A stretch of 64,000 bases of DNA, taken from the NCBI GenBank assembly GCA_944384195.1, contig CALWSK010000002.1, positions 310,001-374,000 of the forward strand. Reading direction: 5' to 3'. The DNA is from an uncultured Clostridia bacterium. Lineage in GTDB: Bacteria > Bacillota > Clostridia > Lachnospirales > CAG-274. The notes beneath the pieces were generated by a model. It did no database searches and had not been told where the DNA came from. It saw only the letters and a program-made list of their open reading frames with translations. Shown here piece after piece: positions 1 through 64,000 of this stretch; the first letter of the stretch is position 1; each line of letters starts with the position of its first letter. The position numbers and the translations under genes were made by a program.

Positions 1-311
1 GGAAGGTTTGTAGCAAATCCAAATCCTAAAAAGCCTAAAGAGGATAGTAAAGTACCTGCTATAAATAAAACTTTAATATTCACTTTTCCAAATAATTTTC
101 CTAAAAATGGTGAAAATGCTGCAGAAGCGATAGCACCAAAAGTGAATATAAGCGAAAAGCTTGCTAAGGAAAACTGAAATTTGTTTATAACGTATGGTAT
201 AAACAAAGGTTGAATATTTTGTGCAACTCCAAATGGAATTGCTTGTATTAACATACAAATAAAAATCATAAAATACTTATTTTTATTTGTACTATTTTTT
301 ATTGTACTCAT
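1..311 (-). CDS. MFS transporter, N-terminal part (cut by window start)
   Basis: The reverse strand reads from an ATG at 311, behind a GGGAGAG-type ribosome site, without a stop to the window edge, giving about 103 residues. The protein starts with a polar stretch (MSTIKNSTNKNKY), then a hydrophobic helix, a short loop and a second helix with small residues (FGAIASAAFSPFLGKLFGK), followed by a third. The helix-GKLFGK-helix arrangement is what the first two or three membrane segments of major facilitator transporters look like, so this is probably a 12-helix secondary transporter. Substrate cannot be told. The rest lies outside the window. Confidence 0.7.
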   Translation of the reverse strand, partial: MSTIKNSTNKNKYFMIFICMLIQAIPFGVAQNIQPLFIPYVINKFQFSLASFSLIFTFGAIASAAFSPFLGKLFGKVNIKVLFIAGTLLSSLGFLGFGFATNL

Positions 312-524
312 AAAAATCTCTCCCTTGAATTTATTTCATCTATATCATATTACTTTTTAATATATAAGTAAAATATATTTTTTTTATAGGATATATAAGT
401 ATTTATATATTATTAATAATATTTTTTTCTAAAGAATTAATTTTATTTGTAACAAATATTGTAAAATATTATATACTATAATATACCTTTGCGGTATAAT
501 ATTTAGTTTTGGAGGTAATTTATT

Positions 525-815
525 ATGGGTATGCCTGTTATTGTAGGAAGTGATATAAATCGCAGTGATGCTGTTACAGATATTATACAATCTGTAGCTT
601 TATAGCAAACTGCGCTTTCTCATATATTAAATGCTGAAGGTGAAAAAATACAAAAGGTAGTAGGTAAAGATGATGTTACTACAAAAAAATTATTAGAAGT
701 AAACAAATCTGTAAATGCTATGGTACAAAGTATAACAAGATTAGAAATGGTTCTTCAATCCAAATTACAAATTTTTGAAGATTGTCTTTGTGTGGAGAAT
801 AAAGAGGAAGCCTAA
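525..815 (+). pseudogene. Small sporulation/exosporium-like protein gene interrupted by an in-frame TAG
   Basis: A good GGAGG ribosome site (511-515) precedes ATG 525. The frame encodes 26 residues, meets TAG at 603-605, then continues open to TAA at 813-815, about 96 codons in all. The part after the stop (QTALSHILNAEGEKIQKVV) resembles short clostridial proteins with an (A)LxxxALSHILNAEGEKIQ core that I recall beside spore-coat/exosporium genes; the TAG falls where that family usually has Glu, so a single GAG-to-TAG change would explain it. TAG is an ordinary stop elsewhere here (groES, the GH31 gene), so recoding is unlikely. A sequencing error is the main alternative. Confidence 0.6.
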
Positions 816-822
816 TTATAAA

Positions 823-851
823 AAGGCGTATATTTTTAAAGTATACGCCTT
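823..851 (-). terminator. Terminator of trxB
   Basis: Ten-base-pair perfect stem (AAGGCGTATA / TATACGCCTT) with a 9-nt loop between two convergent genes. On the minus strand it is followed by TTTTTATAA, so it mainly serves trxB; it may also stop the small plus-strand gene. Confidence 0.85.
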
Positions 852-864
852 AAACTTTTATTTA

Positions 865-1794
865 TTAAAACTCTGTTGCTAAATATTTTTCTACAGAAGT
901 AATAGCATTTGCTCCATCAGATACGGCAGTTACAACTTGTCTAAGAGCTTTAGTTCTTACATCTCCTGCTACAAACACACCATCTACTGAAGTTTTGCAG
1001 TCTTCATTAGCTATTATATAGTTGCTATCATCTAGATTTAAATGTCTTTCGAATATATGGCTATTAGGTACTATACCTATAGCTACAAATACACCGTCTA
1101 TATTATAAGTTTTTGTTTCATTTGTTTTTCTATTTGTTGTAGTTATTCCAGTTACTTCTTTATCTCCTTCTATTTTATCAACAACAGTATCCCAGATTAC
1201 TTCTATATTATCAATAGAAAAAACTTTTTCTTGTAATATTTTTGCACCTCTAAATTCATCTCTTCTGTGTATAAGATAAATTTTTTTACAAATTCTAGAA
1301 AGAAAGATAGCATCTTCAAGAGCTACATCACCACCACCTACAACGGCAACTATTTTTTCTTTATAAAAAGCACCGTCACAAGTAGCACAATAAGAAACCC
1401 CTTTGCCATATAGTTCTTTTTCTCCAGGTACTTCTAACATTCTATGTTGAGCTCCTGTTGCTATTATTACAGTTCTTGCTTTAAAAGTATTTTTTTTACA
1501 TTTTATAGTTTTTATTTTATCTGTTATATCAAGTTCTAGTACTTCATCTTTTACAAATTGAGAACCTAGTTTTTCTGCGTGTTGTCTAAATTTTTGTCCC
1601 ATATCAAAGCCATTTATTTCTGGAAGTCCTGGATAGTTATCCACTTCATAAGTATTTAAAACCTGGCCACCACTCATATATTGCTTTTCTATAGTTATAG
1701 ATTTTAGTTTTGCTCTTTCAGCATATATAGAAGCAGAAAGACCAGAAGGACCAGAACCAATTATAACAACGTCATATATTTCTAAATTTTCCAT
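865..1794 (-). CDS. trxB: Thioredoxin reductase
   Basis: A 309-residue flavoprotein of the usual bacterial TrxB length. It has the FAD-binding GSGPSG motif at residues 13-18, the redox-active CATC at 136-139 inside SYCATCDGAFY, the NADPH-binding GGGDVALEDA at 153-162, and the C-terminal FVAGDVR flavin motif. It reduces thioredoxin with NADPH in the cytoplasm. The start is supported by AGGTGATTTT directly before the ATG. It stands alone: no thioredoxin gene is adjacent, and it converges on the broken small gene, sharing the hairpin at 823-851. Confidence 0.96.
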   Translation of the reverse strand: MENLEIYDVVIIGSGPSGLSASIYAERAKLKSITIEKQYMSGGQVLNTYEVDNYPGLPEINGFDMGQKFRQHAEKLGSQFVKDEVLELDITDKIKTIKCKKNTFKARTVIIATGAQHRMLEVPGEKELYGKGVSYCATCDGAFYKEKIVAVVGGGDVALEDAIFLSRICKKIYLIHRRDEFRGAKILQEKVFSIDNIEVIWDTVVDKIEGDKEVTGITTTNRKTNETKTYNIDGVFVAIGIVPNSHIFERHLNLDDSNYIIANEDCKTSVDGVFVAGDVRTKALRQVVTAVSDGANAITSVEKYLATEF

Positions 1795-1973
1795 AAAATC
1801 ACCTCATATTAAATATATTTTATTTTAATATTACATATATAAAATATATCTGTCAATAATTTTGTAATTATCATATATATATTTGATTTATTATATATAT
1901 TTTTTTAAGTTTATTGACATTATACTTTATTTGGGCTAAGCTATTTTTAAATGAAATTATTAGGAGTGGTAAT

Positions 1974-2588
1974 ATGAATTCTTTATTTGATTTAAATAAT
2001 CCAGTTTGGAGATTTATAGGTAAGTGTTTTGATGCTTGTTTATTAAGTTTTGTATGGCTTATATGTTCTTTGCCTATTTTTACTATAGGAGCTTCAACAA
2101 CTGCATTATATTATACATTTTTAAAGCTTGTTAAAGATGAAGAAAGCTATCTATTAAAAGATTTTTTTAAAGCATTTAAACAAAATTTTAAACAAAGCAC
2201 TATAATATGGTTTTTACTAACTATACTTGGAATTATTTTATTTGTAGATGTATTTTATTATAAATTTATGCCTACTACAAAAGGTTTATTTATGTATTAT
2301 TTTTTCTGGGTACTTATTTTATTCTATATAATTATAAATATATATATATATCCACTAATTGCTAAATTTGAAAATAATACAATAAGATTTTTTAAAATAG
2401 CTATTATGCTTTCTATAAAACATTTTGTATTTACTACTATTATGCTATTTACTTGTGCAGTTTTAGTTATGATAAGTATTAATATCCCACCAGTTATAGT
2501 TTTTCTTCCAGGGCTTATACCTTTTTTCAATTCTTATATATTAAGACATATTTTTGATCTATACATAGAAAAGCAAGAACAAAATTAA
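1974..2588 (+). CDS. DUF624/YesL-like membrane protein
   Basis: About 204 residues with five to six hydrophobic segments. The N-terminal NNPVWRFIGKCFDACLLSFVWLICSLPIFTIG region (key features: NP-W, then L--S-P--T-G) matches the YesL/DUF624 family, whose genes often sit with sugar ABC transporters and YesMN-type two-component systems. Function is not established. An upstream in-frame ATG lies in promoter-like sequence (TTGACA at 1914), and AGGAGTGGTAAT precedes the ATG at 1974, so that start is chosen. It may relate to the YesMN-ABC cluster near 48-60 kb, but it is 46 kb away. Confidence 0.75.
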   Translation: MNSLFDLNNPVWRFIGKCFDACLLSFVWLICSLPIFTIGASTTALYYTFLKLVKDEESYLLKDFFKAFKQNFKQSTIIWFLLTILGIILFVDVFYYKFMPTTKGLFMYYFFWVLILFYIIINIYIYPLIAKFENNTIRFFKIAIMLSIKHFVFTTIMLFTCAVLVMISINIPPVIVFLPGLIPFFNSYILRHIFDLYIEKQEQN

Positions 2589-2597
2589 TCTTAATTA

Positions 2598-2626
2598 TTG
2601 CAATTTTTAGATAAAAATGTTATTAT
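2598..2626 (+). promoter_or_regulatory. Promoter of gltX-nadD-rsfS
   Basis: TTGCAA (2598-2603), 17-bp spacer, TATTAT (2621-2626), about 35 bp before the gltX ATG. This rules out a start inside it. Confidence 0.65.
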
Positions 2627-2660
2627 ATACCTAATATACTATAGAATATGGAGGATATAT

Positions 2661-4091
2661 ATGATTAGAACAAGATTTGCCCCAAGTCCAACGGGGTATA
2701 TGCATATAGGTAACCTTAGGACTGCTCTTTACGAATATTTAATAGCTAAAGCTAATAATGGAAAATTTATTTTACGTATAGAAGATACAGACCAAGAGCG
2801 TCTTGTAGAAGATGCTACAGAGGTTATTTATAATACTCTAAAAATGGCCGGAATACAACACGATGAAGGTCCGGATGTTGGTGGTGAATATGGCCCTTAT
2901 ATCCAAAGCCAAAGAAAAAGCGGATATCTTGACTATGCAAAAGAGCTAGTAGAAAAAGGGGAAGCTTATTATTGTTTTTGTGATAAGGAAAGATTAGATG
3001 GACTTAAAAACGATGGCGGTATAGCTAAATATGATAGACATTGTTTAGGATTATCTAAAGAAGAAATAGAAGAAAAACTTAAAAACAATACTCCTTATGT
3101 TATAAGACAAAAAATTAAAGAGGGGAGTACTACTTTTGTAGACGAAGTTTATGGAGATATAACTGTTGAAAATGAAGAAATGGAAGACCAAATTCTTATA
3201 AAATCTGATGGACTTCCTACTTATAACTTTGCAAATGTTATAGATGATCATCTTATGAATATAACACACGTTGTAAGAGGTAGTGAATATCTATCTTCAA
3301 CTCCTAAATATAATCTTTTGTATGATGCTTTTGGTTGGGATATACCAACATATATCCATTTGCCACCAGTTATGAAAAATCAAACAGAAAAATTATCTAA
3401 GAGAAATGGTGATGCGTCTTTTCAAGATCTTATAGATAAAGGATATCTTCCAGAAGCTATAATAAATTATATAGCTTTACTTGGTTGGTCTCCATCTACA
3501 AATGAAGAAATATTTACATTAGACGAGCTTATAAAATGTTTTGATATAAAAGGGCTTAGTAAATCTCCGGCTATTTTTGATATAGTAAAACTTACTTGGC
3601 TTAATGGAGAATATATCAAAAAAATGGATTTTGATAAGTTTTATACTCTTGCTAAACCAGTTTTAGAAAAAGCTATAACTAAGCCTTATAATTTAGAAAA
3701 AATAGCTACTCATATAAAAACTAGAATAGGTACTATAAATGATATTACAGATATGGTAGATTTTATAGAAAACCTTCCAGATTATAGCACAGAGCTTTAT
3801 ATTCATAAAAAAATGAAGACAGACGAAAAAAATTCACTTGAAGTTTTGAAAAAAGCTCTTGTTATGTTTGAAAACTTAGAAAAATTTGATAATGATAGTA
3901 TATATAATGCTATGACAGAGCTTGTAAAAGAAATGGAAGTTAAAAACGGAGTTGTACTTTGGCCTATAAGAACAGCTCTTTCTGGGAAACCTTCTTCACC
4001 TTGTGGAGCTAGCGAAATGGCAGAAATTTTTGGAAAAGAAGAAACAATAGCAAGAATAAAAAAAGGTATAGAAAAATTATCAGAGGTTTAA
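2661..4091 (+). CDS. gltX: Glutamyl-tRNA synthetase
   Basis: A 476-residue class I aminoacyl-tRNA synthetase that attaches glutamate to tRNA. The protein begins [18 protein letters not shown], with the HIGH-type motif (HIGN, residues 15-18); KLSKRNG near residue 245 is the KMSKS-type loop. Length is typical for GltX. GGAGGATAT precedes the ATG at 2661; upstream in-frame codons overlap the promoter. Whether it is discriminating or also charges tRNA-Gln cannot be told from sequence alone. It begins a tight group with nadD-yqeK (3-bp gap) and rsfS. Confidence 0.95.
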
Positions 4092-4094
4092 TAT

Positions 4095-5246
4095 ATGAAT
4101 GCTAGAAAAATTGGCATAATGGGAGGGAGCTTTAACCCTATTCATTATGGACATCTTATTTGTGGGGAATATGCGAAGGAAAAATACGCACTAGAAAAGG
4201 TCATTTTTATGCCAACTGGTTTATCTCCCTTTAAGACAAAGACTATAGATGAAAATCATAGATATAATATGACAGAGCTTGCTATAGAAGATAATAAAGA
4301 TTTTATGATATCTAGGATTGAAATAGATAGAGAAAAACCAACCTATACTATAGATACGATTAAGTTTTTAAAAGATAAATATCCGGATATAGAGCTATTT
4401 TTTATAGCAGGTATGGATATATTAGAAGAATTAGCTTCTTGGAAGGATATTGATGATATATTTAATTTATGTAGTTTTATAATAATGAAAAGATATAACC
4501 ATAATATAGATATAGATAATATTCCATATATAGATAAAATACATTTTTGTGATATGCCTACTATGAATATTTCATCTACAGATATAAGAAATAAGATATT
4601 TGTAGATGAGCCTATAGGATATCTTTTACCAAATAAAGTAAAAACCTATATAGAAGAAAATAATTTATATAAAAATAATTTTTATGATAAGTATCAAGAT
4701 AAAATATTAATGTTAAAACAAAATCTTACAGAAAAAAGATTTAATCATTCTATGCAAGTTTGTAAAATGGCTCAAAAGCTAGCTTTAAGGCATAATGAGG
4801 ATATAGAAAAAGCTTTTTTAGGCGGACTTTTACACGATTGTTGTAAATGTTTTGGCTTAGATAGTATATATGATGCTTGTAATAAGTATAACTTTATTAT
4901 GGACGATACTTTGCAAAAACAACCAGAGCTTTCGCATAGCTTTTTAGGATATTTTGTAGCTAAAGATATCTATAAAATAGAAGATGAAGATATTTTAAAT
5001 TCTATAAAATATCATACAACTGGAAGAGAAGCTATGTCTAAGCTAGAAAAAATTATATATATATCAGACTATATAGAACCTACAAGAGCTTATTTTAAAG
5101 GAATTGATAAAGCTAGGGATTTAGCATATCAAGATTTAGACAAAGCAATGGAATATATACTAAAATCTACTATAGATTTTAATAAGAAAAAACAAAGAAT
5201 AATACATTATTTAAGCTTAGAAGCTTATAATTACTACAAGGAGTGA
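4095..5246 (+). CDS. nadD: Fused nicotinate-nucleotide adenylyltransferase and YqeK-type HD hydrolase
   Basis: A 383-residue two-domain protein. Residues 1 to about 190 are NadD: the nucleotidyltransferase motif GGSFNPIHYGHL near the start and ISSTDIR near residue 160, making deamido-NAD from nicotinate mononucleotide and ATP. Residues about 195-383 are an HD-domain hydrolase like YqeK, with LLHDCCKC (HD pair) and LSHSFLGYFVAKD, then IKYHTTG. YqeK homologues hydrolyse diadenosine tetraphosphate and are usually encoded as a separate gene directly after nadD; here both form one continuous frame. It sits 3 bp after gltX and 5 bp before rsfS, the same neighbours as in unfused genomes. Confidence 0.92.
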   Translation: MNARKIGIMGGSFNPIHYGHLICGEYAKEKYALEKVIFMPTGLSPFKTKTIDENHRYNMTELAIEDNKDFMISRIEIDREKPTYTIDTIKFLKDKYPDIELFFIAGMDILEELASWKDIDDIFNLCSFIIMKRYNHNIDIDNIPYIDKIHFCDMPTMNISSTDIRNKIFVDEPIGYLLPNKVKTYIEENNLYKNNFYDKYQDKILMLKQNLTEKRFNHSMQVCKMAQKLALRHNEDIEKAFLGGLLHDCCKCFGLDSIYDACNKYNFIMDDTLQKQPELSHSFLGYFVAKDIYKIEDEDILNSIKYHTTGREAMSKLEKIIYISDYIEPTRAYFKGIDKARDLAYQDLDKAMEYILKSTIDFNKKKQRIIHYLSLEAYNYYKE

Positions 5247-5251
5247 GATAA

Positions 5252-5614
5252 ATGGATAAAGAACAGGTTTTTGAAGCCGTAAAGGTGGCTTATAAGGCTT
5301 TAGATGATAAGATGGGTATAGATATAAAAGTTATAGATATATCAAATGTATCTCCCATAGCAGATTATTTTGTTATAGCGAGTGCTAGCAATTCAAGTCA
5401 GTTAAGAGCGTTAGCAGAAACAGTAGAAGAAGAGTTATATAAAAAATGTAATATAGAAAAAACACATACAGAAGGTATGCAAACTAAAAGCTGGATTTTA
5501 ATAGACTTTAATGATATAATAGTACATTTATTTAATGAAGAAGACAGAGAATTTTATAATATAGAAAGAATTTGGGGCGATGGAGAGATAATAGACGAAG
5601 CAAAACTCAAATAA
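5252..5614 (+). CDS. rsfS: Ribosome silencing factor RsfS
   Basis: A 120-residue protein of the RsfS/YbeB/Iojap family, which binds ribosomal protein L14 and blocks subunit joining when nutrients are short. Family features are visible: DIKVIDIS..SPIADYFVIASA, HTEG..SWILIDFNDIIVHLF and YNIERIWGD. Ribosome site AAGGAGTGAGATAA precedes ATG 5252. It follows the nadD-yqeK fusion by 5 bp, the usual nadD-yqeK-rsfS order in Firmicutes. Confidence 0.95.
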   Translation: MDKEQVFEAVKVAYKALDDKMGIDIKVIDISNVSPIADYFVIASASNSSQLRALAETVEEELYKKCNIEKTHTEGMQTKSWILIDFNDIIVHLFNEEDREFYNIERIWGDGEIIDEAKLK

Positions 5615-5633
5615 TCTATAGGGAGGTTGTCTT

Positions 5634-7229
5634 TTGAGCAAAGCAAAGTTTATAAAACAGGCGGCGATACTTGCAATAGCTAGCCTGTTAGTTAGGTTCT
5701 TAGGATTTTTATATAGATTACCTCTTACAAATATGCTTGGAGATGAGGGCAACGGCATTTATAGTGCCGGCTTTTATTTATATAATTTTTTTCTTGTTAT
5801 GAGCTCGGCTGGACTTCCGGCTGCTATATCTAAGATTGTATCTGAAAAAATAGCTCTACAAGAGTATAAAAATGTTAAGAAGATATTTAGAATATCCTTA
5901 ATATTAGCAGGAAGTGTAGGGTTTATTTGTTCTCTTATTATGTTTTTTTCTGCTAGGCTTTTTTGCAATATTATAGGAAGTCCAGATAGTTATTATACTA
6001 TACTTACATTATCTCCTACAGTTTTTATAGTATCTATAATGTCTGTATTTAGAGGCTATTTTCAAGGGCTTGGTACTACTGTTCCAACGGCTATGTCTCA
6101 AATAATAGAGCAAATATTTAACGCTACATTTAGTATATATTTAGCTTATATATTAGTGAAAATAAGTATACCTCTTGGTGCTGCTGGTGGAACGGCAGGG
6201 ACTGGTATAGGTGCTTTAGCAGGACTTATATATATATTTATAGTGTTTACTAATAGAAAGCGATATATAAATAAGAAATTATCACAAAAAACACATAAAT
6301 ATAGAATAGAGAGCGATAAGGAAATTGCTATAAAAATATTAAAAACTTCTATACCTATAATAGCAGGCACAGCAATTTTTAGTATGACTAATCTTATAGA
6401 TATGCAAATGGTTAGTAGTAGGCTTGCATCTACAAATGCTTTTACTCAACAAGAGATAACTGCTCTTTATGGACAACTTACCGGTAAATATGTAACTCTT
6501 ACAACTTTACCAGTATCTATATCTACTGCTCTAGCTACTGCTATTTTACCAAGTATAGCAAGTAGTATGGTTCAGAAAGATTTTACTACAGTTAGAAAAA
6601 AAATAGATATTAGTTTAAGACTTACTATGATAGTATCTATTCCGGCAGCAGTTGGTATGGGAGTTTTGGCAGACCAAATTTTGCTTCTTCTTTTTCCTAA
6701 TTATGCAGAAGGAGGGGACTTACTTAGAGTAGGTGCTTTTAGCATAATATTTTTAGCTTTTTGTCAGATAGTTACTGGTATATTACAAGGTATAGGCAAG
6801 GTAAGTACCCCGGCTAAAAATGCTTTTATAGGTTCTGTTATAAAAATACCTATAAATTATGTTTTAATAGCAATACCTAGTATAAATGTTTTAGGGGCAA
6901 TAATAAGCACTACTGCTTGTTATATATTAGCTTCTATTTTAAATTTTATGACACTTAAAAAGGAAACAGGTATAAAAGCAGATTTTAAAGGTATATTTTT
7001 AAAACCACTTATAGCTTCTATTGTTATGGGAGTTAGTTGTTATTTTTCTTATAAATTTATTTTTATATTTACAAATAATACTATAGCTACTTTATTTAGC
7101 ATTTTAATTTCTATGATTGTATATTTTATAAGCCTTGCAGTTATAGGTGGATTTAAAAGAGAAGACTTGGAAGTATTACCTATGGGTAATAAAATAATTA
7201 AATTTTTAGAAAAATTTAAATTAATATAA
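5634..7229 (+). CDS. SpoVB/YtgP-type polysaccharide flippase (MOP superfamily)
   Basis: A 531-residue protein with about 14 membrane helices. The N-terminus (KQAAILAIASLLVRFLGFLYRLP, with R-LGF-YR-P and then LGDEGNGIYSAGF) is typical of the SpoVB/YtgP/MurJ-like branch of the MOP flippases, which move lipid-linked sugars or peptidoglycan precursors across the membrane. Start is TTG at 5634 behind GGGAGGTTGTC. SpoVB acts in spore cortex synthesis and YtgP in general wall synthesis; the sequence does not decide between them. It follows rsfS by 19 bp and ends in the terminator at 7279. Confidence 0.85.
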   Translation: MSKAKFIKQAAILAIASLLVRFLGFLYRLPLTNMLGDEGNGIYSAGFYLYNFFLVMSSAGLPAAISKIVSEKIALQEYKNVKKIFRISLILAGSVGFICSLIMFFSARLFCNIIGSPDSYYTILTLSPTVFIVSIMSVFRGYFQGLGTTVPTAMSQIIEQIFNATFSIYLAYILVKISIPLGAAGGTAGTGIGALAGLIYIFIVFTNRKRYINKKLSQKTHKYRIESDKEIAIKILKTSIPIIAGTAIFSMTNLIDMQMVSSRLASTNAFTQQEITALYGQLTGKYVTLTTLPVSISTALATAILPSIASSMVQKDFTTVRKKIDISLRLTMIVSIPAAVGMGVLADQILLLLFPNYAEGGDLLRVGAFSIIFLAFCQIVTGILQGIGKVSTPAKNAFIGSVIKIPINYVLIAIPSINVLGAIISTTACYILASILNFMTLKKETGIKADFKGIFLKPLIASIVMGVSCYFSYKFIFIFTNNTIATLFSILISMIVYFISLAVIGGFKREDLEVLPMGNKIIKFLEKFKLI

Positions 7230-7278
7230 ATATATTTAAAAAATTTTTTAAGTTAAAATTATAAAAATTAATAAAAAA

Positions 7279-7305
7279 GGTATTGAATATTCAATACCCT
7301 TTTTG
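7279..7305 (+). terminator. Terminator of the gltX-to-flippase group
   Basis: Perfect 20-bp palindrome GGTATTGAATATTCAATACC flanked by AAAAAA and CTTTTTG. Confidence 0.85.
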
Positions 7306-7355
7306 TTATATAAAGCTATAGATTTAAAAATATATTTATGATTAGTAAAAAATAT

Positions 7356-7380
7356 CCCCTATATACTTAATATATAGGGG
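7356..7380 (-). terminator. Terminator of the ABC exporter operon
   Basis: Ten-bp perfect stem (CCCCTATATA / TATATAGGGG), 5-nt loop, followed on the minus strand by ATATTTTTTAC. Confidence 0.8.
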
Positions 7381-7388
7381 TAGAGGTA

Positions 7389-9272
7389 TTAGTCCATTTC
7401 TATTGCACCAGTATATAACTGATAATATTGTCCTTTTTGCTTTATTAATTCGTCGTGATTTCCACTTTCTATAATTCTACCTTGGTCTAATACTATAATT
7501 TTATCAGAATTTTGTATAGTAGATAATCTATGAGCTATTACAAATACAGTACGTCCGTGCATAAGCATATCCATACCTTTTTGTACTATAGCTTCTGTAT
7601 GGGTGTCTATACTAGAAGTTGCTTCATCTAATATCATAACTGGAGGGTTTGCTACTATTGCTCTTGCTATGGATAAAAGTTGTTTTTGTCCTTGAGATAG
7701 TCCTTCTCCACTACCAGATATAACAGTATTATATCCATCTTTTAGTAAACTAATAAAATGATGAGCATTAGCTTTTTTAGCAGCTTCTATACATTCTTCA
7801 TCTGTAGCATCTAATTTTCCATATCTTATATTTTCTAAAATAGTTCCTGTAAATAGATTTGTATCTTGTAATACAACACCTAGAGAGCGTCTTAAATCTT
7901 CTTTTCTTATTTTATTTATATTTATTCCATCATATCTTATTTTACCATCTGCTATATCATAAAATCTATTTATAAGATTTGTTATAGTAGTTTTACCAGC
8001 ACCAGTTGCACCTACAAATGCAATTTTTTGTCCGTGTGTTGCATTTAAAGTAACATTATGAAGAACAAGCTTATCATCTGTATATCCAAAATCTACGTCA
8101 TTAAATTCTACTTCACCGGTTAGTTTTTTATAAGTTATAGAACCATCACTATGTTTATGTTTCCAAGCCCAAGAACCAGTTCTTTCTTTTGTTTCTATTA
8201 TAGAGCCATTTTCTTCTTTACAATTTACTAGAGTAACATAGCCATCGTTTTCTTCTGGTTTTTCATCTAAAAACTTAAATATTCTTTTAGCTCCTGCAAG
8301 GCTCATTATAACAAAGTTTATCTGTTGTGATACTTGGCTTATTGGGGCATTAAAGTTTCTACTAAGAAGAAGAAAAGCAACAACAGAACCTATAGTAACT
8401 CCGGCTATATTGTTAACTGCAAGAGAACCTCCTATAATAGCTAAAAGTATATATTGTAAAATACCAAGATTATTCATAAGAGGCATAAGAATATTTGCAA
8501 AAGTATTAGCTCTTTTAGCATTTTCTCTTAATTCTTCATTTTTTTTATCAAAATCTTCTTTACATTTTTCTTCATGAGAGAATACTTTTATTACTTTTTG
8601 ACCACTTATCATTTCTTCTATATAACCATTTAAATCTCCTAAAGCTTTTTGTTGTGCTATAAAATATTTAGAGCTTTTAGAAGCTACTATTTTGGCACAA
8701 TTTAGTTGAAAAATAAGATATAAAACAACTATTATAGTAAGAAATATATTAGTGTATATCATAGTAAAAAAGATACTTATTATAGTAACTATAGCAGAAA
8801 AAGTTTGAGGAATACTTTGTGTAAGAGCCTGTCTTAAAGTATCTACATCATTTGTATAATGGCTCATTACATCACCATTAGCATTTGTATCAAAATATCT
8901 TATAGGAAGGCTTTGCATATGATTAAACATATCGTTTCTTATTTTATTTAATACATTTTGAGAAATAAAAACCATAAGTCTAGTATATATAAAAGAGCTA
9001 ATAACACCTATTATATATATAACTGTAAGCATCGAAATTATATTTATTATTCCAGTAAAGACTGGATTTTCAATACCTATAAGGGCAGGTATATATTTAT
9101 CTATAAGAAGTCTTACTACATTTGCACTAATAGCAGTAACTATTGAACTTAGAACTATACATATTATAACTACAAAAAATTTAAATTTATATTCCAAAAG
9201 ATAATTTAAAAGTCTTTTTACTGTTTTTTTATCTACTTTTTCAGTTTGCTTTGGCGCTTTCATTGCTCTCAT
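7389..9272 (-). CDS. Heterodimeric ABC exporter, subunit with consensus ATPase site
   Basis: About 627 residues: six membrane helices (ABC type-1 domain) followed by a nucleotide-binding domain with Walker A GATGAGKTT near residue 420, signature LSQGQKQ, and Walker B MILDEATSSID keeping the catalytic Glu. A stretch of about 45 residues between the two domains (around GSWAWKHKHSDGSITYKK) is an extra linker of the sort seen in the BmrD/LmrD-type partner. The ATG at 9272 is preferred because AGGAGGAAAAAATA precedes it; an in-frame ATG ten codons upstream has no such site. It overlaps the upstream partner gene by about 32 bp, so the two are co-translated. Likely a multidrug or lipid exporter. Confidence 0.9.
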   Translation of the reverse strand: MRAMKAPKQTEKVDKKTVKRLLNYLLEYKFKFFVVIICIVLSSIVTAISANVVRLLIDKYIPALIGIENPVFTGIINIISMLTVIYIIGVISSFIYTRLMVFISQNVLNKIRNDMFNHMQSLPIRYFDTNANGDVMSHYTNDVDTLRQALTQSIPQTFSAIVTIISIFFTMIYTNIFLTIIVVLYLIFQLNCAKIVASKSSKYFIAQQKALGDLNGYIEEMISGQKVIKVFSHEEKCKEDFDKKNEELRENAKRANTFANILMPLMNNLGILQYILLAIIGGSLAVNNIAGVTIGSVVAFLLLSRNFNAPISQVSQQINFVIMSLAGAKRIFKFLDEKPEENDGYVTLVNCKEENGSIIETKERTGSWAWKHKHSDGSITYKKLTGEVEFNDVDFGYTDDKLVLHNVTLNATHGQKIAFVGATGAGKTTITNLINRFYDIADGKIRYDGININKIRKEDLRRSLGVVLQDTNLFTGTILENIRYGKLDATDEECIEAAKKANAHHFISLLKDGYNTVISGSGEGLSQGQKQLLSIARAIVANPPVMILDEATSSIDTHTEAIVQKGMDMLMHGRTVFVIAHRLSTIQNSDKIIVLDQGRIIESGNHDELIKQKGQYYQLYTGAIEMD

Positions 9273-10998
9273 TATTTTTTCCTCCTTTCGTTTGTAAGTC
9301 ATAAATTTCTCTATAAATATTATTATTTTTTAATAGCTCATTATGTGTACCTATAGCGTCTATTTTGCCTTCATCCATAACTACTATTTTATCTGCAAAT
9401 TCTATAGAAGATATCCTTTGAGCTATTATTATTTTAGTAGTATTTGGAAGTTCTTCTTTAAATGCTCTTCTGATGGAAGCATCTGTTTTAGTATCTACAG
9501 CACTTGTAGAATCATCTAAGATAAGAATTTTAGGATTTTTTAATAAGGCTCTAGCTATACATAGTCTTTGTTTTTGTCCACCAGATACATTATTTCCACC
9601 TTGTTCTATATAAGTATCATATTTATTTGGGAATTTTTCTATAAATTCATCAGCACAAGCTAATTTACATACTCTTTTTATTTCTTCATCTGTAGCTAAG
9701 GCATTTCCCCAACGAAGATTATCTTTTATAGTACCAGAAAATAGTACATTTTTTTGTAGTACCATAGCTACATTATCTCTTAAAAATTTTAAGTCATAGT
9801 CTTTTACATTAGTACCATCTACTAAAATTTCTCCATCTAATACATCATAAAGACGAGGAATAAGTTGAACTAAGCTTGTTTTAGAGCTACCAGTAGCTCC
9901 TATTATACCAACTGTTTCTCCAGATTTTATATCTAAATTTATATCTATAAGACAAGATTTTTCTTTATCATTTGTATAGCTAAAATTAACATTTTTAAAG
10001 CTAATAGCTCCACTTTTCATAGTTATTTTAGCATTATCGTTATTTTTTATATCTGGACTTTCTTGCAAGATTTCTACAAGTCTTTCTGCTGATGCCTTAG
10101 AAGTAATAAGCATAACTAAAATCATAGATAGCATCATAAGGCTCATAAGGATTTGTGTAGAATAAGTTATAAGAGTGGCTAAATCTCCAGTTTGCATATT
10201 ACCAGCTACTATCATCTTAGAACCAAAGAAAGCAAGAGCTATTAAAGAACCATTTACAACAAAGCTCATAAGAGGATTTGTAAGAGCTACAAGTTTTTCT
10301 GTTTTTAGATATTTAGAGAATAAATCTGTAGCTACAGAGCGAAATTTTTCTTTTTCAAAATCTTCTCTTACATAAGATTTTACAACTCTTATACCTTGAA
10401 GATTTTCTTGCACTACACTATTTAATTTATCATATATTTTAAAGATTTGTTTAAAAATAGGGAAAGATATTTTTATAAGAATGTATAAGCTAATACCTAA
10501 TATAAGTATCGCTATTAAGAATATACTGGCAAGTTTAGGATTTATATAAAAAGCCATAAAAGATGCCGATATAAGCATAATAGGGCTTCTAACTGCTACT
10601 CTTATTATCATTTGGTAGGCATTTTGTACATTTGTAACATCTGTTGTTAGCCTTGTTATTATGCTCGCAGTTGAAAATTTATCAATATTTTTAAAGGAAT
10701 AATCTTGGATTTTATAATACATATCTTTTCTTACATTTTTAGCAAATCCAGTAGATGCAGATGAAGCAAATTTACCAGAAAGTATACCACAAGTAAGCGA
10801 TATAATACATAAAAAGGCTAATAATATACCTATTTTTATTATATATGGCATATTTTGAGCTTCAATACCGTAGTTTATAAGATTTGCCATAAAAAAGGGG
10901 ATTAAAACTTCCATAAGAACTTCGCCTATCATAAATATTGGAGCCAAAATTGAATCTAGCTTATATTCTCTGACGGATTTTAATAATATTTTAAACAT
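9241..10998 (-). CDS. Heterodimeric ABC exporter, subunit with degenerate ATPase site
   Basis: A 585-residue partner of the next gene: six membrane helices and an ATPase domain with Walker A GATGSSKTS near residue 365, signature NVSGGQKQRL, and Walker B LILDDSTSAVD. The residue after the Walker B Asp is Asp instead of the catalytic Glu, the mark of the degenerate site in heterodimeric exporters such as BmrCD, LmrCD and TM287/288. Ribosome site AAAGGAGGTAACT precedes the ATG at 10998. The operator at 11011 lies between this gene and marR, so MarR control is likely. Confidence 0.9.
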   Translation of the reverse strand: MFKILLKSVREYKLDSILAPIFMIGEVLMEVLIPFFMANLINYGIEAQNMPYIIKIGILLAFLCIISLTCGILSGKFASSASTGFAKNVRKDMYYKIQDYSFKNIDKFSTASIITRLTTDVTNVQNAYQMIIRVAVRSPIMLISASFMAFYINPKLASIFLIAILILGISLYILIKISFPIFKQIFKIYDKLNSVVQENLQGIRVVKSYVREDFEKEKFRSVATDLFSKYLKTEKLVALTNPLMSFVVNGSLIALAFFGSKMIVAGNMQTGDLATLITYSTQILMSLMMLSMILVMLITSKASAERLVEILQESPDIKNNDNAKITMKSGAISFKNVNFSYTNDKEKSCLIDINLDIKSGETVGIIGATGSSKTSLVQLIPRLYDVLDGEILVDGTNVKDYDLKFLRDNVAMVLQKNVLFSGTIKDNLRWGNALATDEEIKRVCKLACADEFIEKFPNKYDTYIEQGGNNVSGGQKQRLCIARALLKNPKILILDDSTSAVDTKTDASIRRAFKEELPNTTKIIIAQRISSIEFADKIVVMDEGKIDAIGTHNELLKNNNIYREIYDLQTKGGKNNESNESAKAN

Positions 10999-11010
10999 AG
11001 TTACCTCCTT

Positions 11011-11026
11011 TGTTAGTATACTAACA
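11011..11026. promoter_or_regulatory. MarR-type operator in front of the exporter genes
   Basis: Perfect 16-bp palindrome TGTTAGTATACTAACA in the 29-bp gap between marR and the exporter. It shares both half-sites (TGTTAG / CTAACA, same spacing) with the palindrome in the marR promoter, so one regulator probably binds both. Binding here could block an internal promoter or elongation; this is inference. Confidence 0.7.
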
Positions 11027-11027
11027 T

Positions 11028-11462
11028 TTAGACTAAATTATTTTTCATTTTATCCAAAATTTTAGAAAATAATAAATATTCATCTTTTGATAAATCTTTT
11101 AAAAGTTCTTTTTCAACTTCTAAAATTTCATTACATATTTTGGCATGAATTTTAATAGATTTTTCTGTTAGGACTATTTTTTTAAGTCTAGCATCATAAG
11201 GTACTTTTTCTCTTATTATAAGTTCATTTTTTTCCATAAGATTTAGAATATTAGTAACAGTAGAACGTCGTATACAAAATTTCTCTTCTAAGTCTTTTTG
11301 AAAAATATCCTTATCAGTATTGTCGTGTAAATATCTAGCTATTAATCCTTGAGTAGGTGTTATATTATCATTATGATTTTTATTTATAATATCTTGAATA
11401 CGTCTTTTAACAAGATTAGAGACAGTTTTTAATTTAAAAATTATAGTTTCTTCTTTATTCAT
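11028..11462 (-). CDS. MarR-family transcriptional regulator
   Basis: About 144 residues with the winged helix-turn-helix of MarR repressors: a recognition region around RRSTVTNILNLMEKNELI, followed by the wing VPYDARLKKIVLTEKS, flanked by dimerisation helices. The ATG at 11462 has GGAG 11 bp upstream; an in-frame ATG seven codons earlier lies on top of that site and leaves no ribosome site of its own, so it is disfavoured. It is the first gene of a marR-exporter-exporter unit, and its own promoter overlaps a palindrome, so it is probably an autoregulated repressor relieved by an exported compound. Confidence 0.9.
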   Translation of the reverse strand: MNKEETIIFKLKTVSNLVKRRIQDIINKNHNDNITPTQGLIARYLHDNTDKDIFQKDLEEKFCIRRSTVTNILNLMEKNELIIREKVPYDARLKKIVLTEKSIKIHAKICNEILEVEKELLKDLSKDEYLLFSKILDKMKNNLV

Positions 11463-11485
11463 AAAATCATCAACTCCTTTCATAA

Positions 11486-11531
11486 AATGTTAGCCAACTA
11501 ACATTATATCTAATTTAAAATTATTTGTCAA
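11486..11531 (-). promoter_or_regulatory. marR promoter with overlapping operator
   Basis: On the minus strand: TTGACA (11526-11531), 17-bp spacer, TATAAT (11503-11508), a full consensus promoter. The -10 runs into the inverted repeat AATGTTAG-CCAA-CTAACATT (11486-11505), whose half-sites equal those at 11011-11026. A repressor bound there would cover the -10 and start point. Confidence 0.85.
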
Positions 11532-11540
11532 CTAATTTTT

Positions 11541-11853
11541 TTTTGACATTAAATAAGGAAGAAACTATTTTTTTGATATGAACTAAATGATAAATTATCA
11601 AATAGTGCATAAAACTATCAATTAAAAACATATATATAAAATTAATAAAAATATAAAAATTTTATCATAAATTTAGTAAAAAACTTATATAAATATATAG
11701 TGAAAAACTTATAGATAAAGAAATTCAAATATATTTGATACAATTTTAATAATTTAAACAATGTTTAATTTATGCATAATTTATATTGACGTTTTTTGTA
11801 ATAAAAGATATAATTAAAACGAAACAAATTTTTAGGAAAGGGGGAATAGTAGC
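11541..11853 (+). promoter_or_regulatory. Upstream region and promoter of the mannose PTS operon
   Basis: No gene seen. It holds a promoter TTGACG (11786-11791), 17-bp spacer, TATAAT (11809-11814), about 40 bp before manX. Further upstream are two near-identical 15-bp direct repeats, AGTAAAAAACTTATA (11675-11689) and AGTGAAAAACTTATA (11699-11713), with start-to-start distance 24 bp, and the palindrome TGATAA-A-TTATCA (11588-11600). These are candidate activator sites. No -24/-12 sigma-54 element of the LevR type was seen. Confidence 0.6.
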
Positions 11854-12825
11854 ATGGTAGGAGTAATTATTGCAACTCATGGAGAATTTGCAAACGGTAT
11901 ACTTCAATCTGCTTCTATGATATTTGGCGAGCAAGAAAATGTAAGGACTTGTACACTTATGCCAAATGAAGGCCCAGATGACTTAAGAGCCAAACTAGAA
12001 AATGCTATAGATTCTTTTGAAGATAAAGAAAATATATTATTTCTAGTGGACTTATGGGGAGGCACACCATTTAATCAAGCTAGTAGGCTTATAGATGGAT
12101 ATGAGGAGAAAAGAGCAATTGTAACAGGAGTAAACTTGCCTATGCTAATTGAGGTATGTAGTAGTGCAAGTTTTATGGATAGTGCTACAGAAATAGCAAA
12201 ACAGGTATTAGAACCTGGAAGAGATGGCGTTAAGGTGTATCCAGAAAGCTTAGAACCAGTTAAAGAAGAGCCTAAAAAAGAGGCTACACCTAGCTATGAT
12301 GACTTACCAACTAGTGGACAAATTCAATATGTTTTAGCACGTATTGATTCTCGTTTATTACATGGTCAGGTTGCTACAGCTTGGACTAAAGCTACAACAC
12401 CAACTCGTATAATTGTTGTATCTGACGAAGTGTCTAAAGATGATCTTCGTAAAAAACTTATAGAACAAGCAGCACCTCCAGGGGTTAAGGCTAATGTTAT
12501 ACCTATATCTAAGCTTATTCAAATAGCTAATGATCCACGTTTTGGTAAAACTAGAGCATTATTACTTTTTGAAAATCCACACGATGTACTTAGAGTAGTA
12601 GAAGGTGGAGTTAAGCTAGAAGAAATTAATGTAGGTTCTATGGCTCACTCTGTAGGTAAAGTAGTTGTTAATAAAGCTTTATCTCTTGATATGAAAGATG
12701 TAGAAACATATGAAAAACTTAAAGAGTTAGGGGTTAAATTTGACGTTAGAAAAGTACCTAATGATTCTAGGGATAATATGGATGAACTTCTTAAAAAAGC
12801 TAAACAAGAACTTTCTAAAATGTAA
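11854..12825 (+). CDS. manX: PTS mannose-family EIIAB component
   Basis: A 323-residue fusion of EIIA and EIIB of the mannose/fructose/sorbose PTS. Residues 1 to about 140 are EIIA, with the phosphorylated His9 in IIATHGEFANGI; a Pro/Glu/Lys-rich linker follows (about 128-152), and then EIIB with His170 in RIDSRLLHGQVATAW. It passes phosphate from HPr (ptsH at 45.2 kb) to the incoming sugar through IIC/IID. GGAAAGGGGGAATAGTAGC gives the ribosome site. First gene of the four-gene operon. Confidence 0.95.
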   Translation: MVGVIIATHGEFANGILQSASMIFGEQENVRTCTLMPNEGPDDLRAKLENAIDSFEDKENILFLVDLWGGTPFNQASRLIDGYEEKRAIVTGVNLPMLIEVCSSASFMDSATEIAKQVLEPGRDGVKVYPESLEPVKEEPKKEATPSYDDLPTSGQIQYVLARIDSRLLHGQVATAWTKATTPTRIIVVSDEVSKDDLRKKLIEQAAPPGVKANVIPISKLIQIANDPRFGKTRALLLFENPHDVLRVVEGGVKLEEINVGSMAHSVGKVVVNKALSLDMKDVETYEKLKELGVKFDVRKVPNDSRDNMDELLKKAKQELSKM

Positions 12826-12839
12826 AGGCGGTGAACAAT

Positions 12840-13637
12840 ATGGAATTATATCAAATAATTTTAGTTGTCATTGTAGCGTTTTTAGCAGGGGTTGAAGGTG
12901 TATTAGATGAATTTCAATTCCATCAACCACTTGTAGCCTGTACACTTATAGGTTTAGCTACAGGACATACTACAGAATGTATTATATTAGGAGGTACGCT
13001 CCAAATGATAGCTCTTGGTTGGGCAAATATTGGTGCGGCGGTTGCTCCAGATGCTGCATTAGCTTCTGTTGCTTCTGCGATTATCTTAGTACTTAGTGGT
13101 CAAGGTGTTAAAGGTGTTGATACAGCGATAGCTCTTGCTATACCTCTTGCTATTGCAGGATTATTCTTAACTATTGTAGCTCGTACTTTATCAGTACCTA
13201 TCGTTCATGCTATGGATAAACAAGCAGAAAAAGGAAACATAAAAGGTGTGGAAATGTATCATTATCTTGGTATCCTTGTTCAAGGTTTACGTATTGTTAT
13301 TCCAGCAATTTGTTTATTATTTATCCCAGCAGAAGCGGTTAAAAATTTACTTGAGAGCATGCCAGCTTGGCTTACTGAAGGTATGAGTGTTGGTGGAGGT
13401 ATGGTTGTTGCTGTAGGTTATGCGATGGTTATCAATATGATGGCTACTCGTGAAGTATGGCCATTCTTCGCTATCGGTTTTGTTTTAGCAGCAATTCCAC
13501 AATTAACATTAATGGGTCTTGGTGCTATAGCTCTTTCTTTAGCTTTAATTTACTTATATTTATTAGATAATGGTTCTTCAAAAGGTAGCGGTCCTAAATC
13601 TGGCGATCCTTTAGATGATATATTAAATGATTATTAA
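12840..13637 (+). CDS. manY: PTS mannose-family EIIC component
   Basis: A 265-residue membrane protein of the ManY/EIIC-sorbose family, with many small-residue helices (ILGGTLQMIALGWANIGAA) and the VEGVLDEFQFHQPL start typical of the family. It forms the sugar channel with EIID. AAAGGCGGTGAACAAT precedes the ATG at 12840; an in-frame GTG nine bases earlier lies inside the ribosome site. It follows manX by 14 bp. Confidence 0.94.
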   Translation: MELYQIILVVIVAFLAGVEGVLDEFQFHQPLVACTLIGLATGHTTECIILGGTLQMIALGWANIGAAVAPDAALASVASAIILVLSGQGVKGVDTAIALAIPLAIAGLFLTIVARTLSVPIVHAMDKQAEKGNIKGVEMYHYLGILVQGLRIVIPAICLLFIPAEAVKNLLESMPAWLTEGMSVGGGMVVAVGYAMVINMMATREVWPFFAIGFVLAAIPQLTLMGLGAIALSLALIYLYLLDNGSSKGSGPKSGDPLDDILNDY

Positions 13638-13657
13638 GAGCGAAAGGGGGAAGATTT

Positions 13658-14569
13658 ATGTCTGAAAGAATTACATTAACTAAAAAAGATCGTATGAAAG
13701 TTACTTGGCGTTCTACATTCCTTCAAGGCTCTTGGAACTTTGAACGTATGCAAAACGGTGGTTGGGCATATTCTATGATACCAGCTATTAAAAAGCTTTA
13801 TCCTACACAAGAAGGAAGAACAGAAGCTTTAAAACGTCATATGGAGTTTTTTAATACTCACCCTTATGTAGCATCTCCTATTCTTGGTGTTACATTAGCT
13901 CTTGAAGAGGAAAGAGCTAATGGCAAACCAGTTGATGATGCAGCTATTCAAGGTGTTAAAATTGGTATGATGGGTCCTCTTGCCGGTATTGGTGATCCAG
14001 TATTTTGGTTTACTGTAAGACCTATGCTTGGAGCTTTAGGAGCTTCTCTTGCCTTATCTGGTAATATTTTAGGTCCTATATTATTCTTTGTATTATGGAA
14101 TGCTATAAGATGGGGCTTTATGGTTTATACTCAAGAGTTTGGTTATCGTGCGGGTTCTAAGATTGCTGATGACTTATCTGGTGGTGTTTTACAAAAAGTT
14201 ACAAAATGTGCTTCTATATTAGGTATGTTTGTACTTGGTGCTTTGGTTCAAAGGTGGGTGTCTATAAACTTTGTTCCAGTTGTATCAGAAGTACAATTAT
14301 CTGCGGGTGCTTTCATAGATTGGAGTGCACTTCCTAGTGGTGCTGAAGGTATTAGAATAGCACTTGAACAAATGAATGCTGGACTATCTCTTAGTCCTAT
14401 TAAAGTAACTACTTTACAAGAAAACTTAGACAGTTTAATTCCAGGACTTGCAGCTCTTGGTTTAACTCTCTTATGTTGTAAATTATTAAAGAAAAAAGTG
14501 TCTCCTATTGTTATAATTGTAGCATTATTTATAGTAGGTATTTTAGGACACTTAGTTGGAATACTTTAA
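13658..14569 (+). CDS. manZ: PTS mannose-family EIID component
   Basis: A 303-residue EIID. The family features are present: an amphipathic N-terminus with SWNFERMQNGGWAYSMIP, then KRHMEFFNTHP and the GIGDPVFWFTVRP stretch, with membrane helices in the C-terminal half. With EIIC it moves mannose, glucose or related hexoses. Ribosome site GAAAGGGGGAAG precedes ATG 13658. The stop is one base before the DUF956 gene. Confidence 0.95.
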   Translation: MSERITLTKKDRMKVTWRSTFLQGSWNFERMQNGGWAYSMIPAIKKLYPTQEGRTEALKRHMEFFNTHPYVASPILGVTLALEEERANGKPVDDAAIQGVKIGMMGPLAGIGDPVFWFTVRPMLGALGASLALSGNILGPILFFVLWNAIRWGFMVYTQEFGYRAGSKIADDLSGGVLQKVTKCASILGMFVLGALVQRWVSINFVPVVSEVQLSAGAFIDWSALPSGAEGIRIALEQMNAGLSLSPIKVTTLQENLDSLIPGLAALGLTLLCCKLLKKKVSPIVIIVALFIVGILGHLVGIL

Positions 14570-14570
14570 T

Positions 14571-14933
14571 ATGGTACAGTCTTTAAATTCTAAAGTAGAT
14601 TTAGTAAAGGAAGCCACTTTTTATGGTGGCTTTCCTATATATGGTCAGATTATGGTAGGTAATGCTGGCTTTGAATTTTATGCAAAGGATAATCCTAAAA
14701 AATGTATTCAAATAAGCTGGGATAGAATAGAAAAAATAGTTGCATCTACTATGTTTAAAAATAGGTGGATACCTAGATTTGCTATAGTTACTAATGAAAA
14801 TAAAACATATTATTTTTCAGCACAAAATCCTAAGCAAGTTTTGAAAGTTTTAAATATCTATATACCAGCTAGTAAGATGTTTCATTCTCTTACTATATTA
14901 GATAGGATAAAAAGTTTATTCTCAAAAAAATAG
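14571..14933 (+). CDS. DUF956 protein of the mannose PTS operon (ManO-like)
   Basis: A 120-residue cytosolic protein (MVQSLNSKVDLVKEATFYGG..) of the DUF956 family, which almost always follows manXYZ in Firmicutes and is suspected to regulate the PTS; its biochemical role is not settled. It starts one base after the manZ stop and has no strong ribosome site, so translation is probably coupled to manZ. An in-frame TTG at 14556 would overlap manZ and is less likely. Confidence 0.85.
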   Translation: MVQSLNSKVDLVKEATFYGGFPIYGQIMVGNAGFEFYAKDNPKKCIQISWDRIEKIVASTMFKNRWIPRFAIVTNENKTYYFSAQNPKQVLKVLNIYIPASKMFHSLTILDRIKSLFSKK

Positions 14934-14962
14934 CTTGTAGACAAAGTCTTCAAGCTTTTTTT
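14932..14962 (+). terminator. Terminator of the mannose PTS operon
   Basis: Stem AGCTTG-t-AGAC / GTCT-t-CAAGCT with an AAA loop, followed by TTTTTTA. It starts within the stop codon of the DUF956 gene. Confidence 0.9.
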
Positions 14963-14988
14963 ATTCTTGTAAAATTGCTAAAAATATA

Positions 14989-15017
14989 TTGCCATATATT
15001 ACAAATATAGTTATAAT
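14989..15017 (+). promoter_or_regulatory. Promoter of ktrB-ktrA
   Basis: TTGCCA (14989-14994), 17-bp spacer, TATAAT (15012-15017). The ktrB start at 15046 lies about 28 bp downstream. Confidence 0.8.
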
Positions 15018-15045
15018 AAAACTTGTTAAGAAAAGAGGGATAAAT

Positions 15046-16431
15046 TTGAGTAAAAAATTTTTTAAATTTAGTGCACCACATATTATAGCTTATAGTTTTT
15101 GTATTGTTATATTTATAGGTGCTATTTTATTAAGCTTACCTATATCAAGTGCAAATGGACAATCTATAAATTTTATAGATGCTCTATTTACTGCTAGTTC
15201 AGCTGTTTGTGTCACTGGGCTTGTTGTTGTTAATACGGCGGCGCATTGGAGTTTATTTGGGAAAATAGTAATACTTATTTTAATACAGATAGGTGGACTT
15301 GGATTTATGAGTCTTTTTACATTAGTTCTTGTTATACTTGGTAAAAAGATTACATTAAAAGGTAGGATATTAATACAAGAATCTTTTAATTTATCCACAT
15401 TTAAAGGGATGGTTATGTTTCTTAAAAATATAATAACTGCTACATTTCTTATAGAGGGAATAGGAGCTATTATATTATCTATAAGATTTATACCAAAGTA
15501 TGGACTTTTAAAAGGTTTGTTTATGAGTATATTTCATTCTGTATCGGCATTTTGTAATGCGGGGTTTGATATAATTGGTGATGATAGTCTTATGAGCTAT
15601 TCTAAAGATTATCTTATTATGTTTGTTATTATGTCTCTTATAATAATAGGTGGGCTTGGTTTTAGTGTTCTTATAGATATAGTTAAATATCTCAAATATA
15701 GAATTAAAAAATTAAAAGGAGAAAAAGTTAGTTTTTTTAAGATGAGTGTTCATTCCAGAATAGCTATTACTATGACTGCTATTTTTATAGTATCAGGAGC
15801 TATTATAACATTAATTTTAGAGTATCATAATACAAAAACTATAGCAGATTTACCACTTGATAAGAAAATCTTATCTTCTGTTTTTCAGTCAGTAACTCTT
15901 AGAACAGCAGGTTTTGATGCTATAGGTCAAGGTGAGCTAACATATGGTTCTAAATTTTTTGCTGTATTACTTATGGCTATAGGAGGATCTCCAGGAGGTA
16001 CAGCAGGTGGTATAAAAACAGTTACTATAGGGGTATTAGTATTTGCTCTTATAGCTGTTATAAATGGGAAAGAAGATATAACTGCATATAGAAGAAAGAT
16101 AAGTTTTTATACAGTTCAAAAGGCTTTAGCTATTGTTGTTATGATGATGATGCTTATATTTTCTTTTACTATTATACTTACATTTACAGAAACAGGGCTT
16201 GGGAAAGATTATGAGTTTATAGATTTATTATATGAGGTAGTTTCTGCTTTAGGGACAGTAGGCTTATCTACTGGTATAACCGGAAGCTTATCTACAATAG
16301 GAAAGATAATTATTATATTATGCATGTTTATAGGAAGACTTGGTCCTATAACGGTTGTACTTGCATTATCGTTTAGAAAGCGTAAAAAAATAAATATTCA
16401 TTATCCAGAAGAAAAAATATTAGTTGGATAA
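15046..16431 (+). CDS. ktrB: Potassium uptake channel subunit (KtrB/TrkH family)
   Basis: About 461 residues with the four membrane-pore-membrane repeats of Trk/Ktr channels. Each pore loop keeps its filter glycine: SAVCVTGLVV, SAFCNAGFDI, LRTAGFDAIG and SALGTVGLSTG. It imports potassium with sodium or protons. The TTG at 15046 follows AGAGGGATAAA; upstream in-frame codons fall in the promoter, so the shorter form is chosen. The ktrA gene follows after 14 bp. Confidence 0.93.
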   Translation: MSKKFFKFSAPHIIAYSFCIVIFIGAILLSLPISSANGQSINFIDALFTASSAVCVTGLVVVNTAAHWSLFGKIVILILIQIGGLGFMSLFTLVLVILGKKITLKGRILIQESFNLSTFKGMVMFLKNIITATFLIEGIGAIILSIRFIPKYGLLKGLFMSIFHSVSAFCNAGFDIIGDDSLMSYSKDYLIMFVIMSLIIIGGLGFSVLIDIVKYLKYRIKKLKGEKVSFFKMSVHSRIAITMTAIFIVSGAIITLILEYHNTKTIADLPLDKKILSSVFQSVTLRTAGFDAIGQGELTYGSKFFAVLLMAIGGSPGGTAGGIKTVTIGVLVFALIAVINGKEDITAYRRKISFYTVQKALAIVVMMMMLIFSFTIILTFTETGLGKDYEFIDLLYEVVSALGTVGLSTGITGSLSTIGKIIIILCMFIGRLGPITVVLALSFRKRKKINIHYPEEKILVG

Positions 16432-16445
16432 CATTGGAGGATAAA

Positions 16446-17099
16446 ATGGGAAGAAATAGACAATTTGCTGTAATAGGTTTAGGAAGGTTTGGACAAAGCT
16501 TAGTTAAAACATTGCTAGAGCAAGGCTGTGATGTATTATGTTGTGATAAAAATATGGATACTTTAAATGAGATAGCTAAATATGGAGCACATTGTGTTCA
16601 AGCAGATGCTACTGATGAAAATGCCCTAGAACAATTTGGAATAAATAATTTTGATGTTGTTGTAGTAGCTATTGGAGAAGATATGGAAGGAAGTATTCTT
16701 GCTACTATGATGGCTAAAGAGCTTGGAGCAAAGTTTGTAATAGCTAAGGCTAAAAATGATTTACAAAAATCTATTTTGCAGAAGGTAGGAGCAGATAGAG
16801 TTGTGCTTCCAGAAAGAGATATGGGAGCTAGAATAGCTAAAACTCTTCTTAGTACAAGCGTGGTAGATTATATAAATTTATCAGATAAGTTTGCTATAGT
16901 AGAGATACAACCTCACGATAATTGGATAAATAAAAGTATTTTGGAGAGCAATATAAGGGCTAAATATGGGCTTAATATAGTTGCTATAAAAAGAAATGGT
17001 GAAATATTTGTTTCTCCATTACCAACAGAACATATAAGAGAAAATGATATACTTGTTGTTGTTGGTGAAAGTGATGTTATACAAAAAATAAATAATTAA
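16446..17099 (+). CDS. ktrA: Potassium uptake regulatory subunit (KtrA/TrkA family)
   Basis: A 217-residue cytoplasmic RCK protein: an N-terminal Rossmann domain with VIGLGRFGQSL (dinucleotide-binding GxGxxG) and acidic D at the end of the second strand (CCDKNMD), and a C-terminal RCK_C/TrkA-C domain from about residue 135. It forms the ring that gates KtrB in response to ATP/ADP or c-di-AMP in Firmicutes. GGAGG sits 5 bp before the ATG at 16446, which is preferred to an in-frame TTG upstream. Confidence 0.95.
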   Translation: MGRNRQFAVIGLGRFGQSLVKTLLEQGCDVLCCDKNMDTLNEIAKYGAHCVQADATDENALEQFGINNFDVVVVAIGEDMEGSILATMMAKELGAKFVIAKAKNDLQKSILQKVGADRVVLPERDMGARIAKTLLSTSVVDYINLSDKFAIVEIQPHDNWINKSILESNIRAKYGLNIVAIKRNGEIFVSPLPTEHIRENDILVVVGESDVIQKINN

Positions 17100-17112
17100 A
17101 GAGGGTGTTATA

Positions 17113-17868
17113 TTGATAACTAGTGAACATAATAGCCTTATAAAAGACATATTTAAACTAAAACAAAGAAAATATAGAGAAAAAAATTCTATGTTTTATG
17201 TAGAAGGGAAAAGAATAGTAGATGAAATACCAGAAAATATAGAAATTTATAAATATATATTTTCTGAAAGTTTTACTGAAAAAGATTTATATACTAGAGC
17301 AGATAAAATAATAGTTAGTGATGATTTATTTAAAAAACTTAGTGATACTATAAATCCACAAGGTATAATGGCTATTTGTAAAATACCAAATTATAATTTA
17401 AAATTTAATAGAAATGGCTTTTATGTGATTTTAGATAGAATATGTGATCCTGGAAATATGGGAACTATAATAAGAACAGCAGAAGCATTAGGAGCAGATG
17501 GAATAGTTTTATCTAAAGGGTGTGTTGATTTATATAATCCTAAAACACTTAGAGCCACTATGGGTTCTATTTTTCATATACCTATAATAGAAGGAGAATT
17601 AGAACCTATACTATATAATATGAAAAAAGAAGGTATAAATATAGTTTGTACTCATCTTGAAGCAACTAAAACTCCATTTGAAGTTAATCTTAAAGATGGA
17701 GTAAGCATTCTAATCGGAAATGAAGCAAATGGTGTATTAGATATATATAAAGAAATGGCTGATATTTTAATAAAAATTCCTATGTTGGGTAAAGTAGAAT
17801 CTATGAATGCATCTATATCTTCAGCTATAGTTTTTTATGAAGTATTAAGCCAAAGATTAAGGAGATAA
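17113..17868 (+). CDS. TrmH/SpoU-family RNA 2'-O-methyltransferase
   Basis: A 251-residue SPOUT methyltransferase. A substrate-binding N-terminal domain (KQRKYREKNSMFYVEGKRI) is followed by the catalytic domain with the three SpoU motifs: DPGNMGTIIRTAEALGADG, IGNEANGV and the C-terminal SMNASISSAIVFYE. The overall form matches the YsgA/TsnR-like 23S rRNA methyltransferases; the exact target cannot be told. It starts with TTG at 17113 after GAGGGTG and belongs to a run of closely spaced genes from ktrB to the glycosylase. Confidence 0.9.
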   Translation: MITSEHNSLIKDIFKLKQRKYREKNSMFYVEGKRIVDEIPENIEIYKYIFSESFTEKDLYTRADKIIVSDDLFKKLSDTINPQGIMAICKIPNYNLKFNRNGFYVILDRICDPGNMGTIIRTAEALGADGIVLSKGCVDLYNPKTLRATMGSIFHIPIIEGELEPILYNMKKEGINIVCTHLEATKTPFEVNLKDGVSILIGNEANGVLDIYKEMADILIKIPMLGKVESMNASISSAIVFYEVLSQRLRR

Positions 17869-17872
17869 TAAA

Positions 17873-18109
17873 ATGAATAAAATTACGAAAACTATTTTTG
17901 AAAGAGCATATCAGTCTTATTTATGTGGTGGTGATGTATATACATATCGTTTTGAATCCAAGTCCGCCCTTATGATGAAAAAATATGAGGAAGCTATTGC
18001 GTATCTTGAACAAAATAATCTTGTATTAGTTAAATTTAAATCTGATGATAAAGTTAGGCTTGTGCTAACAGATGAAGGCATAGAGCTTGGAAATTCTATG
18101 TCTGTTTAA
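17873..18109 (+). CDS. Small conserved-looking hypothetical protein
   Basis: A 78-residue protein I do not recognise as a named family. It is mostly helical with a short hairpin at the end (LVLVKFKSDDKVRLVLTDEG), which could be a small winged-helix-like fold. Ribosome site AAGGAGATAAA precedes ATG 17873. It is 4 bp after the methyltransferase gene and 12 bp before the glycosylase gene, so it is co-transcribed with them. No signal peptide or membrane segment. Confidence 0.7.
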   Translation: MNKITKTIFERAYQSYLCGGDVYTYRFESKSALMMKKYEEAIAYLEQNNLVLVKFKSDDKVRLVLTDEGIELGNSMSV

Positions 18110-18121
18110 GGAGATGAAAAA

Positions 18122-18985
18122 ATGCAATATATTCAAAAAGATGAAAAAATTATAATGACAAATTATGATAGTTTTGATATAGAAGAAATTTTAGAATGTG
18201 GACAATGTTTTAGATTTGAAAAATTGGAAGAAAAACATTATAAAATAATTGCACATAAAAGAATTTTATATATAAAACAATATGAAAACAATATAGAATT
18301 TTATCCTTGTAATTTGGAAGATTTTGAAAATATTTGGATTAATTATTTTGATTTAAATACAGATTATTCTTATATAAAAGAAAAAATATGCACAGATGAA
18401 ATAATAGAAAAAGCTATAAATTATGCTGAGGGTATAAGAATTTTAAATCAAGAACCTTTTGAATGTCTTATATCATTTATAATATCTCAAAATAATAGGA
18501 TACCTATGATAAAGCAAGTTATAAAAAATATATCTGAAAAATATGGAGAAAAAAATGGAGAAGATTATTTTTTCCCAGATATAGATAATCTAAAAAAAGC
18601 TACTATGGAAGAACTTAGGCTTTGTAAAACAGGATTTAGAGATAAATATATAATAGATGCTATAGAAAATATAGAAAGCGGAAAATTAGATTTAACAAAA
18701 CTTTATGATTTAAGCGCTAATAAAGCCAAAGAAGAACTTTTAAAAATAAAAGGCGTAGGGACTAAGGTGGCAGATTGTGTGTTATTATTTTCTTTAGGTA
18801 AAAAAGATATGTTTCCTACTGATGTTTGGATAAAGAGAGTTATGGAATATTTTTATTTTGATGAAAAAGAAACTTCTATAAAGGAAATTCATAATTTTGC
18901 AAAAGAAAAATGGGGAGATTTTGCCGGATATGCCCAACAATATCTATTTTATTATGCTAGAAATGAAAAAATAGGTACTAAATAA
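18122..18985 (+). CDS. ogg: 8-oxoguanine DNA glycosylase (Ogg type)
   Basis: A 287-residue HhH-GPD glycosylase/AP-lyase. The N-terminal beta domain has the QCFRFEKLEEK motif of Ogg1-like enzymes. The helix-hairpin-helix LLKIKGVGTKVADCVLLFSLG carries the catalytic Lys (GVGTKVADC), and the conserved Asp follows in MFPTDVWIKRVM. It removes oxidised guanine from DNA. Ribosome site AGGAGATGAAAAA precedes ATG 18122. Confidence 0.92.
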   Translation: MQYIQKDEKIIMTNYDSFDIEEILECGQCFRFEKLEEKHYKIIAHKRILYIKQYENNIEFYPCNLEDFENIWINYFDLNTDYSYIKEKICTDEIIEKAINYAEGIRILNQEPFECLISFIISQNNRIPMIKQVIKNISEKYGEKNGEDYFFPDIDNLKKATMEELRLCKTGFRDKYIIDAIENIESGKLDLTKLYDLSANKAKEELLKIKGVGTKVADCVLLFSLGKKDMFPTDVWIKRVMEYFYFDEKETSIKEIHNFAKEKWGDFAGYAQQYLFYYARNEKIGTK

Positions 18986-19070
18986 TAAGAAAATATTTAA
19001 AAACAAGAGAAAATAAAAGAATTAAAGAGATATTATATAAATAATAGGAAAATTTAACCTAAAATAAAGT

Positions 19071-19099
19071 TTGCATAAATTTATATATTAAATTACTAT
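19071..19099 (+). promoter_or_regulatory. Promoter of groES-groEL
   Basis: TTGCAT (19071-19076), 17-bp spacer, TACTAT (19094-19099), with CIRCE starting 13 bp downstream. Confidence 0.65.
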
Positions 19100-19111
19100 A
19101 TCAATATAACC

Positions 19112-19138
19112 TTAGCACTCAAAGACAAAGAGTGCTAA
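19112..19138 (+). promoter_or_regulatory. CIRCE operator (HrcA binding site)
   Basis: TTAGCACTC-N9-GAGTGCTAA, an exact match to the CIRCE consensus. HrcA binds it and represses groESL until heat shock. It sits just after the promoter. hrcA is not in the window. Confidence 0.97.
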
Positions 19139-19226
19139 TAAATGACAAACATACTTACATAATTTTATCATAAAGTATGTCTTATAAAAATATATATTTA
19201 TAGATATATAATTGGAGGTAGTAAAA

Positions 19227-19514
19227 ATGAACTTAAAACCATTATCCGATAGAGTTGTTGTTAAACATTTAGAAGCAGAAGAAAAAACTAAAGGTGGAAT
19301 TATCTTAACTGCAGGTGCTAAAGAGAAACCTCAAGAAGCAGAGGTTATAGCTGTTGGCCCTGGAGCTACAGTAGATGGAAAACTTGTTCCTATGCAAGTT
19401 AAAGTAGGAGATAAAGTTATATATTCTAAATATGCTGGTACAGAAGTTAAGCTAGAAGGCGAAGAATACGTAGTAGTAAAAGAAAGTGATATATTAGCTA
19501 TAGTTGAACAATAG
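19227..19514 (+). CDS. groES: Co-chaperonin GroES
   Basis: A 95-residue protein with the standard GroES sequence: [21 protein letters not shown] at the start, the mobile loop ([18 protein letters not shown]) and the roof/C-terminal [19 protein letters not shown]. It caps GroEL in the ATP-driven folding cycle. TTGGAGGTAGTAAAA precedes the ATG at 19227. Its TAG stop shows that TAG is a normal stop here. The CIRCE element upstream gives HrcA control; groEL follows after 13 bp. Confidence 0.98.
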
Positions 19515-19521
19515 GAGGTAA

Positions 19522-21147
<1,626 letters not shown>

Positions 21148-21155
21148 TATTGGAA

Positions 21156-21188
21156 AAATAAGATGTGGTTAATCCACATCTTATTTTT
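21156..21188 (+). terminator. Terminator of groES-groEL
   Basis: Thirteen-bp perfect stem (AAATAAGATGTGG / CCACATCTTATTT), 5-nt loop, then TTTA. Confidence 0.9.
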
Positions 21189-21199
21189 TATTACTTTAA

Positions 21200-21352
21200 A
21201 AGTTACCAATAGTATTAAAAAATATAAATTTAACAAATAATGTATTTGAAGATGTAGACTTTAGAGATACAATATTATATAATAAAAATATTGAAGATTT
21301 TAAATTTAAAAAAGAACAAGTTTTAAATTTTACTAAAGAACAATCAAAATAG
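21200..21352 (+). pseudogene. Possible C-terminal gene remnant
   Basis: Fifty open codons from just after a TAA to a TAG at 21350, with no plausible start codon or ribosome site. The reading (NNVFEDVDFRDTILYNKN) loosely looks like the end of a pentapeptide-repeat or similar protein. The following 140 bp is purine-rich with scattered stops, like decayed coding DNA. It could equally be random AT-rich sequence. Confidence 0.2.
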
Positions 21353-21495
21353 ATAGAGATATCCTAAAATATTAAAATTTAAATAGGATTAGGCATATTG
21401 GAGAAATATTTTAGAAAAAAGTAAGAGTAATAGGAGAGGTAAAAAAGTAAAGAAGAAGTTTATAAAACGATTAAACATAAATGAAAGAGTATAAA
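21353..21495. other. Gap without a gene before rqcH
   Basis: Purine-rich, AT-rich sequence between the groEL tail region and the rqcH terminator. No start with a ribosome site, no RNA gene and no promoter with both elements was seen. Confidence 0.4.
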
Positions 21496-21530
21496 AAACC
21501 ATAATAAATAATTTTGTTTTATTATGGTTT
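21496..21530 (-). terminator. Terminator of rqcH
   Basis: Thirteen-bp stem (AAACCATAATAAA / TTTATTATGGTTT), 9-nt loop, followed on the minus strand by TTT. It sits 31 bp after the rqcH stop. Confidence 0.8.
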
Positions 21531-21561
21531 TAATATGATATTATGATTAATATTAACAATA

Positions 21562-23328
21562 TTAGTTTATTTTAGTAAGAGAAGTTATAATTTCTTCGTT
21601 TGGTGTTACATAGGCTGTTTTGTTTGTCTCATATATAACCATTCCAGGTTTTGCTCCATTTGGTTTTTTAACAAATTTTTTAGGGGTGTAATCTACAGGT
21701 ACAAGGCTAGAGTTTGACGCCTTACTATAAAATGCGGCTAGATGAGCAGCTTCATTTAATGTAGTATCTGGTATTTCTTTTCCATTAGCAACAACTATAA
21801 CATGCGAACCAGCTATATCTTTAGTATGAAACCACATATCTAAAGATTTTGCAAAGCGTAATGTAAGCTCATCATTTTGAGTATTGTTTTTTCCTACATA
21901 TATATCAAATCCATCAGATGATATAAAGTGCATAGGTTTTGCTTTTTTTTGATTTTTTTGCCTATTATCTTTATTTGATTTTTGTCTTTTTACAAAGCCT
22001 TGTTCTGCAAGTTCTGCTCTGATTTCTTTTATGTCATATTCATCTAAACAAGTATTTACAGAATTTAGGACACTTTCTAGATATACTAGTTCTTCATCAT
22101 TTTGTCTTATTTGTTCTTGCATTGCTATAAATGTACGTTTTTCTTTATTATATTTTTTAAAATATTTTTGTGCATTCTCTGAAGGAGTAAGGTTTTCGTC
22201 TAATTTTATTTTTATTTCTTCATAATTTTCGGAATAAAAATTATTTAGTATAATTTCTTTCATCCCTTTTTTTATTGCATATATATTAGCAGTAAGTAAT
22301 TCACCATAAAGTTTTAATTTATCTCTATTTTCTATATCTTTAAGTGTTTTTTCTTGTATTTGTTTTTTCTTTATGCATCTTTCTATATTTTGGCTAATTA
22401 ATTTTTTTAAATCTTGCGATTTTTGATTTAAGCGATAAGTTAAATCTTTAGTTTTATAAAAGTATTCTAAGAGACTGGATATAGAATCAAATTCTACTTT
22501 TTCAAAACTTTTAAATAGTTTAAAATCAAAAGGAGTAAAGTCTATTAGTTTTTTGTTTTCATCTAAAATAATAGAATAAGAAAATTTATTTTGTTTTACA
22601 TAATCTAAAATTTCAGATATTACATTATATAGATTTTTTATTTGCGTAGTATTTAGACAAGAGCATTCTAAAGAACAATCAAGATTTGCTCTTAAACAAA
22701 TTTCACTAGCAAGTAAAGGACTAATACCATTATAACTTTTATATATAAAAGGTTGTATTTGCATTTTTGCATTTATTATTTTATCTTTAAAATTTTGAAA
22801 ATTAATATTAAATATATTTTCTTTATCATTAGATGGAGGTAAAACATATTGTTTTGAAGGCAATACTTCTCTTACAGAACTTTTGTCAAAAGATATATGT
22901 TTTATACTTTCTAATATTTTACCGTTTTCATCTATTAGTATTATATTACTATGTTTTCCCATAATTTCAAGGATTAATATTTTTTCTGAATAATCTCCAA
23001 GCTCATTTATAGACTCTATATGAATATTTACTATTCTTTCAAAATTAGGTTGTGTTATGTCTATTATTTTTCCACTAGATAAATGTTTTCTAAGAACCAT
23101 ACAAAAAAGTGGGGCATTAATAGGATTATCCTTTTGTATATTTGTAAAATGTATTCTTGGGCTAGAAGCATTAGCCGTAAGCATAAGTTTATATAAATTT
23201 TTATTACTTCTTATATTTAAAACTATCTCATCTTTTTCTGGCTGATATATTTTATCTATTCTACCTCCTAGGACAGTGTTTTTTAGCTCGCTAATTATAG
23301 AAGCTATAGAAAAGCCATCTAAAGCCAT
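21562..23328 (-). CDS. rqcH: Ribosome quality control protein RqcH (NFACT / fibronectin-binding A-like)
   Basis: A 588-residue protein with the NFACT-N domain (MALDGFSIASIISELKNTVLGGRIDKIYQP), a long middle region with helix-hairpin-helix and coiled coil (about 290-430), and the C-terminal NFACT-R domain (HFISSDGFDIYVGKNNTQND..., FHTKDIAGSHVIV). RqcH binds stalled 50S subunits and adds alanine tails to the stuck nascent chain; older annotations call it fibronectin-binding protein. AAAGGAGGGATTTT precedes the ATG at 23328. It stands alone. Confidence 0.93.
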   Translation of the reverse strand: MALDGFSIASIISELKNTVLGGRIDKIYQPEKDEIVLNIRSNKNLYKLMLTANASSPRIHFTNIQKDNPINAPLFCMVLRKHLSSGKIIDITQPNFERIVNIHIESINELGDYSEKILILEIMGKHSNIILIDENGKILESIKHISFDKSSVREVLPSKQYVLPPSNDKENIFNINFQNFKDKIINAKMQIQPFIYKSYNGISPLLASEICLRANLDCSLECSCLNTTQIKNLYNVISEILDYVKQNKFSYSIILDENKKLIDFTPFDFKLFKSFEKVEFDSISSLLEYFYKTKDLTYRLNQKSQDLKKLISQNIERCIKKKQIQEKTLKDIENRDKLKLYGELLTANIYAIKKGMKEIILNNFYSENYEEIKIKLDENLTPSENAQKYFKKYNKEKRTFIAMQEQIRQNDEELVYLESVLNSVNTCLDEYDIKEIRAELAEQGFVKRQKSNKDNRQKNQKKAKPMHFISSDGFDIYVGKNNTQNDELTLRFAKSLDMWFHTKDIAGSHVIVVANGKEIPDTTLNEAAHLAAFYSKASNSSLVPVDYTPKKFVKKPNGAKPGMVIYETNKTAYVTPNEEIITSLTKIN

Positions 23329-23447
23329 AAAATCCCTCCTTTTTAATATTTAATATTATAACCTTAAAACATAAAAATTTCAACTAGTAACACAAGCTAA
23401 TAGGTTTTCATAATATAAAATATCTAGTATAGAAAGGAGGAGATAAT

Positions 23448-23696
23448 TTGGATTGGAAAAGTAGATTTAAAAATCCGGTATTTTGGATAAATAATGGACT
23501 TGCTATAGTAGTTCCTATAATGGCATATTATAATTTACAAAAAGAAGATTTTACAACTTGGATTAGTATATATGATGTTATAAAAAATTCTATTAAAAAT
23601 CCATATGTTGTTTTAATGGTTATAGTATCTTTATGGAATAATATAACAAATCCCACTGTTTGTATAGGAAAAATAAGGGAGGACGAGAATGTCTAG
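23448..23696 (+). CDS. Phage holin (phi LC3 family-like)
   Basis: An 82-residue protein: short N-terminal region (DWKSRFKNPVFWIN), a hydrophobic segment (GLAIVVPIMAYY), a polar loop and a second hydrophobic segment (PYVVLMVIVSLW) followed by NNITNPT. This layout matches small phage holins of the phi LC3 type in Firmicutes. Start is TTG at 23448, 8 bp after AGGAGG. It overlaps the endolysin gene by 8 bp. No other phage gene is near. Confidence 0.8.
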   Translation: MDWKSRFKNPVFWINNGLAIVVPIMAYYNLQKEDFTTWISIYDVIKNSIKNPYVVLMVIVSLWNNITNPTVCIGKIREDENV

Positions 23697-24453
23697 AGAT
23701 ATAAAACTTTTGCATCCAGAATTACAAAAAATAATACCTAGATTTTTAGAAGATTGTAAAAAAAATGGCTTGATAGTAAAAATTACAGATACATTAAGAG
23801 ATGAGGCTACACAAAATGATTTATATGCACAAGGAAGAGAAGAAGAAGGAAATATAGTTACTTGGGTGAAATATCCTTTTAGTTCTCATAATTGGGGTAT
23901 AGCATTTGATTTTTGCAGAGATGATGGTAAGGGAGCTTTTAATGACTCTGATAACTTTTTTTATAAAGTTGGACAAATAGGTAAAAAGTATGGACTAGAA
24001 TGGGGAGGAGATTGGCGTCCTAATTCTGATAAACCACATTTAGAGTATCTTAAATATGGAGATGCAAAGAAATTATATAATAAATATAAAACATTGGATA
24101 ATTTTAAGAAAACTTGGGGGAAAGATAAATATATGTTTGTTGATAGAAAATTTAAGACAAGGGATAAGATAGAAACATTTAAGGTTATAAATGAAGAAGG
24201 AGAAAACTATATTAGTATTAGAGATATAGCAAATTTATTGAATTTAAAAGTAAGTTATGAAAATAATACAAAAATAACTATATTAGAAATGATTGAAAAT
24301 AAGATAGATTTATATTTAGATACTAAAGAAATAAAGATAAGTAGTATAAATTCTGATGGATATAATTTTGTAAAACTTAGAGAGCTTTGTGAAGCTTTGG
24401 GATATAATATTTATTTTGAAAATAATAAAATAAAAATAAAAAATAATAATTAA
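23689..24453 (+). CDS. Endolysin-like M15 peptidase with a C-terminal stalk-like domain
   Basis: A 254-residue protein. Residues 1 to about 130 are a zinc M15 (VanY/L-Ala-D-Glu peptidase, Ply500-like) domain: TLRDEATQNDLYAQGRE, SSHNWGIAFDF with the zinc ligands His and Asp, and WRPNSDKPHLEY with the catalytic Asp and the third ligand His. Residues about 165-252 look like a copper-amine-oxidase N-terminal-like repeat (YISIRDIANLLNLKVSYENN; FVKLRELCEALGYNIYFENN). No signal peptide, as expected for a holin-released phage lysin. Ribosome site GGGAGGACGAGA lies in the holin gene. Confidence 0.85.
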   Translation: MSRDIKLLHPELQKIIPRFLEDCKKNGLIVKITDTLRDEATQNDLYAQGREEEGNIVTWVKYPFSSHNWGIAFDFCRDDGKGAFNDSDNFFYKVGQIGKKYGLEWGGDWRPNSDKPHLEYLKYGDAKKLYNKYKTLDNFKKTWGKDKYMFVDRKFKTRDKIETFKVINEEGENYISIRDIANLLNLKVSYENNTKITILEMIENKIDLYLDTKEIKISSINSDGYNFVKLRELCEALGYNIYFENNKIKIKNNN

Positions 24454-24456
24454 TTA

Positions 24457-24494
24457 TATAAAAAGAGGATAGTTTTAACTATCTTCTTTTTTAT
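24457..24494 (+). terminator. Hairpin terminator, left copy of the pair flanking the CRISPR island
   Basis: Stem AAGAGGATAG / CTATCTTCTT with a loop and a run of T, directly after the endolysin gene. A 38-bp stretch (TATAAAAAGAGGATAGTTTT then A CTATCTTCTTTTTTAT) recurs at 32333-32370 with a single base difference. Confidence 0.8.
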
Positions 24495-24621
24495 GTATAT
24501 ATAATATCAATTTTATAATTAATAGTTATTAAATTTTAAATAAATTTTTATAATAAAATTAATACACATATCTTTAAATTATTAATTTTAAAAATATTTC
24601 AATACATAATATTTAAGTTAT
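24495..24621. other. AT-rich gap before the CRISPR-Cas operon
   Basis: No gene or clear regulatory element; almost entirely A and T. Confidence 0.4.
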
Positions 24622-24803
24622 ATAAATTACAAAATATAACAAAAAAATACTTGTTCGGTATATTTATTTATTATATAATAATCTTAAAGGAGATGATATA
24701 AATAAAACTTAAATAAATTACAAAATATAACAAAAAAATACTTGTTCGGTATATTTATTTATTATATAATAATCTTAAAGGAGATGATATAAATAAAACT
24801 TAA
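24622..24803 (+). repeat. Exact tandem duplication (2 x 91 bp) of the cas operon promoter and ribosome site
   Basis: Units 24622-24712 and 24713-24803 are identical by eye. Each holds TTGTTC, a 17-bp spacer and TATAAT (24651-24679 and 24742-24770), then AAAGGAGATGATATAAATAAAACTTAA. In the first unit the codons after the ribosome site read ATA AAA CTT AAA TAA; in the second the same frame continues into cas6. The operon therefore has two copies of the same promoter, the outer one giving a leader 91 nt longer. Confidence 0.9.
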
Positions 24804-24807
24804 AGTA

Positions 24808-25455
24808 ATGTATATAAAATATCCTAATATAAAAACAGAAAAAAGAAATTCTGCTAAAATAAGAGGATATTTTGGGAATAAATTTATAGATAGTATTAAA
24901 TTACATAATCATTTAGGGGATAAATTTTTATATTCTTATCCGGTTATACAATATAAAGTATTAAAAGATATACCTTTGATAGTGGGTATAGAAAATGGCA
25001 TACCAGTATTACATAATGCTATAATGAACACACAACAAATAGTCATAGGGAATTGTACATATAGTTGTGATGATATAGATATAAAGCTTGAAACAAGAGA
25101 ACTTGGGATTTCTAATAAGATGAATAAATATATATTTTTAAGTCCTTGGGTATGTTTAAATCAAGATAATTATAATAAATATAGAAAATTGAATGATAAA
25201 GATAAGAAAGCATTTTTAAATAAAATTTTAATAGGGAATATACTTTCTATGTGTAAGGGTTTAGGTATAAATATAGATAAAGAAATAGTGGTAGATACAA
25301 ATGTTAGAGAAGTTTCTTCTAATTTTAAAAATAATAAGATGATAAGTTTTTATGGTGAATTTTATACTAATTTTAATATACCCAATTATTTTGGGTTAGG
25401 TAAATCTGTATCAAGGGGTTTTGGTATGGTTAAACAGATAAGGGAGGTAGAATAA
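24808..25455 (+). CDS. cas6: CRISPR-associated endoribonuclease Cas6
   Basis: A 215-residue RAMP protein. The C-terminal glycine-rich loop YFGLGKSVSRGFGMVKQI and the N-terminal YPN...KIRGYFGNKF region match Cas6-type crRNA processing enzymes found with type III loci. It should cut the array transcript 8 nt upstream of each spacer. Start is uncertain: ATG 24808 lies 24 bp after the AAAGGAG site, too far, while the codon with proper spacing (24793) is ATA, giving IKLKV before the Met. An ancestral ATG mutated to ATA would explain this. It is followed directly by cas10. Confidence 0.85.
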   Translation: MYIKYPNIKTEKRNSAKIRGYFGNKFIDSIKLHNHLGDKFLYSYPVIQYKVLKDIPLIVGIENGIPVLHNAIMNTQQIVIGNCTYSCDDIDIKLETRELGISNKMNKYIFLSPWVCLNQDNYNKYRKLNDKDKKAFLNKILIGNILSMCKGLGINIDKEIVVDTNVREVSSNFKNNKMISFYGEFYTNFNIPNYFGLGKSVSRGFGMVKQIREVE

Positions 25456-27813
25456 GTGTATATTAAAGAAGTGGCTTTAGCAGGGCTTTTACACGATATA
25501 GGAAAATTTTATCAAAAAGCTAGAAATGCTCCTATAAATAATAAGGGACAACATCCTAAGGTATCTAAAGAATTTATAAAGACATATTTTGATTTTTTTA
25601 ATAGATATGTAGATGCTAATGTTTTAATGGAATTTGTAGCAAGGCATCACGAAGGTCAAAACTTTCCAGAAGAATTGTTAGCAGGAAAAGGGGAAGAGAG
25701 CCTTAAGAAATATACTTATATAGTAGCTATAGCAGATAACATATCTTCAAAAGAACGAGATGAAAATCAGTTAGGTAAAAAAGATTTTAGAGTAGCACCT
25801 TTAAATTGTATTTTTAATCGTGTTGATATATGCAATAAAGATGAGAAAAATATATTGTCATATTCTTCTGGAATATATAATACAAAGAATATTTTTCCTA
25901 AAGAAATAGATAAGAATACAAATTATGACAATGAACAATTAGTTAGAAATTTTACTGATAAAATAGATTTACTTGTTAATAATCCGCCTAAAAATTTTAA
26001 TCATCTTATGATTATATTAGATAATTTATTAAAAAAATATTTATGGTGTATACCTGCGTCTTCGCAAGATAAGGTGTCGGATATATCTTTATATGACCAT
26101 TTAAAGACAACTTCGGCAATAGCAAGTAGTTTATATTTATATCAAGAACATATAAATAAGATAAATAAAAATAATATAAATGATGAAAAAGATAAATATT
26201 TCTTGCTAGGATTTAATATTTCTAATATAGAAAATTATATAATAATGGCTTCTAATTGTAATAAAAAGGGAGTTAGTCGTCAGCTTAGAAGTCGTGTATT
26301 TTTTATTGATATGATTTGCGAGGCTATATCTAAAAGAATATTAGAGGAGTTTGACTTGCCTATACAAAATAGAATATTTTTAATAGGGAGTAAATGTTTT
26401 ATATTAGCACCTAAGATTGAAGAATATCTTATAAAGTTTAAAAATTTAATAAAAGAAATAAATATAGATTTATATAAAAAATATAAAGGTGATATATACA
26501 TAAGTTATGATTATATGATATTAAATAAAACACATTTTGAAAACTATGGAGAAGTTTTAGATGAATTAACTAAAAAATTAGAGCTAAATTCAAATAAGCC
26601 ATTTTTAGATATATTAACTAAAGATGAAAAATGGGATACAAGTAAATTTATACTATATAATAATTTAGAAGATAAAACATTATGTAATAATTGTGGTAAA
26701 AGAATTATAGATAAAAATAATAAATTATGTGAAGAATGTGATATGCAAATAAAAATAGGGGCTATGTTACCAAAGGCTAAATATGTTTTATTTAAAAAAG
26801 CTAGTGGATATAATCTATTTTTAGATGAGTGTATAAGTATTGTAGAAGAGATAAAAGATGAAGAGTTTGACTATATTATAAAAATGGATTATTTTAATGA
26901 AGATGATAATATAAGCTTACCTATAACTACAAAATATATAGCAAATTATATACCAGTAGATGAAAATAATAATACTTTAACATTTGAAGACATAGCAGAA
27001 AAAAGCAAAGGGAATAAAAAATTAGCTCTAATAAAAATAGATATAGATAATTTATCTTATATATTAAAATATGGGCTAAGAAAAGATGAAAAGAATATAA
27101 AAAGTGAAAAAGATTTTGATTCAATATCAAGGTTAGATACATTATCTAGAATGTTAGATATGTTTTTTACTGGATATATAAAAGATTTTATAAAAAATGA
27201 ATTTCCATATACATATTGTGTTTATTCTGGGGGGAATGAAATACTTCTTATAACACCATTTAGTGATGCAGTATCTTTAACGAGAAAAATTTATATATCT
27301 TTTAGTGATTATGTAGGGAAAAATAATGATTTTACATTATCTACAAGTATTGTAGCTTTTTCTCCAAAAACTCATATATCATTAGCTTTAGAAGAATGTA
27401 ACCAAAATTTGCAAAAGATAAAAAATAATAATGGAAATAGAGTTTATTTTATGGGGGAATATTTTTCTTATAATAATTTTGCCATTTTGTTTTTAAAAAT
27501 AGCAAAAACTATATTAAATGATATTGATAAAATAGATATAAATATTTTAAGGAGAGTTTCTAAATATAGTCAAATGTATAGAAATTTTTATGATAAAAAA
27601 GATATAATGGAGCTAATGTTTGCACCTTTATTTGATAGAGATATAAAAAGAAATTATAATGGCATAGAAAATACAGAATTTTATAAATATATAACAAAAA
27701 TAACAAATAATATAGCAGATTATAGAATTAAAAATAATGAGCTATATTATATAAAAAATGTTATAAAATATGTATTATTATTAACAAAGGAGGAAAGAAA
27801 AAATGGTATATGA
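25456..27813 (+). CDS. cas10: Type III-A CRISPR protein Cas10/Csm1 with altered cyclase motif
   Basis: A 785-residue Cas10. The HD nuclease motif is at the start (LAGLLHDIGKFYQKA) with a second ARHHEG element; a zinc ribbon LCNNCGK..LCEECD is near residues 409-430; the first palm Asp is in KIDIDNLS near residue 528. The cyclase motif, normally GGDD or GGDE, reads SGGNE (Gly592, Gly593, Asn594, Glu595), followed by the expected LTRKIY.. and STSIVAF strands. It therefore may keep single-strand DNA cleavage but lose cyclic-oligoadenylate synthesis. GTG start at 25456 after GGAGGTAGAATAA. It overlaps csm2 by 11 bp. Confidence 0.93.
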   Translation: MYIKEVALAGLLHDIGKFYQKARNAPINNKGQHPKVSKEFIKTYFDFFNRYVDANVLMEFVARHHEGQNFPEELLAGKGEESLKKYTYIVAIADNISSKERDENQLGKKDFRVAPLNCIFNRVDICNKDEKNILSYSSGIYNTKNIFPKEIDKNTNYDNEQLVRNFTDKIDLLVNNPPKNFNHLMIILDNLLKKYLWCIPASSQDKVSDISLYDHLKTTSAIASSLYLYQEHINKINKNNINDEKDKYFLLGFNISNIENYIIMASNCNKKGVSRQLRSRVFFIDMICEAISKRILEEFDLPIQNRIFLIGSKCFILAPKIEEYLIKFKNLIKEINIDLYKKYKGDIYISYDYMILNKTHFENYGEVLDELTKKLELNSNKPFLDILTKDEKWDTSKFILYNNLEDKTLCNNCGKRIIDKNNKLCEECDMQIKIGAMLPKAKYVLFKKASGYNLFLDECISIVEEIKDEEFDYIIKMDYFNEDDNISLPITTKYIANYIPVDENNNTLTFEDIAEKSKGNKKLALIKIDIDNLSYILKYGLRKDEKNIKSEKDFDSISRLDTLSRMLDMFFTGYIKDFIKNEFPYTYCVYSGGNEILLITPFSDAVSLTRKIYISFSDYVGKNNDFTLSTSIVAFSPKTHISLALEECNQNLQKIKNNNGNRVYFMGEYFSYNNFAILFLKIAKTILNDIDKIDINILRRVSKYSQMYRNFYDKKDIMELMFAPLFDRDIKRNYNGIENTEFYKYITKITNNIADYRIKNNELYYIKNVIKYVLLLTKEERKNGI

Positions 27814-28255
27814 TAATAAAAATTTTAATAAGAATAAAAACTATAATAGTAAATTAGAGCCTACTTTTCCAGAAGGATATTTAGAGGGAGGATATTTTGA
27901 AGATAAAGAAAAAAGAACTTTAAAAAGCGAATATATAGTAAAATATCCTATTCACATAGTAAAAAATCTTAAAGATGGCGACAAGAACAAAAGTAGCCAA
28001 CTTAGGAAGTATTATGACTTTGTAGTAAGGATAAAAGATACTTTAAAATATGATATAAAAACTTTTGATGAAGTTTATCCTGAAATAAATAAATTAGATT
28101 ATCATAGCACTTATGCAGAAAGTAGAAATAAGGTAACAAAGTATTTTGTAGACTTTATAAAAAAGAATTTACAAAACATACATACAAAAGAAGACTTTTT
28201 TGCTTTTGCTACACATTTTGAAGCGATTATAGCTTATTTACCAAAAGATAAATAA
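27803..28255 (+). CDS. csm2: Type III-A CRISPR small subunit Csm2
   Basis: A 150-residue, mostly helical protein. The C-terminal DFFAFATHFEAIIAYLPK and the central SQLRKYYDFVVRIKD are typical of Csm2, which lines the inner face of the Csm filament and contacts target RNA. The N-terminal 35 residues are polar and probably disordered. AAAGGAGGAAAGAAAAA precedes ATG 27803, inside the end of cas10. Confidence 0.88.
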   Translation: MVYDNKNFNKNKNYNSKLEPTFPEGYLEGGYFEDKEKRTLKSEYIVKYPIHIVKNLKDGDKNKSSQLRKYYDFVVRIKDTLKYDIKTFDEVYPEINKLDYHSTYAESRNKVTKYFVDFIKKNLQNIHTKEDFFAFATHFEAIIAYLPKDK

Positions 28256-28274
28256 TATTTAGGAGGATATAAAA

Positions 28275-28910
28275 ATGAAATTAAAAAAAGTTGTTACTAT
28301 TAGTGGGAAAATAGAATGTAAAACAGGATTATGTATAAAAGGGAGCAATAGCGACTTAAATATAGGCGGAGCAGATAGTGAAGTTATAAAAAATCCTTTA
28401 ACAGGAGAGCCTTATATACCAGGGTCTAGTATAAAAGGTAAGATGCGTTCTCAATTAGAAAAGAAATATCCTATAGCACCTAAGAAAGAGGGACAACCTT
28501 GTGGGTGTGGACAAAAAGATTGTATGATATGTACAGTTTTTGGAGCACATAGAAATCCTAATGCATCTTGCGCACCAGTTAGAATAATAGTAAGAGATGC
28601 TCCTTTAAGTAAAGAAACATTAGAGCTATTGCGAAACAGAGATTTTGAAAAAGGTAATTTTTTAGAGCTTAAGGGAGAAAATAGTATAAACAGAAAATCT
28701 GGAACGGCAGAAGCTCCAAGATTTATAGAGAGAGTTCCGGCGGGGGCTAAATTTGATTTTAAAATATTGATACAAATATTTGAAGGAGATAATGAAGATA
28801 AGCTAGTAGCTTTTGTTGAAGAAGGTTTAGCAGAAATAGAAAATAGCTATTTAGGCGGAAGTGGCTCTAGGGGATATGGAGAAGTAGAATTTACATATGA
28901 AATAAAATAA
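28275..28910 (+). CDS. csm3: Type III-A CRISPR backbone RAMP and target RNase Csm3
   Basis: A 211-residue RAMP. The motif GGADSEVIKNPLTGEPYIPG followed by SSIKGKMRS is the Csm3 signature; Asp34 sits where the target-RNA-cleaving Asp is found. A cysteine cluster (CGCGQKDCMIC, residues about 76-86) is the usual metal-binding insertion, and the C-terminal YLGGSGSRGYGEVEF is the glycine-rich loop. Several copies would form the crRNA-binding backbone and cut target RNA every 6 nt. GGAGGATATAAAA precedes ATG 28275. Confidence 0.95.
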   Translation: MKLKKVVTISGKIECKTGLCIKGSNSDLNIGGADSEVIKNPLTGEPYIPGSSIKGKMRSQLEKKYPIAPKKEGQPCGCGQKDCMICTVFGAHRNPNASCAPVRIIVRDAPLSKETLELLRNRDFEKGNFLELKGENSINRKSGTAEAPRFIERVPAGAKFDFKILIQIFEGDNEDKLVAFVEEGLAEIENSYLGGSGSRGYGEVEFTYEIK

Positions 28911-28926
28911 AAAGGAGTTGATTTAG

Positions 28927-29862
28927 TTGTTATATAAATTGACAATAAGTCCTTATTCTTCGTTTAGTTATCCAATACAGAGCGATACTTTATTTGGTGC
29001 TTTTTGTTGGAGTTATAAATATTTATATGGCACAGAAAAACTAGAAGAATTTTTAGATATATGTATTACTCAAAAGCCGCCAATTATATTTTCTAATATG
29101 TTTTTTGAAAATACCTTGCCTATACCATTATATACTTTAAATAAAATTAAAAATATAGATTGTGGAAAAGATTTACAAAAATATAAAAAGATAAAGAAGC
29201 TAAATAAAGATAGCATTTTACCTAAGAAGATATTTTTAGAAGTTTTAGAAAACAATTATGAAAGTGTACTTGATAATATAATATTGCCTAAATTATATAT
29301 ACAAACTGAAACACATAATATGGTTAGTAGAGATAACGATATAGTAAATAATTTAGATGGTGATGGTAGCTTATATAGCATAGATACATATTATAGCAAA
29401 TCAAATTTTGATATTTATATATTATGTGAAAATGATATAAAAGAATATATGCCTATTTTAGAGCTTATGTTTGAACTTGGAATAGGAAAGAAAAAATCTA
29501 CTGGTAAAGGTGGATTTAAAATAATAAAACAACCTACAATAGAAGAAGAATTAATTAAAAATTTTCAAAATGCTAATGGTTTTGTAAGTATATCTAATTT
29601 TATACCAGATAAGACAGATTCTATAAATGGATATTATAGCATTATATCAAAATTTCCTAAGCTAGATAGAGAGTTTGCAAATAGCGAAAACCCTTTTAAA
29701 AAGCCCTTATGTATGATAGAAGCAGGAAGTTGTTTTTATTATAAATTAAAAAGAGATTATTGTGGAGTATGTCTTGACAATATTTCTAGCTTATATAAAA
29801 ATATTATGATAAATGGTTGTGGTATAGCTATACCTATGTGTTTAGATGAAGATAATAATTAA
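28927..29862 (+). CDS. csm4: Type III-A CRISPR protein Csm4
   Basis: A 311-residue RAMP. QSDTLFGAFCWSYKYLYG near the N-terminus, the glycine-rich GIGKKKSTGKGGF near residue 190, and the C-terminal NPFKKPLCMIEAGSCFYYK are Csm4 hallmarks. Csm4 holds the 5' repeat tag of the crRNA and contacts Cas10. It starts with TTG at 28927 after AAAGGAG. The csm5 gene that normally follows is absent; instead cas1 begins inside the last 17 bp of this gene. Length fits Csm4 alone, so it is not a csm4-csm5 fusion. Confidence 0.9.
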   Translation: MLYKLTISPYSSFSYPIQSDTLFGAFCWSYKYLYGTEKLEEFLDICITQKPPIIFSNMFFENTLPIPLYTLNKIKNIDCGKDLQKYKKIKKLNKDSILPKKIFLEVLENNYESVLDNIILPKLYIQTETHNMVSRDNDIVNNLDGDGSLYSIDTYYSKSNFDIYILCENDIKEYMPILELMFELGIGKKKSTGKGGFKIIKQPTIEEELIKNFQNANGFVSISNFIPDKTDSINGYYSIISKFPKLDREFANSENPFKKPLCMIEAGSCFYYKLKRDYCGVCLDNISSLYKNIMINGCGIAIPMCLDEDNN

Positions 29863-30832
29863 TGAATTTGGTAGCAAAATTTCAATTAAAGAAGATACTG
29901 TATGTATAACAAATAAAAATAAAAAAGAAAGGATAGCTTTAGATTGTATATCTGAGATAGTAATATCTAATTCTTGCTTATTAACAAGTGATTTAATTTA
30001 TAAATGTATTAATAAAAATATACAATTTAGTTTTATAGATAAATATGGAAATCCTTATTTATATATTGAAAATTTGAATAATGCTTGTTCTCCTATTTTG
30101 AAAAGAAAACAGATTTTATTAAATAAAAATAGTTTAGGTATAAAAATAGTAAAAAATATTATAATAAAAAAATTAAAAAATAGGCAATTACATTTAAGTG
30201 AAATTGCTAAAAATAGAAATAATGATATAAAAGATGAAATTAAAGTTTGTATTAAAAATATTCAGGAATATATTAATCTTTTAGAAAATTTAAATGGAAA
30301 TAAAATAATAGATATAAGACAATTATTACAATCATACGAAGGTAATGCTGGAAAATTATATTTTAAACAAATATCTAAACTATTAAAACCAAAATATAAA
30401 TTTGAAGGAAGAAGTTTTAACCCTTCAAGAGATTTTTATAATTGTATGTTAAATTATAGTTATGGTGTTATGTATGGGAAAATAAATGAATATTGTATAA
30501 GAGCAAGATTAGATCCATATATAGGGATAATGCATGCAGATATATATAATAGGCCGACTTTAACATATGATTTAATAGAACCGTATAGATATTATTGTGA
30601 AAAAACTGTATTTAAATTATTTTCTAAAAGTATGGTGAAAGATAATATGTTTTTTAAAATTCCAAATGGATATTATTTAAATGAAGAAGGAAAAAAGTTG
30701 TTATTGACAGAATTTTACAAAACTTTAAATATTAAAATTAAATTGGAAAGAAAAAATATAACTATTAGTAATAAAATAAAAAATGATATTATTTTATTAG
30801 CTAAGTTTATAGGAGATAGTGATATATGTTAA
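29846..30832 (+). CDS. cas1: CRISPR adaptation integrase Cas1
   Basis: A 328-residue Cas1 with all catalytic residues visible: Glu165 in SYEGNAGKLYF, His230 in YIGIMHADIY and Glu245 in YDLIEPYR. With Cas2 it inserts new spacers at the leader end. The N-terminal beta domain (MKIIINEFGSKISIKEDTVCI) is intact. It overlaps csm4 by 17 bp and lacks its own strong ribosome site, so its translation is coupled. No reverse transcriptase domain is fused. Confidence 0.95.
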   Translation: MKIIINEFGSKISIKEDTVCITNKNKKERIALDCISEIVISNSCLLTSDLIYKCINKNIQFSFIDKYGNPYLYIENLNNACSPILKRKQILLNKNSLGIKIVKNIIIKKLKNRQLHLSEIAKNRNNDIKDEIKVCIKNIQEYINLLENLNGNKIIDIRQLLQSYEGNAGKLYFKQISKLLKPKYKFEGRSFNPSRDFYNCMLNYSYGVMYGKINEYCIRARLDPYIGIMHADIYNRPTLTYDLIEPYRYYCEKTVFKLFSKSMVKDNMFFKIPNGYYLNEEGKKLLLTEFYKTLNIKIKLERKNITISNKIKNDIILLAKFIGDSDIC

Positions 30833-31113
30833 TATGGATTTTATATGATATAAAAAATAATATAAATAGAAATAAAGTTTTTTCTATTTGTAAAAATTTT
30901 GGAATGTTCCAAATACAAAAAAGTGTATTTTTAGGTATATTAGATGAAGATAGAAAGGATATATTTTTAGAAAATTTAAAAAATAATATGGAAAAGGAAG
31001 ATAGTATAGTTATATTACCAACCACAAAAAATAATATTAAAAATAGTATAGTTTTGGGTAAAGAGATAGATTTTGATTTACCATTAAGAGAAAAACAACT
31101 TATGTTTTTTTAA
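30826..31113 (+). CDS. cas2: CRISPR adaptation protein Cas2
   Basis: A 95-residue Cas2: ferredoxin-like fold starting MLIWILYDIKNN with the conserved Asp8, then FGMFQIQKSVFLGIL and the DSIVILPTT strand. It bridges Cas1 dimers in the integrase complex. It overlaps cas1 by 7 bp (ATG 30826). It is the last cas gene; the leader and array follow. Confidence 0.93.
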   Translation: MLIWILYDIKNNINRNKVFSICKNFGMFQIQKSVFLGILDEDRKDIFLENLKNNMEKEDSIVILPTTKNNIKNSIVLGKEIDFDLPLREKQLMFF

Positions 31114-31296
31114 AGGGATTTTTTGAATATTTTAGTTAAAAAAAGGAGATATGGCTATTTACAAGCCTTTCTTCTGTTTTAAAAAATATATCAAAATGCT
31201 TGATTTAGATATATTTTTATGATATAATAATGAAAAATTAGAGCTTGTAATTATTTAAGTTTTTGCTTAAAATTTAGAGTTTTTTCTAAAAAATGG
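31114..31296 (+). promoter_or_regulatory. CRISPR leader with array promoter
   Basis: AT-rich region between cas2 and the first repeat. It has a promoter TTGATT (31200-31205), 17-bp spacer, TATAAT (31223-31228), pointing into the array. Two small hairpins follow before repeat 1: TTTAAG-ttttg-CTTAAA (31255-31271) and TTTAGA-N6-TCTAAA (31273-31290). A 23-codon frame at 31151-31222 (MAIYKPFFCFKK..) has AAAAGGAG only 2 bp before its ATG and is doubtful. Direction agrees with the degenerate repeat at the far end. Confidence 0.75.
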
Positions 31297-32329
31297 GTCT
31301 GAAAAGACGTTCCAATATAACAAGGATTGAGACTAGATGCTAGGTCTATATCGCTATACATTGACTTAATATGTCTGAAAAGACGTTCCAATATAACAAG
31401 GATTGAGACTCTTATCTTCTGTTGTACCTTGCCAAAGCTACCCTCTAGTCTGAAAAGACGTTCCAATATAACAAGGATTGAGACTGAATATGAAAAAAGA
31501 GAAGTTTTATGGAATGAAGTTGAAAGTCTGAAAAGACGTTCCAATATAACAAGGATTGAGACTACTTATTGTCATTTTATTCCTTTTCTTGTATAATTGT
31601 CTGAAAAGACGTTCCAATATAACAAGGATTGAGACTGAATATGAAAAAAGAGAAGTTTTATGGAATGAAGTTGAAAGTCTGAAAAGACGTTCCAATATAA
31701 CAAGGATTGAGACTGATATAACTTGCCTATACACCTAACACCTTTAACATCTACCGTAGTCTGAAAAGACGTTCCAATATAACAAGGATTGAGACACTTA
31801 CACTCCAACGTGTCCGTTGACTTTGCCTTTACACTGTCTGAAAAGACGTTCCAATATAACAAGGATTGAGACAAGGAGGCTTTAATTATGAAAAGAAACT
31901 TAATAGAACAGTCTGAAAAGACGTTCCAATATAACAAGGATTGAGACTAACTTCAATCAACTCCTTTTCTTTTTATTTTTGTAATTTGTCTGAAAAGACG
32001 TTCCAATATAACAAGGATTGAGACCCCAAGAAACATCACGCCGTAAAAAAAAACGGCGTAATGGTCTGAAAAGACGTTCCAATATAACAAGGATTGAGAC
32101 CAATAACTTCATCTGCTAAATCTTTATCTTCTTTATGTGGTCTGAAAAGACGTTCCAATATAACAAGGATTGAGACATCTATTTGAGATTTATTTTTCAT
32201 TTTTAATGCTAATTCTTTGTCTGAAAAGACGTTCCAATATAACAAGGATTGAGACAAAATAGCTTTTTTTATCGCCTTGCGTTCGCTTTCTAATTGTGTC
32301 TGAAAAGACGTTCCAAAATAACAAGGATT
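31297..32329 (+). CRISPR. CRISPR array, 14 repeats and 13 spacers
   Basis: Repeat of 37 bp: GTCTGAAAAGACGTTCCAAT then ATAACAAGGATTGAGAC. Thirteen copies are identical; the fourteenth (32298-32329) has T20 changed to A and is cut after GGATT, marking the trailer end. Spacers are 36-45 bp: 31334, 31410, 31485, 31563, 31636, 31714, 31796, 31873, 31948, 32025, 32101, 32177 and 32256 are their starts. Spacers 3 (31485-31525) and 5 (31636-31676) are identical 41-mers. The last 8 nt, ATTGAGAC, would be the crRNA 5' tag. The repeat begins with a possible GTCT-GAAA-AGAC stem-loop. Confidence 0.98.
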
Positions 32330-32332
32330 TAA

Positions 32333-32370
32333 TATAAAAAGAGGATAGTTTTATCTATCTTCTTTTTTAT
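32333..32370 (+). terminator. Hairpin terminator at the array end, right copy of the flanking pair
   Basis: Same 38-bp sequence as at 24457-24494 except one base in the loop region (T for A). It abuts the truncated last repeat and has a TTTTTT tail, so it ends the array transcript. Confidence 0.85.
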
Positions 32371-32400
32371 TAAATATTTATCTTAAAAGGAATATTTTTC

Positions 32401-32429
32401 TTGAAGAAACTTAAATTTTAAAGTATACT
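32401..32429 (+). promoter_or_regulatory. Promoter of ychF
   Basis: TTGAAG (32401-32406), 17-bp spacer, TATACT (32424-32429), 43 bp before the ychF ATG. Confidence 0.65.
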
Positions 32430-32472
32430 ATAGGGTGTAAATAAATGTATGTTTTGAAAGGAAGAAAAAAAT

Positions 32473-33570
32473 ATGAAATTGGGTATTGTTGGTTTACCTA
32501 ATGTAGGTAAAAGCACTTTGTTTAACTCTCTTACGCAAGGTGGGGCCGAATCTGCAAATTATCCTTTTTGTACAATAGATCCAAATGTTGGTATTGTACC
32601 GGTGCCTGATGAAAGGCTTGAAAAGCTAAGAGAGCTTTATGATTCTAAAAAGGTTTTACCGGCTGTTATAGAGTTTGTGGATATTGCGGGGCTTGTTAGA
32701 GGAGCTAGCAAAGGAGAAGGGCTTGGAAATAAATTTTTATCTCATATAAGAGAGGTTGACGCTATAGTACACGTTGTAAGATGCTTTGAAGATAGCAATA
32801 TAGTACATGTTGATGCAAGCGTAAATCCAGTTAGAGATATAGAAACTATTAATCTTGAGCTTATTTTTTCTGATATAGAAGTTATAGATAGAAGAATTGC
32901 TAGGACTTCTAAGGCGGCAAAAGCAGATAAAAGCCTTCAAAAAGAATTAAATATATTAGAAAGATTAAAAGCTAGCCTTGAAAAAGGACAAGTAGCAAGA
33001 AATGTAGAGCTAAATGATGAAGATGAAATAAACTTTGTTAAAGAATTAAATCTATTAACATTTAAACCAGTTTTATATGCTACTAATGTTTCTGAAGAAG
33101 AGCTTGCAGATGATGCAAAAGATAATAAATTTGTAAATGAAGTGCGTGAGCTTGCCGAAAAAGAAGGCTCTAAAGTTTTTGTTGTATGTGCTAAGATAGA
33201 AGAAGAAATAGCAGAGCTTGACAATGAAGAAAAGAAAGAATTTTTAGCAGAGCTTGGCTGTGAAACAAGCGGACTTGATAGGCTTATTAGCGCTAGCTAT
33301 TCTTTACTTGGGCTTATAAGCTATCTTACAGCAGGGCCTCAAGAGGTTAGAGCTTGGACTATAACAGAGGGAACAAAAGCTCCACAAGCGGCAGGTAAAA
33401 TACATTCCGATTTTGAAAGAGGATTTATAAGAGCAGAAGTTGTATCTTATGAAGATTTAGTAAGATTAGGTTCTATAGCTCTTGCTAAAGAACAAGGCTT
33501 AGTAAGAAGTGAAGGAAAAGAATATATAGTAAAAGATGGGGACGTAATCTTATTTAGATTTAATGTATAA
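32473..33570 (+). CDS. ychF: Redox-regulated ATPase YchF/Ola1
   Basis: A 365-residue P-loop protein: G1 GLPNVGKSTLFNSL at residues 5-18, the DIAGLVRGASKGEGLGNKFL switch region, the YATNVSEEEL segment in place of the usual NKxD, and the C-terminal TGS domain (GPQEVRAWTITEGTKAPQAAG). YchF prefers ATP and is linked to ribosomes and stress. GAAAGGAAGAAAAAAAT precedes ATG 32473. First gene after the CRISPR island. Confidence 0.97.
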   Translation: MKLGIVGLPNVGKSTLFNSLTQGGAESANYPFCTIDPNVGIVPVPDERLEKLRELYDSKKVLPAVIEFVDIAGLVRGASKGEGLGNKFLSHIREVDAIVHVVRCFEDSNIVHVDASVNPVRDIETINLELIFSDIEVIDRRIARTSKAAKADKSLQKELNILERLKASLEKGQVARNVELNDEDEINFVKELNLLTFKPVLYATNVSEEELADDAKDNKFVNEVRELAEKEGSKVFVVCAKIEEEIAELDNEEKKEFLAELGCETSGLDRLISASYSLLGLISYLTAGPQEVRAWTITEGTKAPQAAGKIHSDFERGFIRAEVVSYEDLVRLGSIALAKEQGLVRSEGKEYIVKDGDVILFRFNV

Positions 33571-33598
33571 TATTTATTTTTAGAAAAGGGTGAGTTAT

Positions 33599-34003
33599 AT
33601 GGAAGAATTAAAATCTATGTTTAGTAAGATAGGTAAAAATATAACTAAAACTTCAGCAGATATTATAAAAAATACTAAGCTTAATATTGAACTTTCTAGC
33701 CAAGAAGAAAAACTTAAAAATATATATTTAGAAGTAGGAAAGAAAGTTTATGAAATTTATTCTTATGGCGGAAGTATAGGAAAATTTTTTGATGAAAAAT
33801 ATTTAGAAATGCTTGAAGTTGAAAAAGAAATAAATCTTATAAAACATAAAATAGAACAAAATAAAACTTTATCATCACCTATTCCAGAAAAAAAGGAAAC
33901 ACTAGAAATAGATGAAGAACCAAAAATAAAAATATGTTCTTATTGTTATGAAAAAAATAATATTAACAATAATTTTTGCATCAAATGTGGACGAATGCTA
34001 TAA
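33599..34003 (+). CDS. Helical zinc-ribbon protein of unknown function
   Basis: About 134 residues. The first 90 residues are helical and charged, probably coiled coil (SQEEKLKNIYLEVGKKVYEI; LEVEKEINLIKHKIEQNK). A short acidic linker leads to a C-terminal zinc ribbon CSYCYEKNNINNNFCIKCG (two CxxC knuckles). I do not recognise a named family. The ATG at 33599 follows AAAAGGGTGAGTTAT; a GTG three codons earlier overlaps that site. It is 28 bp after ychF and probably co-transcribed. Confidence 0.75.
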   Translation: MEELKSMFSKIGKNITKTSADIIKNTKLNIELSSQEEKLKNIYLEVGKKVYEIYSYGGSIGKFFDEKYLEMLEVEKEINLIKHKIEQNKTLSSPIPEKKETLEIDEEPKIKICSYCYEKNNINNNFCIKCGRML

Positions 34004-34012
34004 TGCTAATTA

Positions 34013-34046
34013 AATCCGTATTGAAATTTTTCAATATGGATTTTTT
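34013..34046 (+). terminator. Terminator after the zinc-ribbon gene
   Basis: Stem ATCCGTATTGAAA / TTTCAATATGGAT with one G-U pair, followed by TTTTTTA. Confidence 0.85.
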
Positions 34047-34339
34047 ATATATTGCTATTTAGAATAATAAGTAGCTAAGAACAAAACTTTATTAAAACAA
34101 ATATAAAATAGTATAAAGATTTAATGTGATGATATAATATTTTAAGATAATTTAATTAATAATATTATATTTATAAAATTATCTATGATAAGATTTTTAT
34201 ATTTATACAAAATAAATTTTATAAAAAACAGAATATAAGCTAAATTTTTAATAATATATAAAATATTTATTAACAAAAGTTTGCAATAAATAAAAAAATA
34301 TGATAGAATATAAAAAAAATATTTAAAGGAGAGATTTTA
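34047..34339 (+). promoter_or_regulatory. Gap with promoter of the NhaC-like gene
   Basis: No gene seen. It holds TTGCAA (34281-34286), 17-bp spacer, TAGAAT (34304-34309), 30 bp before the gene start. Upstream is a long-spaced inverted repeat AGATAATTT (34145-34153) / AAATTATCT (34176-34184) of unknown meaning. Confidence 0.55.
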
Positions 34340-35881
34340 ATGGAAGTACATACGGTGGGTATGCTATCTTTGTTGCCCCCAGTTATAGCAATTATACTTG
34401 CTCTTATCACAAAAGAGGTTATATCATCTCTTATTGCAGGTATATTAACAGGGACGTTTATTTATGCTATGGCAGACGTTGATGGTATTGTAAGAGTTGG
34501 TACAAGGACTCTTGAAGTTACTGTAAATCTTATGTCAGAAAAACTGGCAGAAAATAGCTCTATACTTATATTTCTAGGTATTTTAGGAGCTATAGTTGTA
34601 GTTGTAACAAAAGCGGGAGGTTCTAAGGCTTATGGAGAATGGGCAGTAAAAAAGATAAAATCTAAAAATGGTGCTAAGATATATACATTTCTTCTTGGTA
34701 TTATAATATTTATTGATGATTATTTTAACTGTCTTACAGTTGGGACTGTTATGCGTCCAGTAACAGATAAATATAAAATATCTCGTGAAAAATTAGCTTA
34801 CATAATAGATGCAACTGCTGCTCCTATATGTATAATAGCTCCTATATCTTCTTGGGCAGCTTCTGTTATATCACAAATGAGTGATTCTGGGCTTAATGGT
34901 ATTCAAGACTTTATGAAAACTATACCTTTTAATTTATATGCCATTTTAACTATAATTATGGTTTTAATATTATGTTTTACAAACTTAGAATTTGGACAAA
35001 TGGCAAAATATGAAAAATTAGCCAACAGTGGTAAAGAAAATGAAGATGTTATGAGTAATGATGAAGATGATGAGCTTTCAAAGATAAGTATATCTGAAAA
35101 AGGGAAGGTATATGATTTAGTTATACCAATAGGGGTTCTTATAGTTAGCTCTATTATTTCTATGCTATATGTAGGAGGATATTTTGAGGGAGGTATTAGT
35201 TTAGCACAGGCGTTTGGGAACACTAATGCTGGTCCGGCTCTTGCGCTTAGTGGATTTTTTACTCTTATAATAACTTTTTTATTGTTTGTACCAAGAAAAG
35301 TACTTACATTTAAAGAATTTATGGATGGTATAGGTAGTGGTGTTAAATCTATGGTTGGTGCATATATAATACTTACTTTAGCTTGGACAATAAGCGGAGT
35401 ATGTAGAGATTTATTAAATACTGGAGGATATGTAGGAGGGCTTGTAGAAGGGTCTACTATGGCAGGAATACTTATACCAGTAGTTGCCTTTTGTGTATCT
35501 GGAATTTTAGCATTTTCTATGGGTACATCTTGGGGAACATTTGGAATACTTATACCTATAATAACTGTTGTTTGTCAAAATACGGCACCAGATTTAATTA
35601 TTATTTCTATATCGGCAGTGCTTGCTGGTTCTGTATTTGGAGATCACTGTAGCCCTATATCAGATACTACTATTCTTTCATCCACAGGGGCAAGATGCAA
35701 TCATATAAATCACGTAGCAACACAAATACCATATACTTTAGTTGTTGCTTTTGCTTGTGTTATGGGATATATTGTAGCCGGTGCTACTAAAAGCCTTATA
35801 CTTACTTGGGTGGTTGCCCTTAGCACTATGCTTATAACTTTATTTATTTTAAACAATAAATCTAAAAAAGAGTTAAAATAA
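34340..35881 (+). CDS. NhaC-type Na+/H+ antiporter family protein
   Basis: A 513-residue membrane protein with about 12 helices. The GDHCSPISDTTILSSTGARC motif near residue 435 and SMGTSWGTFGILIPI are signatures of the NhaC family; FIDDYFNCLTVGTVMRPV near residue 130 is the repeat-related counterpart. A charged loop of about 30 residues lies near the middle (SGKENEDVMSNDEDDELS). Transport of sodium against protons is the family role; some relatives move organic acids, so the substrate is not certain. AAAGGAGAGATTTTA precedes ATG 34340. Confidence 0.88.
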   Translation: MEVHTVGMLSLLPPVIAIILALITKEVISSLIAGILTGTFIYAMADVDGIVRVGTRTLEVTVNLMSEKLAENSSILIFLGILGAIVVVVTKAGGSKAYGEWAVKKIKSKNGAKIYTFLLGIIIFIDDYFNCLTVGTVMRPVTDKYKISREKLAYIIDATAAPICIIAPISSWAASVISQMSDSGLNGIQDFMKTIPFNLYAILTIIMVLILCFTNLEFGQMAKYEKLANSGKENEDVMSNDEDDELSKISISEKGKVYDLVIPIGVLIVSSIISMLYVGGYFEGGISLAQAFGNTNAGPALALSGFFTLIITFLLFVPRKVLTFKEFMDGIGSGVKSMVGAYIILTLAWTISGVCRDLLNTGGYVGGLVEGSTMAGILIPVVAFCVSGILAFSMGTSWGTFGILIPIITVVCQNTAPDLIIISISAVLAGSVFGDHCSPISDTTILSSTGARCNHINHVATQIPYTLVVAFACVMGYIVAGATKSLILTWVVALSTMLITLFILNNKSKKELK

Positions 35882-35884
35882 CAC

Positions 35885-35913
35885 TTGCAATATAAAAAAA
35901 GATATGTTATAAT
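35885..35913 (+). promoter_or_regulatory. Promoter of rplS
   Basis: TTGCAA (35885-35890), 17-bp spacer, TATAAT (35908-35913). Confidence 0.8.
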
Positions 35914-35933
35914 TTTCAAGATATGTAATTACG

Positions 35934-35968
35934 AATGTTCCGCTGTTGTTTTAGATGATAAGAACATT
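35934..35968 (+). promoter_or_regulatory. Hairpin in the rplS leader (L19 leader-like)
   Basis: AATGTTC (35934-35940) pairs with GAACATT (35962-35968), enclosing a loop, between the promoter and the ribosome site. Its position fits the L19 leader element known in Firmicutes, where L19 is thought to bind its own mRNA. No covariance model was run. Confidence 0.55.
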
Positions 35969-35988
35969 TAATTTGAAAGGGGATTACT

Positions 35989-36348
35989 ATGAACAATATT
36001 ATTAGAGAAATTGAAAACGAACAACTTAAAAAAGAAATTACTGAATTTAATGTAGGCGATACTGTTAGAGTGCATGCTAAAGTTGTTGAAGGTAGCAGAG
36101 AAAGAATACAGATGTTTGAAGGTACTGTTCTTAAAAGACAAAATGGCGGTGCTAGAGAAACTTTCACAGTTAGAAGAATTTCTTATGGTGTTGGAGTTGA
36201 AAGAACTTGGCCTTTACATTCTCCAAGAATTGAAAAAATTGAAGTTGTTAGATATGGTATAGTTAGACGTGCTAAACTTAACTATCTTAGAGATAGAGTT
36301 GGTAAAGCTGCTAAAGTTAAAGAAGATATCAACAGAAGAAGCAAATAA
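35989..36348 (+). CDS. rplS: Ribosomal protein L19
   Basis: A 119-residue L19 with the family sequence: [60 protein letters not shown] and [16 protein letters not shown]. It sits at the 30S-50S interface. GAAAGGGGATTACT precedes ATG 35989. Its rbgA neighbour encodes a GTPase of 50S assembly, the usual rplS-rbgA arrangement in Firmicutes. Confidence 0.98.
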
Positions 36349-36367
36349 TTATATTATTAAAACTATA

Positions 36368-36397
36368 AAAGGTAATAGGAATTCTATTGCCTTTTTT
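36368..36397 (+). terminator. Terminator after rplS
   Basis: Stem AAAGGTAATAG / CTATTGCCTTT with one G-U pair, then TTT. It may act as an attenuator because rbgA follows after 35 bp with no clear promoter between. Confidence 0.8.
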
Positions 36398-36431
36398 CTA
36401 TAAAAAAAGAATTTATAAAAAGGAGAATTCT

Positions 36432-37298
36432 ATGAATATTCAGTGGTATCCTGGACATATGACAAAAACAAGACGTATGATGCAAGAAAATATAGGTCTT
36501 GTAGATATTGTCATAGAGCTTTTAGATGCTAGAATACCTTATAGTAGTAAAAATCCAGAGATAGATGAGCTTGCAAAGAATAAAAAGAGGATAGTTATAT
36601 TAAATAAGGTAGATTTAGCAGATGATGAAAAAACTAAACTTTGGACTAAATATTTTGAAGAAAGAGATTGTAAAGTTGTTTTAGTTAATTCTATAACAGG
36701 TAAGGGACTTAAGGATATAACAGAAGTTTCTAAGGAACTTATGAAAGAAAAAATAGAAAGGCTAAGACAAAGAGGTCGTCTTTTTGTTCCTACTAGAGCT
36801 ATGATAGTAGGAATACCTAATGTTGGAAAGTCTACTCTTATAAATAAATTTGTAGGAAAAGCACTTGCAAAAACAGGGGATAAAGCTGGAGTAACACGTG
36901 GAAAGCAATGGATAAAAGTAAAAAAAGAATTTGAGCTTTTAGATACACCAGGTATACTTTGGCCAAAATTTGAGGATAAGGAAGTAGGGCTTAAGCTTGC
37001 ATTTACAGGAGCAGTTAATGATGATATATTAGATACTTACACTTTAGCTTTGCATCTTATAGATTATTTAAGAAAATTATATCCTAATAGTCTTAAAGAA
37101 AGATATAAAATAAATTTTGATGAGGATATGCAAGCAGATAAAATATTAAATGCTATAGGAGAGGCTAGAGGATTTAAATCTAAGGGAGGAGAGACTGACC
37201 TTGAAAGAGCTTCTATAATACTTATAGATGAATTTAGAGCTTGTAAACTTGGAAAGATAAGTCTTGAAAGTCCTGAAGATTTTATAGAAAAAATTTAA
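36432..37298 (+). CDS. rbgA: Ribosome biogenesis GTPase RbgA (YlqF)
   Basis: A 288-residue circularly permuted GTPase. The G4 motif (LNKVDLAD) comes before G1 (GIPNVGKSTLINK, near residue 125) and G3 (LLDTPGILWPKF), as in all YlqF/RbgA proteins; the N-terminal IQWYPGHMTKTRRMM is characteristic. It helps late 50S maturation with L16. AAAAGGAGAATTCT precedes the ATG at 36432; upstream in-frame codons run through the rplS terminator and are excluded. Confidence 0.96.
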   Translation: MNIQWYPGHMTKTRRMMQENIGLVDIVIELLDARIPYSSKNPEIDELAKNKKRIVILNKVDLADDEKTKLWTKYFEERDCKVVLVNSITGKGLKDITEVSKELMKEKIERLRQRGRLFVPTRAMIVGIPNVGKSTLINKFVGKALAKTGDKAGVTRGKQWIKVKKEFELLDTPGILWPKFEDKEVGLKLAFTGAVNDDILDTYTLALHLIDYLRKLYPNSLKERYKINFDEDMQADKILNAIGEARGFKSKGGETDLERASIILIDEFRACKLGKISLESPEDFIEKI

Positions 37299-37341
37299 TA
37301 AAATTTGAATAAAAAATAAATATAAGTTAATAATAACTTTG

Positions 37342-37390
37342 TAAGGTAAGCAGATATTGATGGCAAAGCCAGATATATAAGCTCATCTTA
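37342..37390 (+). promoter_or_regulatory. Hairpin of unknown role before the small spore-like gene
   Basis: TAAGGTAAGC (37342-37351) pairs with GCTCATCTTA (37381-37390) with one A-C mismatch and one G-U pair, around an internal loop and an inner GGC-AAA-GCC hairpin (37362-37370). No riboswitch family I know fits. It could be an rbgA terminator or a leader structure. Confidence 0.35.
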
Positions 37391-37419
37391 AATATTTATT
37401 TTCTTAGGAGGATTTTATT

Positions 37420-37569
37420 ATGGATAAAAAAAATTCAAAAAATTTAAAAGCAAATAACAAAACTAATGGTGTAAATCTTAATTCTAATGTTGAGTTTGCA
37501 GAAGAAATGGGTATGAATTCTAGTAAAAAAGCAAACAATAATAACAATAAAAAAAATAATTGTAGATAA
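37420..37569 (+). CDS. Small Asn/Lys-rich protein, possibly a gamma-type spore protein
   Basis: A 49-residue frame with a strong ribosome site (TTAGGAGGATTTTATT). The protein is almost all Asn, Lys and Ser, with NVEFAEEMG in the middle. The composition and the EFAxE element recall gamma-type small acid-soluble spore proteins (which carry EFASE), but the match is loose. No signal peptide or membrane segment. It has its own terminator at 37578. Function otherwise unknown. Confidence 0.6.
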   Translation: MDKKNSKNLKANNKTNGVNLNSNVEFAEEMGMNSSKKANNNNNKKNNCR

Positions 37570-37577
37570 TATTTTTT

Positions 37578-37602
37578 AGGGCTAAAGGATTTCTTTGGCC
37601 CT
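37578..37602 (+). terminator. Terminator of the small spore-like gene
   Basis: Stem AGGGC-t-AAAG / CTTT-g-GCCCT with a 5-nt loop; the following T run is weak. Confidence 0.6.
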
Positions 37603-37925
37603 AAATTAAATTTTAGATTATAGATTTTTCTTGTATATATAATATTAATATGTTATACTATTATAGGTATTATTAGATGCAATATAAAAAAATATTGATA
37701 AATATTCAATATTTAATATATAAAGTATATTTTGCTACTAATTTATATTTAGTAAAATATGGAAATTATAAATCATATTTTATGGCATATAAAATACATA
37801 TAAAAATAAGTTTTATTTTGTTTTCTTTATATCATATTAGATAAAATTAAACTTGAAAATTTTAATTAATCATAGTAAAATAATAATCAAAATAGATAAT
37901 TTATTAAGGGGAGAATATATTAATA
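37603..37925 (+). promoter_or_regulatory. Gap with candidate promoter of cheX-trmL
   Basis: AT-rich, no gene. It contains TTGTAT (37631-37636), 17-bp spacer, TATACT (37654-37659). If that promoter is used, the cheX leader would be about 260 nt, in which I see no strong fold. Confidence 0.45.
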
Positions 37926-38375
37926 ATGAATGTAGAAGTTATAAATCCATTTATACAAGGTACAATGCAAGTATTAGCAACGGTTTGTAACGTAGAATCC
38001 AAAATGGGAAAAGTTTCAATAAAACACAAACCTTTTGAAGATAAGATGAATATAACAATAGGTATAATAGGAGATATAAAAGGTAGAGTAAATTATTCGT
38101 TTGGTTTAGATGTTGCCTTATTTTTAGCATCTAAAATGATGTTTATGGAGGTTACTACTTTAGATTACATAACTAAAAGCGCTATATCAGAATTATCTAA
38201 TATGATTTCTGGAGGGATAGCAACAGTTTTTTCTAACAATGGAAAAGTAATAGATATAACTCCTCCAAAAATGAGTGAAAATTACAATGAATGTGATATT
38301 GAAAAATTTATATCTATCCCTTTAGAAATTGAGGCAGGAAAAATATTTGAAGTAAATGTTTGGGTTGAGGAATAA
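37926..38375 (+). CDS. cheX: Chemotaxis phosphatase CheX
   Basis: A 149-residue CheC/CheX-family protein. VEVINPFIQGTMQVLATV at the start and the phosphatase motif AISELSNMISGG near residue 97 (Glu and Asn three apart, ExxN) match CheX, a dimeric enzyme that dephosphorylates CheY-P. It is alone here, with no other chemotaxis gene in the window, so the motility system must lie elsewhere or CheX serves another response regulator. It is one base from trmL. Confidence 0.85.
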   Translation: MNVEVINPFIQGTMQVLATVCNVESKMGKVSIKHKPFEDKMNITIGIIGDIKGRVNYSFGLDVALFLASKMMFMEVTTLDYITKSAISELSNMISGGIATVFSNNGKVIDITPPKMSENYNECDIEKFISIPLEIEAGKIFEVNVWVEE

Positions 38376-38376
38376 T

Positions 38377-38865
38377 ATGAATATAGTTTTATTAGAACCA
38401 GAAATACCAGCTAACACTGGAAATATAGGAAGGACTTGTGTAGCTACAGGTACAAAACTTCATCTTATAAAGCCACTTGGATTTAGCACAGATGATAAGG
38501 CTATAAAACGTTCTGGCCTTGATTATTGGGATAAACTAGATGTATATTATTATGAAAATTTTGATGATTTTTTAGAACAAAATAACTATCCCAAAATATT
38601 TATGGCTACAACTAAAGCTTTAAAGACTTATGCTGACGTATCTTACGACAAAGATTCTTATATTATGTTTGGGAAAGAGAGCAAGGGAATACCAGAAGAT
38701 ATTCTTATAAAAAATAAGGAAACTTGCATAAGAATACCAATGCTTAAAGAATATAGGTCTTTAAATCTTTCAAATGCAGTAGCTATAGTTTTATATGAAG
38801 CAATAAGACAAAATGACTTTTGCAATATGTTAACAGAAGGAGAATTACATACCACTAGTTGGTAA
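38377..38865 (+). CDS. trmL: tRNA (cytidine/uridine-2'-O-)-methyltransferase TrmL
   Basis: A 162-residue SPOUT enzyme of minimal length, as in TrmL/YibK. Motifs: LEPEIPANTGNIGRTCVATG, MFGKESKGIPEDI and IRIPM..RSLNLSNAVAIVLYEA. It methylates the wobble base of tRNA-Leu isoacceptors. The ATG at 38377 has GAGG eight bases upstream; an in-frame ATG 21 bp upstream overlaps cheX and has no ribosome site. Confidence 0.93.
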   Translation: MNIVLLEPEIPANTGNIGRTCVATGTKLHLIKPLGFSTDDKAIKRSGLDYWDKLDVYYYENFDDFLEQNNYPKIFMATTKALKTYADVSYDKDSYIMFGKESKGIPEDILIKNKETCIRIPMLKEYRSLNLSNAVAIVLYEAIRQNDFCNMLTEGELHTTSW

Positions 38866-38890
38866 TAATACGATTTAAAGAGGTGTTAGA

Positions 38891-41461
38891 ATGTTTGGGC
38901 TTATAGAAAAAATATTTGGAAGTTACAGTGAAAGAGAAATAAAGAGAATAATGCCTATAATAAATAAGATAGAAAGCTTAGATGAGCAGATGACAAATTT
39001 AAGCGATGAACAACTAAAGGCAAAAACTCAAGAATTTAAAGATAGATATAGCAAAGGTGAGAGCCTAGACAGTATGTTACCAGAAGCTTTTGCTGTGGTA
39101 AGAGAAGCTGGTAAGAGAGTGCTTGGTATGAAACATTTTAGAGTACAACTTATAGGCGGTATTATACTTCATCAAGGGCGTATAGCAGAGATGAGAACTG
39201 GGGAAGGGAAAACTTTAGTATCTACTGCTCCAGCATATCTTAATGCTATAACAGGAGAAGGCGTTCATATAGTTACTGTTAATGATTATCTTGCAAAGCG
39301 TGATGCGGAGCTTATGGGACAGATACATGAGTTTTTAGGGCTTAGTGTTGGTGTTGTTCTTAGTAATATGGAAAAATCAGAAAAACAAGCAGCTTATGCT
39401 TGTGATATAACTTATGCTACAAATAATGAACTTGGTTTTGATTATTTAAGAGACAATATGGCAGTTTATGAGAATGATTTAGTTCAAAGAGGACTAAACT
39501 ATGCCATTATAGATGAGGTTGACTCTATTCTTATAGATGAGGCAAGGACTCCTCTTATAATATCTGGTCCTAGTAGTAAATCTACACATCTTTATCAAGT
39601 AGCAGATAGTTTTGTAAAAACTCTTGTAAAAGGTAAAATATTAAATCAAGATGAAGCCTTAAATCCTCTTATTAGAGAAGAGCTTAAAGAAGAAGGAGAT
39701 TTTGTAATAGATGAGAAGACAAAATCTGTTACATTAACTCAAGAAGGTATAGAAAAAGCTGAAAAATTCTTTAATATAGAAAATCTTGCAGATCCAGATA
39801 ATCTTCAGCTTCAACATCACATAAATAATGCTCTTAAAGCTCACTATACAATGTTTTTAGATAAAGATTATGTTATACAAGATGATGAAGTTGTTATAGT
39901 TGATGAATTTACTGGGCGTCTTATGGAGGGTAGAAGATATTCAGATGGTCTTCATCAAGCTATAGAAGCTAAAGAAAAAGTTACGGTTAAAAAAGAAAGT
40001 CAAACTTTAGCAACTGTTACTTTCCAAAATTTCTTTAATAAATATAACAAAAAATCTGGTATGACAGGTACTGCTATGACAGAAGAAAGTGAATTTAGAG
40101 AAATATATGGTATGGACGTTGTTTGTATACCAACTAACAGACCTATTCAAAGAATAGACCATCCAGATGTTGTTTATAAAACTGAAAATGGGAAATTACG
40201 TGCCATAGTAAAAGATGTAAAAGAATCTTATGAAAAAGGACAACCAGTACTTGTTGGTACTGTTACTATAGAAAAATCTGAAGAAATTAGTAAGCTTCTT
40301 AAAAAAGAAGGTATAAAACATCAAGTATTAAATGCTAAATATCACGAAAAGGAAGCAGAAATAGTAGAAAAAGCTGGACAAAAGGGAGCTATAACTATTG
40401 CTACTAATATGGCAGGTCGTGGTACGGATATAAAGCTTGAAGATGGCGTTGAAGAACTTGGTGGACTTAAAATAATAGGTACTGAAAGACATGAATCAAG
40501 ACGTATAGATAACCAGCTTAGAGGTCGTGCGGGGCGTCAAGGAGATAAAGGAGAATCTAGATTTTATATTGCTCTTGAAGATGACCTTATGCGTCTTTTT
40601 GGTGGGGATAATCTTATGAAAGCTTTTGATAGAGTAAATATTTCTGAAGATGAAGCTATTGAAAGCAAGATACTTACAAAAAGTATAGAGAATGCCCAAA
40701 GAAAAGTAGAAGGAAATAACTTTTCTATTCGTAAACACTTATTAGAATATGATAGAGTAATGAATGAGCAAAGAGAAACAATATATGCTGAAAGAAAGAA
40801 AGTTTTACTAGGTGATGATATACATGAAAAAATTTATCCTATGATAAGAAATGTTATACAAGGACAAGTTGATATGTTTATATCTGATGATGAGTATCCA
40901 GAACAATGGAATCTTCTCGGGCTTACTGAAGCTTTAAGTCCACTTCATATTAAAAGCATCGCTTTAACTGATGATGACAAAGAAAATCTTACAAAGGATA
41001 AGCTTGTGGATAGACTTTATAGCGAAGCAGAAGAATTTTATAACAAAAAAGTAGAAGAAATAGGACTTGAGCATATATCAGAATTAGAAAGAGTTATTTT
41101 ACTTAAAGTAGTAGACCAAAAATGGGTAGAGCATCTTGATAATATGGAGCAAATGAGACAAGGGATAAGTCTTAGAGCTTATGGACAAAGAGACCCTATT
41201 ATAGAATATAAAAACATAAGCTATGATATGTTCGAAGAGATGAACTATAACATATTATGGGATACATTAAAAGGTTTATTTAATCTTAGAGTAGAAACTA
41301 ATATTGAGCTTGAGTCTGTAGATGCTAATAGTTCTACTAATAGAGATGATAGCTTAGGTAAACAACCTAAAAAACGCACAGAACCTAAGGTTGGTAGAAA
41401 TGATGAATGTCCTTGTGGAAGTGGCAAAAAGTATAAACAATGTTGTGGAATTAATAAATAA
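38891..41461 (+). CDS. secA: Preprotein translocase ATPase SecA
   Basis: An 856-residue DEAD-like motor. Walker [12 protein letters not shown] near residue 100, Walker [22 protein letters not shown] (D-E-D near 207), helicase motif [15 protein letters not shown] near 550, helical scaffold, and the C-terminal SEC-C zinc motif [17 protein letters not shown]. It drives unfolded proteins through SecYEG. AAAGAGGTGTTAGA precedes ATG 38891. The order secA-prfB is the usual Firmicutes one. Confidence 0.98.
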
Positions 41462-41518
41462 TTATTAGGAGGTATCTTATAAGGTACCTCTAATATCTTA
41501 TAATAAGGAAGTGATTTT

Positions 41519-42650
41519 ATGATTTTTGAGCTCGAACAAATAAAGCAAGAGATAGAAGTTTATAGACAAAAATTAGATGAAATGGGGAAATCTCTTTGAC
41601 ATTGCTAATAAGATAGAAAAAATAGAAGAACTTGAAGAAATATCCGCAGACCCAGAGTTTTGGAATGATTTAGATAAAGCACAAAAAATATCACAACAAA
41701 TAAAAAATTTAAAAGATAATGTTGATAGATATAGTAATCTTAAAAATACTTTTGAAGATATTTTAGTTCTGATAGAGCTTGGTAATGAAGAAAATGATTT
41801 GGAAATTTTAGAAGAAGTAAAAGAGCTTAAGGTAAAGTTTTTAGAAGAATATGAGAATCTTAGGATAACCACTTTATTAAATGGAGAATATGATAAGAAT
41901 AATGCTATACTTACACTACATTCTGGTGCCGGCGGTACAGAGGCTTGTGACTGGGTAGCTATGCTTTATAGAATGTATACTAGATGGATAGAAAAACAAG
42001 GATTTACATATAAAGAGCTTGACTTTATATCTGGAGATGAAGCAGGTATAAAATCGGTTACAGTTCAGGTAGAAGGTGAAAATGCTTATGGATACTTAAA
42101 AAGTGAAAAAGGTATACATAGATTAGTAAGAATATCGCCTTTTGATTCTTCTGGGCGTAGGCATACTTCTTTTGCATCTTGTGATATTATGCCAGAGATA
42201 AGTGAAGATATAGATTTTGAAATAAATCAAGATGATATAAGAGTAGACACTTTTAGAGCTAGTGGAGCAGGAGGACAACACGTTAATAAAACTTCTTCTG
42301 CTATTAGGATAACACATATACCTACTAATATAGTAGTTCAATGTCAAAATGAACGTTCACAGCTACAAAATAAGGAAACAGCTATGAAGATGTTAAAATC
42401 TAAATTATATGAACTAGAAATGCAAAAACAACAGGAAAAACTTAGTGATATAAGGGGAGAAGTAAAAGATATAGCTTGGGGAAGTCAAATACGTTCTTAT
42501 GTTTTTCATCCTTATAATATGGTAAAAGATCATAGAACTAATGAAGAAACAGCTAATACCTTAGCAGTTATGAATGGTGAAGTAGATAGATTTATAAATG
42601 CATATCTTTTAAAAATTAATTCAGTTAAAGGAGAAAATTATGGAATATAA
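41519..42650 (+). CDS. prfB: Peptide chain release factor 2, with programmed +1 frameshift
   Basis: Translation starts at ATG 41519 behind AAGGAAGTGATTTT, reads 26 codons to CTT (41594-41596), then meets in-frame TGA (41597-41599). Skipping one base gives GAC at 41598 and the main 350-codon frame, so the CDS is 41519-41596 joined to 41598-42650, 376 residues. ATGGGGAAAT acts as the internal Shine-Dalgarno, and CTTTGAC is the classic RF2 shift site: low RF2 slows UGA termination and favours the shift. The main frame holds the GGQ motif ([20 protein letters not shown]) that triggers peptide release. Confidence 0.97.
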
Positions 42651-43449
42651 AATGATAGTTTTAGATTTAGATGATACATTACTTTTAGATAATGGAAATA
42701 TATCAGAGGAAAATAAGAAAACTTTAAATATGGCTCAAGAAAAAGGTGTTAAAATAGTTTTAGCTTCTGGTAGACCTACATTTGGCGTAAAAAGAATAGC
42801 AGAAGAACTAGAACTTGAAAAATATGAAGGATTTATACTATCTTATAATGGTGGAAGAATTATAGATTGTAAAACAAAAGAAGTTTTATTTGAAACACAT
42901 CTTACTAAAGAACAAAAAGAAAAATTATTTGAACTATCTAAAAAATATGAAACATTTATACATACTTATGATGAAGAAAATATTTTAGCAAATGGTGATA
43001 ATCCTTATAGTTATATCGAAAGCGAAATAACAAATATGCATTTAAAAATAGTAGATAATTTTTTAGATGACACTCCAGAAAATTGTATAAAAGCAGTATT
43101 TTTACAAACTCCAGAACATCTAAAAGAAGTAGAGGAAATATTAAAACCTTCTATGAAAGATGAAATGTCTATGACTATTACAAAACCTTATTTCCTTGAA
43201 TTTATGAATAAAGATGTTGATAAAGGAAAAAGCATAAAAAGACTTTGTGATATTTTAGGTATTGATATTAGTGAGGTTATAGCTATAGGCGATAGTTATA
43301 ACGATATAAGTATGATACAAACTGTAGGATTTGGTGTAGCAATGGGTAATGCTGTAGAAGAAGTGAAAAATATTGCTAAATTTATAACTGATACAAATGA
43401 AAATGATGGTGTTGCTAAAGTTGTAAAACAATTTGTATTGAATAAATAA
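42640..43449 (+). CDS. Cof-type HAD-superfamily phosphatase
   Basis: A 269-residue HAD hydrolase: motif [12 protein letters not shown] near residue 8 (nucleophile Asp and general acid Asp), motif II LASGRP, a C2-type cap (about 85-195), motif III Lys in [11 protein letters not shown] and motif [13 protein letters not shown]. Such enzymes dephosphorylate sugar phosphates or cofactors; the substrate is unknown. It overlaps prfB by 11 bp, with AAAGGAGAAAATT before ATG 42640. Confidence 0.92.
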
Positions 43450-43457
43450 AAAATAAA

Positions 43458-43486
43458 TTGACATAATATGATGAAAATAGTATAAT
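43458..43486 (+). promoter_or_regulatory. Promoter of the YvyF-like gene
   Basis: TTGACA (43458-43463), 17-bp spacer, TATAAT (43481-43486): full consensus, 40 bp before the TTG start. Confidence 0.85.
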
Positions 43487-43526
43487 TATATAGGTTTAAA
43501 AGGTTTTAGTGTAAGGAGGATTTGTA

Positions 43527-43910
43527 TTGAGTTTAAAAAACTGTCCAAAATGCAAGAGATTGTTTTCTCCTAAACCTGGGCATTTTATTTGTCCAGAATG
43601 TGAAAAACAAGATGAACAAGAATTTCAAAAGGTTAGAGAATATTTAAGAAAAAATAGGGGAGCGGATATTAATGTTGTTTCTGAAGAAACAGGCGTTTCC
43701 ACTAAAAAGATTCTTAAATATTTACGCGAAGGAAAACTTGAAGTTTCTGAAGGAATGAAAGATTTAATAAAATGTGAAAAATGTGGAGTTTCTATAAGAA
43801 ATGGTCAATTTTGTAGAAAATGTTCAGAAGAAGTATCTAAACAATTTTCAAGTCTTTTAGCTGTTGAACAGATAGAAAAAAATGGACCTAAAATGCATAT
43901 AAGAAAATAA
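43527..43910 (+). CDS. YvyF-like flagellar-operon protein with zinc ribbons
   Basis: A 127-residue protein with an N-terminal zinc ribbon (CPKCKRLF..ICPEC), a central helix-turn-helix (VVSEETGVSTKKILKYLREGKL) resembling MerR-type DNA-binding, and a second ribbon (CEKCGVSIRNGQFCRKC). This layout matches YvyF (TIGR03826-type) proteins, found near flgM in flagellar operons of Firmicutes. Here no flagellar gene is adjacent. TTG start at 43527 after AAGGAGGATTTGTA. Confidence 0.8.
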   Translation: MSLKNCPKCKRLFSPKPGHFICPECEKQDEQEFQKVREYLRKNRGADINVVSEETGVSTKKILKYLREGKLEVSEGMKDLIKCEKCGVSIRNGQFCRKCSEEVSKQFSSLLAVEQIEKNGPKMHIRK

Positions 43911-43932
43911 TTCTATATATTTATACAAAAAT

Positions 43933-43958
43933 AAGATTGTAGATATATCTACAATCTT
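43933..43958. terminator. Bidirectional terminator between convergent genes
   Basis: Perfect 26-bp palindrome AAGATTGTAGATA/TATCTACAATCTT; T-rich on both sides (ATTTATTTT on plus, ATTTTTG on minus). Confidence 0.85.
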
Positions 43959-43978
43959 ATTTATTTTATAAAATAAAA

Positions 43979-44725
43979 TTATTTTGCGTATAGATTAGTA
44001 AGATTATATAATATGACAGAAAGTTCAGCTTTTGTAACTTGTTTTTTAGGATTATAGCTCTTTCCATCACCTTTTATAATTTCTAAATTTACTAAAAATT
44101 GAAAATTATTAAGGGCGAATTTTGATACATTTTCTTTTAAAGCGATGCTTTTAGTTGGTAATTCTATATTATATGCTTTTATAACATTACCAATAATAAA
44201 GGCTACATCTTCTCTTTTTAGAATATAACTATCTTCATAAATGTTATTAATTCCACTTAAAAGCCCATATTCTTCAAGATTAGAATTTTCTAATCCTAAA
44301 AGTTTTTGTAAGATAATTTTAAATTGTCCATAAGTAACAGGTTTATCTGGATAAAAATTTTCAGTATCTTTATAAATGCCTAAAGCTTTAAAATAATATA
44401 TACTTTCATTAGCCCAGTAAGGAGGAGTTTTTTCCGGAATATCTTTATAGAGTGAAACTTCCTTATCTTCTGTAAGATATAAAAAAGAATCTAAAGAAAT
44501 AGGCTTATATTTAGATATATTATTAGATGCTATTTTATAGTCGTTTATTTTTTTTTCATTTGTTTGTAGCAATATGTTATTATCAATATTTTGGTTTAAA
44601 TTATTATCTATATTAATTTTATTTTCAGTAATATTTTCTTTTGCTAAAGTAAATATTTTGTTAGAAAAAATAAGGCTTAAACAAATAGTAATAAAAAAAG
44701 CTTTATTTTTTATGTTTTTTTTCAT
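43979..44725 (-). CDS. Secreted S-layer homology (SLH) domain protein
   Basis: A 248-residue protein with a signal peptide (MKKNIKNKAFFITICLSLIF, cleavage probably near residue 28), an Asn-rich region, and SLH-type repeats: one clear (residues about 103-145, YWANESIYYFKALGIYKDTE ending FKIILQKLLGL), a weaker one, and a C-terminal one (GDGKSYNPKKQVTKAELSVILYNL). SLH domains bind pyruvylated wall polymers, so it is probably wall-attached. No enzymatic domain is seen. AAGGAGTAATACCTT precedes the ATG at 44725. Confidence 0.85.
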   Translation of the reverse strand: MKKNIKNKAFFITICLSLIFSNKIFTLAKENITENKINIDNNLNQNIDNNILLQTNEKKINDYKIASNNISKYKPISLDSFLYLTEDKEVSLYKDIPEKTPPYWANESIYYFKALGIYKDTENFYPDKPVTYGQFKIILQKLLGLENSNLEEYGLLSGINNIYEDSYILKREDVAFIIGNVIKAYNIELPTKSIALKENVSKFALNNFQFLVNLEIIKGDGKSYNPKKQVTKAELSVILYNLTNLYAK

Positions 44726-45173
44726 AAGGTATTACTCCTTGATATAAAATTTTGTATAAATATTAAAATAAATTTAATATTACATAACAATATTAACATT
44801 TACAACTAATATTGTCAATATTGATTATATTATAGTATTAGATTATGTATTTAAGATAAAAATTAAGGAATTTAAAATTTTATTTTTAGTAGTATTGCAT
44901 AATAAAAATTTTTTTAAAATTTTATATAATTATGTTTAAACTATACAAAAAAATATATTAAAAATTATATAAAATAACATTTTTAATTTATATATATTGA
45001 AAATAGTTGACATACTTTTAAAAAAGAATTATAATTTTTTTATTAATGCTATGTATAGCTTATGTTTTTTTATTATTATAAAATTTTACAGTATAAATGA
45101 ATTATATTTAACCAATAATACTACTGCTTAGATATATTCTATTTGCTGATTTAAAGAAAGGGAGTTTATTATT
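44726..45173. promoter_or_regulatory. Divergent promoter region between the SLH gene and ptsH
   Basis: No gene. Minus strand: TTGACA (44813-44818), 17-bp spacer, TAATAT (44790-44795) for the SLH gene. Plus strand: TTGACA (45008-45013), 17-bp spacer, TATAAT (45031-45036) for ptsH, leaving a leader of about 130 nt. No RNA antiterminator site could be recognised in that leader. Confidence 0.8.
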
Positions 45174-45437
45174 ATGGTAGAAAAAAGTATGATTATTAAA
45201 AATGAAGCAGGTTTACATATGCGTCCAGCTGGCGAGTTTGCAAAAGTTGCAGCTAAATGCTCATCAGATGTTAAAATAATCCACAAAGATAAAACTATCA
45301 ACGCAAAAAGCGTTTTAAATATTATGGCAGCAGGTATTAAATGTCAAGATGAAATCACTATCCAATGTACAGGTGCTAATGAAGCAGAAGATTTAAAAGT
45401 TTTAGTAGAAGCAGTTGAAAGTGGTTTAGGTGAATAA
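45174..45437 (+). CDS. ptsH: Phosphocarrier protein HPr
   Basis: An 87-residue HPr. His15 in EAGLHMRPAG takes phosphate from Enzyme I; Ser46 in NAKSVLNIMAAG is the HPr kinase site used for catabolite control in Firmicutes. AAAGAAAGGGAGTTTATTATT precedes ATG 45174, and a full consensus promoter lies upstream. First gene of ptsH-ptsI-crr; it should serve the mannose PTS at 12-15 kb. Confidence 0.97.
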   Translation: MVEKSMIIKNEAGLHMRPAGEFAKVAAKCSSDVKIIHKDKTINAKSVLNIMAAGIKCQDEITIQCTGANEAEDLKVLVEAVESGLGE

Positions 45438-45448
45438 GAGGTATAAAT

Positions 45449-47131
45449 ATGTCTAAAAAACTAGTTGTTGAAAAAACTTCTTCAAAAGGAATAGTTATAG
45501 ATAAAGCTTATGTTATACAAAAAATAGATTTATCCCCAGAAAGATACACTATTTCTAGTAAAGAAGATGAAGTTTCAAAATTTGAAGACGCCCTTAACAT
45601 AGCTAAACAAGAAATTGCTAATTTAGCTAAAGGTTCTGAAATATTTGCAGGGCATAATATGATTATTGAAGATATAACTTTACACGATGCTGTTATATCA
45701 AAAATAAATGACGATAGTAAGAATGTTCAAATTGCACTTAGCGAAGCTATTGAAGAAATTGCAGCTATTTTTCATATGATGGATGATGAATATATGAAAG
45801 AAAGAGCAGCAGATGTTAAAGACGTTGGTAGTAGACTTATGTGTAAATTAAAAGGAGTTAGTAACAATCCTTTTGAAAATATAAAGGAAAATGTTGTTAT
45901 TATAGCAGAAGATTTAACTCCTTCTGACACAGCTCTTATAGATTTGAATTTTGTTAAAGGTTTTATAACAGAGCTTGGTGGTGTTACTAGCCACGTATCT
46001 ATTATAGCTAGAAATTTAGGCTTACCAGCATTAGTAGGTGTAAATGGCATAATGTCTTCTGTTAAAGAAGGAGATATAATAGCTATGGACGCTTCTAAAG
46101 GTAATATAGTTATAAATCCAGATGAAAATGAGCTTGAAGAGTATAGAAAACTTGAAGAAGAATTTAAAAAAGAAGAAGAACTTTTAAAACAACTTGAAAA
46201 CTTGAAAGCAGTTACTAAAGATGGTAGGGAAGTTCAATTATGTGCAAATGTTGGTAACATTTTAGATATAGAAATGGCTGTTAAACATAATATAGATGGC
46301 ATTGGTTTATTTAGAAGCGAATGTGTATATATGGATAATACTCATTTCCCAACAGAAGAAGAGCAATTTGAGATTTATAAAAAAGCAGCAGAGCTTTGTA
46401 ATGGAAAAGAAGTTACTATACGTACTCTTGACATAGGTGGGGATAAGTCTTTACCTTATTATAAATTTGATTTTGAAGAAAATCCTTTCTTAGGATGGAG
46501 AGCTATTCGTATATCTTTAGAACTTGAAGATGTATTTAAAGCCCAGCTTAAAGCTATTTTAAGAGCTAGTGCTTTTGGATATGTTAGAATTATGTATCCT
46601 ATGATTATTTCTATAGAAGAAATAGTTAGAGCTAATCAGATTTTAGAAGAGTGTAAAAAAGAACTTAGAGAAGCTAACATCAAATTTGATGAAGATATTG
46701 AAGTTGGTATGATGATAGAAACTCCAGCTTCTGTTATTTTAGCAGAAGAATTTGCTAAATATGTAGATTTCTTTAGTATAGGAACAAATGATTTAACTCA
46801 ATACATGTTAGTTGTAGATAGAGGAAATAAACGTATCGCAGATATGTACAATTCTTTCCATCCAGTAGTTTTAGAAAGTATTAAAAAAGTAATAGAAGCA
46901 GGACACAAACAAAATATAAAAGTTGGTATGTGTGGAGAATTTGCAAGCGATGCTAGAGCTGCTAAAATATTATTAGGACTTGGCTTAGATGAATTTTCTA
47001 TGTCAGCATCTGAAATTAACAATGTTAAAAAACAAATATTAGAAACTTCTTATGAAGAAGCTAAAAATTATGCAAATCAAGTTTTAGAAAATAAAACTGT
47101 TGAATCTGTTATGGAATTTTTAAAAAAATAA
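45449..47131 (+). CDS. ptsI: PTS Enzyme I
   Basis: A 560-residue phosphoenolpyruvate-protein phosphotransferase. His182 in GGVTSHVSIIARNLGLPA is the phosphorylated residue; the C-terminal PEP-binding barrel shows GIGLFRSECVYM, TIRTLDIGGDKSLPY, SIGTNDLTQYMLVVDR and the active Cys in VGMCGEFASD. GAGGTATAAAT precedes ATG 45449, 11 bp after ptsH. It supplies phosphate to all PTS sugars. Confidence 0.98.
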   Translation: MSKKLVVEKTSSKGIVIDKAYVIQKIDLSPERYTISSKEDEVSKFEDALNIAKQEIANLAKGSEIFAGHNMIIEDITLHDAVISKINDDSKNVQIALSEAIEEIAAIFHMMDDEYMKERAADVKDVGSRLMCKLKGVSNNPFENIKENVVIIAEDLTPSDTALIDLNFVKGFITELGGVTSHVSIIARNLGLPALVGVNGIMSSVKEGDIIAMDASKGNIVINPDENELEEYRKLEEEFKKEEELLKQLENLKAVTKDGREVQLCANVGNILDIEMAVKHNIDGIGLFRSECVYMDNTHFPTEEEQFEIYKKAAELCNGKEVTIRTLDIGGDKSLPYYKFDFEENPFLGWRAIRISLELEDVFKAQLKAILRASAFGYVRIMYPMIISIEEIVRANQILEECKKELREANIKFDEDIEVGMMIETPASVILAEEFAKYVDFFSIGTNDLTQYMLVVDRGNKRIADMYNSFHPVVLESIKKVIEAGHKQNIKVGMCGEFASDARAAKILLGLGLDEFSMSASEINNVKKQILETSYEEAKNYANQVLENKTVESVMEFLKK

Positions 47132-47164
47132 TGTCTTAAAATCTTACGGAGGGATAAAGATATA

Positions 47165-47647
47165 ATGTTTTCGTTTTTTAAGAAACATAAAGCAAAGGAA
47201 CTTAAAGCTTTTTTAAGTGGTAAAGTTGTACCTATAACTGAAGTTGAAGATGAGGCTTTTGCTAGTAAAAGTATGGGTGATGGTATAGGTATTATTCCTA
47301 CAGATAATAAAGTTTTAGCACCAGCAGACGGAGAAATTGTATTAGTTATGAAAGATTCTAAACATGCTTGTGCTTTAAGACTTTCTAATGGTATGGAAGT
47401 TATAATTCATATTGGTATAGATACTGTTAATATGAAAGGCGAAGGTTTTGAATGTCTTGTAGAAATGGGACAAAAAGTTAAAGCTGGGCAACCTATTATA
47501 ACTTTTGATGCTGATAAAATAAAACAAGCTGGCTATAGTACTACAAGTATGTTAGTAGTAACTGGTGAAGGTTCAGCTAAAAATATCAATTTTAATTCTG
47601 GTTTTGAAGCAAAAGCAGGAGAAGATATTGTAGTAACATTTGAATAA
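47165..47647 (+). CDS. crr: PTS glucose-type EIIA
   Basis: A 160-residue EIIA of the glucose family. His82 in MEVIIHIGIDTVNMKG is the phosphorylation site and His67 (SKHACALRL) its partner. No IIB/IIC is fused, so it works with a permease encoded elsewhere, or phosphorylates other carriers. Ribosome site ACGGAGGGATAAAG. It ends the ptsH-ptsI-crr group. Confidence 0.94.
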   Translation: MFSFFKKHKAKELKAFLSGKVVPITEVEDEAFASKSMGDGIGIIPTDNKVLAPADGEIVLVMKDSKHACALRLSNGMEVIIHIGIDTVNMKGEGFECLVEMGQKVKAGQPIITFDADKIKQAGYSTTSMLVVTGEGSAKNINFNSGFEAKAGEDIVVTFE

Positions 47648-47656
47648 TTAATATTA

Positions 47657-47689
47657 AGCTACTATTATATGTAAAATATGATAGTAGCT
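47657..47689 (+). terminator. Hairpin after crr
   Basis: Stem AGCTACTAT / ATAGTAGCT with further A-T pairs; the tail ATTTTAAAAA is a poor T run, so it may only be an mRNA-end structure. Confidence 0.5.
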
Positions 47690-47725
47690 ATTTTAAAAAT
47701 TATCTTTATATTTTATTATAATTTA

Positions 47726-47757
47726 ATTGTATAGGATTTTGCTATACAATTTTTTTC
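47726..47757 (+). terminator. Terminator between crr and the sensor kinase gene
   Basis: Nine-bp perfect stem ATTGTATAG / CTATACAAT, 7-nt loop, then TTTTTTT. It ends only 22 bp before the kinase ATG. Confidence 0.85.
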
Positions 47758-47778
47758 TATATTAGAAAGGTATATTTT

Positions 47779-49485
47779 ATGAAAAGAACTATATTTTATA
47801 AAAAGTTTATGATAAGTTATAATATAATAATTTTTACTTTTTTATTTATAACAAATTTAGTATTAGTTAAAAATATACAAAAAAAAGATACTATTTATAA
47901 TCAAAAAATTAATGAGAGAATGGTAAATAATATATATGATATATTTAATAGAACAGAAAATTTTGTAAGTAATTTTATGTTTGAATTATATAGTGATGAT
48001 GTTATTTTAGAAGATACTATGTATTTATTAAATAATGATTTGATAGAATATTTTAAACATAAGATAGATAAATTTTGTTTAAGCAATAAAAGTTATTATA
48101 ATGGAATACAATATTTTATAAAAACAAATTTTCAAAGAAATAACTATATAAAAAGCATAGAAATTTTATCTTATAAAACGAATACTTCTTATCTTTTTGA
48201 AAGAGATAATAACTTAAAGAAAAAAACTCTTTCTATATCTGAAATGGATAAGAATTTTTTACAAAGTACAGAAGAAAATTCTGATGAGATTTTATATATA
48301 AGAAATCTTAATAATCCTAAAAATTTAAAAGTCGAAGGTTCTATAATATTTAAGATGGATAAAAATATTATAAAAAATACTCTTGAAAATTATGAAGAAA
48401 TATTAAGGCTTTTAATTTTAAAACAAAATGGTTTGATTTTATATGATTCTAATCAAGAAGAAATAAATTTTATAGATATAAGTAATATTATAAATAAATA
48501 TAAAGATAATGTAAATATAAAAAAAGTATTAGATGATTTTGTTATTATGGGAGTTGCTGAAAATGAAACAACATTTATATCTAATCCAGAGCTTATAGTA
48601 TATATTATAATTTTTGATATTATTGTATTTATAGCATTTGAATTTTTTATATTTAAGAGATTGAAAAAAATGAATAATAGACTAAATCTTATATTAGATA
48701 CTATGACAAATATAAATAATAATGGAGATTATACTCTTAAAAGAATTCCTAAAGAAGCTCAAACAGAGAAAGATGAAATAAGCATATTTTGTGAAAAATT
48801 TAATATTATGTGTGGTGAATTAGAAGAATATGCTAATAAGTATTACGTATCTTTAATAAATGAGAAAAATGCAGAAATGAAGATGCTACAAAATAGTATA
48901 AATCCACATTTTTTATATAATACTTTAGAATCTATTAGAATGAAAGCCATTATAAATAATGATAGAGAAGTAGCCAAAATGATATTTATTTTAGCACATC
49001 TTTTTAGAAATCAATTAAAGGAAAAAGATATAATAACTATAAAAAATGAACTAGAATATTGTAATAAATTTCTAGAGATATATAAATTTAGATATCCAGA
49101 AAAATTTACATATAGTTTAGATTGTGAAGAAGAATTATTAGAACAAACTACTATAAAATTTGTATTACAACCTCTTCTTGAGAATTATTTTGTTCACGGA
49201 ATAAAGCTTGAAAATAATGATAATATATTAAATATAAAAATAAAAAGGATATTAAATTATATAAATATAATTATGGAAGATAATGGAAAAGGTATAGAAA
49301 AATATAAATTAGAAGAGCTTAGAGTTAAAATAAAAAATAATGAAATTGATAGTAGTATGGTTGGTATACTTAATGTAAATCAAAGGATAAAAATTAAATA
49401 TGGTGAAAAATATGGATTACATATACAAAGTGAAGAGGGAAAAGGAACAACAATTTCTGTAAAATTACCATATAAGGAGATGTAA
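47779..49485 (+). CDS. YesM-type sensor histidine kinase
   Basis: A 568-residue membrane kinase: first membrane helix at about 15-30, an extracellular domain of about 240 residues, second helix at about 273-292, a HAMP-like linker, then the His_kinase/HATPase_c region. The phosphorylated His377 lies in SINPHFLYNTLES, and the ATP-binding N and G boxes appear as LLENYFVHGIK and IIMEDNGKGIEK. This is the class paired with AraC-type regulators that sense oligosaccharides. GAAAGGTATATTTT precedes ATG 47779. It is 3 bp from the regulator gene. Confidence 0.92.
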   Translation: MKRTIFYKKFMISYNIIIFTFLFITNLVLVKNIQKKDTIYNQKINERMVNNIYDIFNRTENFVSNFMFELYSDDVILEDTMYLLNNDLIEYFKHKIDKFCLSNKSYYNGIQYFIKTNFQRNNYIKSIEILSYKTNTSYLFERDNNLKKKTLSISEMDKNFLQSTEENSDEILYIRNLNNPKNLKVEGSIIFKMDKNIIKNTLENYEEILRLLILKQNGLILYDSNQEEINFIDISNIINKYKDNVNIKKVLDDFVIMGVAENETTFISNPELIVYIIIFDIIVFIAFEFFIFKRLKKMNNRLNLILDTMTNINNNGDYTLKRIPKEAQTEKDEISIFCEKFNIMCGELEEYANKYYVSLINEKNAEMKMLQNSINPHFLYNTLESIRMKAIINNDREVAKMIFILAHLFRNQLKEKDIITIKNELEYCNKFLEIYKFRYPEKFTYSLDCEEELLEQTTIKFVLQPLLENYFVHGIKLENNDNILNIKIKRILNYINIIMEDNGKGIEKYKLEELRVKIKNNEIDSSMVGILNVNQRIKIKYGEKYGLHIQSEEGKGTTISVKLPYKEM

Positions 49486-49488
49486 AAA

Positions 49489-50976
49489 ATGTATAAAGTT
49501 ATGTTAGTTGATGATGAAATGTTAATAACAGAAGGACTTAAAAATATTATAGATTGGGAAAAATTAGGACTATCTATAATAAATACTGCTGAAAATGGAA
49601 TAGATGCTTTAGAAAAGTTTAGAAAAAACCCAGTAGATATAATTATAACGGATATAAACATGCCACTTTTAGATGGCCTTGAACTATTAAATGAAATAAA
49701 AAAAATTGATAATAAAGTTAAGTTTATAATACTAAGTGGATATGAGGAATTTAGTTATGCTAAAAAAGCTATAGAAATAGGAGTGCAAGCTTATATATTA
49801 AAACCTATAGATGATGAAAAATTAGAAGAAAAACTTAAAGAAATAGTAAAAATTTTGGAGGAGGAGCGTTTATCACAAAAAATTAATATTAAAAAAGATG
49901 CTATATTAAAATCTTTATTAAATAATATGATAACTAAAGATGAAGTCTTAAATAGTAAAGAAGAATTTAAAATAGAATTTGAAGAAAAAATTTTTGTATG
50001 TGCTATAATTTTAGTAAAAGAAGCTTTAAATACAATAAGTTTTAAAAATATAGATAAAACAGAAGTATTATATGGAGATTTTGGAGATATTATTTTAATA
50101 AATAGTTTTGATAAAAATACTGATAAAGAAAGCATAAAGCGATTTTATCAGGAAATTTTAGAAGATATTCAAGATAAATATAAGTATAATGTATTTATTT
50201 CTATAGGTAAGACGGTTGAAGATATAAATTTTTTAAATAGAAGTTTTAAAACAAGTAATTTAGTAAAGAAGAAGATTTTATCTGAAGGTTTTGGTAAATG
50301 TATTATATTTGAAGAAAATGATATAGGAAATAATACTTTATATTTTGAAAATGAGATAAATGAGATAAATAGACTTATAGTTGAGAACAAAAAAGATGAG
50401 TTAGAAATATATCTTAATTCTATTTTAAATTTAGATAATATTAGCCCTCAAAATATATATGAATTAGCAACTCAAATATTAGTTTTATGTGATAATCTAA
50501 AAATAAAATTTAAAATAAATACTGAAGAAATAGGTATGCTTGGAAATTCTATAATAAAAATACTTAATTTTACGAATGTATCAGATATAAAAGAATATAT
50601 AAGAGGAAAACTTATATTTATTATAAATAATATAGAAAAAGAAAATATTAAATTAAGCCCTATAGTGCGTAGGATAGTAAAATGTGTAAATGAAAACTAT
50701 AATAAAGATTTAAGCCTTAAGGTATTAGCCAATGAATATAATGTTAATACTTCTTATCTTGGACAAATATTTACTAAAGAAATAGGCATACAATTTTCTG
50801 ACTATTTAAATAAAGTTAGAAATTCTGTAGCTAAAGATTTAATTTTAAATACTAATAAGAAAATTAATGATATTTCTAAAGAAGTAGGGTATTTAGATAC
50901 GAGTTATTTTTATAGAAAATTTAAAAAATACTATGGAGTAACTCCAGCTACTTTAAGAGAATTGCAAAATTATTAA
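49489..50976 (+). CDS. YesN-type AraC-family response regulator
   Basis: A 495-residue protein: receiver domain at 1-120 with VDDE at the start and phosphoacceptor Asp55 in IIITDINMPLLDGLEL; a variable middle; and a C-terminal AraC DNA-binding domain (about 395-495) with LSLKVLANEYNVNTSYLGQIF and the second helix pair ending DTSYFYRKFKKYYGVTPATLR. It most likely activates the downstream transport and glycosidase genes. AAGGAGATGTAAAAA precedes ATG 49489. Confidence 0.93.
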   Translation: MYKVMLVDDEMLITEGLKNIIDWEKLGLSIINTAENGIDALEKFRKNPVDIIITDINMPLLDGLELLNEIKKIDNKVKFIILSGYEEFSYAKKAIEIGVQAYILKPIDDEKLEEKLKEIVKILEEERLSQKINIKKDAILKSLLNNMITKDEVLNSKEEFKIEFEEKIFVCAIILVKEALNTISFKNIDKTEVLYGDFGDIILINSFDKNTDKESIKRFYQEILEDIQDKYKYNVFISIGKTVEDINFLNRSFKTSNLVKKKILSEGFGKCIIFEENDIGNNTLYFENEINEINRLIVENKKDELEIYLNSILNLDNISPQNIYELATQILVLCDNLKIKFKINTEEIGMLGNSIIKILNFTNVSDIKEYIRGKLIFIINNIEKENIKLSPIVRRIVKCVNENYNKDLSLKVLANEYNVNTSYLGQIFTKEIGIQFSDYLNKVRNSVAKDLILNTNKKINDISKEVGYLDTSYFYRKFKKYYGVTPATLRELQNY

Positions 50977-51209
50977 TAATAATATCCCCTCTATTATCTA
51001 AAATGACAAAATTAAAAATTATACATATTATATAAATATAAAGTAATAATTAATTTAAAATTGTATAAAATAATTAATAAAAAAATGTCTATTTTTAAAA
51101 TTAAGACATAATATATAAAAAGTACAACAAAACTAAAAAAATTATACTATTAATTATAATTTTAATATGATATTCTAAAATCAGAAAAAGATTAAGAGGG
51201 GGAAGTAAA

Positions 51210-52160
51210 ATGCAAAACAAAGAAAAATCTAATAAGCCTTCGTTTTTAAAAACTTTAAATAAAAATAAAGAATTAGTTTTTTTAACACTTCCAGGTGCAG
51301 TTTGGTTTATTATATTTGCATATTTGCCTATGTTTGGGGTATTAATAGCTTTTAAACGATGGAGTATACATGGGGGTTTTTTTGAAAGCCTTATAAAAAG
51401 TGATTGGGTTTGGTTTCAAAATTTTAAGTTTTTGTTTTCTTCAAGTGATGCTTGGCTTATAACAAGAAATACTATTTTATATAATATAGCTTTTATAGTT
51501 CTTGGCATAGTATTACCGGTTACTTTAGCTATATTATTAAAAGAATTACATAATAAAAAATTCTCTAAATATTTTCAAACAGCTATGTTCTTACCGTATT
51601 TTTTATCTTGGGTTATAGTTAGTTATTGCTTATATGCTTTTTTAAGTCCAGATAAAGGTTATATAAATGGGTTAAGAGCTAGTATGGGACTTGATAAAAT
51701 ATCTTGGTATACAGAAGCTAAATATTGGCCATTTATTATAATATTTATGAGCCAATGGAAAGGTATAGGATATGGAACAGTAGTATATCTTGCTTCTATA
51801 TGCGGTATAGATAAAAGTTATTATGAGGCGGCTTTAGTAGATGGTGCTAGCAAATGGCAACAAATAAAAAGTATAACACTTCCACTTTTAAAGCCGGTAC
51901 TTATAATAATGTTTATAAATGCAGTAGGTGGTATGTTTAGATCTGATTTTGGGTTATTCTATCAATTGCCAAAAGATTCTGGTGCTTTATATCCAGTAAC
52001 AAATGTTATAGATACATATGTATATAGAGCGCTTATGAATCTTGGAGATATTGGTATGAGTTCTGCAGCTGCTTTATATCAATCTATAGTAGGACTTGTT
52101 CTTATACTTGTTACAAATGGAATTGTTAGAAAAGTTGATAATGAAAACGCATTCTTTTAG
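51210..52160 (+). CDS. Sugar ABC transporter permease (LplB/YtcP-like)
   Basis: A 316-residue permease of the CUT1 type with six helices. The EAA loop that docks the ATPase is YEAALVDGASKWQQIKSITL. The PMFGVLIAFK..WSIHGGFF element is typical of the LplB branch that works with large lipoprotein binding proteins. AAGAGGGGGAAGTAAA precedes ATG 51210. The 233-bp gap upstream is AT-rich and has no clear consensus promoter, fitting an activator-dependent one. Confidence 0.92.
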   Translation: MQNKEKSNKPSFLKTLNKNKELVFLTLPGAVWFIIFAYLPMFGVLIAFKRWSIHGGFFESLIKSDWVWFQNFKFLFSSSDAWLITRNTILYNIAFIVLGIVLPVTLAILLKELHNKKFSKYFQTAMFLPYFLSWVIVSYCLYAFLSPDKGYINGLRASMGLDKISWYTEAKYWPFIIIFMSQWKGIGYGTVVYLASICGIDKSYYEAALVDGASKWQQIKSITLPLLKPVLIIMFINAVGGMFRSDFGLFYQLPKDSGALYPVTNVIDTYVYRALMNLGDIGMSSAAALYQSIVGLVLILVTNGIVRKVDNENAFF

Positions 52161-52178
52161 GATAGGAGGAATAATTTT

Positions 52179-53129
52179 ATGGCAAAAGACAGAACGAAAA
52201 AAGCTAAAAAATCAGAAGAAATGGAAGTAGATAGCAAGTTTAACAGAGTATCAAAACCAGTCAATGTATTGCTTAATATACTATTTTTCCTATTAGCAGC
52301 GGCGTGCGTTATTCCTTTCTTATTTGTAATTATAATATCTTTAACTAGCGAACAGTCATTAAGAGTTAATGGTTATAGGTTTATTCCAGAAGACTGGAGT
52401 TTTGAAGCTTATAGACATATATTATCATCTGGAGGTGATATATTAAAATCTTATGGTGTTAGTATATTTATTACTATAGCAGGTACACTACTTGGGCTTG
52501 TGATAATGTCTACTTATGCTTATGCTTTATCTAGAAGAAGTTTTGCATATAAAGGATTTTTTACAAAACTTATATTTATACCTATGTTATTTTCAGGAGG
52601 TATGGTTTCTTCATATCTTGTTATGGTAAACTTTTTAAATCTTAAAAATAGTTTACTTGCTCTTATTCTTCCTCTTTGTGTTAGTTCATTTAACATAATA
52701 ATTTTAAGAACATTTTTTAAAACTTCGGTGCCAGAAGCAGTTATAGAGTCTGCTAGGATAGATGGAGCTAGTGAAATGAAATTATTTATAAAAATAGTAT
52801 TACCAATCGCAATACCTGGTATAGCTACTATAGGCTTATTCCTTACTTTAGCATACTGGAATGACTGGTTTAATGCTATGTTATATATGGAAAAGCCAGA
52901 TATGATACCTTTACAATATATGCTTATAAAAATAGAAAAATCTATGGAATTCTTAGTTAAAAATGCATCAACTATAGGTACAAATGCTATAGAAGCATCT
53001 AAAAATATGCCTACAGAAACTCTAAGAATGGCTATAGTTGTTATAACAACTTTACCTATTATGTTTGCTTATCCATTTTTCCAAAAATATTTTGTAAATG
53101 GATTAACTATAGGTGCAGTTAAAGAATAA
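52179..53129 (+). CDS. Sugar ABC transporter permease (LplC/YtcP-like)
   Basis: A 316-residue second CUT1 permease. A charged 40-residue N-terminus precedes six helices; the EAA loop reads VIESARIDGASEMKLFIKIV. It pairs with the previous gene. GATAGGAGGAATAATTTT precedes ATG 52179. No ATPase gene is found in the cluster, so a shared MsmX/MsmK-type ATPase must be encoded elsewhere, as is common for CUT1 systems in Firmicutes. Confidence 0.92.
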   Translation: MAKDRTKKAKKSEEMEVDSKFNRVSKPVNVLLNILFFLLAAACVIPFLFVIIISLTSEQSLRVNGYRFIPEDWSFEAYRHILSSGGDILKSYGVSIFITIAGTLLGLVIMSTYAYALSRRSFAYKGFFTKLIFIPMLFSGGMVSSYLVMVNFLNLKNSLLALILPLCVSSFNIIILRTFFKTSVPEAVIESARIDGASEMKLFIKIVLPIAIPGIATIGLFLTLAYWNDWFNAMLYMEKPDMIPLQYMLIKIEKSMEFLVKNASTIGTNAIEASKNMPTETLRMAIVVITTLPIMFAYPFFQKYFVNGLTIGAVKE

Positions 53130-53148
53130 TAATAAAGGAGATTAAATT

Positions 53149-56100
53149 ATGTATTATTTATTAGAAAGAATTCATAAAACTTGCGAACATATATCAAAAA
53201 ATATATATAGTAAGGAAATACCTTTAGAAAATTATAAGTACATAGATGGAAATTATCATAATATAGAAAATATAAAAAAAGTTGATATTTCTAAGTTTAG
53301 AGATTTTAAAACAGGCGATTTATGGGGTGGAAAAGATCAGCACGGTTGGTTTAAATGTAGTGTTAAAGTACCAGAAGATTTTGCGGGGAGGACTATAGCT
53401 TTAAACTTTCATACATTTAATGAAGGTTGGGACGCTACAAATCCTCAATTTATAATATATGTAGATGGGGAGCATATTCAAGGGCTTGATATGAATCATC
53501 GAGAAGTTATTTTATCTCATAACGCAGTAGCCGGGCAAGAATATAAAATAGATTTACACGCATATGCCGGTATGCTTGCAGATAAAAAAGCTACATTGCA
53601 CGGAAAGTTAGTAGTAATTGATACAGATTCTAGAGAGTTATATTTTAATCTTAAAGTACCAGCTGATGTTTGTAAGGAACTTGACCCTAATGATAAAAGA
53701 TGTATAGATATGATAACTATATTAACAGAAGCTTGTAACATGGTAGATTTAAGACAACCTAAAAGTGAAATCTATCAAGAGAGTGTAAAAAAAGCTAATA
53801 AATTTTTAAACGAGGAGTTTTATGGTAAGTTTTGCGGACATGAAGATTGCATAGCAACTTGTGTAGGACATACGCATATAGATGTTGCTTGGCTTTGGAC
53901 TGTTGCTCAAACTAGAGAAAAAGTTGCTAGAAGTTTTTCAACAGTATTAAAGCTTATGGAAGAATATCCGGAATATATCTTTATTTCTTCTCAACCTCAA
54001 CTTTATAAATTTTTAAAAGAAGACCACCCTAAAGTATATGAAAGAGTAAAAGAAAAGGTTAAAGAGGGCGTTTGGGAGCCAGAAGGGTCTATGTGGCTGG
54101 AGGCAGATTGTAATGTTACTTCTGGTGAATCATTAGTAAGACAAATAATTCATGGAAAAAGATTTTTTAAAGAAGAATTTGGTGTAGATAATGAGATACT
54201 TTGGTTACCAGATGTATTTGGGTATTCGGCAGCACTTCCTCAAATTCTTAAAAAAGCAGGCATTAACTATTTTATGACTACAAAAATATCTTGGAATCAA
54301 TTTAATAAAATTCCTAATGATACTTTTATGTGGAAGGGTATAGATGGTACAGAAGTATTTACACACTTTATAACTGCTACAAATCCAGGAGAACCTAAAA
54401 CTTCTTTTAACACTACATATAATGGGCATATACAAGCAGATGCCGTTATGGGTGCTTTTAGAAGATATCAAAATAAAAATATAAATGATGATGTGCTTAT
54501 TTCTTTTGGTTGGGGAGATGGTGGCGGTGGAGCTACCTTAGAAATGTTAGAAAATGCAAGAAGATTTGCAAAAGGTATCCCAGGAGCACCAAAAGTTAAG
54601 ATGGGAACTTCTCTTGACTATTTTAAAAGATTAGAACAAAGAGTAAAAGACAGAAAAGAATTACAAAAATGGAATGGTGAACTTTATCTTGAATATCATA
54701 GAGGAACTTATACTTCTATGGCTAGAAATAAAAGAGATAATAGGAAATGTGAGAATTTATATACTGCTTTAGAAAAGCTTAGCTCTTATAATATGCTTCT
54801 TGGTAAAGAATATCCACAAGAAGAAATAAATAAATCTTGGGAAACAATTCTTTTAAATCAATTCCATGATATTATTCCAGGTTCTTCTATAAAAGAAGTA
54901 TATGATGTTACAGAAGTACAGTATAAAGAGCTTTTAGAAAAAGTAGATAATATGATAGATGAAAATCTAAAGAATATTTCTTCTAAAATAAATATTAAAG
55001 ATAAAAGCGTTGTTGTATTTAATAGCTTAGGATTTGATAGAGACGATATAGTAATATTTGAAAAACCAGAAGGATTTGAAAATATTTCTCTAGAGAGCGA
55101 AGAAGGTAAAGTGGCATCTCAAATTACAAGAGATGGAAAAGTTATATTCTTTGCTAAGGGTGTACCGGCTAATGGATACAAAACTTATAAAATTTTAGAT
55201 GAAAAAGTATCTGATGATGAAATTTCTTGTACTACAACTAATATAGAAAATAATTATTTTAAAATACTTTTAGATGAAAGAGGAAATATTAAATCTCTTA
55301 TTCAAAAAGAAAACAGCAGAGAAGTATTAAAAGAAGGAAGATTAGCGAATGAGCTTTTAGCTTTTGAAGATAAGCCTATGTGTTTTGATAACTGGGATAT
55401 AGATATTTTCTATAAAGAGAAAATGTGGAAAGTGGATGACCTTGAAAGTATCGAAATAGTAGAAAATGGTCCAGTTAGAGCTAGCATAAAAATTGTTAGA
55501 AAGTTTTTAACTTCTACTATAACTCAATATATGCATATATATAAAGATATAGAAAGAATAGATTTTGAAAATATAGTAGATTGGAAAGAAAAAGACGTAC
55601 TTTTAAAAGTTTGTTTCCCGGTTGATATAAATACAAATGAAGCTACATATGAAATACAGTATGGTAATGTAAAACGCCCAACACATAATAATACATCTTG
55701 GGATATAGCTAGATTTGAAGTATGTGGGCACAAGTGGGCAGATTTATCAGAAGATGGTTTTGGTGTATCTATGCTTAACAACTGTAAATACGGACACGAC
55801 ATAGTAGAAGGAGATATGAGACTTACTCTTATAAAATCTACTTGTGACCCTAATCCAGATGCAGATAAAGAAATACATTATTATACATATTCTCTTTATC
55901 CTCATAGCGGGGACTGGAAAGATGCAAATACTGCTATGCAAGCGTATAACTTAAATAATCCTATGTTTGCAAAGGTGGAAGATACACATAGTGGAGAGCT
56001 TGAAGAAAGCTTTAGTCTTGCTAAGGTTGATAAAGAGAATGTTATGATAGAGGTTATTAAAAAAGCAGAAGACACAAATGACTTAATAATAAGAGTTTAT

Positions 56101-56274
56101 GAATACTATAATAAAAGAACTAAGGTGCATCTTGAAATGTTTAGAAGTATAAAACAAGTATTTGAATGTAATCTTATGGAAGATAACCTAAAAGAACTTG
56201 ATATTTTAGATACAGGTTTTGACTTTGAGATAAAACCTTATGAGATAAAGACGTTTAAAGTAAAATTAAAATAA
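53149..56274 (+). CDS. Alpha-mannosidase, glycoside hydrolase family 38
   Basis: A 1041-residue cytoplasmic enzyme (no signal peptide). The GH38 zinc-site motif HTHIDVAWLW is at about 241-250 (zinc-binding His and Asp), and Asp355 in WLPDVFGYSAALP is the catalytic nucleophile. C-terminal beta domains contain the family's HDIIPGSSIKEVY element. It would remove alpha-mannose from imported oligosaccharides such as N-glycan fragments. AAAGGAGATTAAATT precedes ATG 53149. It sits between the permease genes and the binding-protein gene. Confidence 0.95.
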   Translation: MYYLLERIHKTCEHISKNIYSKEIPLENYKYIDGNYHNIENIKKVDISKFRDFKTGDLWGGKDQHGWFKCSVKVPEDFAGRTIALNFHTFNEGWDATNPQFIIYVDGEHIQGLDMNHREVILSHNAVAGQEYKIDLHAYAGMLADKKATLHGKLVVIDTDSRELYFNLKVPADVCKELDPNDKRCIDMITILTEACNMVDLRQPKSEIYQESVKKANKFLNEEFYGKFCGHEDCIATCVGHTHIDVAWLWTVAQTREKVARSFSTVLKLMEEYPEYIFISSQPQLYKFLKEDHPKVYERVKEKVKEGVWEPEGSMWLEADCNVTSGESLVRQIIHGKRFFKEEFGVDNEILWLPDVFGYSAALPQILKKAGINYFMTTKISWNQFNKIPNDTFMWKGIDGTEVFTHFITATNPGEPKTSFNTTYNGHIQADAVMGAFRRYQNKNINDDVLISFGWGDGGGGATLEMLENARRFAKGIPGAPKVKMGTSLDYFKRLEQRVKDRKELQKWNGELYLEYHRGTYTSMARNKRDNRKCENLYTALEKLSSYNMLLGKEYPQEEINKSWETILLNQFHDIIPGSSIKEVYDVTEVQYKELLEKVDNMIDENLKNISSKINIKDKSVVVFNSLGFDRDDIVIFEKPEGFENISLESEEGKVASQITRDGKVIFFAKGVPANGYKTYKILDEKVSDDEISCTTTNIENNYFKILLDERGNIKSLIQKENSREVLKEGRLANELLAFEDKPMCFDNWDIDIFYKEKMWKVDDLESIEIVENGPVRASIKIVRKFLTSTITQYMHIYKDIERIDFENIVDWKEKDVLLKVCFPVDINTNEATYEIQYGNVKRPTHNNTSWDIARFEVCGHKWADLSEDGFGVSMLNNCKYGHDIVEGDMRLTLIKSTCDPNPDADKEIHYYTYSLYPHSGDWKDANTAMQAYNLNNPMFAKVEDTHSGELEESFSLAKVDKENVMIEVIKKAEDTNDLIIRVYEYYNKRTKVHLEMFRSIKQVFECNLMEDNLKELDILDTGFDFEIKPYEIKTFKVKLK

Positions 56275-56313
56275 TTTTCTTTGAGTATAAAAAATAAATA
56301 AGGAGTGATAAAT

Positions 56314-57780
56314 ATGATATTTAAAAAAGTTAAAAAACTTTTAGCTTTAGGGCTTACTACTGCTCTTGCTGTAGGAACTCTTGCTGGGTGTGGAAGTTCT
56401 TCTACTTCAGAAAGTCAAAGTACTAACACATCAGGAGGAAAAGATGTAGTAACATTAAAATATTATACTATAGGTGCAGAACCTAAAGATAAGCAGATAG
56501 TGCTTGATGAAGTTAACAAGTATTTAGCAGATAAAATAGGCGTAAATCTAGACATGACTTATATAGATTTTGGTGATTATAACCAAAAAATGTCTATTAT
56601 AATAAATTCTGGAGAAAATTATGACCTTGCTTTTACTTGTTCTTGGGCAGGCGATTATCTTGGAAATTCTAGAAAGGGAGCTTTTTTAGACCTTACACCA
56701 TATCTTCAAACAACGGCAAAGGATATGTATGATGCTATAGATAAAAGATTTTGGGAAGGTGCTACTATAGATGGAAAAATCTATGCAGCTCCAAACCAAA
56801 AAGAAATTTCTAGTTTACCTATGTGGGTGTTTACTAAAGAATATGTAGATAAATATAATATACCATATCAAGATATCCATACTTTAGAAGATTTAGAGCC
56901 TTGGCTTAAACTTATAAAAGAAAAAGAGCCAGATGTTGTACCTTTATATATAACAAAAGGTTTTTCACCACCAGCATATTTCGACTTTATTTCTAATCCA
57001 GTTGGAATTGAAATGGGCGATGAAAGCTTAAAAGTTAAAAATATTTTTGAAACTGAGAAAATGAAACAAACTTTACAAACTTTAAGAAGATATTATCAAG
57101 CAGGGTATATAAATGCAGATTCTGCTACTGCTGAAGATGATAAATCTGTAAAAAGATTTGTAACTAAAGCTGATGGACAGCCATACGCTGAAAATCTTTG
57201 GAGCAAAGACCTTGGATATCCAGTAGTAGCTAGTAGTATTATGGACGGTATGGTAACAAATGATTCTACTACTGGTTCTATGATAGCTATTTCTAATAAT
57301 TCTAAAAATAAAGAAAAAGCAGTAGAATTTTTAAATCTTTTAAATACAGATCCATATCTTAGAAACTTATTAAACTATGGTGTAGAAGGCATACATTACA
57401 CTAAAACTGGTGATACTACTATTGCTTTAGACCAAGAAAAGTCTAAAGGTTATTCTGTACCATATTTTGCAAATGGTAATTTATTTATAACTTATACTAC
57501 AGAAAATGAACCGGTTAATAAATGGGAAGAATTTAAGGCGTTTAATGCTGAAGCTGTTAATTCTCCTATATTAGGATTTAAGTTTAATACATTACCAGTT
57601 AGTAATGAACTTGCGGCAATAAATAATGTTATGGAAGAATTTAAGTCTATAATATTTAGTGGTTCTGTAGATGTTGATGAATATTTAACTAAACTAAATG
57701 ATAAATTAAAAGCTCAAAATATTGATAAAGTAATACAAGAGGCTCAAAAACAATTAGATGCTTGGAAAGCAAATAAATAA
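56314..57780 (+). CDS. Sugar ABC transporter lipoprotein binding protein (LplA-like)
   Basis: About 488 residues with a lipoprotein signal: charged start FKKVKK, hydrophobic core, lipobox LAGC (Cys about residue 26 from this start), then a Ser/Thr-rich linker. The mature part is a type 1 extracellular solute-binding protein of the large LplA kind. AAGGAGTGATAAAT precedes the ATG at 56314; an in-frame codon three residues earlier overlaps that site. It delivers oligosaccharides to the two permeases. A terminator follows. Confidence 0.93.
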   Translation: MIFKKVKKLLALGLTTALAVGTLAGCGSSSTSESQSTNTSGGKDVVTLKYYTIGAEPKDKQIVLDEVNKYLADKIGVNLDMTYIDFGDYNQKMSIIINSGENYDLAFTCSWAGDYLGNSRKGAFLDLTPYLQTTAKDMYDAIDKRFWEGATIDGKIYAAPNQKEISSLPMWVFTKEYVDKYNIPYQDIHTLEDLEPWLKLIKEKEPDVVPLYITKGFSPPAYFDFISNPVGIEMGDESLKVKNIFETEKMKQTLQTLRRYYQAGYINADSATAEDDKSVKRFVTKADGQPYAENLWSKDLGYPVVASSIMDGMVTNDSTTGSMIAISNNSKNKEKAVEFLNLLNTDPYLRNLLNYGVEGIHYTKTGDTTIALDQEKSKGYSVPYFANGNLFITYTTENEPVNKWEEFKAFNAEAVNSPILGFKFNTLPVSNELAAINNVMEEFKSIIFSGSVDVDEYLTKLNDKLKAQNIDKVIQEAQKQLDAWKANK

Positions 57781-57792
57781 TACTATAAAGAT

Positions 57793-57823
57793 AAGGCTGG
57801 AGAATAATCTTCAGCCTTAGTTT
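57793..57823 (+). terminator. Terminator after the binding-protein gene
   Basis: Stem AAGGCTGGAGA / TCTTCAGCCTT (one G-U), ATAA loop, then AGTTTTT. It is nearly the same hairpin as the one at 60094. Confidence 0.85.
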
Positions 57824-57841
57824 TTAAATAGGAGGAATAGT

Positions 57842-60085
57842 ATGCAACAATTACATTATAGAGAACATTTAAATCAAAAATTTAGGGCTTGTCCTTATTT
57901 GTCTTTTATTTATCAAGGTTTTATCTTAGAAGAAAATATTATTACTATTAAGTTTTTGAGTAGGAAATTAGTTTTTAGTTTTTATAAAGATGATATTGTA
58001 AATATATTTATAGGGGATAATAATGAAAAGCCAAGAGAAACTGGAGCAGTTATATATGAAGAAAAAGAAGATAATATAAAAGTAGAAGAAAAAAATACTT
58101 ATTTAAAAATAATACTTAATAATGGATATATAATTGTAGATAAGAATACTACAAAAATAAGTTTTTTAGATAAGCAAAATAATATTATGTGTAGAGATTT
58201 CCAACCTAGCTTTGTAGATAAAGATGGATTTGTTTATATATCTAAAGAAAATGACGCACTTGCTTATTATGGATTTGGGGAGAGAGGAGGAGAACTTAAT
58301 AAAAAGGGGAGTTATATAGAAAATTATAATACAGATGACCCAGAAACAGATGATAATTCTACAGTATATTATAAGACTATACCTTTTTATATAGGACTTA
58401 AAGAAAATAGTACTTATGGATTATTTTTTGACAATAGCTTTAGAAGTTTTTTTGATATGGGCAAAAGCTATGGAGATAGAGTGTTTTTTGGGGCTAATGG
58501 TGGAAGTATAAACTATTACTTTATTTTTGGAAATGATATAAAAAATATAGTAGAAAAATATACTAAATTAACTGGTAGAATGGAGATGCCTCCTATGTGG
58601 AGTCTTGGATATCAACAATGTAGATTTAGTTATTTTTCTAGACAAGAGGTAGAAGGGCTTATATCAACATTTGAAGAAAAGAAAATACCTATAGATGTTG
58701 TATATCTTGATATAGACTATATGGACAGTTTTAGGGTGATGACATTTAAAAGTCCTGAATTTGATAATATAGCAGATAGTATAGTTAAATTTAAGGAAAA
58801 GGGAATAAAAACTATAACTATATTAGACCCTGGCGTAAAAGTAGATGAAGAATATGAACTATATAAAAATGGAATGGAACTAGATTGTTATACTAAAACT
58901 TTAGATGGTAAGGTATATGTGGGGGCGGTATGGCCTGGAGATAGTGTTTTTCCTGATTTTTCTAATGAGAAGTGTCGTAAATGGTGGAAAGAAGAGCTTA
59001 AAAAATTTATAGATAAGAATCATATAGATGGTATTTGGAACGATATGAATGAACCTTGTGTTTTTAATAATGATTTCAAAACCTTACCAGAAACTTGTTT
59101 ACATAATAGCGACTATGGAGTTATAGAGCATAAAGAATTTCATAATAGATATGGATTTGAAATGAGTCGTAGTTCTTATGAAGCACAAAAAGAGCTATAT
59201 CCAGATAAGAGAGGATTTTCTATGACAAGAGCTACTTATAGTGGTGGACAGAGATATTCTTCTATATGGACTGGAGATAATATGAGCCTTTTTACTCAAC
59301 TTAGAATGTCTATATCTATGAATGCTAGTCTTGGTATGAGCGGATTCTCTTTTGTAGGAAATGATGTTGCTGGATTTGGACTTGATGCTAATGAAGAATT
59401 ATTTATAAGATGGAATCAAGTAGGCACATTTTTACCAATATTTAGAAATCATTCTAATATGTATACAAGAAGACAAGAGCCTTGGGCATTTGGAAAAAGA
59501 GCTGAATATATAGCTAAAAAATGTATAGAGCTTAGATATGAACTTATGCCTTATATTTATAATATGTATTATTATTCTTTTAAGCTTGGATATCCAGTAT
59601 TTAGACCTATGATTATGGAATTTCAAAAAGATATAAATTGTATTAATTTAAAAGAACAATTTATGTTTGGGAATAATATTTTAGTTGCTCCTGTTTTATA
59701 TGAGGGGGAAAGAGAAAAGTTAGTTTATTTACCTAAGGGTATTTGGTATAATTATTTTACTAACGAAAAATATGAAGGAGGTAGATATTATAATCTAAGG
59801 TGCGAATTAGATGAGATTTTAGTTTTTGTAAGAGATGGAGCTATAATACCTATATTTGAAGAGAAATATTTAAATATGAAAAACAGACCTAAAATTATAA
59901 AATTTAAATGTTATGGAGAAAAAGCAAAAGATACATATTATTGTGATGATGGGGAAAGTAATGCTTATTTAAGTGGAGAATATAATATATATGAGGTTAG
60001 TTTTTCAAATAATATATTTAATATGGAAACAAAATATAAAGGCAAGCTAGAAGAAGAAAAGTTTTTATATTTAAGTATAAAATAG
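57842..60085 (+). CDS. Alpha-glucosidase-like enzyme, glycoside hydrolase family 31
   Basis: A 747-residue GH31 enzyme with no signal peptide. Asp401 in GIWNDMNEPCVF is the nucleophile; the acid Asp is expected in SSIWTGDNMSLF; MEMPPMWSLGYQQCRFSY marks the start of the catalytic barrel. Family members hydrolyse alpha-glucosides or alpha-xylosides; with GH38 beside it, trimming of glucosylated mannose glycans is plausible. ATAGGAGGAATAGT precedes ATG 57842. A terminator lies between it and the previous gene, so its expression depends on readthrough. Confidence 0.93.
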   Translation: MQQLHYREHLNQKFRACPYLSFIYQGFILEENIITIKFLSRKLVFSFYKDDIVNIFIGDNNEKPRETGAVIYEEKEDNIKVEEKNTYLKIILNNGYIIVDKNTTKISFLDKQNNIMCRDFQPSFVDKDGFVYISKENDALAYYGFGERGGELNKKGSYIENYNTDDPETDDNSTVYYKTIPFYIGLKENSTYGLFFDNSFRSFFDMGKSYGDRVFFGANGGSINYYFIFGNDIKNIVEKYTKLTGRMEMPPMWSLGYQQCRFSYFSRQEVEGLISTFEEKKIPIDVVYLDIDYMDSFRVMTFKSPEFDNIADSIVKFKEKGIKTITILDPGVKVDEEYELYKNGMELDCYTKTLDGKVYVGAVWPGDSVFPDFSNEKCRKWWKEELKKFIDKNHIDGIWNDMNEPCVFNNDFKTLPETCLHNSDYGVIEHKEFHNRYGFEMSRSSYEAQKELYPDKRGFSMTRATYSGGQRYSSIWTGDNMSLFTQLRMSISMNASLGMSGFSFVGNDVAGFGLDANEELFIRWNQVGTFLPIFRNHSNMYTRRQEPWAFGKRAEYIAKKCIELRYELMPYIYNMYYYSFKLGYPVFRPMIMEFQKDINCINLKEQFMFGNNILVAPVLYEGEREKLVYLPKGIWYNYFTNEKYEGGRYYNLRCELDEILVFVRDGAIIPIFEEKYLNMKNRPKIIKFKCYGEKAKDTYYCDDGESNAYLSGEYNIYEVSFSNNIFNMETKYKGKLEEEKFLYLSIK

Positions 60086-60093
60086 TATTATAC

Positions 60094-60122
60094 AAGGCTG
60101 TAGAATAATCTACAGTCTTTTA
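60094..60122 (+). terminator. Terminator of the glycan cluster
   Basis: Stem AAGGCTGTAGA / TCTACAGTCTT with ATAA loop, then TTTATATTTA. Homologous to the hairpin at 57793. Confidence 0.8.
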
Positions 60123-60125
60123 TAT

Positions 60126-61010
60126 TTATTTTTTAAAAAATTCTAAAGTTTTTTGTTTAAATATTTCTAAATTTGTATTCCATTGTTTATTTTTATGATA
60201 ACAAATAGATATATTACTTTCCCAAGTATAATCTTTAATTTTTACTACATGAAATTTATTTTCTTTTAAATCATTTTTTATTATACTCTCGGATATTAAA
60301 GCGAGACCTTGATTATGTAAAACAGCTTTTCTTATGCTTTCCCAGTTATGAGATTCCCAAGTTATATAATAAGGAATTTTATTTGAAGATAAAAATTTTT
60401 CTAATTTGCTACGACTGCCACTTCCTTTTTCTCTTGTTATAAATGACATATGATTAAGCTCTTCTGGAACAATTATATCTTTTTTAGCTAGAGGATGTTT
60501 TTTACTACATACAAGTACTAAATTTTCTTTAAATATAGGTTCTAAAACTATATTATCATTGTTTATATCTCCTTCTATAATACCTATATCAAGCTTATTT
60601 TCTAAAATTAAATTTTCTATACTTTGAGTATTATCAACATAAACTTGTATATTAAGATTAGTATTAGAATATTTTATTTGCTCAAATAGAGTATGTATAT
60701 TACTACTAGAAACAGTAAGAGTAAGTCCAAGTCTTATATAAAAATTTTCTTTATCAAAAAGAAATATTCTATCTAAATTTTCAAGTTCTTCTAAGATATG
60801 TTCTGTATGTTCTAGGAATATTTTACCTTCTTGGCTTATGCCAAGGCTTTTAGAATATCTTTGGAATAGGCTTATATTATAATAGTTTTCTATTTCTTGT
60901 ATTTTCTTTGATATACTAGGTTGTGATATAAAAAGAGATTCAGCAGCTTTTGACATAGATTTTAATCTTGCCACTTCTCTAAATATTATGAGATGTTTTA
61001 TAGTTATCAT
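60126..61010 (-). CDS. LysR-family transcriptional regulator
   Basis: A 294-residue LysR protein: N-terminal winged helix (SMSKAAESLFISQPSISKKIQEIE, residues about 17-40) and a periplasmic-binding-protein-like effector domain (about 90-290). It diverges from asrA, with 119 bp and a long inverted repeat between, the usual arrangement for a LysR activator of the neighbouring operon. The effector may be a sulfur metabolite; that is inference. GGAGCGATAATT precedes the ATG at 61010. Confidence 0.92.
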   Translation of the reverse strand: MITIKHLIIFREVARLKSMSKAAESLFISQPSISKKIQEIENYYNISLFQRYSKSLGISQEGKIFLEHTEHILEELENLDRIFLFDKENFYIRLGLTLTVSSSNIHTLFEQIKYSNTNLNIQVYVDNTQSIENLILENKLDIGIIEGDINNDNIVLEPIFKENLVLVCSKKHPLAKKDIIVPEELNHMSFITREKGSGSRSKLEKFLSSNKIPYYITWESHNWESIRKAVLHNQGLALISESIIKNDLKENKFHVVKIKDYTWESNISICYHKNKQWNTNLEIFKQKTLEFFKK

Positions 61011-61041
61011 AATTATCGCTCCTGTTATTATAAAAATTAAT

Positions 61042-61092
61042 ATATGTTATTACTTTTTAATATTTGTATAATAACATATTTACCTATATAAT
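61042..61092 (+). promoter_or_regulatory. asrA promoter with inverted repeat
   Basis: TTGTAT (61064-61069), 17-bp spacer, TATAAT (61087-61092). Inverted repeat ATATGTTATTA (61042-61052) / TAATAACATAT (61069-61079), perfect over 11 bp with a 16-bp gap, overlaps the end of the -35 and the spacer. It is a good candidate site for the LysR regulator. Confidence 0.7.
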
Positions 61093-61129
61093 GTAAATAT
61101 AAATATTATCTAAAATGGAGGTGTTTACT

Positions 61130-62158
61130 TTGGGATATAAAATAGATTATTTAGAAGTTAATAAAATTTTAAAAGAATTGTCTAAAGAATATGATATTTA
61201 TGCACCAAAAAGATTTGAAAAAAGAGGGAGATATTCAGATACGGATATAGTTCGTTATGATATCATAGAAAAAGTTGAAGATATAGTATTTGATAGACAA
61301 TCTGATTATTCTGCTAAAGAAGTTATAAGCCCTATAACTCAAACTCTATTTTATTTTACTGAAGACGAATATAGAGAAAGTAAGCAATCAAATAAAAAAA
61401 TTCTCATATTAATGAGACCTTGTGATAGAAATGCTATAGAGCGTCAAAATAAAATTTACCTTCAAAATGGAGGATTTAGCGATATATATTATAAAAGAGT
61501 TCAAGAGAGAGTAAAATTTGCTGTTATGGAATGTACTAATCAGTGGGACACTTGTTTTTGTGTAACTATGGGTACTAATAAAACAGATGATTATTCTATT
61601 GCTATTAAAAACGAAAATAATCATTGGTTAGTTGATGTTAAAGATAATGATTTTGAAAATTACTTTAATGGTGAAAAAGTAGATTATAAATTAAGTTTTG
61701 TAGAAAAAAATGAGCTTTCTTTTGAAATACCAAAAATTTCTAATAAAGAAGTATTAACAAAACTTAAAGAACACCCTATGTGGTTAGAATATAACAAAAG
61801 ATGTATATCTTGTGGAGCTTGTACTACATGTTGCCCAACTTGTAGCTGTTTCACTACAACAGATATAACTTATACAGAAAACTCTGAAAATGGAGAAAGA
61901 AGAAGAACTGCTGCGTCTTGTCAAATTCCAGGATTTTCTGATATGGCTGGAGGACACTCTTTTAGAAATACAGCTGGGGAACGTATGAGATATAAAGTTT
62001 TACACAAATTCCACGATTATAAAGAGCGTTTTAAAGACTATCATATGTGTGTAGGTTGTGGACGTTGTATTACACGTTGTCCAGAACTTATCTCTATTGT
62101 AGCTAGTGTTCAAAAAATGGGAAAAGCTATTGAAGAAATCGAAAAGGAGGGAAAATAA
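61130..62158 (+). CDS. asrA: Anaerobic sulfite reductase subunit A
   Basis: About 342 residues. The C-terminal third has two ferredoxin-like cysteine clusters, CISCGACTTCCPTCSC (near residue 225) and CVGCGRCITRCPE (near 306), for 4Fe-4S centres; the rest matches the AsrA/electron-transfer family. With AsrB and AsrC it reduces sulfite to sulfide using NADH. TTG 61130 is chosen because GGAGGTG lies 6 bp upstream; the in-frame ATG at 61115 is part of that ribosome site. Confidence 0.93.
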   Translation: MGYKIDYLEVNKILKELSKEYDIYAPKRFEKRGRYSDTDIVRYDIIEKVEDIVFDRQSDYSAKEVISPITQTLFYFTEDEYRESKQSNKKILILMRPCDRNAIERQNKIYLQNGGFSDIYYKRVQERVKFAVMECTNQWDTCFCVTMGTNKTDDYSIAIKNENNHWLVDVKDNDFENYFNGEKVDYKLSFVEKNELSFEIPKISNKEVLTKLKEHPMWLEYNKRCISCGACTTCCPTCSCFTTTDITYTENSENGERRRTAASCQIPGFSDMAGGHSFRNTAGERMRYKVLHKFHDYKERFKDYHMCVGCGRCITRCPELISIVASVQKMGKAIEEIEKEGK

Positions 62159-62159
62159 G

Positions 62160-62951
62160 ATGAATAACCCTTTAAGACCTGTTGCTTGTGAAATTTTAGA
62201 CATAAAAAAAGAAAGTTTATTAGAATATACATTTAAAGTAAAAACAGACATAGTTCCAACTCATGGACAATTTTTACAATTATCTATACCTAAAGTTGGT
62301 GAAGCTCCTATTTCTGTTTCTGCTTATGGTGATGGTTGGATGGATTTTACTATTCGTTCTGTTGGTAAAGTTACTGATGAGATTTTCCAAAAGAAAGTTG
62401 GAGATACTTTATTTTTAAGAGGGCCTTACGGAAATGGTTGGCCTTTTGAAGAAAAATTCAAAGGTAAAAATCTTGTATTTATAACTGGAGGTACTGGGCT
62501 TGCTCCTGTTAGAAGTATGTTAAATGCTTGTTATGAACAAGATTTGGCTAAAAGTGTTACTTTAATATCTGGATTTAAAAATGAAGATGGTATAGTATTT
62601 AGAGATGAATTAGATAAATGGAAAAATAAGTTTACTACTTACTATACTCTTGATAAAGATAAAATTGATGGATGGGAAACTGGATTTGTTACAGATTTTG
62701 TTTCTAAAATAGATTACAAAAGCTTTGGAGATGACTATGAAGTTATTATTGTAGGACCTCCATTAATGATGAAATTTACTGGTATTGAAGTTGCTAAACT
62801 TGGTGTACCTGAAGAAAAAATTTGGGTATCATTTGAAAGAAAAATGTCTTGTGCTATTGGTAAATGCGGACATTGTCGTGTAGATGAAGTTTATGTATGT
62901 TTAGATGGACCTATCTTTAATTATACACAAGCTAAAAACTTAATAGATTAA
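62160..62951 (+). CDS. asrB: Anaerobic sulfite reductase subunit B
   Basis: A 263-residue FAD/NAD(P)H ferredoxin-reductase-like protein: flavin-binding barrel with DFTIRSVGKVT, NAD-binding FITGGTGLAPVRSM near residue 110, and a C-terminal 2Fe-2S site CAIGKCGHCRVDEVYVC as in dihydroorotate dehydrogenase B subunits. It feeds electrons from NADH to AsrA/AsrC. AAAGGAGGGAAAATAAG precedes the ATG at 62160; in-frame codons further upstream are inside asrA. Confidence 0.95.
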   Translation: MNNPLRPVACEILDIKKESLLEYTFKVKTDIVPTHGQFLQLSIPKVGEAPISVSAYGDGWMDFTIRSVGKVTDEIFQKKVGDTLFLRGPYGNGWPFEEKFKGKNLVFITGGTGLAPVRSMLNACYEQDLAKSVTLISGFKNEDGIVFRDELDKWKNKFTTYYTLDKDKIDGWETGFVTDFVSKIDYKSFGDDYEVIIVGPPLMMKFTGIEVAKLGVPEEKIWVSFERKMSCAIGKCGHCRVDEVYVCLDGPIFNYTQAKNLID

Positions 62952-62975
62952 TAAAGGGAAGGGGGCAGTTTTTAG

Positions 62976-64000
62976 ATGAATCATGATATAGATGTAAAAA
63001 AACTTAGAATAAATTGTTTTAGACAATCTAAAGTTCCAGGTGAGTTTATGTTACAAATGCGTGTTCCTGGTGCAATAATAGATGCAAAGTATTTAACTGT
63101 TATTCAAGAAATAGCTCAAAAATGGGGAAATGGAACTTTCCATATGGGGACTAGACAAACGTTAAATGCTCCTGGTATTAAATATGAAAATATAGATGCA
63201 GTTAATGCTTATATTAAGGACTATATTAAGGAAGTAGAAGTTGATCTTTGTGGTGTTGATATGGATATAAATGATAAAGGTTATCCAACTATTGGCGCTA
63301 GAAATATTATGGCTTGTATAGGTAATGTACATTGTATTAAAGCTAATATAAACACATATGAGCTTGCTAGAAAAATAGAAAGATTAGTTTTCCCAAGCCA
63401 TTATCATATTAAATTATCTGTAGCTGGTTGTCCTAATGACTGTGCTAAAGCAAACTTTAATGACTTTGGTGTTATTGGGGTAGCTAGAATGGAATATGAT
63501 AAAGACAGATGTATTGGTTGTGCCGGATGTGTGCATGCTTGCGAACACCATGCTACAAGAGTATTATCATTAAATGCTCATGGAAAAATTGATAAAGATT
63601 ATTGCTGTTGTGTTGGTTGTGGAGAATGTGTACTTGTTTGTCCAACTAGTGCTTGGACAAGAAGTCCTAAAAAATATTACCGTGTTATTATAGGTGGACG
63701 TAGTGGTAAGCAATATCCACGTATGGGTAAAATGTTTTTAAACTGGATTACAGAAGAACCTTTATTACAAATGTTTGGTAACTGGCAAAAATTCTCTGCT
63801 TGGGTTATGAATAATAGACCAGAATATATCCATGGTGGACACCTTATAGATATGGCAGGATATCACAAATTTAAAGAGCTTATTTTAGAAGGTGTAGACT
63901 TAAATCCGGAATGTTTAGTAGCAGAAGATATTTACTGGGTAGAAGCAGAGCAAAGAGCTAATATTCATTTAAAACCATTATCAAAACATAAACAAGCTGG
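62976..64000 (+). CDS. asrC: Anaerobic sulfite reductase subunit C (cut by window end)
   Basis: The first 341 residues of a sirohaem sulfite reductase. LSVAGCPNDCAKANFNDFG holds the CPNDC part of the sirohaem-4Fe-4S site, and two ferredoxin clusters follow (CIGCAGCVHACEHH and CVGCGECVLVCPTSAW). AGGGAAGGGGGCAG precedes ATG 62976, 24 bp after asrB. No stop is reached, but the family length (about 340 residues) suggests the end is very close. Confidence 0.95.
   Translation, partial: MNHDIDVKKLRINCFRQSKVPGEFMLQMRVPGAIIDAKYLTVIQEIAQKWGNGTFHMGTRQTLNAPGIKYENIDAVNAYIKDYIKEVEVDLCGVDMDINDKGYPTIGARNIMACIGNVHCIKANINTYELARKIERLVFPSHYHIKLSVAGCPNDCAKANFNDFGVIGVARMEYDKDRCIGCAGCVHACEHHATRVLSLNAHGKIDKDYCCCVGCGECVLVCPTSAWTRSPKKYYRVIIGGRSGKQYPRMGKMFLNWITEEPLLQMFGNWQKFSAWVMNNRPEYIHGGHLIDMAGYHKFKELILEGVDLNPECLVAEDIYWVEAEQRANIHLKPLSKHKQA

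What the first reader, a model, noticed from the sequence alone, without database searches (positions are those of the whole stretch)
24808..32329. Reduced type III-A CRISPR system with its own Cas1-Cas2
The gene order cas6-cas10-csm2-csm3-csm4-cas1-cas2-array is continuous, with short gaps or overlaps. Compared with canonical III-A loci it lacks csm5 and csm6, carries no other CARF or SAVED effector gene between the flanking hairpins, and has an altered Cas10 cyclase motif. The HD nuclease and Csm3 RNase residues look intact. The set suggests a compact Csm complex relying on RNA and DNA cleavage only. Csm systems without Csm6 have been described, but loss of Csm5 together with a GGNE Cas10 and a working adaptation pair is a combination I do not recall.
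Basis: partly seen in the sequence, partly recalled or inferred. Interest (0 to 1): 0.8.

Follow-up and report, generated by a model that had tools for sequence, protein, structure and literature searches.

The report
Type III-A CRISPR clade lacking Csm5
This is a complete, probably working bacterial CRISPR immune system of type III-A that, like three relatives in other bacteria, has lost the protein that normally caps the targeting complex, and in this one genome it has also lost the alarm-signal branch, leaving direct cutting of invader RNA and DNA.

Summary
Confirmed. Window 24808-32333 holds cas6b-cas10-csm2-csm3-csm4-cas1-cas2 and a 13-spacer array on one gap-free contig. The genome (98.8% complete) has no csm5, no RAMP gene beyond csm3 and csm4, no Csm6-family gene, one cas1 and one array. 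Cas10 keeps its HD residues but reads GGNE instead of GGDD; Csm3 keeps its catalytic Asp.

Three other loci also lack it (same genus; a Lachnospiraceae MAG; a third family). In a tree of 50 Cas10s the four form one clade (97/93), while all 39 other judgeable III-A loci carry a long second Cas7 gene (Csm5). The clade's output varies: two members lost HD but keep GGDD plus Csm6 or Csx1; one has HD and GGDD but no Csm6; the window alone has HD, GGNE and no signalling protein.

It looks alive: dN/dS 0.13-0.33, perfect repeats, and two spacers matching prophage and relaxase sequences in sister species.

Likely mechanism (inferred): an uncapped Cas10-Csm4-Csm3/Csm2 filament on untrimmed crRNA cuts target RNA (Csm3) and ssDNA (HD) without cOA signalling. 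New variant of a known kind.

The parts
24460..24494 (+). terminator-like hairpin upstream of the locus, 34/35 identical to the one after the array
   Evidence: pattern search, 0 expected by chance; folds at -14.1 kcal/mol
24618..24804 (+). 91-bp tandem duplication (2.1 copies, 98%) upstream of cas6, holding a promoter-like stretch and a Shine-Dalgarno-like AAAGGAGA
   Evidence: Tandem Repeats Finder; sequence
24808..25455 (+). cas6 (Cas6b type), crRNA processing
   Evidence: Pfam Cas6b_C 2e-43 and Cas6b_N 4e-24; PADLOC Cas6b 2e-75
25456..27813 (+). cas10/csm1: HD intact, palm2 motif GGNE
   Evidence: TIGR02578 5e-134; motif columns; PDB Csm1 match 6e-32
27803..28255 (+). csm2 (Cas11 small subunit)
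   Evidence: TIGR01870 2e-12, Pfam Csm2_III-A 1e-14
28275..28910 (+). csm3 (Cas7 backbone, RNase Asp D34 present), the only Cas7-group gene
   Evidence: TIGR02582 3e-62; D34 invariant; PDB Csm3 match
28927..29862 (+). csm4 (Cas5 group)
   Evidence: TIGR01903 2e-32
29846..30832 (+). cas1 (closest to Cas1b), conserved Glu, His and Asp present (E165, H230, D242)
   Evidence: TIGR00287 6e-63; PADLOC Cas1b 7e-90; alignment
30826..31113 (+). cas2
   Evidence: TIGR01573 6e-15
31114..31296 (+). leader region between cas2 and the first repeat (inferred from position)
   Evidence: sequence; the degenerate repeat lies at the far end
31297..32333 (+). CRISPR array: 13 perfect 37-bp repeats, 13 spacers of 36-45 nt, degenerate last repeat
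31563..31598 (+). spacer 4, matches prophage-type regulatory stretches in six of seven other genomes of the genus
32177..32218 (+). spacer 12, antisense to relaxase genes in two sister species
32336..32370 (+). terminator-like hairpin directly after the array

Best explanation
A functional type III-A derivative belonging to a clade whose common ancestor lost Csm5. Cas6 cuts the array transcript (inferred); Cas10-Csm4 bind the 5' handle and Csm3/Csm2 copies coat the crRNA with no Csm5 cap, so crRNA 3' ends stay untrimmed or are trimmed passively by host nucleases (inferred). On pairing with invader mRNA, Csm3 cuts the RNA and the Cas10 HD domain cuts exposed ssDNA (catalytic residues shown, activity inferred). 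GGNE most likely abolishes cOA synthesis, and no Csm6-family partner exists in the genome. Cas1-Cas2 supply new spacers. Shown here: gene content, genome-wide absence of Csm5 and Csm6, the clade, motif states, purifying selection, protospacers in mobile elements of the genus. Inferred: complex assembly, crRNA ends, enzyme activities.
For: No csm5 or other RAMP in the genome; the same absence in three relatives forming one clade with 97/93 support, against 39 of 39 other loci with a long Cas7. HD and Csm3 residues intact. GGNE with GGDD in the nearest relative and no Csm6. dN/dS 0.13-0.33. Protospacers in sister-species prophages and relaxase genes. In S. epidermidis, deletion of csm5 stops crRNA trimming but the rest of the complex forms (PMC9762709).
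Against: Deleting csm5 abolishes crRNA maturation in the model system, so Csm5-free immunity is unproven. No expression or biochemical data. dN/dS reflects the whole branch to G002, including a time before GGNE. About 1.2% of the genome may be missing and only the Csm6 family was searched among CARF proteins.
Confidence: 0.62

Rival explanations
1. The locus is decaying: Csm5, Csm6 and the cyclase were lost and the remaining genes no longer give immunity.
For: Several canonical parts are missing, and the motif loss is recent. Loss of csm5 removes crRNA maturation in S. epidermidis.
Against: All seven genes are full-length and dN/dS is 0.13-0.33; 13 repeats are identical; spacers match mobile elements of the genus; Csm5-free loci persist in three families.
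Confidence: 0.15
2. Csm5's role is filled in trans by an unrecognised protein, a diverged Csm5 outside the locus or in the unassembled 1%, or a host nuclease partner; the complex is capped after all.
For: Capping and trimming are important in model systems (PMC10289348); one Csm5-free relative (G658) has a second RAMP cluster elsewhere.
Against: The RAMP family finds only Csm3 and Csm4 in the window genome, in G002 and in G363, so three genomes would need the same hidden part.
Confidence: 0.14
3. The GGNE Cas10 still makes a nucleotide messenger that acts on an effector encoded elsewhere.
For: The DxD of the first palm2 motif is intact (aa 529-531). Palm2 is still under purifying selection (dN 0.21, dS 0.92). 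Variants such as GGDE and GGED occur beside effectors (PMC11229360).
Against: The first motif Asp, a metal ligand in this family (own knowledge), is Asn; GGNE is not among the variants reported beside effectors. No Csm6 in the genome. Palm2 is also structural, so its conservation is not specific.
Confidence: 0.09

Closest known systems
Canonical type III-A (Csm) CRISPR-Cas, e.g. Staphylococcus epidermidis, Streptococcus thermophilus
   Same: Cas10 with HD, Csm2, Csm3 with catalytic Asp, Csm4, Cas6, cas1-cas2, array
   Different: No Csm5, no Csm6, GGNE instead of GGDD
Csm5-less relatives found here: G002 (CALWDX010000026.1), G363 (CANQHX010000038.1), G658
   Same: cas10-csm2-csm3-csm4 without csm5; one Cas10 clade
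   Different: G002: GGDD, no cas1 in genome; G363: HD lost, GGDD, Csm6; G658: HD lost, GGDD, Csx1-type gene, second RAMP cluster in the genome
Variant III-A2 (2025 classification, PMC12669027)
   Same: III-A derivative with one subunit missing
   Different: III-A2 lacks Cas11 and is predicted to signal; here Cas11 (Csm2) is present, Csm5 is missing and the cyclase motif is altered
[quoted passage not shown]
   Same: Cyclase inactivated, effectors lost, HD kept
   Different: Those lack adaptation genes and Cas7 catalytic Asp; here both are present
Cyclase-dead III-A loci L037 and L129 (found here)
   Same: HD kept, palm motif lost
   Different: They keep Csm5 and form a separate pair in the tree

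Membership tests
Type III CRISPR-Cas | Cas10 large subunit | tested here: met
   TIGR02578 5e-134; PDB Csm1 chains
Subtype III-A | Csm2 (signature small subunit) with Csm3 and Csm4 | tested here: met
Canonical III-A (Csm1-5 complex) | Csm5 terminal Cas7 subunit | tested here: not met
   No Csm5 or extra RAMP in the genome; all 39 comparison loci have it
Canonical III-A (Csm1-5 complex) | Csm6 or other cOA effector | tested here: not met
   No Csm6 in the genome; other CARF/SAVED families not searched genome-wide
Canonical III-A (Csm1-5 complex) | Cyclase motif GGDD | tested here: not met
   GGNE at aa 592-595
Canonical III-A (Csm1-5 complex) | HD nuclease residues and Csm3 catalytic Asp | tested here: met
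Csm5-less III-A clade (proposed here) | Common Cas10 ancestry of the Csm5-less loci | tested here: met
   One clade, 97/93 support, 96% of 200 bootstrap trees; deepest member L128 has a long branch
III-A2 | No Cas11 | tested here: not met
   Csm2 present
III-G / III-H | No adaptation module, Cas7 Asp lost | tested here: not met
   cas1-cas2 present, Csm3 D34 present
Functional Csm complex | RNA and ssDNA cleavage, crRNA loading | not testable with these tools
   Needs biochemistry

The most novel reading that the evidence does not exclude
A stable, ancestrally Csm5-free branch of type III-A works with an uncapped filament on untrimmed crRNAs, and within it the output has been split: some members keep only signalling (HD lost, GGDD plus Csm6 or Csx1), while this one keeps only direct RNA and DNA cutting.
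Probability: 0.55. Interest if true: 0.72.

Novelty: new variant of a known kind. Interest (0 to 1): 0.62.

Why it matters
Csm5 is regarded as the cap that ends the Csm3/Csm2 filament and recruits host nucleases to trim the crRNA; in S. epidermidis maturation fails without it. A natural clade without Csm5 makes it testable whether capping and 3' trimming are needed for immunity at all, and offers four-subunit Csm complexes that would be simpler to rebuild as RNA-targeting tools. The clade also gives close natural contrasts (HD only, cyclase only, both) on the same Csm5-less scaffold.

Tried and rejected
Csm5 fused to or hidden in other genes: rejected, Csm3 (211 aa) and Csm4 (311 aa) have normal lengths and no free ORF lies between the genes. 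Csm5 remnant in the window or relatives by six-frame HMM search: only Csm3 answered. My own Csm5 profile drifted into Csm3 during iteration, so loci were judged by the presence of a second, long Cas7 ORF and not by profile name. Assembly gap: rejected. Relatives on viral contigs and plasmids: none. Protospacers in phage, plasmid and viral collections: none; one 22-nt match of spacer 13 stops abruptly in a GC-richer phage and is taken as chance. Structure prediction was not used: families were clear by sequence, and single chains cannot test capping.

Full report
Observation. The reported genes are all present, in the stated order, with short gaps or overlaps, and curated models name each one: Cas6 (Cas6b type), Cas10/Csm1, Csm2, Csm3, Csm4, Cas1, Cas2. 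The array has 13 identical 37-bp repeats, 13 spacers (two of them identical through a 116-bp duplication) and a degenerate last repeat. The csm4-cas1 junction is a 17-bp overlap in a gap-free window.

Genome-wide tests. The window lies on a 374-kb contig of a 1.66-Mb, 98.8% complete genome. A Csm5 model finds only Csm3; the general RAMP family finds Csm3 and Csm4 and nothing else; a profile of 11 Csm6 proteins finds nothing; there is one cas1 and one array with this repeat.

Relatives. The closest locus is in the same genus (G002 = CALWDX010000026.1): cas6-cas10-csm2-csm3-csm4, Cas10 69% identical, repeat almost the same, no csm5, no Csm6, no cas1 in the genome, and plasmid/ICE-type helicase, ParB and primase-like genes next to it. 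The next is a Lachnospiraceae MAG (G363 = CANQHX010000038.1): cas10-csm2-csm3-csm4-csm6, again no csm5 and no other RAMP. A third, G658 in another family, has cas10-csm2-csm3-csm4-cas6 and a Csx1-type CARF-HEPN gene nearby, and again no csm5. Its genome also has a separate RAMP cluster with long, fused ORFs at 1.11 Mb. In a maximum-likelihood tree of 50 Cas10 proteins these four are one clade (97/93; 96% of bootstrap trees). Of all other loci in which csm4 and at least 1.2 kb beyond it could be read, 39 of 39 have a second, long Cas7 gene, i.e. Csm5. Loss of Csm5 is thus best read as one ancestral event. The deepest member, L128, has a long branch, so its place is the least certain.

Catalytic sites. 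Window Cas10 keeps the HD residues (H13-D14, H64-H65, D94) and the DxD of the first palm2 motif, but reads GGNE. The same-genus relative reads GGDD, so GGNE is derived. Among 47 aligned Cas10s only the window and L037 lack a GGDD-type motif; a separate pair, L037 and L129, is cyclase-dead yet keeps Csm5. The Lachnospiraceae and G658 Cas10s have lost HD (YS and HG at the HD position) but keep GGDD and carry Csm6 or Csx1. The clade therefore contains signalling-only members, one member with both active sites but no Csm6, and the window, which by sequence retains only direct cleavage. Csm3 D34, the expected RNase residue, is invariant.

Is it alive? Between the window and G002 the five shared genes show dN/dS of 0.13-0.33, and palm2 does not evolve faster than the rest of Cas10. 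Spacer 4 matches, at 88-100% and ending at the spacer borders, a repeated regulatory stretch near phage-type genes (HTH repressors, BRO/ORF6C antirepressor, RecT, Rep) in six of the seven other genomes of the genus. Spacer 12 is antisense to relaxase genes in two sister species (91% and 86%), the orientation a type III crRNA needs. The own genome has no such match to either spacer. No match was found in phage, plasmid or viral collections. Spacers drawn from the genus' own mobile elements, with perfect repeats and an intact cas1-cas2 pair, speak for a working system. They do not prove that interference works now.

Mechanism. In canonical Csm complexes Csm5 blocks growth of the Csm3 and Csm2 filaments and helps host nucleases trim the crRNA (PMC10289348). 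In S. epidermidis, deleting csm5 abolishes trimming while the rest of the complex still forms (PMC9762709; PMC6447361). The simplest mechanism for this clade is therefore a four-protein complex on crRNAs left at Cas6-cut length (8-nt handle + 36-45-nt spacer + about 29 nt of repeat, which begins with a GUCU-GAAA-AGAC hairpin) or trimmed without guidance. RNA cleavage by Csm3 and ssDNA cleavage by HD follow from intact residues. Loss of cOA synthesis follows from GGNE and the absence of Csm6. All of this paragraph's application to the window is inference.

Comparison with known systems. Recent surveys give about 92-97% of Cas10s as cyclase-positive and list GGDD variants seen beside effectors (AGDD, GGED, GGDE and others, not GGNE) (PMC11229360; PMC12669027). 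[quoted passage not shown] its main text does not mention csm5. Searches of the held library for Csm5-less systems gave only the S. epidermidis deletion work and structure; subscription journals and supplementary tables were not covered. By signature gene (Csm2) this is a III-A derivative; by subunit content it is not a canonical Csm system. Cas1 and Cas6 are closest to type I-B families, so the operon looks assembled from modules.

Verdict. Real, well bounded, probably functional; a new variant of a known kind. Its interest lies more in the Csm5-free clade than in the reduced locus alone.

Noticed in passing
window 23448-24453: Phage-type lysis cassette (holin, then a VanY/M15-type endolysin with a Cu-amine-oxidase-N-like domain) alone between rqcH/fbpA and the CRISPR locus.
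   Followed up: partly
window 24460-24494 and 32336-32370: A 35-bp terminator hairpin, 34/35 identical, brackets the whole CRISPR-Cas locus; it may be a trace of how the locus was inserted.
   Followed up: partly
window 24618-24804: A 91-bp unit with promoter-like and ribosome-binding sequences is tandemly duplicated (98%) just before cas6.
   Followed up: no
window 32025-32063: Spacer 10 contains a strong terminator-like inverted repeat (11 pairs), which could affect transcription of the array or folding of its crRNA.
   Followed up: no
L037 and L129: A second, separate III-A lineage has lost the GGDD motif altogether while keeping Csm5 and HD, with no Csm6 seen nearby.
   Followed up: partly
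L139-L144, L145, L147-L149, L151: A short regulatory stretch (ATACAAGAAAAGGA boxes in inverted pairs) recurs in phage-type regions across the genus and is the target of spacer 4.
   Followed up: partly
L038 5792-16099: The same-genus Csm5-less system lies beside a 2055-aa helicase, ParB and Toprim/primase-like genes typical of plasmids or integrative elements, so this module may travel on mobile elements.
   Followed up: partly
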